Source: a virus. Taken from it: a DNA stretch of 30,645 nucleotides. The stretch spans positions 1-30,645 of the IMG/VR virus record IMGVR_UViG_3300047495_000041. One strand, 5' to 3'. Positions 1 to 30,645 of this stretch are shown piece after piece. How positions within the stretch are numbered: position 1 is the first letter of the stretch; the number at the start of each line of letters is the position of its first letter. A program made the translations under genes and the position numbers. The notes beneath the pieces are model-generated. The model did no database searches, was not told the DNA's origin, and saw nothing but the letters and a program-made list of their open reading frames with translations.

Positions 1-33
1 GGCTTTCAATCTTACAGAGGAGCTTCGGATAAT

Positions 34-345
34 ATGCCTATCACAATCAAGGATGCGCTACGGGCCCGCTATGGCGATAGGTTCCATGGGCTGGCGGCGA
101 CCCTAGCAGAGATTGTTGTCTCCTCTCTGCTAGCTGATGGGGCTATCTCGCGGCAAGCGGCCAATCAAACGGATTTGTGGCTTGGCATCAAGCTCGCCTT
201 GCACAATAGCCTAGATGCGGAGGCTCTTATTGCAAGCCTCATGGCCGGGGAGGATTTGCTGCCAGCGGCTAAATTGGAAGGGCCGCATAGGGAGCAATGG
301 CAGGCTTCCATTCGCTCAATTCTAGCCGGGGCCGGGGAGGGCTAA
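34..345 (+). CDS. Hypothetical protein, 103 aa
   Basis: I do not recognise this protein. It is Ala/Leu-rich and probably all-helical, with no Cys and no membrane segment. The ATG is preceded by an AGAGGAG ribosome binding site at a somewhat long spacing. It is one of only two plus-strand genes in the window and is followed by a clear rho-independent terminator, so it probably ends a plus-strand transcription unit that begins left of the window. No function can be assigned. Confidence 0.65.
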   Translation: MPITIKDALRARYGDRFHGLAATLAEIVVSSLLADGAISRQAANQTDLWLGIKLALHNSLDAEALIASLMAGEDLLPAAKLEGPHREQWQASIRSILAGAGEG

Positions 346-379
346 GCCTCTCGCCCATCTCGCCTAGGACAGGACAAGG

Positions 380-404
380 AAAGCCCCCATTTGGGGGCTT
401 TTTG
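380..404 (+). terminator. Rho-independent terminator after the first plus-strand gene
   Basis: AAGCCCCC, a short loop ATTT, then GGGGGCTT followed by a T run. A strong GC stem plus T tract 35 bases after the stop codon at 345 is the standard intrinsic terminator layout. Confidence 0.9.
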
Positions 405-577
405 TTGCTCATTTGACAGCATGCCCATTTCAGGGCCTCAGAGGGGGGCTAGGCTGCTTTTAGCTTCCGGCCATCCTGCCCTAGCGCCCCCTCCCCTAGA
501 GGCCCTCCAGCGCCCTTTCTAGAGGGAGGATTTAGCAGCCTCTCCGCTTTGATCCTCGCCAAGCCTCCCCGACAAGC

Positions 578-643
578 CCCCGCCATGCGGATATTGCAAA
601 CCAGGCATGCAGATTATGCAATTCTAATCCAATAATGGCGGGG
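578..643. repeat. Perfect 9-bp inverted repeat, 48 bases apart
   Basis: CCCCGCCAT at 578-586 and ATGGCGGGG at 635-643 are exact reverse complements. Between them lies AT-richer DNA with a second, inner pair (ATTGCA and TGCAAT). It sits about 80 bases upstream of the 721 gene. It could be a paired operator for a dimeric regulator or a long-range hairpin; the sequence does not decide. Confidence 0.6.
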
Positions 644-658
644 CTATGTATTGCTCAT

Positions 659-677
659 CGGAAGCGAGGCGCTTCCG
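659..677 (+). promoter_or_regulatory. Hairpin in the 5' leader of the 721 gene
   Basis: CGGAAGC, loop GAGGC, GCTTCCG: a perfect 7-bp stem with a 5-base loop, about 45 bases before the start codon. There is no T tract, so it is not a terminator. An operator or an mRNA-stabilising leader hairpin are the likely readings. Confidence 0.5.
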
Positions 678-720
678 GGGCTTCCCGCTCTTTCACAATC
701 GAATATGAAGGATTTAGAAC

Positions 721-1074
721 ATGAAGGCATCTTCTGTTGCGGCTTCGGCCGCTTCCAAGGCTCCTCCGGCCGCTGTTGTCGCCAAGGCGGCCTCCGCCGC
801 TCCCGCGCCGGGCAAGATCAAGGCCAGCGCTCCCGCTTCCAAGGCTCCGGCCAAGGCAGCCCCCGCGCCTGTCCGCTTCGATGTCTCGAAGTACAGCAAG
901 ACAATGTGGATCAGGCTCCTTGTGGCGCGCGACCCTAAGATGTCGCTGGAAAATCTGTCCGCCGCGCTCAAGGCTGGCGGATTGGACATCAGCAAGGCGA
1001 CAATCTCGACAATCCGCATCGATGCACAGCGGACAATCGAGGCGATGCGCCTAGAAGGCCGCTACAAGGATTGA
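721..1074 (+). CDS. Ala/Lys/Pro-rich protein with C-terminal helical domain (paralogue of the 28777 gene)
   Basis: 117 aa. Residues 1-50 are a low-complexity, positively charged Ala/Lys/Pro/Ser tail like histone H1 or bacterial histone-like tails. Residues about 60-117 form a compact domain (IRLLVARDPKMSLENLSAAL and following) that aligns with the C-terminal domain of the minus-strand protein at 27977-28777: both share an R-L-L/M-L-x-A-x-x-P core, SLE, L and a KA(T/S) helix. The shape, basic tail plus small helical domain, suggests a DNA-binding or nucleoid-associated protein; that is inference. It has a good ribosome binding site (GAAGGA, spacing 8), its own leader hairpin and its own terminator, so it is probably a single-gene unit. 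Confidence 0.75.
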   Translation: MKASSVAASAASKAPPAAVVAKAASAAPAPGKIKASAPASKAPAKAAPAPVRFDVSKYSKTMWIRLLVARDPKMSLENLSAALKAGGLDISKATISTIRIDAQRTIEAMRLEGRYKD

Positions 1075-1103
1075 GCCTGCGGCTCGGATCGGCTGAAAGG
1101 GAG

Positions 1104-1131
1104 GAGGGGGGCTTAGGCTCCCCTCTTTTTT
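1104..1131 (+). terminator. Rho-independent terminator after the 721 gene
   Basis: GAGGGGGGC, loop TTAG, GCTCCCCTC, then TTTTTT. It starts 30 bases after the stop codon at 1074. Confidence 0.88.
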
Positions 1132-1269
1132 GTCCTAATTTTGGAAAGGCTTGCCCAATGACAAAAAAGCATTTTGAATTGGCTTGTGCTGGCAAGCCAT
1201 CGCGCTAGCCTGCCATCCGCTCCCCCGGCCCTAGGCTTGCAGCCTAGGGCTTTTCTTTTGCCCTGTGTT

Positions 1270-1433
1270 ATGCGCCACGCGCGCATCTGCCATGCAAACG
1301 CCATTTTCTGCTTGACAGGCACATTCCGCAGGTCAGGCATGCGCCCAGCGCATGAAATGCTTTCTCGGCATGGCTGCTATGCGGTTTCAGCATGTCATGC
1401 ATTGTCGGCATAGCAGATATGCATTTTTTGCAT
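1270..1433. repeat. Cluster of ATGC-type palindromes and hairpins
   Basis: Four perfect inverted repeats are visible: ATGCGC/GCGCAT at 1270-1286 (5-base loop), CATGCGC/GCGCATG at 1338-1354 (3-base loop), CTGCTATGC/GCATAGCAG at 1374-1416 (9-bp stem with two CATG motifs in the loop) and ATGCA/TGCAT at 1419-1433 (T loop). Further single GCAT and CATGC copies lie between them. There is no T tract typical of a terminator. Confidence 0.65.
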
Positions 1434-1697
1434 GCCAGCCATCGTATGGGCCTATAGGATCGTATGCGGCTAGTCCTGGTGTTCGGGAGGCCCGCCAAGA
1501 CTGCCTATAACAACCTGCAAGTAAAAGTTAGTTAAGTTGGCGATGCAAACCAGAGTCACATATTCCCAAAAACCGTTTCAAGCCACCCAATAGCCCAACC
1601 AAACAATAGTAAGAGTAGCAACAGTTAATAATAGGGTGACAAATCGCGGCAGGAAGTTGGCATTAGCTGGCATAGTGAGGACTCTCCATATTGGCAC

Positions 1698-1885
1698 CCG
1701 CAGTTAAGAAAAAGCATGCTTATTACGTAAGGGGCGCCGTAGTTTAGCATGGACGGGTGGCATGCTCCGTAGTTTATAGTCAATAACCGGCAGTTTCATT
1801 TACTCTAGCCGCAGTTAAGAACCGCTTAGCACATTCATCTCCCGCGCCCTCCGCAGTTTTAGTATATAATGAATGGCCCGCAGTT
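1698..1885. repeat. Seven direct copies of a CCGYAGTT motif
   Basis: Copies of CCGCAGTT, CCGTAGTT or CGGCAGTT, usually followed by T or A, have their AGTT core at 1702, 1741, 1771, 1792, 1813, 1855 and 1882. Spacings are 39, 30, 21, 21, 42 and 27 bases, all multiples of three. The frame they share contains several stop codons, so this is not a gene as it stands. Further copies occur at 2415 and 2685 (inside the 2347-2703 gene) and near 3049. Iterons or binding sites for a phage protein are the simplest explanation. Confidence 0.6.
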
Positions 1886-1909
1886 TTTTAACATACCTAG
1901 TGTGCTTGG

Positions 1910-2347
1910 TCACTTTCTTAGACTCTTCCGCAAGCTTTCTTCGGCCTTAGACTCTTCCGCAAGCTTTCTTCGGCGGTTTCTAGTCTTGTCGTCTGTGTTA
2001 TCTTGGACAGTTCCGTAACATAGATTTGATATACGGTTATTAGTATAGATGTCATCTAGGTGCCTACAAACTTTACCTACGGGTTTCGGACCCACAAAAG
2101 TCATCAATATAACCGACGCAAGGGTGAACTGCTTTTGCTTGCCATCATCGCCAAACAGCCCAATGGCTAGTTCCTTATAAGACTCCTTCGCTTTCTTCTT
2201 TATCCAAGGTTTCATAATCCCAGGAGAAGTTGGAGTCTTTAATGAGTTTCCTGGCTTTCGCCAAGACCTAACTCTCCCATCAGTGCTGGCTTCGTATTCA
2301 GGATAGCCGGGAACGGTTTTCCACCGTTCCCTTACTCTAACCCTCAT
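1910..2347 (-). CDS. HNH homing endonuclease (NUMOD4-like + HNH)
   Basis: 145 aa. The N-terminus WKTVPGYPEYEASTDGRVRS is the NUMOD4 DNA-binding motif found in phage HNH homing endonucleases. It is followed by a basic middle and an HNH_3-type core (VCRHLDDIYTNNRISNLCYG), in which RHLDD..NNR..NL is the active-site beta-beta-alpha fold with Arg in place of the first usual His. The start codon overlaps the stop of the upstream gene (TAATG), so it is co-transcribed with the operon as its last gene. The C-terminus is altered by a 29-bp tandem duplication (see the repeat at 1917-1974). Family assignment is confident; the cleavage site is unknown. Confidence 0.85.
   Translation of the reverse strand: MRVRVRERWKTVPGYPEYEASTDGRVRSWRKPGNSLKTPTSPGIMKPWIKKKAKESYKELAIGLFGDDGKQKQFTLASVILMTFVGPKPVGKVCRHLDDIYTNNRISNLCYGTVQDNTDDKTRNRRRKLAEESKAEESLRKSLRK
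1917..1974. repeat. Perfect 29-bp tandem duplication in the 3' end of the HNH gene
   Basis: Copies at 1917-1945 and 1946-1974 are identical. Because 29 is not a multiple of three, the second copy is read in another frame and creates the present C-terminus ending SLRKSLRK. Removing one copy would extend the frame by about 30 codons into the non-coding region. Confidence 0.85.
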
Positions 2348-2703
2348 TAGTGAGGCTTACCGGCAGTTCTTCTTAGAAAGTCCATTGGGTCCTCGTATCC
2401 TTTCTCACCCAACCCCGTAGTTTTGGTTGCGCTAGCCCGATCGGCCTCGGCCATTTGGTCGGCTATCTTGCCGTTATTGATTGTGCGGATAATCTCGTGC
2501 TGCAAAAGAAAGTGAGCCTGCGCCATGCGCGCTCCCGGTTCCCCAGCTATCAGATGCCCTATCGCATGGCCTAGGATAACTATGATATCATACAGTGTAT
2601 AGTTGACAGGGTCAAATGCTTTGGTGAGCAACTCAACAACCTCAGAGCTTGCCTCGCAAACCTGTGCTGGGGTCAACTCCTGGTCCGCAGTTTTATTTGT
2701 CAT
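2347..2703 (-). CDS. Hypothetical protein, 118 aa
   Basis: Not recognised. It is predicted largely helical, with a hydrophobic segment near residues 40-55 (YDIIVILGHAIGHLIAG) that is interrupted by His and Gly and could be a buried helix rather than a membrane span. The N-terminal coding sequence includes one CCGCAGTT motif copy and the middle another. The stop overlaps the start of the HNH gene. About 58 bases separate it from the upstream gene, one of the few gaps in this operon. Confidence 0.6.
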   Translation of the reverse strand: MTNKTADQELTPAQVCEASSEVVELLTKAFDPVNYTLYDIIVILGHAIGHLIAGEPGARMAQAHFLLQHEIIRTINNGKIADQMAEADRASATKTTGLGEKGYEDPMDFLRRTAGKPH

Positions 2704-2761
2704 GCTGTGCTTGCGCCTTTGGTAAGAATAGGAGTTATACTAGCCGTAAGTTTATTCTGTA

Positions 2762-3217
2762 TCAGTGCCCCAGATAGTAATAGACTCTCTTGTCGTCACC
2801 CCTATATAGATTACCTGATGCTTGGCCGTCTGCTACCAAGGCTTCGTAGTCGCACCAGACGTCTTCTATATCAGGATCATCTATCCCGGCGAGGTCATCT
2901 AACCCGCCCTTACGCATATCCGCGCTGACAAGTTGGATAAATATGGCGTTGCATTCCTCAGGAGTAAACGCCGCGATCTCCTCCTTGGACCACGCGGACC
3001 ACGCGCCAAAGTCACGAATATGACTACGCAAAGCTTCGAGTTGCTCCTCCGTAGTTAACAATGGCGCATCCTTGGCTTGCTCTAGGGCAGCTTGCCAAGT
3101 CGTTATGGAGGCATTGGGGCCATGCGTGGCAACGGAGCCACTAAACTCCCATGTGTTCACGTTGTAGAAGAAGTCGGTGATGTCGATGTAGAAGAAGTCG
3201 GGGATGTCGATTTCCAT
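2762..3217 (-). CDS. Acidic hypothetical protein with N-terminal duplicated octapeptide
   Basis: 151 aa, strongly acidic and rich in Trp, Asp and Glu. The N-terminus contains two near-identical units IDIPDFFY and IDITDFFY, encoded by a 24-bp tandem repeat. A central part (DFGAWSAWSKEEIAAFTPEE) looks like a helical module, but I cannot name the family. Its acidity and small size would fit a DNA mimic or inhibitor, but no motif proves that. It begins two bases after the XRE regulator stop, so the two are probably co-translated. Confidence 0.6.
   Translation of the reverse strand: MEIDIPDFFYIDITDFFYNVNTWEFSGSVATHGPNASITTWQAALEQAKDAPLLTTEEQLEALRSHIRDFGAWSAWSKEEIAAFTPEECNAIFIQLVSADMRKGGLDDLAGIDDPDIEDVWCDYEALVADGQASGNLYRGDDKRVYYYLGH
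3164..3211. repeat. 24-bp tandem repeat, two copies, one mismatch
   Basis: 3164-3187 and 3188-3211 agree at 23 of 24 bases. The length is a multiple of three, so the reading frame is kept and an eight-residue unit is duplicated at the N-terminus of the acidic protein. Confidence 0.85.
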
Positions 3218-3219
3218 GG

Positions 3220-3426
3220 TTATTTTTCTCCCGTTAGTAGATGGCCTGCATCAACCTCAAGCGCTTTGGCTATACGCTTGAGGGCAGCAATGGAAGGCAT
3301 GGCCTCCCCTTGCTCATACATGGAAATGGAGGACTGAGTTAGCTTGGCATGCTCGGCCAGTAGTTGCTGAGTCATACCTATCTCCTCCCTCCTTTCCCGT
3401 AGGCGTTGCCCCAGCCCGTTACTCAC
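3220..3426 (-). CDS. XRE-family helix-turn-helix regulator
   Basis: 68 aa, essentially one Cro/C1-type HTH domain: LGQRLRERREEIGMTQQLLA with recognition helix TQSSISMYEQGEAMPS, then the usual ALKRIAKALEVDAGHLL helices. I choose the GTG at 3426 because AAGGAG lies seven bases upstream; longer forms would only add unrelated residues. The start lies inside the 3' end of the preceding gene, indicating translational coupling. The protein probably regulates phage early promoters or an adjacent gene; its operator is not identified. Confidence 0.85.
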   Translation of the reverse strand: MSNGLGQRLRERREEIGMTQQLLAEHAKLTQSSISMYEQGEAMPSIAALKRIAKALEVDAGHLLTGEK

Positions 3427-3802
3427 TGGCAGGCTCCTTAATGATAGAGTAGGAGCTATGTCTGCCTGACTCGCTGACGGCCAAGGCATCCCGCCGTATG
3501 GCCTTGGCGATCTCGGGAACGGTTAGGGGCCGCAAAGTTACCTCCTTGAGATGCTCAATGACCTCACTGTCAATTACCTCCGCTCCAATCACCTCGTCCT
3601 TATAACCCATCTTTACCTTGGGTTTGCGAGGCTTGGGTACCGGAAGCGTCTTCGCAGAGTGATATGTCGTTGCCTCGTTATCGTGTGCAGGTTGAACATC
3701 CACACACACCTCATTAACAATTACCAGCTTGTCGCCGGGGAAGGCTAGTATCTCGGCCACAACAGGGATTAGTGTGGCTTGGATGGTTGTTTGGTTGCTC
3801 AT
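3419..3802 (-). CDS. Hypothetical protein, 127 aa
   Basis: Not recognised. The N-terminal half is beta-prone, the middle has a Pro/Lys stretch (PVPKPRKPKVK) and the C-terminal part (LTVPEIAKAIRRDALAVSES) resembles a small helix-turn-helix. The ATG at 3802 has GAGG nine bases upstream and overlaps the stop of the preceding gene (TGATG). It overlaps the XRE gene by a few bases, so the two may be translated together. Confidence 0.6.
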   Translation of the reverse strand: MSNQTTIQATLIPVVAEILAFPGDKLVIVNEVCVDVQPAHDNEATTYHSAKTLPVPKPRKPKVKMGYKDEVIGAEVIDSEVIEHLKEVTLRPLTVPEIAKAIRRDALAVSESGRHSSYSIIKEPASE

Positions 3803-3990
3803 CAGAAAATCCTCACCCATGCGTTGTCATAGTTGCGCTTCCACAGGGTTATTGGTTGTCCCCCTATGGCGATCTTCTCGAATACCATTAGAGCGGCCCG
3901 AGCACCTTCGCATAGGGCGAACTCTACATTGCCCACCAGCACCTTGTAATCATACTTGGTGCGATTGGGTAGTTCTTGCGCGGCGCTCAT
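3802..3990 (-). CDS. Hypothetical protein, 62 aa
   Basis: A small mixed alpha/beta protein with no known motif. The start is fixed by an ATGA overlap with the preceding tiny gene, and the stop overlaps the next start. Position in a coupled chain is the main evidence that it is real. Confidence 0.55.
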   Translation of the reverse strand: MSAAQELPNRTKYDYKVLVGNVEFALCEGARAALMVFEKIAIGGQPITLWKRNYDNAWVRIF

Positions 3991-4055
3991 TTGTGAGTGC
4001 ACGCATAGAGGATGAACAGGAACAACAGTAGGCCGTGAATACTGGTTATTCTCAT
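3987..4055 (-). CDS. Tiny hydrophobic peptide, 22 aa
   Basis: Reads MRITSIHGLLLFLFILYACT and two further residues. Residues 8-18 are a hydrophobic core, so it would insert in or associate with the inner membrane. It is joined by ATGA overlaps at both its start (with the 4052-4426 gene) and its end (with the 3802-3990 gene), which is why I list it despite its size. The function is unknown; it could be a small membrane peptide or simply a translational coupler. Confidence 0.45.
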   Translation of the reverse strand: MRITSIHGLLLFLFILYACTHK

Positions 4056-4426
4056 TTGGGCATCTCCATTTCGAGTTGATCCAGCGAATTGCGGACCACG
4101 GTTTCTAGGGCTTCCATCGTCTTGGCCTCCCGCTCCGCCACGCGAAGACCAGGGGGCAGCAAGGCGATGGTCTGGCGCTTGATATGCTCGCAATAGAACA
4201 TCGCAGCCACCAAAGCCGCAAAGGCGGAACTATCTCCCTCATTTGAGGCGGCATAGGCGGCATTGGCCATGGCTTGCCAAATGGTGTTAATGTCCTTGGA
4301 TTGCGATGCCATCAGCATTTCGACGAACCGCTCCTGCGCTGCCTTGGCAGCGATTGAGCGGGCATTGATACCGAACAGCTTCTTTAGCTGCTCGTTTGGG
4401 TCTTCCTTTTCAGTTCCACTCGCCAT
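4052..4426 (-). CDS. Hypothetical alpha-helical protein, 124 aa
   Basis: Not recognised. It is rich in Ala, Glu and Met, with helices throughout and a charged, coiled-coil-like C-terminus. The ATG at 4426 follows AAAAGGA at a spacing of seven, a better start than the upstream in-frame ATG. It overlaps the end of the upstream gene by about 43 bases. Confidence 0.65.
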   Translation of the reverse strand: MASGTEKEDPNEQLKKLFGINARSIAAKAAQERFVEMLMASQSKDINTIWQAMANAAYAASNEGDSSAFAALVAAMFYCEHIKRQTIALLPPGLRVAEREAKTMEALETVVRNSLDQLEMEMPK

Positions 4427-4683
4427 ATCAGTTTCCTTTTGAAGGTTAAGCCTAGCAAGCCTGGAAAGCATTGCATCTCAAAGCCGCGAGAATGCCATAT
4501 AGTTATATGACCGGGGCGTAACACAATGTTGCCCCGCTTTGTATACTCCGGCCAATCGATGGCGATTATCTTTCCAGTATCCAAGGGATGACGGAGGCGC
4601 CTTGTATCGCCTTTAGAGACCTCCTCCCCCGTCTCGGTATCCACAAGCTTGTAGTGTGTTTGTTGTTTGAGCCGTCGCCTCAT
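4384..4683 (-). CDS. Hypothetical basic protein, 99 aa
   Basis: The N-terminus (YKLVDTETGEEVSKGD, then GKIIAIDWPEY) looks like a small beta-barrel module common in unnamed phage proteins. It is Arg/Lys-rich. The start chosen is the ATG at 4683, which has GGAAAGGA directly upstream; a longer form would add residues coded by an 18-bp tandem repeat. The function is unknown. Confidence 0.55.
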   Translation of the reverse strand: MRRRLKQQTHYKLVDTETGEEVSKGDTRRLRHPLDTGKIIAIDWPEYTKRGNIVLRPGHITIWHSRGFEMQCFPGLLGLTFKRKLIWRVELKRKTQTSS

Positions 4684-4828
4684 TCCTTTCCGTCCTATTA
4701 GCCATATTGATATTATCAGCCAAATTGATATCAAAGGCAATAGGCAAGAGGGGAATGTAAGCTATTGATTTTGCCCAATAATCGAAAATATATTGCAGTA
4801 GTCGCCTACCTAATTTTGAATAAATCAT
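4613..4828 (-). CDS. Possible small protein, 71 aa (doubtful)
   Basis: An open frame with a GGGAGAGAG-like ribosome binding site begins inside the helicase 3' end, has a moderately hydrophobic N-terminal half (LLQYIF, IAYIPLLPIAF) and overlaps the next gene by about 70 bases. Composition after residue 45 is low in character. It fills an otherwise empty stretch but could be spurious. Confidence 0.3.
   Translation of the reverse strand: MIYSKLGRRLLQYIFDYWAKSIAYIPLLPIAFDINLADNINMANRTERNEATAQTTNTLQACGYRDGGGGL
4696..4731. repeat. 18-bp tandem repeat, two copies
   Basis: 4696-4713 and 4714-4731 agree at 16 of 18 bases; each contains TTGATAT and AGCCA. AT-rich, between the SNF2 helicase and the small genes. 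Could be a tandem operator or replication slippage. Confidence 0.7.
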
Positions 4829-6398
4829 AGAACTCTCTCCCGCTGTGCAAGCCCTTTGAAACCATATCCTTGCCCTCATTGGCCAAGTCTAGGACATGCT
4901 GGTCCATGGGCGAGGCTACCACATCCTCGATCAATAGTTTGCGACTTCCTCGGCTGGCAGCCATGGGCCGCATCTCCGCTTGCTGGCGTTGAGCTGGGCT
5001 TGGTGTGCCCTCAACAAAGGCCATATAGTCAGCAGCGGATAGATCAATGCCCACCGAACCAGAGGCAAGGTTGGACAAGAAGACGGTGGCTTCTCTTGAC
5101 TGAAAGCTGGCTATCATCTCATCCCTGCCCTTTGTTACGCCGCCCCTGATCCATACAAAGGGAATGCCAGCCCTTCTTAGCTCGCGAGCAAGCATGAGGC
5201 CGGTGGGGATGAAGTGATAGAACAGAATGGATTGGGTTTGAAAGCGCCCGGCGGCGATCTTGGATCGCAGCCATCTAAGCTTAGTATGATCGGGCAACGT
5301 TGATATCTGGTTATGGCCATCCTCGTCTATCCAAGCATCGTGGCCTGAGCTTATCTGCCTAAGCCGTATAAAGGTGTTCTCTTGGGAAGTCTTGCCCAGG
5401 ACATGCTTGTCGCGGATACGCTCTAGAATACGGTTATAGATAGCTAGTTGCTCCCCCTTCATCACAAGCTGGGTGTTTCTGCGCTCGACTGTAGCTGTCC
5501 TGACTTCCTTAAACTCATAGGCGATCGAGAACAGGTGTAGCTTGTTGGCAAGCAATGGCAGCTTGGTCTTATCAAACTTATACTCAAAGCCACCATTACC
5601 AAAGTATCGCTTGACACGCTTGCCGAAGGCTACTTGGAAGAAGTGCTGACTTGTAGACAGCACATTACCATCGTCTATCAGCATTCCCTGTGCCCATAGA
5701 TCATCAGGGAAGCGCCCAAAGGGTGTGCCGGTCAAGCCTAGTTTCCACTTGTGGCCTGCGGTTATAGCCATCCCTACCTTGGTTGTTAGTGCTGATGGAG
5801 TCTTACAGTAATGTATCTCGTCTATAGTGCTGAGTGTGAACTCCTTGGCTGCTAGTTCTGCTGCATCCCAGTCAATGACTAGTTTCATACGGCGCTCCTT
5901 GCCGCGTGGCTTAACTAGTTTCTTGACTGAGAACAACTGCTGTAGCGCGCTCCATGCCACAACAACCAGATCGGGCTGCTTTTCAACGGCGGTTAAAAAT
6001 TCGTCGTTGCTTCCCGAACGGACAATGATTGCATGTAATGAAGTGTACTCTGGAATTTGCATTCGCCAGACACCTAGGACTGTAGGGCTGGGCACAATCA
6101 CGATCCCCGGCCCCTGCCACATCCCGCATCGTCTCAGGTGGCTCGCCCATTCCAGGGTTACCCGTGTCTTGCCTAGCCTTGGCTCTAGGAAGGATAGCGA
6201 GCGCCCGAAGTATAAAGCGGCGCATAAAGCCCGTAGTTGATGATCCCATAGGGGTCCCCCTTTGCTTATCTTGAAGTGCTTACCCGTAGTGGTTTCTATG
6301 ATTTCATGTATTCGCCTCTCGGATATACGCTTGAAATCAGGGACATGGGATGTGTCCCTTCGCAACCAACGATCAATGCTATCTGGGTCTATGCTCAT
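4806..6398 (-). CDS. SNF2/UvsW-type DNA helicase
   Basis: 530 aa superfamily 2 ATPase. It shows DHQLRALCAALYFG (Q-like motif), PRLGKTR (Walker A), IVIVPSPTVLGVW (Ia), DEIH (Walker B), GLTGTPFGRFPDDLW (III region), and in the second RecA domain SNLASGSVGIDLSAADY with AEMRPMAASRGS in the place of motif VI. This matches phage SNF2-like helicases and the role of T4 UvsW in branch migration and origin R-loop removal; the exact role here is inferred. The start is the ATG at 6398 (ATGA overlap with the upstream small gene); a longer frame exists but lacks support. Confidence 0.85.
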   Translation of the reverse strand: MSIDPDSIDRWLRRDTSHVPDFKRISERRIHEIIETTTGKHFKISKGGPLWDHQLRALCAALYFGRSLSFLEPRLGKTRVTLEWASHLRRCGMWQGPGIVIVPSPTVLGVWRMQIPEYTSLHAIIVRSGSNDEFLTAVEKQPDLVVVAWSALQQLFSVKKLVKPRGKERRMKLVIDWDAAELAAKEFTLSTIDEIHYCKTPSALTTKVGMAITAGHKWKLGLTGTPFGRFPDDLWAQGMLIDDGNVLSTSQHFFQVAFGKRVKRYFGNGGFEYKFDKTKLPLLANKLHLFSIAYEFKEVRTATVERRNTQLVMKGEQLAIYNRILERIRDKHVLGKTSQENTFIRLRQISSGHDAWIDEDGHNQISTLPDHTKLRWLRSKIAAGRFQTQSILFYHFIPTGLMLARELRRAGIPFVWIRGGVTKGRDEMIASFQSREATVFLSNLASGSVGIDLSAADYMAFVEGTPSPAQRQQAEMRPMAASRGSRKLLIEDVVASPMDQHVLDLANEGKDMVSKGLHSGREFYDLFKIR

Positions 6399-6592
6399 TT
6401 GCTCTTGGGCGGATGATGCTTCACATACTCGCACAGGGCCGGATAGAGTGGATGATCGCACAAGTCTGCCCGTAGCGCGGGATCATTCGGCCTCTTGTAA
6501 CTCTTATATAGTTCTACAGTTGTAGTAACCAATGTGCCAGGGGCCTCATTAGCATCAAACTCTATGTGGAACGTATCTGTGTGAACAGCCAT
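6395..6592 (-). CDS. Hypothetical protein, 65 aa
   Basis: A small protein with an acidic, beta-prone N-terminus and His/Pro-rich C-terminus (CEYVKHHPPKSK). It has a strong ribosome binding site (AGGAG, spacing 6) and an ATGA overlap with the helicase gene. Not recognised. Confidence 0.65.
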   Translation of the reverse strand: MAVHTDTFHIEFDANEAPGTLVTTTVELYKSYKRPNDPALRADLCDHPLYPALCEYVKHHPPKSK

Positions 6593-6601
6593 GCTTTACT
6601 C

Positions 6602-6823
6602 CTATACGTGACCGCCTGGAACTTTGGCAGCTAAAACCAAGCTACCTACCCAGGCAGGCTCTTCATCGCAGGGGATTTCGCTCCCCGCCAACCACCAACT
6701 TGGATCATCAGAGTATTCGGCACCCCAAAAGGCGATCTGCTCTGGTTCATCTTTGCCACCAAAGGCGCCCCGAAATCTGACATGATAGTATCCAAATTCA
6801 CGCTCAATCGTCATTGGTGTCAT
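6602..6823 (-). CDS. Hypothetical protein, 73 aa
   Basis: Rich in aromatic residues and acidic (REFGYYHVRF, DDPSWWLAG). Three clustered ATGs are possible; the one at 6823 has GAGG six bases upstream, whereas for the first (6829) the GAGG is directly adjacent. It overlaps the 3' end of the DnaB-like gene by about 20 bases. Not recognised. Confidence 0.6.
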   Translation of the reverse strand: MTPMTIEREFGYYHVRFRGAFGGKDEPEQIAFWGAEYSDDPSWWLAGSEIPCDEEPAWVGSLVLAAKVPGGHV

Positions 6824-8240
6824 CTTCATCCTCTACACCCATCGCGCGTTCTGTGATCTGGCGTAGATCATTGGTTAGGTAGGCGCTGTCTAGGCAGAAT
6901 TGCCCCACTTTATAGGCTTGAGTTATGGAGACAAAATACTGATCTTCGGTGTCCCTGGCTGCTGCGACCAACAGACGCGCAAGGCCAGCTTCTTTCTCAT
7001 ATCGGGTTTGATTGTATGTAAGTATTGTATCAGCAGTCTGCACTTTTGAGAAATCTTCGCCAACCATTCCGAGTCCCACAACCTTAGCAGTGGCTGATCC
7101 CCGGTTGCCTTGTGTGACGGTAACAAATGCGTGATTTCGCTTAACAGCAATACCGCGCAAACTTTTGAATATCTGTCCCAACGCAATTCGATATTCTGTT
7201 CCGCTAATCGCCATGAGGTCGGCGTAATCCATAAGCACAATATCTGGGATGAATTGATATCTTCGTTCAAGGTAATCAAGATATTGTCTGTAGGCGCCGA
7301 TTGTGAGTTCATTGGTAGGCCACTCCTTGATATGAAGGCGTCCTCTCGTCTTCAAGCCTTCCAGCTTCCGGGCGATCTTGGCACGGGTTTTGTCGTTGAT
7401 GATCTCGGGGATGAATGTATCGGTCAGGTCAACATCCTCGACCCGGCCTACAATATCCCGGCCATTGGATAGCGTTTGCAGCACCTCCCTGTTAAATCGT
7501 GGAAGCCTAACTGTGCCCACATCATCCTTGGCCATAGCGAACAGGGCTTGCACATAGCGACGGGCAGTAAGCTCTTCACTATTCTCCAATGTGATGTGTA
7601 GCACCTTCTGATTGCGCATAAGCGCATTCTTGCCTATACCGACTAAAAACCAAGACTTACCCCGCTTGGGCGGTGCTATTAAGACCATCATTGTCTTACG
7701 CGCTGGGCGGCATCCTCGCTTGTCCAATTCCTCAACACCAGATGAGAATATGTCCTCGTCTGGTTTGTCCAAGAAGGCCAGCATATCGTCGGGTTCATGT
7801 GCCCATATCCCTCCCGATGGCGGGGAGGCTAAGTCTAACTCAATCAGAACCTCTTGGGCTTCGTCCAGCTTGTTCCGGTGAACAAGTTCAGCAAACTTAG
7901 TCGAAACCTGAGTCATGCGCGCCTTGCGCATGAAGGTCTCAAGCTGGCTGACTATGTAGTCCTCATTCATGCTTGGGAATAGCCGCTCCATGGCCTGAAC
8001 TGTGCCATAGATTAGCTCGCCCTCGGCTCCCCGGCTTATCTCGGCCTCAAGCAAGTCAACGAGATGTGCTTTTGGTGGACGATTGAACTCGTTGAGATAA
8101 TCCAAAGCATGGGTGGCGATAGAGCGATATGCTCGGGTAGAAAATAACTCGGGCTTGATTTCCATGGCAACACGAGAGGAATGCTGCACCGAATGGCACA
8201 GCAACGCTAGAACGTTTTCCTCTATACTTCCTTCAAGCAT
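6804..8240 (-). CDS. Replicative DNA helicase, DnaB family
   Basis: 478 aa, the usual length for DnaB/gp41-type helicases. The N-terminal domain (residues 1-110, SIEENVLALLCHSVQHSS, then FSTRAYRSIATHAL) is DnaB-like. The C-terminal RecA-like motor has Walker A APPKRGKSWFL, LHITLENSEE (H1a), Walker B IVLMDYADLM, and an Arg-rich hexamer contact region. It unwinds DNA at the fork ahead of the polymerase encoded upstream in the same transcript. No separate primase is visible in this window. The start overlaps the small gene upstream by 8 bases. Confidence 0.9.
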   Translation of the reverse strand: MLEGSIEENVLALLCHSVQHSSRVAMEIKPELFSTRAYRSIATHALDYLNEFNRPPKAHLVDLLEAEISRGAEGELIYGTVQAMERLFPSMNEDYIVSQLETFMRKARMTQVSTKFAELVHRNKLDEAQEVLIELDLASPPSGGIWAHEPDDMLAFLDKPDEDIFSSGVEELDKRGCRPARKTMMVLIAPPKRGKSWFLVGIGKNALMRNQKVLHITLENSEELTARRYVQALFAMAKDDVGTVRLPRFNREVLQTLSNGRDIVGRVEDVDLTDTFIPEIINDKTRAKIARKLEGLKTRGRLHIKEWPTNELTIGAYRQYLDYLERRYQFIPDIVLMDYADLMAISGTEYRIALGQIFKSLRGIAVKRNHAFVTVTQGNRGSATAKVVGLGMVGEDFSKVQTADTILTYNQTRYEKEAGLARLLVAAARDTEDQYFVSITQAYKVGQFCLDSAYLTNDLRQITERAMGVEDEDDTNDD

Positions 8241-8421
8241 CCCGTTTCTCGGTCAATTCCAACTTATCCCGATATTGTCTGGCGGCCTCTAGTGCTTGGA
8301 CTACATCAGAAAAGCCAAGAGAGTCAGGTACCCAATCTTCCCCCAACCTTGGGTACCATTTTCCATGCCGGTATCCCGTGCAAGCTTTCTTACGCTTGCC
8401 GCATTGGGTACGAGTTTCCAT
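8233..8421 (-). CDS. Hypothetical basic protein, 62 aa
   Basis: Lys/Arg-rich N-terminus (CGKRKKACTGYRHGKWYPRL) with two Cys, then a helix. It lies between queE and the helicase gene and overlaps the latter by 8 bases. Not recognised; DNA or RNA binding is conceivable from charge alone. Confidence 0.55.
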   Translation of the reverse strand: METRTQCGKRKKACTGYRHGKWYPRLGEDWVPDSLGFSDVVQALEAARQYRDKLELTEKRDA

Positions 8422-8423
8422 GG

Positions 8424-9140
8424 CTAGTCCACACCCAACAGCTTGTGAAGTTGGTAACTCACCCTATAGCCATGCTCCAAGGCGACACGGGTGACAAGGT
8501 TTAGGTTGTGCTCATTCAGGATAGGGTCCTGGTCATCGCAAGGCTGCACCCAGATTGTATGGCTACCTAGTAGGCCCAAAGACTCCCTACGCTGGCCTCG
8601 CCAAACATTGGGAGGTAGTCCATCTTCCTCCACACCATCCTCGGCTCGGATTATATACTTCCAATGATGACAATTAGTAACTATGAGCGGGTTAAGCTTT
8701 GGGGTTTTTGGCGAGCAAACAATGATGGGAAAGGAGAGGTTTTGGTAGTTATTCCAATTACTATAGCAGTCAGTCATAGAAAGCGGCCAGACAGTGCCTG
8801 CCGTCTCAATCTGAAAGTTAAGATGCTGCATGCATGGCTGATCCATCAGGGCGCCAATCTCTTGCAGCATCGGCTCGCCCCCTGTGAGGACAACGTTAGA
8901 GCATTTACTGCGCCTTGTTTCGGCCAGGACAACGGCTGTCAGGCTATCTAGCGAGTGATGAGTTCCGCCCGCAAAGTCCGTATCGCAAAAACTGCACCGG
9001 AGATTGCACCCGGAAAAGCGAACAAACACAGCAGGCATACCCGACCAAGGTCCTTCGCCTTGAATAGTGTAGAAAATTGAGTGGAGCATGAAGCCATCGT
9101 TTAGGAGGCGCTTATGCGCAATCTCGTTTTGGCCGAACAT
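8424..9140 (-). CDS. queE: 7-carboxy-7-deazaguanine synthase (radical SAM), QueE
   Basis: 238 aa. It converts 6-carboxytetrahydropterin to 7-carboxy-7-deazaguanine with SAM and a 4Fe-4S cluster. Visible: FYTIQGEGPWSG substrate loop (residues 23-34), the cluster motif GCNLRCSFCDT with Cys45, Cys49 and Cys52 (CX3CX2C) and LTGGEPML. Length fits the family. It follows queD after only 3 bases, so the two pathway steps are co-translated. There is a region rich in Ser, Asn and Pro in the middle (about residues 125-155) that is longer than in compact homologues. Assignment is secure. Confidence 0.93.
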   Translation of the reverse strand: MFGQNEIAHKRLLNDGFMLHSIFYTIQGEGPWSGMPAVFVRFSGCNLRCSFCDTDFAGGTHHSLDSLTAVVLAETRRSKCSNVVLTGGEPMLQEIGALMDQPCMQHLNFQIETAGTVWPLSMTDCYSNWNNYQNLSFPIIVCSPKTPKLNPLIVTNCHHWKYIIRAEDGVEEDGLPPNVWRGQRRESLGLLGSHTIWVQPCDDQDPILNEHNLNLVTRVALEHGYRVSYQLHKLLGVD

Positions 9141-9143
9141 TGA

Positions 9144-9641
9144 CTAGAAGCCTTCGCTAAAGGATGTTGCGGAACACTTGCGTGTCTCTTCTACACGAAC
9201 ACGAACTAGCTTCACATTCAACTGTAAAAGCAATCGAGGGCCGATCGCTTCATGCAAGTAAGCCGCCATGTTTTCAACGCTAGTTTCAAACGGAACTACC
9301 GCTATAGACTCCTTTAGAAGGTTTCTGATGGTAGGATAAGTGTCTGTTTCATATTCATAAAACCTAAAATCATTCCATAAACTCACGTACTCTTTGTAGA
9401 AGGGGTCCTCCTCCCACACTAGGCACTTGTGATCCCACTCCTTCTCTAGCCAGTTAACAAAAAGGGCTTTAATCATACCAAAGTCTATGATGCGGTTGCT
9501 GGCGCCAGGAACAGGCGGTACAAGCGAAGCGAAGGTGAATGTCACGCGATAATTGTGACCGTGTATTTGGTGGCATGGACCGAGATCAGTAACAGCCCTA
9601 TGCGCCGCCGAGAAGTCGTGATAGCGTTCTACTGTGAGCAT
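9144..9641 (-). CDS. queD: 6-carboxytetrahydropterin synthase, QueD
   Basis: 165 aa. It converts dihydroneopterin triphosphate to 6-carboxytetrahydropterin. Zinc ligands His14, His27 and His29 and catalytic Cys23 are seen in DFSAAHRAVTDLGPCHQIHG, followed by IIDFGMIK, WDHKCL and the C-terminal VRVEET that binds the pterin ring. I start at the ATG at 9641, nine bases after GAGG; a TTG fifteen bases upstream overlaps the previous stop and is less likely. It supplies the substrate for the adjacent QueE. Confidence 0.93.
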   Translation of the reverse strand: MLTVERYHDFSAAHRAVTDLGPCHQIHGHNYRVTFTFASLVPPVPGASNRIIDFGMIKALFVNWLEKEWDHKCLVWEEDPFYKEYVSLWNDFRFYEYETDTYPTIRNLLKESIAVVPFETSVENMAAYLHEAIGPRLLLQLNVKLVRVRVEETRKCSATSFSEGF

Positions 9642-9652
9642 GTGCTTATCCC

Positions 9653-9904
9653 TCAACGTTTGTAGCGGAACTTAGGCTCGGGGTCACCCGGATGCTCAAT
9701 CGGACCATGCTGCCAATTCTGGACAACCTCTATTGGGATACCATTTTGCAACAGCATGAGTCCGGTTAAGGCATCATCCTGAAACGCATATCTGCGGATA
9801 AGCCGTATTTCAGTTGCCCTTTCCTCAATAAGCCAGTAGGCCAGAGTAGCTGTGCCCCATCTTTCAACATCTGTAGAACCCGGGGGAAGTATACGAAAGG
9901 TCAT
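9653..9904 (-). CDS. Hypothetical protein, 83 aa
   Basis: Small protein with Trp and Arg-rich helices (YWLIEERATEIRLIRRYAF) and a polar C-terminus. The start is set by an ATGA overlap with the previous gene. Its neighbours are a small protein and queD; no function assigned. Confidence 0.6.
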   Translation of the reverse strand: MTFRILPPGSTDVERWGTATLAYWLIEERATEIRLIRRYAFQDDALTGLMLLQNGIPIEVVQNWQHGPIEHPGDPEPKFRYKR

Positions 9905-10161
9905 AGCGGAACAAAGTATGCCCCTTCCCACAGGGCCGGATTTTCTGAGTTGGGATTTATCATGTCTCCTATGCCATCTTTGAGGCTATAGACATAGACA
10001 TGGCCTATTACCTGCTGGCCTTTGATCGTGGCCACAACCAGCCATTCATCCTCTCGCGCTGCCCTGAGATCGGGAGGCACGCGCCCGACCTTGCCATAGG
10101 AGCCGTTGGGCATCTTGGCGATGAAGGGTAGAGCCTGGGGTTTTGTCTTTGTCTCGCTCAT
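9901..10161 (-). CDS. Hypothetical protein, 86 aa
   Basis: Short beta-rich protein (WLVVATIKGQQVIGHVYVYS). The ATG at 10161 overlaps the SbcC-like stop (ATGA), which excludes the longer frame that starts inside sbcC. Not recognised. Confidence 0.6.
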   Translation of the reverse strand: MSETKTKPQALPFIAKMPNGSYGKVGRVPPDLRAAREDEWLVVATIKGQQVIGHVYVYSLKDGIGDMINPNSENPALWEGAYFVPL

Positions 10162-11954
10162 GGTTGTATCACCTTGCTTCCTTCTTGGGTTTTGACAACA
10201 GACCACACTTCAGAAAATCCGGTAAATGTCAAGGCTGTGTGATCGCATATATAAATAGAGCGCTTAGCCCTTAACGAGCGATTTGATAGCGTCTCTAGCA
10301 AATCCTCGATCCCCTCCGCGCTTAACCAAGCAGAAGGCTCATCCCAAACTTCTAAATCCCATTTGACGCCGGATAGGCGCTGAATTGTCGTGGACAAGCC
10401 AATGGCGATGGCTAGACGAAGGCGCTGGCCTTCCCCGCCACTCCAAGCCTCCCATATCGTTTGGCCGCCGGAGGGGGAGCTTACGACAATCTGCACACCC
10501 ATCTTGCTTGTACCACTCTTGGTCTCGGTCTCAGTGACAAAGCTAATATGCCAACCGTCCAAGCCCAAGGAGCTAGCCGCATTGCTGACTTCTAGGGTCA
10601 GGTAATCCAACACACGCTTGATCTGGAATAGCCTTACCTTCTTAAAGCCTTGCTTCCAATACTCTCCTACGGCCATCTGCCCCTTTAGACGAAGCTTGGA
10701 CTTGTTCACCCTAGCCCTTAGCTTGAGGGCATCACTCTCGGCTTTTACTAGACTATCTAGGCGCTTTGTATAGGGATTGGGAATGTCGGCGCTAAGCGCC
10801 TGGACGCTGGCGTAAGCATCCCTGTATTGCTGGTTAGCAATCTCTACCCTTTGGGCAGCCATGCGCCGGGCGCCCGCTGTCTCGTATATGGCGATCTTGG
10901 CCTTGTCCGTTTCTTCCTCTAGCTGAGTTATGGCCGCTTGCTGGGCCTTGATCTGGGCTTGTAGTTTGGCTATGCGAGGCTCGGCTAACCTAGCCTGTCC
11001 CTTGAGGTCAGCTACGGTTTTGAGTTTGAAGCGGGGGGAGATTAGCTGCCTACAAGTAGGACAATCCTCGGCATTGTCATACCATTCTATTAGTTCGTGA
11101 GCCTTGTGGGCATTCCTCTGCCATTCAGACAGCCCATGTTCCAGACCCCTTAATTGCTCCCGCAACTCCTGCAAGCCTTCCGGTTCACGCTGCTGCTCAA
11201 GTAGTGACAGCTTGGCCTTGATCTCTTCATATTCGTAACAAGCCTTATCATGCAGATCAGCTAACTGGTTTTGCTTGGTTATGGCAGCTTTGAGTTTTTC
11301 CTTGCGCTCGTCTGCCCAAAGCCTTTCCTCCTTTTCCAACCCGTCTATGTCAGCGGAGGCAATGGCCTTAAGTTGACCCTCGGCCTCGGCAAGCTGTAAG
11401 TTGGCAGCGACTACCTCTGCATTAAGCTGGCCTAGCTTCCTAGCGGCCCGATCGGACAAGCGGCCCCATAGCGCCAAGTCAAGCGCCTCTTCCAGCAGCG
11501 TGACACGGGCTGGCACATCCAAGTCAGGGAACAGGGGAACAGCCTGGCCAAAGATCACAGAGTGGCGGAAGCGGATAGCCGAGAGGCCCAATAGATCGTT
11601 GACAGCTTTCTGGTCTACAGGCTGCCCATTGATTGCTAGCTTGTTGGGGTTGGACAGGCGTAAGATTTTATGCTCGTGCTCGTCTATGCGTAAGGTGCAG
11701 CTTACGCCACACCTTTCTTCTCCCCAGGTGACAAGGTCGGATGCGCGCAAGCCTCGCAGGGACACACCATAGAAGCACCAGAATACAGCATCCCATAGGG
11801 TCGATTTTCCCGCGCCATTGGCACCGAGTCTCGGCTCGACTTGGTTGCTGCCGGAGATGAACCGGAAGCCTCCCGACTCTGGGAAGGCAACTTCCACCTT
11901 GCGAAAGCTGCGAAAGAAGCTGATCTTGGTGTGTGCAAGGTGGATTTCCCTCAT
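10158..11954 (-). CDS. SbcC/Rad50/gp46-like recombination ATPase
   Basis: 598 aa SMC-type ATPase, the partner of the SbcD-like nuclease encoded just upstream. Visible: Walker A GANGAGKSTLW (Lys50), two coiled-coil arms on either side of a zinc hook CPTC near residue 300, ABC signature WSGGEGQRLRLA, Walker B LEVWDEPS and an H-loop ICDHTAL. The arms are short, as in T4 gp46, and far shorter than bacterial SbcC. The complex processes DNA ends for recombination-dependent replication and may degrade host DNA. It is joined by ATGA overlaps to both neighbours. Confidence 0.92.
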   Translation of the reverse strand: MREIHLAHTKISFFRSFRKVEVAFPESGGFRFISGSNQVEPRLGANGAGKSTLWDAVFWCFYGVSLRGLRASDLVTWGEERCGVSCTLRIDEHEHKILRLSNPNKLAINGQPVDQKAVNDLLGLSAIRFRHSVIFGQAVPLFPDLDVPARVTLLEEALDLALWGRLSDRAARKLGQLNAEVVAANLQLAEAEGQLKAIASADIDGLEKEERLWADERKEKLKAAITKQNQLADLHDKACYEYEEIKAKLSLLEQQREPEGLQELREQLRGLEHGLSEWQRNAHKAHELIEWYDNAEDCPTCRQLISPRFKLKTVADLKGQARLAEPRIAKLQAQIKAQQAAITQLEEETDKAKIAIYETAGARRMAAQRVEIANQQYRDAYASVQALSADIPNPYTKRLDSLVKAESDALKLRARVNKSKLRLKGQMAVGEYWKQGFKKVRLFQIKRVLDYLTLEVSNAASSLGLDGWHISFVTETETKSGTSKMGVQIVVSSPSGGQTIWEAWSGGEGQRLRLAIAIGLSTTIQRLSGVKWDLEVWDEPSAWLSAEGIEDLLETLSNRSLRAKRSIYICDHTALTFTGFSEVWSVVKTQEGSKVIQP

Positions 11955-12139
11955 GTTGCGTAGACTTTATCTCGGATGCGCTGCAATACCTCTAGCTGCT
12001 TCTCAGTCAGGTGTATCTCAGGATTGGAAGATTGACCTAGGCGCTCTTCCATGCTGGCAATGAAGTTGGCTTCCCATTTGGACAAGCGGGCGCATAGCGC
12101 GGCATCAGCAATAAGTTCAACGAACTCTTCATGCCCCAT
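11951..12139 (-). CDS. Small helical protein between SbcD and SbcC
   Basis: 62 aa. Pattern LCARLSKWEANFIASMEERL followed by LTEKQLEVLQRIRDKVY resembles a small helical domain found in many phage and bacterial replication proteins, but I cannot name it. It sits between the two subunits of the end-processing complex, with overlaps on both sides, so a role in that complex is a reasonable guess. Confidence 0.65.
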   Translation of the reverse strand: MGHEEFVELIADAALCARLSKWEANFIASMEERLGQSSNPEIHLTEKQLEVLQRIRDKVYAT

Positions 12140-13154
12140 CGTCTAACTCCTCTTTCAGGGTTTGGTGGCCCCATTCATAGCTTTTAGCTGGCAAGCCCTC
12201 GGCCTCGGCAAAGGCAGCTAGTATCTCCTCGGGATCAGTCGGGAAGTCTAGGATAATGGTTTCCCGATCCCCCTCGGCGGGCTTGTTAAACTCAACGAAA
12301 GCTTCTACCGAGAACAGCCTGACTCCCTTTTCCCTAGCCCATTCTTCTACGCCTTCACGTATAGTAGGCCAATAAGCAATGTTATCCGGGTGAACGGATA
12401 CCTCTATCTTGGCATGATCGCCAACCTTGATATTGGTTGGGTCTATATAGCCCCCCTCTTCCCAATCGGTTATCTTAATCATGTGGCGACGGAGGGGGTT
12501 TAGTATGTGCTTACGTAGTATCTTGCCCCTCTCGTCTATCTGTAGCATCCGGCATTGGTAAACATCACCAAACTTAATGGGATGGGGCGCTCCAACATAA
12601 GTCACAGTGATATTGTTAACCTTGACTTTCTGTGGAGGATGGATGTCCCCCGCATAGACAACGGCATCAGCCGGAAGGGGAAGTGGGTGCTCCCCGTCTA
12701 GTAATGTGCCGTTGTTCAACCTTGCGCCAGATAGTGGTTGATGTATGAAACAAAGCGGATAAACTCGATCATCAAAAAGCCCAGCCCAGTCCCTAACAGG
12801 ATCAGGAGTATAAGGAAGCAGATATACTTCGTGACGAAAGATTGGTGAGGTGACAAAAGAGACGCCTTTCAGGTTGGATAGGAAGGACCAAAAAGGCGTC
12901 CCTTGAAGTGGGGCATCGTGATTGCCCATGAGGATGTCCACGGTGCAGCCTAGGCTAACTAGCTTTTGCAAGCATCCTATCAGCTTGTTTACTAGGGCTG
13001 CTGAGTGTCTATCCTTGCGATCGGCCAAGTCCCCCAAGATGTAGACTTCAAAATCATCTACTTCTTGGCAGAACTCAGCTAACCGGTTAAAGACATCCCA
13101 ACGATATTCTTCATCAGGATTGTCAGTCAAGTGCCAGTCTGCGGTTAGGATCAT
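12129..13154 (-). CDS. SbcD/Mre11/gp47-like nuclease
   Basis: 341 aa metallophosphoesterase. The five phosphoesterase motifs are present: ADWHLTD, LGDLADRKDRH, MGNHD, FIHQP and AGDIHPPQ, giving the two-metal site. The C-terminal third is less conserved and should form the cap and SbcC-binding parts. It forms the nuclease half of the complex with the SbcC-like protein encoded downstream. The start overlaps the previous stop by 4 bases. Confidence 0.92.
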   Translation of the reverse strand: MILTADWHLTDNPDEEYRWDVFNRLAEFCQEVDDFEVYILGDLADRKDRHSAALVNKLIGCLQKLVSLGCTVDILMGNHDAPLQGTPFWSFLSNLKGVSFVTSPIFRHEVYLLPYTPDPVRDWAGLFDDRVYPLCFIHQPLSGARLNNGTLLDGEHPLPLPADAVVYAGDIHPPQKVKVNNITVTYVGAPHPIKFGDVYQCRMLQIDERGKILRKHILNPLRRHMIKITDWEEGGYIDPTNIKVGDHAKIEVSVHPDNIAYWPTIREGVEEWAREKGVRLFSVEAFVEFNKPAEGDRETIILDFPTDPEEILAAFAEAEGLPAKSYEWGHQTLKEELDDGA

Positions 13155-13333
13155 CGCCGTTGGTACTCAATCTCGCGCACAATGGCCTCTAGCGTAAGCA
13201 ATGCTTGGCCGCCAGGGTCAGGTTTAACTATACTGCCTCCGCTATTGATGATCTCGCCCATCTTCCAAAGCCGCAACACATTGTCAGCAGCGTTTAGAAG
13301 CAATTCAGCTTGGTTTGAGGATAAGCCTGCCAT
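13151..13333 (-). CDS. Hypothetical helical protein, 60 aa
   Basis: Small helical protein (LLLNAADNVLRLWKMGEI, then LLTLEAIVREIEYQRR) with a Gly/Pro turn in the middle. No known motif. It is overlapped by the SbcD-like gene. Confidence 0.55.
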   Translation of the reverse strand: MAGLSSNQAELLLNAADNVLRLWKMGEIINSGGSIVKPDPGGQALLTLEAIVREIEYQRR

Positions 13334-13337
13334 GATC

Positions 13338-13556
13338 CTAGTCCATTAAATCGGGAGCGAGTTTCTTTACTCCCTCAAGCAAATCAATGATGCCCTGAGG
13401 TGTTGTCACCTTCTCAAGCCGCTCTAGGCTATCCGCGATCCGCTTTAGGCTGATGGCTACACTAGCCCAACCAGCCCCGGCATCAATTGGGTGGATAGCA
13501 GGCTCAAGCCTATCGACGGTGTGCAGGTAAGCAGCATCTACCTTGTCGTTAGCCAT
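13338..13556 (-). CDS. Hypothetical helical protein, 72 aa
   Basis: Predicted helices with a short leucine-zipper-like stretch (ISLKRIADSLERLEKV) typical of small phage proteins that oligomerise. Overlaps the nuclease gene by 8 bases. Not recognised. Confidence 0.55.
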   Translation of the reverse strand: MANDKVDAAYLHTVDRLEPAIHPIDAGAGWASVAISLKRIADSLERLEKVTTPQGIIDLLEGVKKLAPDLMD

Positions 13557-14109
13557 GTCTAAATCCTTTCACGCTTGCCATAAACTTCTTGGGATCAGCC
13601 TTCAAGAAGTTGTCCAAATCCATGATGCCACATGCCCTGTTGTGTACCACATGGTAGGTAAGTCCTTTAACCGTTGTCATTGCTCGCATAGCTAGCGCGG
13701 CAATCTTGGGGTCTAGCAGAACAAGGGAAGGGCGTCGGTTCTGCTTTGCCACTATTATCCATTCTAACTCTGCATGTAGGGCTTGCTCCTTTGTATGGGA
13801 TAGTACTGTCCATAGGAAACTCTTTCGCTTACGATCAAAGAGAAACGCTTCAAAGTTAAGGTTAGCATAGTGCTTACACTCAACCAGAAAATGAGAAAGA
13901 AAATCGTAAGCAATGGGATGAGCAGCCATGAGATCACCCGGAATGCCTTCTTTCCGGCCTGCCTGTAAGCTGTTTGTAAACTTTCCGCCAGACAGCACAT
14001 TCCTAGTAAATATATCCCCCCTAGCAGAATAAGTAAGCCAATTAGACAACTCCTTTCCGGCAGCACGCTCATACGAAGCTCCTTTGAACTTACCCCCGCC
14101 TGGTCGCAC
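13549..14109 (-). CDS. PD-(D/E)XK nuclease, Holliday-junction-resolvase-like
   Basis: 186 aa. Residues about 1-70 show a resolvase-like pattern: an N-terminal basic helix (YERAAGKELSNWLT), an acidic site GDLMAA and the core FLVECKHY, which fits the E-x-K half of PD-(D/E)XK; a later aromatic strand (WIIVAKQNRRPSLVLLD) fits the fold. It lies between recombinase and SbcCD genes, so branched-DNA resolution or end trimming is likely. The exact substrate is inferred from context. Confidence 0.65.
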   Translation of the reverse strand: MRPGGGKFKGASYERAAGKELSNWLTYSARGDIFTRNVLSGGKFTNSLQAGRKEGIPGDLMAAHPIAYDFLSHFLVECKHYANLNFEAFLFDRKRKSFLWTVLSHTKEQALHAELEWIIVAKQNRRPSLVLLDPKIAALAMRAMTTVKGLTYHVVHNRACGIMDLDNFLKADPKKFMASVKGFRHG

Positions 14110-14299
14110 TTCTGCCTTCTCCTTTGCACCAGATACAAGGGTCGAATACGGTTGGCGGAACGCTTGTCCCGTCCGCTCTTAGGCGCCAAACAGCCCCAGC
14201 GCTTAACTCAATGACTTCCTTACCTCCTTCACCCAGACATACAGGGCATACTTCTGTCGGGCGCCTTAGATAGCGCCATTGTAGTTGAACTCGGGGCAT
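14090..14299 (-). CDS. Zinc-ribbon protein, DnaJ-like CXXCXGXG repeats
   Basis: 69 aa with CPVCLGEGGK and CIWCKGEGRS, two copies of the CxxCxGxG motif known from the DnaJ central zinc domain and from small phage zinc proteins. One zinc ion would be bound by the four Cys. It starts one base after the recombinase stop codon region and overlaps the nuclease gene by 20 bases. Probably an adaptor or nucleic-acid-binding protein. Confidence 0.65.
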   Translation of the reverse strand: MPRVQLQWRYLRRPTEVCPVCLGEGGKEVIELSAGAVWRLRADGTSVPPTVFDPCIWCKGEGRSATRRG

Positions 14300-15319
14300 T
14301 CATTCATACTTCCCCATAGGAGGAGCAAGAGCATCCTCGATCCGATACCAATGATCTCCGACGAATTGGCGCAGATTGCGCTTGATTACTTTGAGCGTAG
14401 CCCTGTCCTGTGTCTTGCGAGCGCTAGATAGCTGGCTACGGATTGTATCTAGCTCGGCGCTGCTTACTCCGGCCTTGGGATTGGCGCGGAGGAAATCAAT
14501 CATGGACTCCTCATCATCCACCCCGTAATTGTAGTAAACAAACAGGGTGCATTCACGATGGGCTGCTCCCACCTTGTTCTTCTTGCAGCGCACCAGAACC
14601 TTAACACCAATGACGCGCTCTAGCCCTAGCACTGTGCGCTTGATCTTACCGACCTCAGCCAACCAGATAATCTGGGTGGCGTAGAAGTCGAGCGCCTTGC
14701 CCCCCGATCGGGTCTTGGTCTCCCCGAAGGTTACGTTAAGCTTATCCCTGATCTGGGATATGACAAACATGGTTGTGTGGGAGCGCTCAATCTCCCCATT
14801 CAGGCGGCGGAATAGTTCCGACATTTTCTTGGCCTTGGCGCTGCCGTAGGAGCCTTTGTCTATATCCCTATCCATCTCCGCTTCATCAGAGAGGGCATCA
14901 AGCGAGTCGAGGACGTAAAGTCCTAACTGACGCTTGGCTTTGATTGAGGCTGAGCAGTAGGCAGTCAGGTCAGCAAACAAGCCTTCTACTGTTTCTAGGG
15001 GTGGGTCCGTGAACTTAACGGACGGAGGCATGCCTATGCTCTTCGCATAGTTCTGGTCAAAGGCTGCCTCGGCCTCGGCATATCGGATAGCCCCAGAATT
15101 ACCCTTGCCGATCGCTATATCGAAGTTGGCACAGGCTTCAATGGCAAGAAGGGTTTTACCGGAAGAGCGGTCTCCCACGATATTGACAATTCTCCCAACA
15201 GCCCAGCCGCCACCAAGCACAAGATCAAGAAGATAACTACCAGACGATATCTTCCTGACACTACTTTCATAAGCATCTTCCTCTACCTCCACAGGCTTGG
15301 TAAGCGTTGCTCTAGGCAT
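14300..15319 (-). CDS. RecA/UvsX-family recombinase
   Basis: 339 aa. Walker A GDRSSGKTLLAIEA (residues 49-62), an acidic stretch AEAEAAFD in the position of the RecA catalytic Glu, Walker B YVLDSLDALSD, and KTRSGGKALDFYATQIIWL, equivalent to the RecA L2/SGGxALKF-like region. Length matches RecA and UvsX. It would pair single strands coated by the SSB encoded upstream. No intein here, although phage RecA genes often host one. Ribosome binding site AGGA, spacing 8. Confidence 0.92.
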   Translation of the reverse strand: MPRATLTKPVEVEEDAYESSVRKISSGSYLLDLVLGGGWAVGRIVNIVGDRSSGKTLLAIEACANFDIAIGKGNSGAIRYAEAEAAFDQNYAKSIGMPPSVKFTDPPLETVEGLFADLTAYCSASIKAKRQLGLYVLDSLDALSDEAEMDRDIDKGSYGSAKAKKMSELFRRLNGEIERSHTTMFVISQIRDKLNVTFGETKTRSGGKALDFYATQIIWLAEVGKIKRTVLGLERVIGVKVLVRCKKNKVGAAHRECTLFVYYNYGVDDEESMIDFLRANPKAGVSSAELDTIRSQLSSARKTQDRATLKVIKRNLRQFVGDHWYRIEDALAPPMGKYE

Positions 15320-15328
15320 ATAGGTTTC

Positions 15329-15778
15329 CTAACGAGCGCGATAGACGGGGATATCCACCGCTGGGATGTATAGGGAGGGAGGAGGTGAGCCACTCTGCCA
15401 GAACACATCTATGGGTATGCCGCCCCTTGGATACCAGAAGGCATAAATGCGTATCCAAGCGCATTTAGTGGCTTCTTGGATACGGTTGGCAATCATCATG
15501 GTGCAGCGCTCATGGAATGCACCATGATTGCGGAAACTCTGCATGAAGAGTTTCAGCGCCTTGCTTTCCACAAGCAACTTATCCGGCACATAGTCGACAA
15601 CAATGTGCGCGAAATCGGGTTGGCCTGTCACGGGACATAGCGATGTAAACTCAGGGCATGACAGCCGCACAAGATACTTCTGATCTTGGGCCGGGGCTGT
15701 TACACACTCCAGAATGGCGGACTTGGGATCAGCAGCCGCAATGGCTGCCTCCCCAAGTATCGTTAGCTTATCTGGCAT
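15329..15778 (-). CDS. queF: preQ0 reductase, QueF (short, unimodular type)
   Basis: 149 aa. NADPH-dependent reduction of preQ0 (nitrile) to preQ1 (aminomethyl). The family signature [14 protein letters not shown] gives catalytic Cys48 and Asp55; [10 protein letters not shown] supplies His89 and Glu90. The spacing matches Bacillus QueF residues Cys55, Asp62, His96 and Glu97. VESKALKLF is the NADPH/QueF motif. The short length marks the unimodular subfamily. It lies between ssb and recA rather than with the other que genes, and it tells which modified base is likely: preQ1 rather than preQ0 or archaeosine. Confidence 0.95.
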
Positions 15779-15781
15779 GGC

Positions 15782-16867
15782 TTATCGGTTCCTATTGGCT
15801 AGGCGTTCGCGGAGCGCTGTGCGCGGGGGTGGGGCCTCTTCCTCTTCCGGCTCTTGCCGGGCGGCACGACGACGGGGAGCAGGCTCTTCCTCATCCTCGG
15901 GCACAGCTTCGGGTTGGCGCAATCTAGCCCTACGTGGTGGGGGAGGGGCTTCCTCTTCCGGCTCAGGCTCGCGCGAAACCCTAGATGCACGACGAGGGGG
16001 AGGCGCTTCATCCGCCACTTCCTCTTCCTCCTCTGGTTCCGCCAGTCTTGAACGTCCTCGCGAGGAAGGTACCTCAGGCTCCTCATCCACCTGGCGTCGG
16101 CGAGTCGTGCGCGTTCCGCCATCAAACGGGATTTCATCTTCGTCCACATCATCCCGAGTACGACGACGGGGAGGAGGGAGTTCATCCTCATCCGCATCCG
16201 CCCCTCCCGAATAGATGGCTAGCATCTCGGCGGCTGTGCGCCACTTCAGGCGATCGGGAAGCGGCACCTCGATTGCATCGTTCAAGAACTTCTTGGGCAG
16301 CTTGGTGGGTTCCCTAGCGATGTTGACCCCGACATACTTGGTATTCAGCTTCTCCCCTTCCTTATCAAAGAATACGTCGTAGCCTTCGTCCGGACTGTCG
16401 ATCGGATACACCTCCTTGGTCCGCCGATCCTGAGAGTTGGCTGTGATATCGGTGTCCAGCCTGGGCGGGCAATCAAACACTTGGACGCCCTTATCGGGTT
16501 CCTTCATGTCCACAATGAGCATCCAAACACGCTTGCGCGCGCCTAGGCTCTTGCCCTCCTCATCATCGCCGGATGCCTTCAACTTACCTGCGGCCTCGCA
16601 GAGTGGGCACTTCTTGTTCTTCATCTTGTAGAGGCATAGCACCGTAGCATTGTCGGGTCCGACGCCGCCATGATAGTAAACGGTCATGCCATAATGTGCT
16701 TGTTCTGGGTCCCAGGTGTTGGGAAGAATGCGTACCCAGTTCTCTCCCTTCCGCATCTTGTAGAGTGTGAACTCTTCAAGGATGGCACTTGGGAAGTCAT
16801 TACTTGCCTCTTGCTTACGCCGGGCAATGTCGGCGGCTGTGCGTTGCTTGTATCGGAACTCAGCCAT
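15782..16867 (-). CDS. gp32-like single-stranded DNA-binding protein with long charged tail
   Basis: 361 aa. The core (residues 1 to about 225) has a basic N-terminus for cooperativity, LYKMRKGENWVRILPNTW, a zinc site CLYKMKNKKCPLCEAAG and an OB-fold-like middle, as in phage T4 gp32-type proteins. The tail, about residues 228-361, is made of alternating acidic runs and RRR/PPPRR runs. Usual gp32 tails are short and acidic, so this is an oversized polyampholyte tail. Tails of SSBs recruit polymerase, helicase and recombinase. Start supported by AAGGA, spacing 8. Confidence 0.88.
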   Translation of the reverse strand: MAEFRYKQRTAADIARRKQEASNDFPSAILEEFTLYKMRKGENWVRILPNTWDPEQAHYGMTVYYHGGVGPDNATVLCLYKMKNKKCPLCEAAGKLKASGDDEEGKSLGARKRVWMLIVDMKEPDKGVQVFDCPPRLDTDITANSQDRRTKEVYPIDSPDEGYDVFFDKEGEKLNTKYVGVNIAREPTKLPKKFLNDAIEVPLPDRLKWRTAAEMLAIYSGGADADEDELPPPRRRTRDDVDEDEIPFDGGTRTTRRRQVDEEPEVPSSRGRSRLAEPEEEEEVADEAPPPRRASRVSREPEPEEEAPPPPRRARLRQPEAVPEDEEEPAPRRRAARQEPEEEEAPPPRTALRERLANRNR

Positions 16868-17006
16868 TCGTGTAGTCCTTCCTGGTTTTGTAGTAAGTAG
16901 TTGTAGCGATCCTGACTGTGATGTTCACAAAGAGTGCCCACACAAACAGGCCAAACGGCCACTTAGCCGCATCAAATAGCCAATCAAGTAGTTGTTTTGT
17001 TTCCAT
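16860..17006 (-). CDS. Small single-span membrane protein, 48 aa
   Basis: A short frame starting METKQLLDWLFDAAKW with a hydrophobic span of about 14-18 residues (FGLFVWALFVNITV) and a basic C-terminus (KTRKDYTNG). The ATG lies inside the 3' end of the preceding gene and the stop overlaps the SSB start codon region, the same coupling seen through the operon. A membrane peptide between replication genes may anchor the replisome or be an early host-takeover factor; both are guesses. Confidence 0.6.
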   Translation of the reverse strand: METKQLLDWLFDAAKWPFGLFVWALFVNITVRIATTTYYKTRKDYTNG

Positions 17007-17511
17007 GGTAATACTGGTTTGGTTTACCAGTCTCCCTTGCCGCCTGTCTATTTGCCCCCATAGAGTTAGGCGTTAACCAACCCGAGACGGTAAGCTCGGA
17101 CAGATGCTTGAGCGCGCTCGTCTTGGCTACAGCAGCAGCCGATAGAGCCTGCCATAACGCAGCATCCAACTTAGCCTGTTCCAATTCGTTTGATGCGCCT
17201 TTCACCCATTCATGCCCTGATAGCTGGGCGTTGACTTGCGCCTCTGACTTTGCGCCTTGCTCGCGTAGATCATTGGCAGCCGCCGCAAGGATAACCTTGT
17301 AGTCGTTGGCAATCTTATCCCTGACAAAGATGGCGCCCGCACAGAACTCCCCAATATCCATTACTAGATTGGGATGCTCCATGAACTCCTCACCCAGCCG
17401 CATGCCATCGACATACAACTTGGAACGGAGACGTTTGTATTCCGCCGGGCGGTACCTTGGCTCCAATCCCTCGGAAGCCGCAGGCTTAGCCAACGCTATC
17501 CTAGCCATCAT
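16984..17511 (-). CDS. Hypothetical alpha-helical protein next to clamp loader and SSB
   Basis: 175 aa, all-helical by composition, with long Ala/Glu/Leu stretches (ILAAAANDLREQGAKSEAQV) and a polar C-terminus. It overlaps the clamp loader gene by 4 bases and is followed by the membrane peptide and SSB. Position, size and helical nature would suit a recombination or helicase-loading mediator, but I see no specific motif and claim none. Confidence 0.6.
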   Translation of the reverse strand: MMARIALAKPAASEGLEPRYRPAEYKRLRSKLYVDGMRLGEEFMEHPNLVMDIGEFCAGAIFVRDKIANDYKVILAAAANDLREQGAKSEAQVNAQLSGHEWVKGASNELEQAKLDAALWQALSAAAVAKTSALKHLSELTVSGWLTPNSMGANRQAARETGKPNQYYHGNKTTT

Positions 17512-19487
17512 TCACCTCCCCAAAGTATCCTACCAACAACTGTGTATAGCTTCACCCGCTCATTCCATGACTCCATGGGGAATGTGAGTGCTTCAAGCAA
17601 GCGCCAGTGACGAGTAGCTTGCTTGTCATCCTTTGACCCAGCCATGGCCTTCACAATATAGCCCGATAGCTGGGCAACCGCGGCATTGATCTGCCCATCA
17701 TCCATATTGTCTAGTAGTGGCTTGATCTTCTCCCAAGATCGTTGGCCGGAAGCTAGCATCTGGCACAATCGATAGACGGGATCACTCTCATCTATCAGTG
17801 TGATAATCCGCTTGACCTCATCCCGATCCTTGCAACCATGCACTTGCTGCAGGATTGAGATTGCCTTGCGGGGCGAGCCATCGGATGAGGTGACAACAGC
17901 CTGTAATACTTCGCTGGTAACAGGCCATCCCTCCATGTCCGCTATGTCAGCTAGCAGGGCAAGGATGGCCGGGCTACCAATGGGCCTAAGCTCGACCTTG
18001 TAGCAGCGCTGACGGATAGTATCCGGCACCTTGGACAATTCAGTTGTGCATAGCGCGATGAATAGATGGTCAGGAGGCTCCTCGGTTATCTTGAGCAATA
18101 CCTGCCATGCATTCTTACTTAGGGTATGACAGTTATGTACTATAACATCTTCAACAGCATAAGAGGGGTGCGTGTCGACTTCGAGGTCATAGAGTTCGAG
18201 GCATTCTCTGCCAGCGATAAAATGCGTTTCACCACTTCTTCTAAGTTCTTCGATATCTGCCGGTTGGAGACGCGAAACACTCTCCACCCCAAGGCAATTA
18301 AACATTGGTTCTTTTTGTAATCTCGTTGTTGAGCCAACTCTCCTTTGTGAGTATCTCCGTCGACCTCTATTGCTAATTTTATCGTTGGCATAGCTATATC
18401 CACTTTGTAGGCATTTGGATAACCATTCTTGGACAGCGACCTCGTTAAAACTAGATATTCCATGTCGCCCCCCACCCGTTCCCACAAAGCTTGTTGATAC
18501 TTGCTGGGACCCCATCCATTGCCCCCCTGCCAAGGGATTTTGGGAACTAAGGTACCATTGCGTGTCTTTGTAGCCATCATCTTGTCGATAATAGCTTGCT
18601 GTTGCATGGGGTTGTTCTCCAACATACGAGCACTCGAAGCAGCCGCTTTTCTTCTGCCCTTTTCGGACAAAGCTAACTTTTGCTGCGCCGCCCTTAAAGA
18701 TGCCTTCCATTCCTCTGATCGCGGCCCCATCCTCTTGCGCGCTGCCACAGCGTACCCACAAGTACGAGAACAAGCTTTGGCATTGCTCCAATAACCTTTG
18801 CCGCATTCTTGACAGGTTTTCATAGAACAAGTTCTGCAATACCTTATGCCTGCGCCCTTGCTCGTAATCTTGATCCCACATTTCTTGCATGCGGTGTGGT
18901 ATACTGGATTGAATTGTGCATACTGATTTGCCATCAACTAACTCCTTAGCAAGCATCCATCCTTTGGAAGTTAAAAATGGATGATCCTCAGAGCAAGTAA
19001 TAATACAGTTGTTTGCCAAACGCAAACACACAATACGTGATAGATCAACCTGATTTCGTATTATTTTGGTTATTCTGTTAGGTCCTTGGGCGCCTATTAC
19101 CAAATCTCCCGGAACTAAGGTGTCTATACGCTTATAGCCAGTAGGTGTGTTAATTCGACTACTTGGCGCAAAGCACTCGTCAATAATAATCATCCGGTTC
19201 CCATCGCCGGATAGAGACATGTGCGTTCCAAGTTCCACAAGCTCTCGCATGGGATCAACGCCACTGTTGCTGGCGGCATCAATCTCAAGTAGATCGCACT
19301 CAAAGTGGGTTCCAACAATCCTTGCGAGTGTGGTCTTTCCCAATCCCCCTGGACCTGTGAATAGAAAACAATGAGGGTGAGTGGGTTCGGATAAAGCGCG
19401 CTTGAGCGCAACAAGAACTTCCTCATGGCCTACCATCTCATCAAAAGAAATAGGTCTATACTTGTTAATCAAAATAGAACCACTCAT
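17508..19487 (-). CDS. Sliding-clamp loader ATPase subunit with an intein
   Basis: 659 codons: an AAA+ clamp loader of 311 aa interrupted by a 348-residue intein. N-extein: INKYRPISFDEMVGHEEV, Walker A TGPGGLGKTTLA (Lys51) and the start of Walker B IIIDE. C-extein: CHTLSKNAWQVLLKITEEPP, sensor 1 and the SRC motif with DTIRQRCYKVELRP. Removal of the intein restores IIIDECHTLSKNAW, exactly the family's Walker B region. It opens the DnaN-like clamp encoded upstream onto primed DNA. Coupled by ATGA overlaps. Only one loader gene is visible, so the complex is probably homo-oligomeric or borrows a host subunit. Confidence 0.93.
   Translation of the reverse strand: MSGSILINKYRPISFDEMVGHEEVLVALKRALSEPTHPHCFLFTGPGGLGKTTLARIVGTHFECDLLEIDAASNSGVDPMRELVELGTHMSLSGDGNRMIIIDECFAPSSRINTPTGYKRIDTLVPGDLVIGAQGPNRITKIIRNQVDLSRIVCLRLANNCIITCSEDHPFLTSKGWMLAKELVDGKSVCTIQSSIPHRMQEMWDQDYEQGRRHKVLQNLFYENLSRMRQRLLEQCQSLFSYLWVRCGSAQEDGAAIRGMEGIFKGGAAKVSFVRKGQKKSGCFECSYVGEQPHATASYYRQDDGYKDTQWYLSSQNPLAGGQWMGSQQVSTSFVGTGGGRHGISSFNEVAVQEWLSKCLQSGYSYANDKISNRGRRRYSQRRVGSTTRLQKEPMFNCLGVESVSRLQPADIEELRRSGETHFIAGRECLELYDLEVDTHPSYAVEDVIVHNCHTLSKNAWQVLLKITEEPPDHLFIALCTTELSKVPDTIRQRCYKVELRPIGSPAILALLADIADMEGWPVTSEVLQAVVTSSDGSPRKAISILQQVHGCKDRDEVKRIITLIDESDPVYRLCQMLASGQRSWEKIKPLLDNMDDGQINAAVAQLSGYIVKAMAGSKDDKQATRHWRLLEALTFPMESWNERVKLYTVVGRILWGGE
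18132..19175 (-). other. Intein in the clamp loader (residues 105-452)
   Basis: Starts at Cys105 with CFAPSSRINTPTGYKRID (block A), has block B TCSEDHPFLTSKGW, block F LYDLEVDTHPSYAVEDV and ends VIVHN before Cys+1 (block G). Insertion splits the DE|CHTL site of Walker B, a conserved active-site position as usual for inteins. The middle in this frame, about residues 190-430, has no nuclease motif and an odd Ser/Gln/Arg/Gly composition, because the same DNA codes a nuclease in another frame. Confidence 0.93.
18140..18934 (-). CDS. Homing endonuclease nested out of frame inside the clamp loader intein (Vsr/DUF559-like)
   Basis: 264 aa in the +1 frame relative to the clamp loader. AAGGAG lies seven bases before the ATG at 18934, inside intein codons for AKEL just after block B. 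Residues 16-59 carry eight Cys in four pairs (C16/C19, C33/C36, C41/C44, C55/C59), likely zinc ribbons. Residues 70-125 resemble NUMOD-type DNA-binding helices. Residues 145-245 form a Vsr/DUF559-like (EDxHD-type) nuclease: YKVDIAMPTIKLAIEVDGDT, His196, then RDYKKNQCLIALGWRVFRVS. Vsr-like homing endonucleases are known next to phage split inteins. The stop lies 8 bases before the intein end, so both frames are used almost to the splice junction. Confidence 0.88.
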   Translation of the reverse strand: MANQYAQFNPVYHTACKKCGIKITSKGAGIRYCRTCSMKTCQECGKGYWSNAKACSRTCGYAVAARKRMGPRSEEWKASLRAAQQKLALSEKGRRKAAASSARMLENNPMQQQAIIDKMMATKTRNGTLVPKIPWQGGNGWGPSKYQQALWERVGGDMEYLVLTRSLSKNGYPNAYKVDIAMPTIKLAIEVDGDTHKGELAQQRDYKKNQCLIALGWRVFRVSNRQISKNLEEVVKRILSLAENASNSMTSKSTRTPLMLLKML

Positions 19488-19672
19488 TTAAGTAATGCTT
19501 CCGCATCAGAAGATGCGTATTCTCTAATATCCAAGGTGGCGATAAAATATCTACCGGGGGCGTACTTATCCAAATAAGTTACTTTTATTGGTTCGCCCTT
19601 CCAAGCTGGGTCATGCATCCTTTTTTGCACTGCTGCTACTAAATCGGCAATCATAGCTTCGCCATTTATCAT
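19484..19672 (-). CDS. Hypothetical protein, 62 aa
   Basis: Small alpha/beta protein (MIADLVAAVQKRMHD, then GRYFIATLDIREY). The ATG at 19672 overlaps the polymerase stop (ATGA), and its own stop overlaps the clamp loader start. A longer frame starting inside the polymerase gene is not supported. Position between polymerase and clamp loader suggests an accessory replication role. Confidence 0.6.
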   Translation of the reverse strand: MINGEAMIADLVAAVQKRMHDPAWKGEPIKVTYLDKYAPGRYFIATLDIREYASSDAEALLK

Positions 19673-22600
19673 CTCACATAATCCCCTGTGTAAGTTGTTA
19701 ACTCTTCGACATCCGCCCAATTCTTTTCGCCAAGGCTGCACTCAACTGACAGCGGAACGATCTGCCATGGAAAGCGCACTTTGACCATGATGGGCATGAT
19801 CTCCTCTATATAGCGCGCGATCTCCTCGTCGCTGTTTGGCAGGATAAAAGTAATGTCATCATGTACATTTATCCTGGGGTGAAGATATGGGTCCTTGCGC
19901 TGCCGCGAAAGTATTGAAAGCTCGTTTTGCGCTTCCAATACTATGTCGGCGGCTACACCTTGGATCGGATTGTTAATAACTTCATTGCCTGGAACGACGG
20001 CATGCCTAACCCGGCCCGTAATAGTCGGCACATCGCCTGTCTGTTGGTAATTGCTGCGCTGAGTATCGATCCAGCGTTTGACACCCCGATGCACATACCA
20101 AAACTCCTCGGCAATCCCCTCCATGATCTTTAGTGGCACACCCGTCTTACGAGCGCAGGATTTGGCGGAGGAGCCGTAGAAGGATGCGAATACAAAGTCA
20201 GTCTTGATTATGGTTCTTCCGCCCTTGCGTATCTTCTTCTCATCGGTCTCGCCCGTCTTGTCAGCTAGACGGATAAGGTAGTCGGGATAAGCCTCTAGCA
20301 CCTTATTGAGCCAAACGGAGTGGATATCCTCGCCGTTTATGATGCTTTGGCACAATACCTTATCTCTGCTGACCATAGCAATGATGCGAGCCTCTAGCTG
20401 GCCAAAGTCGATCGGAACAATCACATGCCCTTTACCTGGGATTATGATACGCCGGATTTCCCGATTTTTCCTTTTGGGGAAATTTTGTATATTTGGATTT
20501 TCCGAATTATGATGTATTAACCCCTGACATAAATAGGAATGATCCTCGTCAACCTCAATATCCCAAACAGCTATTTTCCCAACGTATACTATACTTTTAA
20601 TAACTTGGTATGATGCATTTTTTGATGAGCTTTCTTGGTCATCAAGGCTAGGTTGTCTGGATCGTTGTTCTGCCTGTTCTTGTCTATATGATGAACATCC
20701 AAGCTGGACGGAAGTTCGCATACATGCATCCCAAGCAAACCTGCCATGACTACCCGGTGTTTTGGGTAACGTTCTCCATCTATAACTATAGTTATGTAAC
20801 CATGCCCGTCCTCGCAATCCCTTATCCAACGATGATGTAATTTTCCATTCTTGCCCAACATAGGGTTCTTCTCGCCTAGCTTGCTCCGCTGATACCTCAG
20901 CCGCTTCTCTGCTTTGTATATCTCTGGTGTGATATCTTCCTTCAGGATCAAGGTTATGGTTTCGGTATTCACCCCGTGCTTTTTTCCCAACTCGGCTGCT
21001 GTGGGTTTCTTGCTCCCGAGATATTCCCTCTTCACCAAAGCCCTGTTTAGTGGTGTCAGAAATGTTTTCGTGATGCCCATAACTACAAACCTCATCGCCT
21101 AAGTTTAAATCGCCTATTCGTTGCCAGCCCGTTCTGGTTAGCACTCTGTGTTCTAGCGTGCAAACAATGAAGGCACCCGATCCTAGGACAATTCTGTATT
21201 GTGGCGCAAGCCCTTTATAAATTTTCCTTAATACTTGGCGGAGCCTTCCTTTATGCGTTAGAACTTTATCCCCTTCTTGGGGGACATACTCATCAAACCT
21301 AAATGAGCCTCTGGTTGTTTCTAGTACTGTGTCCCCTGATACGCAAGATAGACGTAGGGTAGCTGTCTTCATGGTGTTGTATGACGGATGCAGTAGCCCA
21401 TCAGGATATCGAACAGACACCATACCACACGGATCAATGTAGGTGGATATCTGTTTCTGGGCCTCTCGATACTCAAGCACAGTCTGCACAAGCGGATGCT
21501 CGCTAGCATATTCCTTTAGGGTATCCTCACCCGTCATTATGTTACCCTTGGAGGTTTTGGGTAACATAATGTGAGCATAGTTAACCAGTACTTCGCCTAT
21601 CCTGTCGTTGGAGCCGATATCAAACTCTTTGCCTACGGCAGCTTGCCAAGCCTTGACTTCAAAGATTTCGTGGGCTGCTGCCTCGGCTGCCTGCATCTTG
21701 GCTAACCATTGCTTGCGGAGGTCGACAACAGCATCTTGGTCAACTTGAAGTCCTAGGAGTTCCATCTCTACGGTGGACTCATTGGCCTCTACGATACGGT
21801 TGTAGCCCCTATCCTGCACATGCGGCCGTTGTTTATCGTAGCACAGCCTAGAAGCTAAAGCGTCCAACCCATTATAGATCAGGACCTCCTCTACTGGGTA
21901 TTCATCCAATCTAGTTGTGTCCAAATCGGACAAAGCCTTGACGTTTACACCTAGCATGATGCGGCTGACAACAGCCAAGCCTGTGCCATGCTGGCGCTGG
22001 AAGTAAAGCCTGGCTGTCGCCCTAGAGTCCTCAAAGGGCATTATGTCGGCATCAGGGAATAGATGCCTTACCCACACATATTCCATGCTCGCGCTATGCG
22101 CCAGTAATGGATAGCTGGTAACAACATGACGGAGGACATTAAGCCCCCAAGCAGTTACTTGTTCCCTATGTCCGATCGGAACAGCAAAGGTTGTGCGCCC
22201 ATCGGAAAAGGCTGCCGTTAGTACCTTGGCGCCAAACACGTAAGGCTTGAGGTCTGTTGTTTCTAAGTCAACAGCAATGGGGTGCGACATCTTAGTTAGT
22301 AATGCCATGGCCTCGGACTGAGTCTTGGGCATCAGCACAAGGTCAGTGCTTAGATCGGCTATCCTAGGCTTACCCCATTTATCCACTTCCCGGAAGAAGG
22401 TTTTTAGCTCGGCCTTGAGAACGGAGAACTCAGCATCCCATTCTGGGTTACGGTCTCTGCCCTGTTCCAGGTAGGCAGACATATCGTTAACAGGTAGGTA
22501 CCAGTAAACCTTATTCCCGATCTGAGCCGCCATCCGCAAGCCATGCAGCATCCATACCTGTGCTACCTTGGCATCGGGGAATACTCTATGCAGGGCTTGC

Positions 22601-23040
22601 TGGCCAATACCTATGATGGCCTTGATGGGCAAAGTGGCTAGATCGGCCTCTAGGTGCTCCCCACAAGCGTGAATGGCTTGTGGGGGCATGCTATCAACAG
22701 GTGTGTAACATCTGACCAAGTTCTGGTAAACAAGCCTCCCCGCATCTCGTGCAGGGATTGCCTTGCGGAATAGCTGGCCACCGGGGGATTTTAGTTGTGT
22801 GCCCTTGTAATCGTCCTCCTCCAAGGGACGGCCACCCAGAACAAGGATATCCCCCGATCGGGTATTGCCAGACAGGGGCATGCGGGGAGTTGAGATTGTG
22901 CGCCATGAAAGCTTGAGTGGACAAACATCACATCCCCGTTCCTTCGTAAACTCCACCTTGGGCTTGATCTTTGCCCTTGTTTTGGTCTGCTTTGGTATTG
23001 TCTCAATATCGGGAATGGCGGAAAAAAACTTGCTGGGCAC
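19669..23040 (-). CDS. Family A DNA polymerase with N-terminal UDG-like domain and an intein
   Basis: 1123 codons; 843 aa after intein removal. Residues 30-215 resemble a 4Fe-4S uracil-DNA glycosylase: Cys37, Cys40, Cys111 and Cys126 in CDVCPLKL, NLVRCYTPV and IHACGEHLEADL, with GGRPLEEDDYKG where family 4/5 enzymes have GEAPGxxE; the HPS motif is not obvious, so activity is doubtful. Residues 250-400 are a 3'-5' proofreading exonuclease (DLETTDL, HSASMEYVW, YNGLDALASRLCY). The polymerase has TLRLS/SENPNIQNFP, motif A DFGQLEAR (Asp878), motif B RTIIKTDFVFASFYG and motif C INVHDDITF (Asp1061). It copies the phage genome; the clamp and loader are encoded next to it. Confidence 0.93.
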   Translation of the reverse strand: MPSKFFSAIPDIETIPKQTKTRAKIKPKVEFTKERGCDVCPLKLSWRTISTPRMPLSGNTRSGDILVLGGRPLEEDDYKGTQLKSPGGQLFRKAIPARDAGRLVYQNLVRCYTPVDSMPPQAIHACGEHLEADLATLPIKAIIGIGQQALHRVFPDAKVAQVWMLHGLRMAAQIGNKVYWYLPVNDMSAYLEQGRDRNPEWDAEFSVLKAELKTFFREVDKWGKPRIADLSTDLVLMPKTQSEAMALLTKMSHPIAVDLETTDLKPYVFGAKVLTAAFSDGRTTFAVPIGHREQVTAWGLNVLRHVVTSYPLLAHSASMEYVWVRHLFPDADIMPFEDSRATARLYFQRQHGTGLAVVSRIMLGVNVKALSDLDTTRLDEYPVEEVLIYNGLDALASRLCYDKQRPHVQDRGYNRIVEANESTVEMELLGLQVDQDAVVDLRKQWLAKMQAAEAAAHEIFEVKAWQAAVGKEFDIGSNDRIGEVLVNYAHIMLPKTSKGNIMTGEDTLKEYASEHPLVQTVLEYREAQKQISTYIDPCGMVSVRYPDGLLHPSYNTMKTATLRLSCVSGDTVLETTRGSFRFDEYVPQEGDKVLTHKGRLRQVLRKIYKGLAPQYRIVLGSGAFIVCTLEHRVLTRTGWQRIGDLNLGDEVCSYGHHENISDTTKQGFGEEGISREQETHSSRVGKKARGEYRNHNLDPEGRYHTRDIQSREAAEVSAEQARREEPYVGQEWKITSSLDKGLRGRAWLHNYSYRWRTLPKTPGSHGRFAWDACMRTSVQLGCSSYRQEQAEQRSRQPSLDDQESSSKNASYQVIKSIVYVGKIAVWDIEVDEDHSYLCQGLIHHNSENPNIQNFPKRKNREIRRIIIPGKGHVIVPIDFGQLEARIIAMVSRDKVLCQSIINGEDIHSVWLNKVLEAYPDYLIRLADKTGETDEKKIRKGGRTIIKTDFVFASFYGSSAKSCARKTGVPLKIMEGIAEEFWYVHRGVKRWIDTQRSNYQQTGDVPTITGRVRHAVVPGNEVINNPIQGVAADIVLEAQNELSILSRQRKDPYLHPRINVHDDITFILPNSDEEIARYIEEIMPIMVKVRFPWQIVPLSVECSLGEKNWADVEELTTYTGDYVR
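20506..21345 (-). other. Intein in DNA polymerase (residues 566-845)
   Basis: 280 residues from Cys566 (CVSGDTVLETTRGSFRFDEY, block A), through block B CTLEHRVLTRTGWQRIGDL, to block F VWDIEVDEDHSYLCQG and block G LIHHN followed by Ser+1. It interrupts the conserved TLRLS|SENPNIQN segment just upstream of motif A. The stretch between blocks B and F has no nuclease motif in this frame; the same DNA codes an HNH nuclease in the +1 frame. Confidence 0.93.
20589..21080 (-). CDS. HNH homing endonuclease nested out of frame inside the polymerase intein
   Basis: 163 aa in the +1 frame relative to the polymerase. I start at the ATG at 21080, which has GAGG nine bases upstream; another ATG at 21095 is possible. 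Residues 26-48 look like a helix-turn-helix (PTAAELGKKHGVNTETITLI); KLGEKNPMLGKNGKLHHRW is a NUMOD3-type motif; residues 94-157 are the HNH_3 nuclease, with YPKHRVVMAGLLG, VHHIDKNRQNNDPDNLALMT (His130, His131, Asn residues) and a closing HQKMHH. It begins right after intein block B and ends 83 bases before the intein's end, just before block F. Confidence 0.88.
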   Translation of the reverse strand: MGITKTFLTPLNRALVKREYLGSKKPTAAELGKKHGVNTETITLILKEDITPEIYKAEKRLRYQRSKLGEKNPMLGKNGKLHHRWIRDCEDGHGYITIVIDGERYPKHRVVMAGLLGMHVCELPSSLDVHHIDKNRQNNDPDNLALMTKKAHQKMHHTKLLKV

Positions 23041-23070
23041 AGGACAAAATCTCCTCTTAGTCGTCGTCGA

Positions 23071-23391
23071 CTATACCTTTTCCCCGATTTCAGGCTGTGG
23101 GATAGCGGGCGCAGGATCGGGAGGCGTCAACTTAGGCTGACTAGCGGCCTTTTCCGCTGCGATCTCCTCGGCTGCCCTAGGCCGGGCAGGATTAGGCTTA
23201 AAGCCGTCCGTCGTGCCATGCCGGATACGGTAAGCCTCCCGCTCCAAGCCCGCGGCTATATTGCCACGCTTACCATGATCCTCGACGCCCTTTTGGCCTT
23301 GCAAGATAACCTCGGCTAGATCAACCAAACAGTAAGCAATACCCCCAACAGCCACTTTTAAGTGCTGCAAGGTCAGGGTCACATGATCCAT
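23071..23391 (-). CDS. Hypothetical protein, 106 aa
   Basis: N-terminal half is hydrophobic/helical (LKVAVGGIAYCLVDLAEVIL), then a basic middle and a Pro/Ala/Glu-rich C-terminus (PKLTPPDPAPAIPQPEIG). The ATG at 23391 lies directly after the clamp stop; the longer frame starting within the clamp gene is not favoured. Between clamp and polymerase, so it could be a clamp or polymerase accessory peptide. Not recognised. Confidence 0.6.
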   Translation of the reverse strand: MDHVTLTLQHLKVAVGGIAYCLVDLAEVILQGQKGVEDHGKRGNIAAGLEREAYRIRHGTTDGFKPNPARPRAAEEIAAEKAASQPKLTPPDPAPAIPQPEIGEKV

Positions 23392-23393
23392 TT

Positions 23394-24509
23394 TTATACG
23401 ACCCTCTTTCCACACACGATATACTTAAAGTCATCGCCTAGCCCCGTGAAGACAATTACTTCACGATCGGCATTGTCCATAACAATGGTGTCCACCTTGG
23501 ACAAGGCACGAGCTAGCTTTTCTGCACTCAGCCCTATGCCATCAATATCCGGGCATTCATCCAACCCATCCACAAGATAGGTCTCCTCACTTGAGGCTAT
23601 GCCCTCGGCAAAGGACATGGCTACACACCCATCCTTGAAAGTCAGAATGACATGGGCGTTCTTCTTGGTCTCGGAAATGACTCCCACCCGCTTGATGAAA
23701 GCGTTGATGGCATCGGATGAGATTGTCGCGGCATGCTGCTTACTACCAGCATAGGCAGTTACAATCTCGCCTAGATCGGCCTTGAGCGGGGTGGAGCATT
23801 TCAGCAAGAACCGGGCCGCTGATGCCTGGAATAGAAGCTGATCCTGGCCAAAGAATAACTCCCCCGGGTGTTGCTCAATCACAAGGGACAGCACCTTCGC
23901 TCCATCGGGAGGAAGCGTTAGGCGCTCAGGAGCGCCCTTTATGGGCTTCTTGGCAACTTTGTAATAACTACAAGTGATGTTATCACTGGAGCATACAGCA
24001 AACCCTTTGCGATTATCCAGCAGAACACCATACATGCCGACAGAAGCAAGAGTGTTGTTACCTTGGCAAGAGATAGAGCCGAGAGTGAGCGCGGTGAAAA
24101 AATCATCAGGTGTTTCCCATGCGATATCATCTGGTTGTGAGGAAGGCATAGCAGGAAGTGGCTTGTCTAGGATGGCCTTGGCTAGCTTGCCGGAGGCATT
24201 GCCGCATTCCCATAGCAGGATGCCCTTGTCGCCCGAAGTAAGCCTAAGTGGATGGCTCTTGGGCAGGCTATCCAACACGGACAGGAATAGGGCTGCATCA
24301 ACAGCACATGGCTCCTCTATCGCCAAGTTCACGTCAATCTCTAGCAAGCCATAGGATGACAGGCCCCGCACAACAGTGGGGGCCAATTCTAGTGTGCGAT
24401 ATCGAGCCGATAGCGCATGCTTGGAGCATAGCGTCTTGAAAGGGGATAGTATTGTCACTAGGCTTTCGGCTGTCATTGTAGTCTTTTTCAGGCTTGCCCT
24501 TTTACTCAT
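23394..24509 (-). CDS. DNA polymerase sliding clamp, DnaN/beta-like
   Basis: 371 aa, the length of bacterial beta clamps. The three-domain repeat is weakly visible: YGLLEIDVNLAIEEPCAVDA, then ASVGMYGVLLDNRKGFAVCS (where beta clamps have GVxL-D-LxAxDGxR-A), a third domain with FKDGCVAMSF, and the C-terminal strand FKYIVCGKRVV in the place of the clamp's final YxxMPMR-L. Encoded immediately before polymerase and clamp loader. It would hold the polymerase on DNA. Start ATG has GGGAG nine bases upstream. Divergent, so family is moderately certain. Confidence 0.7.
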   Translation of the reverse strand: MSKRASLKKTTMTAESLVTILSPFKTLCSKHALSARYRTLELAPTVVRGLSSYGLLEIDVNLAIEEPCAVDAALFLSVLDSLPKSHPLRLTSGDKGILLWECGNASGKLAKAILDKPLPAMPSSQPDDIAWETPDDFFTALTLGSISCQGNNTLASVGMYGVLLDNRKGFAVCSSDNITCSYYKVAKKPIKGAPERLTLPPDGAKVLSLVIEQHPGELFFGQDQLLFQASAARFLLKCSTPLKADLGEIVTAYAGSKQHAATISSDAINAFIKRVGVISETKKNAHVILTFKDGCVAMSFAEGIASSEETYLVDGLDECPDIDGIGLSAEKLARALSKVDTIVMDNADREVIVFTGLGDDFKYIVCGKRVV

Positions 24510-24750
24510 TTACGGTAACTCCCATCGCAAGTAACAACTTCTCGATTGCAGTTTTCCTGTCACGTAGGAAATCTCCATACAGCCAGCCCCTTGAGGGGAG
24601 CCCCTTGAGGGGTTTATACTTAAGTTGTTTTCCGGCAGCATGCACCACCACATTGGCAGCATCAAGTTTGGCTAATGCTTCCAAATCTTGCATAACTAAG
24701 TCTAGCTGCTCTATCAGAGCACTAGCAGCCCTAAGTTGTGACGCTTTCAT
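24502..24750 (-). CDS. Hypothetical protein, 82 aa
   Basis: Helical N-terminal half (ALIEQLDLVMQDLEALAKL), a basic loop coded by the CCCCTTGAGGGG repeat pair, and a helical end. Overlaps the upstream gene by 4 bases and the clamp gene by 8. Not recognised. Confidence 0.6.
   Translation of the reverse strand: MKASQLRAASALIEQLDLVMQDLEALAKLDAANVVVHAAGKQLKYKPLKGLPSRGWLYGDFLRDRKTAIEKLLLAMGVTVNE
24587..24612. repeat. Tandem palindrome CCCCTTGAGGGG
   Basis: Two copies of CCCCTTGAGGGG (24587-24598 and 24601-24612), 14 bases apart, each an inverted repeat with a 2-base centre. The pair lies within a coding region, 80-100 bases before the clamp start, and could be an operator or an RNA hairpin affecting clamp translation. 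Confidence 0.6.
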
Positions 24751-25244
24751 TTGATCCCCCGAATAAGACGAACACGCCGAGATTTAGGCTTTATGCGTAG
24801 CGGCACTCTTTGCTTCCGGGCTAGTTTGGTTGCCTTGGCAATAGCCCGAATGGTTCTGTACTGGTGTCCTGATGCATGCTCAGAACATGGCACGGAGGCG
24901 CTACGCCCGTCATTCAAGGTGAGATGCAGCATTCCACCCTTTAGCACCAGTTTCATTTCGTCCCCCCCCCTCTCGACCATCTGTCTAACACGCTTTCTGG
25001 CTTCCCTGATCTTGGGACCATGGGAAGCGAGTAATAGTAGCATGTAGCAATCCCGCTCGGCTGCGGTTTTGAAAAACAAGATACCCAAATCCTTTCCCGC
25101 CTTTGTCCTACGCGCCATGTGTCCCCACAAGCCCTTGACTTTTACCTTGACAGCATACTTAGGCGCATGTGTTTTGGTATCTAGGTAATCTGCGGGGACG
25201 GCTTCATCTATATACTGACCTTGCTTCACCGATCTGGCATCCAC
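24747..25244 (-). CDS. Hypothetical basic protein, 165 aa
   Basis: Very Arg/Lys-rich, with a beta-strand-rich middle (MKLVLKGGMLHLTLNDGRSA) and a basic C-terminal tail (RVPLRIKPKSRRVRLIRGIK). Likely binds nucleic acid. It includes a run of nine G on the coding strand (24962-24970), a possible slippage spot. Overlaps neighbours on both sides. Family not recognised. Confidence 0.6.
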   Translation of the reverse strand: MDARSVKQGQYIDEAVPADYLDTKTHAPKYAVKVKVKGLWGHMARRTKAGKDLGILFFKTAAERDCYMLLLLASHGPKIREARKRVRQMVERGGDEMKLVLKGGMLHLTLNDGRSASVPCSEHASGHQYRTIRAIAKATKLARKQRVPLRIKPKSRRVRLIRGIK

Positions 25245-25414
25245 AAGCCATAGGATTTAGCCAACCATTCCAGCTTGTCTGCCGCATCCTCCGTCACTTG
25301 GTTTGTATGTGACAAGCCTCGCAGGCTTTTCACTAGCTCCCTACATGATGGGCCATTGTCAGCAATGACATGGCGAACGGGTTTCTTCTTAGGCTTGATC
25401 TGAACGCGGGGCAT
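25226..25414 (-). CDS. Hypothetical basic protein, 62 aa
   Basis: N-terminal basic patch MPRVQIKPKKKPVRH, followed by one amphipathic helical part. The MPRVxxKP start resembles the N-terminus of the 27527-27895 protein. It overlaps the dpdA 3' end by 26 bases. Function unknown. Confidence 0.5.
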   Translation of the reverse strand: MPRVQIKPKKKPVRHVIADNGPSCRELVKSLRGLSHTNQVTEDAADKLEWLAKSYGLWMPDR

Positions 25415-26465
25415 CTAGTAAGTTCTCCTGCAAGAGTTCGAGTTGTTCCCGAAAGGGTATCAGGCGCTCGCATGTGCCCATCGGGTCGTAGACATAGGAG
25501 CGTATCTGGTTTGTGATCTTGGGATTGGTCACATAGAAGTAAGAAGTTAGCATCTTCCTATGCTTCGCGGCTGCAAGACACACCATAGCGATCACATTGT
25601 TACCTGCCACGAGATACAGATTGAATGTGGGGATGTGCAATCCCTTTATATGCGGCGCAGCACAAGTAGGCTTATTGAAGCCGTAACTCTCGCGAAACAG
25701 GATCGGGGTCTTAGTATTTACTTGGGCTTCGAGTCCCATGTAGTAAAGAGCGGCAATGTAGCAACGAGTAATAAAGGCCGACTTGCTGTCTCTTCTCTGT
25801 AATAGGTCTGGATCAATCCCATGTTTGGTGAGGATGCTAACCATTGCATCGTGCTCGTCCCCTTCCATACGACCAATGTCCTGTGTAGCCCTTGTGGAAT
25901 AGCCATCGTTGCGGAATGCGAGTCTACGGCTATCGCTAAATTGGATTGTTCCGGTTCGTTGGGATGAATATATCCAAGTTGTGGTATCCGAAGATTGCCA
26001 CGGAAACCGGATGAGGGAGTCTCGTCTTCCCTCCCCGAATGCGTGCGCCTTAACAATGGGCCTACCAGAACTATCCACAAGGTGAGACCAAGCCATAGCA
26101 TACCAATTATCACTTTGCCCACGGGAAACGATGCTGGAAGAAGAAAGACCAATGTAATCACAACCAGTATCCAAATAGCGACCAAGCCAATCAAGATTTT
26201 CCCCGACGTGAACAACTGGGATAGGCTTGAGTCCCTGCTTTCGCATATACTTGTAGTTCGCCCAACCTTGTTGGGCGGCTTCTTCGGGTCTTCCTGGGTT
26301 GATGACATCAAGGGCTACTCCGTGTTTGATCCATTCCTGGTTCTCTAGGAGGAAGTTTGTGTATTCCTTGAGATTTATCGGCTTGCCGAGCTTCCATGCA
26401 GAGAACGCACCACTATCCATGATGAGGTCGACTTGAGGCTCACGCTGGCGAAGCTGTGCCCTCAT
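25389..26465 (-). CDS. dpdA: DpdA-like DNA guanine transglycosylase
   Basis: 358 aa. DpdA proteins are TGT-family enzymes that exchange guanine in DNA for a 7-deazaguanine base. The N-terminus VDLIMDSGAFSAWKLGKPI is characteristic of phage DpdA; Asp17 lies in the conserved acidic position. YIGLSSSSIVSRG and PIVKAHAFGEG match the barrel strands where TGTs have conserved Gly-rich and HAxG segments. Its substrate should be the product of FolE, QueD, QueE, QueC and QueF, so preQ1 is the best guess. It acts on phage DNA in the cytoplasm and protects it from host restriction. Coupled by ATGA overlap to the preceding small gene. Confidence 0.85.
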   Translation of the reverse strand: MRAQLRQREPQVDLIMDSGAFSAWKLGKPINLKEYTNFLLENQEWIKHGVALDVINPGRPEEAAQQGWANYKYMRKQGLKPIPVVHVGENLDWLGRYLDTGCDYIGLSSSSIVSRGQSDNWYAMAWSHLVDSSGRPIVKAHAFGEGRRDSLIRFPWQSSDTTTWIYSSQRTGTIQFSDSRRLAFRNDGYSTRATQDIGRMEGDEHDAMVSILTKHGIDPDLLQRRDSKSAFITRCYIAALYYMGLEAQVNTKTPILFRESYGFNKPTCAAPHIKGLHIPTFNLYLVAGNNVIAMVCLAAAKHRKMLTSYFYVTNPKITNQIRSYVYDPMGTCERLIPFREQLELLQENLLDAPRSDQA

Positions 26466-26758
26466 TGGAGCATATCGCGCAAGGCATCGGTAAGCCGCTT
26501 GATATCCATTTTGGTTAGCAGTTTATGGACGAACTCCTCGGGCATGAACACTTCTAGGCTAGGGTTAAGCTTTTGGAACTGAACTTCGCCTCCCGGGTTG
26601 ATCTTGAGCGCATGCGATCGGACAAGAGCATTGGTAACCCCTGTCTTGGTGCCTGCCTCATCATCGTCGGTGTCAGGGACACGAATAATCGCGACACCAA
26701 GGAATTGCTGGCCTTGACGCCGATCGGGGTCCGCGAAGGATAGCCACCAAAGTGCCAT
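26462..26758 (-). CDS. Hypothetical protein, 98 aa
   Basis: Starts MALWWLSFADPDRRQGQQFL and has beta-strands followed by a C-terminal helix (KLLTKMDIKRLTDALRDML). I do not know the family. It is translated with dpdA by a 4-base overlap and so may be an accessory for DNA modification. Confidence 0.6.
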   Translation of the reverse strand: MALWWLSFADPDRRQGQQFLGVAIIRVPDTDDDEAGTKTGVTNALVRSHALKINPGGEVQFQKLNPSLEVFMPEEFVHKLLTKMDIKRLTDALRDMLQ

Positions 26759-26962
26759 TTATGCCTCATCCGCCCACACACGAAGAACGGCTCGCATCTC
26801 CCGCCGATCCTTTTCGTCGCCTTCGGCTACTAACGTGTGGGCCTTGGCGACATCCCTCCGCATGAACTGTTCGCGGATCGGCACGGAGCCATTCACGGGC
26901 GCGGTTGTGAATTTGCCGGACACTTTGGTGGCAAGCCTATAGAGTTCTTCGTCCTTGGCCAT
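26759..26962 (-). CDS. Hypothetical protein, 67 aa
   Basis: A small charged helical protein, starting MAKDEELYRLATKVSGKF. I place the start at the ATG at 26962, one base after the folE stop; the longer in-frame version overlaps folE and is not needed. It is directly adjacent to the next gene. Not recognised. Confidence 0.6.
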   Translation of the reverse strand: MAKDEELYRLATKVSGKFTTAPVNGSVPIREQFMRRDVAKAHTLVAEGDEKDRREMRAVLRVWADEA

Positions 26963-26963
26963 C

Positions 26964-27527
26964 TCATACGATCCCCGAAAAGAACTCAGCCCTACAGCTA
27001 GGCTCATCATAGAATGTCCCGCGCAAGGCTGTGGTCTGTGTGACGGAATTGGGCTGGCTTACTCCCCTGCTCACCATGCAAAAATGCGTGGCGCGCATCC
27101 TGACAGCCACATTAGGAGAGACATGCATTACGAGGAAGTCAGCAATCTCCCCATTTAGCCTTTCTTGAACCTGTAGGCGCCGGGCAAAATGGTCAACAGC
27201 CCTAGCCAGCTTGGAAAGCCCGACTATGCCCGCCTCTGTCGGGATATAGGCTATGTCCGCTGTCCCGAAGAAAGGGGCTAAGTGATGCTCGCATGTGGAA
27301 TAGAACTGGATATCCCGAACAATCACCATCTGATTGTAGTTGACGCCCTCCTCCTTAAAGAGTGTCATCCTTGGGGGAGGCTCATGGTAGCCTTTTCCCC
27401 AAGTCTCTCTCCATGCCTTTAGAACACGGGCAGGCGTTCTGGTTAAGCCAGATCGCTCCGGATCAACCCCAATAAAACTGAGTAAAGTTTTTACTGCATC
27501 AAGGGGTGATTGTTCATATATCGGCAT
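26964..27527 (-). CDS. folE: GTP cyclohydrolase I, FolE
   Basis: 187 aa. It makes 7,8-dihydroneopterin triphosphate from GTP, the first step of 7-deazaguanine synthesis (and of folate). Zinc ligands Cys79, His82 and Cys150 in FYSTCEHHLAPFFG and ATHFCMVSRGV have the same spacing as in the E. coli enzyme. IVGLSKLARAVDHFARRLQV is the core family signature, QTTALRG the C-terminal one. The start overlaps the previous stop (TAATG). Having its own FolE frees the phage from host pterin levels. Confidence 0.95.
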   Translation of the reverse strand: MPIYEQSPLDAVKTLLSFIGVDPERSGLTRTPARVLKAWRETWGKGYHEPPPRMTLFKEEGVNYNQMVIVRDIQFYSTCEHHLAPFFGTADIAYIPTEAGIVGLSKLARAVDHFARRLQVQERLNGEIADFLVMHVSPNVAVRMRATHFCMVSRGVSQPNSVTQTTALRGTFYDEPSCRAEFFSGIV

Positions 27528-27895
27528 TAGCTATCTAGCTCCCTGCGAATAACATTGTCTGGGTGAATGAAGCAGCCGCACTCGGGGCAGACCCACTCAT
27601 GGCCTGTTGCTTTGAGGGCGCGTTTAAGGCGCTCTATCTCTGCATCCTTCTCTTGCATCTGGAAGGAGAGTTTGCGCTGGGCTTGGTTAAAGCCACGATT
27701 TTCGGCTAGCTTCTCGGCATGCTTGATTGTCTCGCGGTTGCTGTTCTGCAAAACGCGCAATTCATGCTCAAGCTCGCCTATCCGCTTATGAGCGCGATTG
27801 GCAGCGGATGGCTCATCCTCCCAAGGGAGCAAATGAAGCAGTTTTGGCTTGGGCTTCAAAGCCACCCTTGTCGGCTTTAGATTTACTCTCGGCAT
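27527..27895 (-). CDS. Coiled-coil protein with C-terminal zinc finger
   Basis: 122 aa. Basic N-terminus (PRVNLKPTRVALKPKPK), a long coiled coil from about residue 30 to 95 (heptads in IGELEHELRVLQNSN and MQEKDAEIERLKRALKA), and a short zinc knuckle WVCPECGCFIHPDN. Could dimerise through the coil and bind nucleic acid or protein by the zinc end. Not assignable to a named family. Confidence 0.65.
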   Translation of the reverse strand: MPRVNLKPTRVALKPKPKLLHLLPWEDEPSAANRAHKRIGELEHELRVLQNSNRETIKHAEKLAENRGFNQAQRKLSFQMQEKDAEIERLKRALKATGHEWVCPECGCFIHPDNVIRRELDS

Positions 27896-27917
27896 CTAGT
27901 AATCCCCCTTCCGCAAC

Positions 27918-27950
27918 GAAAAATGCCCCCCAGGATCGCTCCCAGGGGGC
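27918..27950 (-). terminator. Rho-independent terminator on the minus strand
   Basis: Read on the minus strand: GCCCCCTGGGA, loop GCGA, TCCTGGGGGGC, then ATTTTT. It sits just after the stop at 27977 and before the 27895 gene, so it separates or attenuates transcription between the Ala-rich protein and the folE-dpdA-replication operon. Confidence 0.88.
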
Positions 27951-27976
27951 AGTAGTTTATGCTCGATCGGAAAGGC

Positions 27977-28777
27977 TCAGTCAGCCCACTTCCCGACTTC
28001 CTTGATGGCGCGGATCGTGGCTTGCACATCGCCCTTGAGGGTAGTCAGGGTGGAAGCCTTGACATCGTTGAAGCCCTTCTTAGCGAGCTTCTCCCGCAGC
28101 TTTTCTAGACTCTCGTCCGGGTTCTTGGCGAGCAGCATGCGGACCTGGTAGGTGACACCATCCGGCTTCTTGGCGAAGGGAGCGGCCTTCTTGCCACCAA
28201 AGGCGACCTTCTTGGGTTCCGGCTCTTCCGCGAGTTCGGCATCCTTGGCTTTAACCGCTGCCCTGGCAGGGGCCTTGGCAGGGGCTGGCGCAGGCTTGGC
28301 GATAACCTTGCCAGCGCGAGCCTTGGGAGCAGGCTCAGGCTCGGCTTCCTCTGCCTCTTCCTCCTCGGCTTCCGCTTCCTCCTCAGGCTCCGGCTCGGGA
28401 GCGGCCTTTGCCTTACCTTTGGTGGCAGGCTTCGCGGCAGGCGCCGGGGCTGCCTTGGCCTTGGCCGGAACCGTCGGCGTGAAGCCGGGGCATTCCGGGA
28501 TCGGAACCTCTTCGTTGAGCGCCGTCACGGCCTCATTGAAGTATTCGAGTGCTTCGCTGTCCTCGGGAATGTGTTCGTTGAACACATCCTCCTCACCTTC
28601 TGCGAGGAAGGTCAGCAGACGGGACAGGTATGCCTCACCTGTCTCCTTGGCGCCCTGTTCGGCAAAATCCTCGTCGAGCGCCTTGGCGCATCCGATGAGG
28701 ATTTCATAGATGGTGGGCACATGCTTTTTCGCGGCCACTTTCTTGGTGGGCGCGGCGGCAACTGCAGCTTTGGCCAT
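27977..28777 (-). CDS. Ala/Lys/Pro/Glu-rich protein, probable DNA-binding, paralogue of the 721 gene
   Basis: 266 aa. Start: ATG at 28777, after GAGGGG; an upstream TTG is weaker. Residues 1-18 are AKAAVAAAPTKKVAAKK-type. Residues 20-95 form a helical domain (TIYEILIGCAKALDEDFAEQ). Residues 100-200 are low complexity: Ala/Lys/Pro stretches around an acidic Glu/Ala core. The last about 60 residues (VTYQVRMLLAKNPDESLEKL and on) align with the C-terminal domain of the plus-strand protein at 721-1074. H1-like composition and paralogy suggest a nucleoid protein; that is inference. It is followed by a strong terminator, so it likely forms a highly expressed unit. Confidence 0.75.
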   Translation of the reverse strand: MAKAAVAAAPTKKVAAKKHVPTIYEILIGCAKALDEDFAEQGAKETGEAYLSRLLTFLAEGEEDVFNEHIPEDSEALEYFNEAVTALNEEVPIPECPGFTPTVPAKAKAAPAPAAKPATKGKAKAAPEPEPEEEAEAEEEEAEEAEPEPAPKARAGKVIAKPAPAPAKAPARAAVKAKDAELAEEPEPKKVAFGGKKAAPFAKKPDGVTYQVRMLLAKNPDESLEKLREKLAKKGFNDVKASTLTTLKGDVQATIRAIKEVGKWAD

Positions 28778-28867
28778 GGAAATCAGTATCCCCTCAGAAA
28801 CATTCGTGTATAGAGATAAGGACAATTCCCGATCTCTTCGTTAGGCTAGCATGGGCATTCTAAACCT

Positions 28868-29674
28868 TCAAGCGCTTTCTTTCACCACCTTTGTCAATTT
28901 TGCCCTCTTTTTTGGCTTCTCCTCCGCCGATACTTGCTCCTTAGGTGCAGGCTGTTCTGTCAGAAACACAACAGGCTTTGGAACTGGCTTGGCGACAGCT
29001 AGTGGCTTGGGCGTAGGCTCTTCCATACCATTAGCGGCAAAAGCTTCCGCCCGCTCAGTACAAGCGCCGCATTTACCGCAGGGCACGTCCAACCCAGCAT
29101 AGCAGGACCATGTCTCGGAATAGTCTAGGTGAAGCCTCTTGCCGATGCTCAGGATATCGGTCTTGTTTAGCTCCATATAGGGCGCATGGAGTTCAACCCG
29201 ATCTTCGGTAGCAAAGTAGACTGTCTCCTTCATGGAAGCGAAGTACTCAGGCCGACAATCCGGGTAGATGGTATGATCGCCCGAATGGGCACCGTAATAG
29301 ACATCAACCTTATCATCCGTCTGCCTGGCCCATGCCTCGGCAATACCCATAGCGATTGACAGCATGATCGTGTTACGCCCAGGGACAACTGTCAACTTCA
29401 TGTTGTCCGCAGCATAATGCCCCTCCGGCACTGCGATATCGGATGTCAGGGAAGAGCCATTCAGGAAGGCTCCCATACCTGGCATGTCAAACACGATGTG
29501 CAGCACAGGCAGTTTGTCACACACCATCTTGGCGTATTCTAACTCCTTCTTGTGGCGCTGGTTGTAGTTAAAGCTGAGCACTTTAACCTCAGCTTTGGGG
29601 TTATTGAGCATAACATGATGCAACAGCGTATAGCTGTCCATGCCGCCGCTATAGATAACCAGAACTCGCTTCAT
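28868..29674 (-). CDS. queC: 7-cyano-7-deazaguanine (preQ0) synthase, QueC
   Basis: 268 aa. ATP-dependent conversion of 7-carboxy-7-deazaguanine to preQ0. PP-loop SGGMDS (residues 9-14) binds ATP; the zinc site is in CYAGLDVPCGKCGACTERAE. KTDILSIGKRL is also typical. A C-terminal extension of roughly 50 residues (EEPTPKPLAVAKPVPKP and a Lys-rich end) is absent from ordinary QueC and resembles the basic tails of other proteins here. No amidotransferase domain is fused, so it makes preQ0, not a 7-formamidino base. Start overlaps the previous stop by 4 bases. Confidence 0.94.
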   Translation of the reverse strand: MKRVLVIYSGGMDSYTLLHHVMLNNPKAEVKVLSFNYNQRHKKELEYAKMVCDKLPVLHIVFDMPGMGAFLNGSSLTSDIAVPEGHYAADNMKLTVVPGRNTIMLSIAMGIAEAWARQTDDKVDVYYGAHSGDHTIYPDCRPEYFASMKETVYFATEDRVELHAPYMELNKTDILSIGKRLHLDYSETWSCYAGLDVPCGKCGACTERAEAFAANGMEEPTPKPLAVAKPVPKPVVFLTEQPAPKEQVSAEEKPKKRAKLTKVVKESA

Positions 29675-29928
29675 GCTTTCTTCCTCTTGATTGGTATTGG
29701 AATGTAAGGCGAGACATGAACTTCATTGGCGGGATGCTTGTTGTCCACAAGCATTGCCTTAGCCCGATGCAAGGCTCGGGTTTCATCCTGGGCTGTCACA
29801 TGCCCGACATTGTGCCCATCAGCCAATACTACCCATTGGGTATAAAGCTGTTGTTTACTAGACACATTCCCCCTCGGCGAATAGCAAGCCGGGTATTGGC
29901 GCGGCAGAAACTCATTTAATCCCTTCAT
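29671..29928 (-). CDS. Hypothetical protein, 85 aa
   Basis: Mixed alpha/beta protein (QQLYTQWVVLADGHNVGHVT) with a basic C-terminus. It has a GTGAGGGGAAG ribosome binding site just before the ATG and an ATGA overlap with queC. Not recognised. Confidence 0.6.
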   Translation of the reverse strand: MKGLNEFLPRQYPACYSPRGNVSSKQQLYTQWVVLADGHNVGHVTAQDETRALHRAKAMLVDNKHPANEVHVSPYIPIPIKRKKA

Positions 29929-29984
29929 CTTCCCCTCACCTGTTTGTCCATTTGATATATACCCCCAGCCAAGGCTAACCCCTG

Positions 29985-30494
29985 TTATTGCTCCCTTAGC
30001 GCTCTTAGTTCACGGATAACATTCTTCCTCCCCTTGATCCCGAAAAAGCGTTTAACACGCTTGTTCATATCGTTTATGGATGCATGCTCAAAAAGCATTT
30101 GCAACACCTCGGACGGAGCCTCGGCAATGGCCACGAGCATCTGCTGCATCTCGGCAGAACTCCCTGTTAGGACGGCTAGCATGAAGCCAGCCGAGTGCTC
30201 CCATTCCACGGGAGCAGGCAGTAGCTCCTCTATGTTGCGCATGGCGTAATCCTTCTTGGCGAGCAATATCCACTCGCGAAATATGGTTGTCTTATAGAGG
30301 GCCATAAAGTGGGCTGTGTTCTGAAAGCGACCCTCGTAATGTCGCAGACAATAGTAGAAGATCACACAGCATTCGCCCACCGCATCCTCTTGATCGAGGA
30401 ATAGTTTTGATACTCGCCAGAAATGGTTTCTAACCCATTTCCGTGCCCAGTTCTCAAACAGGCCATGCCACTTAGGATTAAGGACAACTCTCAT
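29985..30494 (-). CDS. Sigma-factor-like protein (ECF/phage type)
   Basis: 169 aa. Residues about 25-85 resemble sigma region 2: WRVSKLFLDQEDAVGECCVI (as in D-x-ED-xxQE-xxxxL), YYCLRHYEGRFQ and FMALYKTTIFREWILLAKKD. The end, ASINDMNKRVKRFFGIKGRK, could be a region 4-like HTH. A phage-encoded sigma-like protein would redirect host RNA polymerase to phage promoters, which fits its place upstream of the operon. Divergent, so the assignment is moderate. Confidence 0.55.
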   Translation of the reverse strand: MRVVLNPKWHGLFENWARKWVRNHFWRVSKLFLDQEDAVGECCVIFYYCLRHYEGRFQNTAHFMALYKTTIFREWILLAKKDYAMRNIEELLPAPVEWEHSAGFMLAVLTGSSAEMQQMLVAIAEAPSEVLQMLFEHASINDMNKRVKRFFGIKGRKNVIRELRALREQ

Positions 30495-30645
30495 CTTTCC
30501 CCCAGCCAGTTGCGTATCGTGTAGAGTTCCATCTCCCCTGGGTCCTTGTAACCCGGAGGTAGGTCCACTAATTCGACATTCCTGACCGCTTGTGACAACT
30601 CATTAGTCATGGAATATCGTCCAACACCCACATCCGCATCCGGGC
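30491..30645 (-). CDS. Truncated gene at window edge, C-terminal part
   Basis: An open frame enters from beyond the window and ends VDLPPGYKDPGEMELYTIRN plus WLGER, with its stop overlapping the start of the sigma-like gene (ATGA). An in-frame ATG allows a 39-residue version, but the frame is open upstream, so the protein is probably longer. Not recognisable. Confidence 0.45.
   Translation of the reverse strand, partial: PDADVGVGRYSMTNELSQAVRNVELVDLPPGYKDPGEMELYTIRNWLGER

Follow-up and report, generated by a model that had tools for sequence, protein, structure and literature searches.

A same-facing array of CCGYAGTT octamers in a phage genome fragment as a probable cluster of protein-binding sites and a possible iteron-like origin or DNA-organizing site

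We found that a convergent non-coding gap of a phage genome fragment contains seven same-facing copies of the octamer CCGYAGTT (AACTRCGG on the minus strand), which form an array at positions 1698-1885 (plus strand) of the window. This window corresponds to the entire IMG/VR virus record IMGVR_UViG_3300047495_000041, 30,645 bases in length. On the basis of word scans, the alignment of the copies, and simulations, the array is very probably a real cluster of protein-binding sites. Its function is assigned with less confidence; an iteron-like origin or a DNA-organizing cis-site is the most likely of the readings considered, but only a tentative one. Direct-repeat arrays of protein-binding sites are a known kind of element in phages, and this example is new. 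Six of the copies are exact (starting at 1698, 1737, 1767, 1809, 1851, and 1878), and the seventh, at 1788, reads CGGCAGTT and has one mismatch. The spacings between successive copies are 39, 30, 21, 21, 42, and 27 bases, as the preliminary description of this DNA had stated.

To evaluate the abundance of the motif, we counted it across the whole record and in shuffled versions of it, which was the check proposed in that description. There are 10 exact matches to CCGYAGTT, always on the plus strand, against an expectation of 1.31 for the two strands combined; this number was not reached in any of 100 shuffles of the record. As a control, the same pattern read in reverse yielded 3 + 5 copies in the record. 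The possibility that the motif is equally common throughout the genome, which had been put forward as an argument against a dedicated array, does not agree with these counts, which show no such general abundance. When one mismatch was allowed, no excess was observed in the record (37 copies versus 35.7 expected), indicating that the special status is limited to the near-exact word. We also simulated 100 order-2 Markov sequences, counting the copies of every 8-mer that has a single wildcard position; the maximum number of copies per 200 bp was three (86 times) or four (14 times), as compared with six in the array. The array, which is the densest octamer cluster in the window, therefore exceeds all 100 simulated sequences.

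Word scans located further copies beyond the gap, all of them on the plus strand. The gene at 2347-2703 (minus strand), also analyzed by protein searches, contains three: CGGCAGTT at 2361 and CCGTAGTT at 2415, which together span 2361-2422, and an exact copy just within the start of the gene (2685-2692). The copies at 2415 and 2685 had previously been ascribed to adjacent genes; both are real, but they belong to this single gene. In addition to the copy at 2361, two exact copies had escaped the earlier inspection, one in gene 2762-3217 (3049-3056) and a distant one in the helicase gene (6231-6238) that may be owed to chance. Thus, six of the 10 exact copies lie in one gap, four are within genes, and none is found past 6238 of 30,645. 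With the few copies in the next genes, the cluster would cover about 1.4 kb. A NUMOD4/HNH endonuclease gene (1910-2347, minus strand), recognized by its domain matches, separates the array from the in-gene copies, and the word scan detected no copy in it. The 3' end of this gene includes a perfect 29-bp tandem duplication (1917-1974).

The alignment of the seven array copies revealed an 8-bp core with 90% pairwise identity, whereas identity is 23% in the upstream flank and 26% at 11 to 22 bases counted from the first base of the word, versus a background of 25%; the three bases just after the core have a slight AT preference (37%). This sharp core edge with flanks at background level suggests sites for a DNA-reading protein and not decayed duplications. 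A DNA site is also favored by RNA folding, given that the strands of 1690-1905 fold no better than shuffles (z 0.41 and 1.66). Searches for Rfam families and tRNAs found none, and a reading of ACURCGG as a UNCG tetraloop was discarded after inspection by eye revealed no pairing flanks.

All six spacings are multiples of three, as had been noted before; this would occur by chance 1 in 729 times, but it was noticed after the fact. The copies at 2361, 2415, 2685, and 6231 keep the phase of the array, and the one at 3049 is out of phase. Such a pattern could be expected if the array were the relic of a protein-repeat gene, that is, of a once longer version of gene 2347-2703 that was cut by the HNH gene. 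The array is indeed in the reading phase of this gene, in whose frame each copy reads x-Thr-Ala/Thr. Moreover, a first scan of the collection, which required three copies at distances of 19 to 49 bases, gave at least 119 stretches (a number that is not a census); these were mostly protein repeats among the matches listed, in which the spacings were multiples of three in 328 of 344 cases with an open frame and in 30 of 43 without one. However, the background identity of the flanks, the conservation of the wobble positions of the word, and the use of ACT in only 3 of the 10 Thr codons of gene 2347-2703 argue against this origin. The same can be said of the stop codons, mentioned in the preliminary description for one frame and present in all six frames of 1480-1925; no ORF of at least 60 aa covers the array. 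The degraded repeat gene, one of the two interpretations first offered for this region, is accordingly not supported, and a relic of this type seems to us quite improbable. Regarding the threes in the spacing, our first guess is chance recognized after the fact, and the second is a former reading frame.

The other interpretation first offered, an iteron array, was sustained only in part. As in iteron-type origins, the array has at least three direct repeats in the same orientation, and the repeated word is of the size of a protein site. Its single orientation, its bounded core, the compact phage, the convergent gap, and the replication operon are consistent with an iteron array. Nevertheless, helical phasing at 10.5 bp was not significant (R 0.42, p 0.29, 20,000 random placements); only the spacings of 21, 21, and 42 correspond to whole turns, and the best other period near this value, 10.1 bp, was obtained by trying many. 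No clear unwinding element stands out at the array: the 100-base windows starting at 1500-1560 have 41-43% GC, but the least stable 100-bp segments of the window lie elsewhere (9302, 20506, 19430, and 4695). No sign change of the GC skew was seen near the array, to the left of which there is only 1.7 kb. No replication initiator family was matched among the window proteins scanned, a subset of the ORFs. Because the helical spacing is not followed and no initiator was found, we do not classify the array as an iteron origin.

The array is located between rightward genes that end at 1074 and leftward genes that end at 1910. A consensus scan identified two intrinsic-terminator-like hairpins (1106-1124 and 1227-1251, within 1106-1259, plus strand) that close the rightward genes ahead of the array. 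The same gap contains a GCAT/ATGC-rich palindromic cluster with a 40-bp period (1329-1434), detected by repeat and word scans, which includes six GCAT and four ATGC at 1329-1411 and, over 1350-1434, a tandem repeat of 40 bp. The leftward block, which has its end at the array, encodes the HNH/NUMOD4 protein, an XRE regulator (3220-3489), a helicase, a DnaB-like helicase, and a RecA-like protein, as well as SbcCD-like proteins, a family A DNA polymerase (PolA), and QueC/QueD/FolE-like enzymes. The DnaB-like, helicase, PolA, and RecA-like genes provide a supporting context for the origin or DNA-organizing role.

This arrangement could also accommodate an orientation-dependent roadblock, in which a repressor-like phage protein bound to the sites would stop leftward transcription, in the manner of a stoperator, or the replication fork at the convergent operon end. 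Relative to the leftward genes, the 10 exact copies share a single orientation, the XRE-type regulator would be an available protein, and no terminator-like site was found on the minus strand of 1260-1910, which leaves the leftward operon without a visible intrinsic terminator in this stretch. However, the latter result comes from a simple consensus scan, and the same orientation is equally typical of iterons; we consider a roadblock rather unlikely. The more specific proposal that the octamers over the gap and the next genes represent a protein-dependent polar block (stoperator- or Ter-like) at the convergent end of the replication operon appears to us slightly less likely still, and we know of no polar site of this kind in phages of this group. 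The stoperators of Cluster A mycobacteriophages (PMC9283540) are single asymmetric 13-bp sites oriented with transcription and dispersed genome-wide in short intergenic spaces. They resemble the octamers in their asymmetry and in their single orientation relative to transcription, but here seven sites are gathered in one gap. Stoperators are bound by a monomeric repressor that combines an HTH with a stoperator domain.

We also evaluated whether the array could be the operator of a nearby promoter, for instance that of a hydrophobic ORF or one through which the HTH gene regulates itself. At a distance of 25 bp from the array there is the start of a possible hydrophobic ORF of 31 aa (1673-1578, minus strand), which has a transmembrane-like stretch and is preceded by GGAG. 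However, this ORF is in T-rich DNA and may be due to chance, and no sigma-70-like promoter was found in 1260-1910; an operator array is therefore viewed as unlikely.

Regarding the protein that could recognize the octamers, the most suitable local candidate is the one encoded at 721-1074 (plus strand), which, according to domain searches and structure prediction, combines a tail of low complexity, rich in Ala, Lys, and Pro, with an HTH-like domain of three helices at the C terminus; this domain is shared with protein 27977-28825 (38% identity over 58 residues, E 2e-10). Residues 61-110 form three predicted helices with pLDDT values of 86-91, and the fold resembles many helix-turn-helix domains with Z of about 5-6; these are generic matches, among which the DNA-binding domain of StbA ranks 50 (Z 4.8). 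Foldseek gave no significant match for this protein. As judged from the model, it is a plausible candidate DNA binder adjoining the array, and perhaps the array is bound by it. We propose that the array would act in cis as a group of asymmetric sites recognized by a single DNA-binding protein of the phage, and that protein 721-1074 or its paralogue 27977-28825 would load on successive sites, giving rise to a nucleoprotein complex. This complex could serve replication initiation, through the loading of the phage DnaB encoded in the same operon, or alternatively it could participate in the intracellular organization of the DNA. The binding of SPP1 gp38 to the ori repeats and that of StbA to the stbDRs are models for the proposed loading.

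The comparison with these systems shows both similarities and differences. The SPP1 origin consists of direct repeats and an AT-rich element (PMC6316719). The array shares with SPP1 oriL/oriR and gp38, and with the lambda O iterons, a cluster of same-facing repeats in a phage that has its own DnaB-like helicase and a replication operon; in contrast, here the repeat is only an octamer, its spacing is irregular and non-helical, the copies spill into neighboring genes, and there is neither a recognized initiator nor a clear unwinding element. The stbDRs of R388 are 9-bp repeats in two sets of five that are read by the small DNA-binding protein StbA, with extra copies nearby (PMC3098194). Very short direct repeats with extra copies elsewhere in the neighboring region are thus common to both cases, but the stbDRs have a regular two-base spacing and are placed around a promoter, no StbB was recognized here, and the StbA fold match of protein 721-1074 is not specific.

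To determine in which contexts the octamer is found in other phages, we carried out a second scan for AACTRCGG with 10-11-bp spacing, which gave 13 stretches as compared with four for a mirrored control word; this is weak evidence that the octamer is favored. Four of the 13 are inside genes of the replication-initiator type (L193, L195, L196, and L198). The Lin1244_N domain, which we take as a mark of replication initiators, was found in both genes tested (L193 and L198), and in L198 a DnaB gene is next to the Lin1244_N-type gene. The AACTGCGG repeats of these genes, mostly spaced at 11 bp (L193 8073-8102, L195 5755-5784, L196 169-198, and L198 8433-8484), likely constitute an in-gene origin. 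An AACTRCGG array is also present in an O-like initiator gene of L105. As a counterpoint to an origin role, nine of the 13 arrays are not in initiator genes, and for two of them (L192 and L194) no context was identified.

Two stretches (L197 and L201) are flanked by a tyrosine-integrase gene on one side and an HTH gene on the other, which would be in line with attP arm-type integrase sites. For the window, this explanation is very improbable, since all copies face one way, with no copy on the minus strand that could form an opposed arm, and the scan of window proteins gave no integrase. Three other stretches (L090 1296-1585, L199 4032-4310, and L200 2158-2436) have opposed AACTACGG arms around a core-like inverted repeat, with a spacing of mostly 11 bp, and these look like attP arm sites.

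A Terminase_2 gene lies no more than about 600 bp from each of these three stretches, two others (L013, which was tested, and its near-copy L093) are upstream of such a gene, and in L020 the array is inside the gene that directly precedes a large-terminase gene. This proximity is what would be expected of a pac (DNA-packaging) site bound by the small terminase. However, no terminase match was obtained for the L020 protein, the arrays of the L090 type have two opposed arms and are more like attP, and no terminase was found among the 18 proteins scanned (10 with PHROGs and Pfam, and eight more with Pfam; a subset of the ORFs) of the window, which is a fragment. The pac reading, initially based on three array lineages near terminases, was demoted because the second scan revealed initiator-type genes and integrase neighbors, and we now see it as unlikely. 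The arrays of L013, L090, L197, and L201 are similar to the one described here in having the same octamer in same-strand runs, but they differ in their 10-11-bp spacing, in the opposed arms of some of them, and in their terminase or integrase neighbors. Octamer arrays are thus found in several contexts (genes of the initiator type, attP-like regions next to integrases, and the vicinity of small terminases), and a match to the word must be taken with caution, as by itself it does not assign a function. A full-text literature search with the spellings of the octamer gave no title on a phage binding site among the matches listed.

According to protein comparisons, the phage is distantly related to Edwardsiella phage ZHS and to Vibrio Mardecavirus: its RecA-like protein is 47% identical to that of Edwardsiella phage ZHS and about 40% identical to those of Vibrio phages such as KF6 (recorded as Mardecavirus), and the DnaB alignment included 66 distant loci, with a best identity of 44%. 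No close relatives were found in IMG/VR using P0004, P0003, P0001, or protein 2762-3217, nor in genome contigs using P0003. Among phages, there were no close DNA relatives and no close relatives of P0001 and P0007, and protein 2762-3217 had only weak matches, the best with Xanthomonas phage XacN1 (E 3e-5). We inspected 24 distant kin records (22 from IMG/VR and two named phages), selected from the loci in hand among the nearest and longest; none showed three copies per 200 bases among the places listed, and scattered copies were present in 21 of them. The absence of the motif from this region in relatives had been anticipated as evidence against the array; as an array it is absent from these 24 records, but they are too distant (nearest DnaB 44%) to refute it. 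In L124, L125, and L181, the gaps that lie downstream of the helicase contain other repeats and not this octamer. The replication start is unannotated in the kin phage records examined (Edwardsiella phage ZHS and the Mardecavirus group), and if the array is an origin or an organizing site, it would be the first testable cis-element for this kin.

Two other features of the leftward block were recorded. The family A DNA polymerase gene (19669-23040, minus strand) encodes a protein that resembles a uracil glycosylase in its N-terminal part and contains an intein-like insert, whose match to Intein_splicing (E 1.8e-8) is slightly below the curated cut-off. In addition, 7-deazaguanine genes of the radical SAM/QueE-like, QueD/PTPS, FolE, and QueC types are present at 8424-9656 and 25389-29674 (minus strand), and a DpdA-like gene was assigned by kinship. 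As far as gene content can indicate, this set suggests that the phage DNA is modified.
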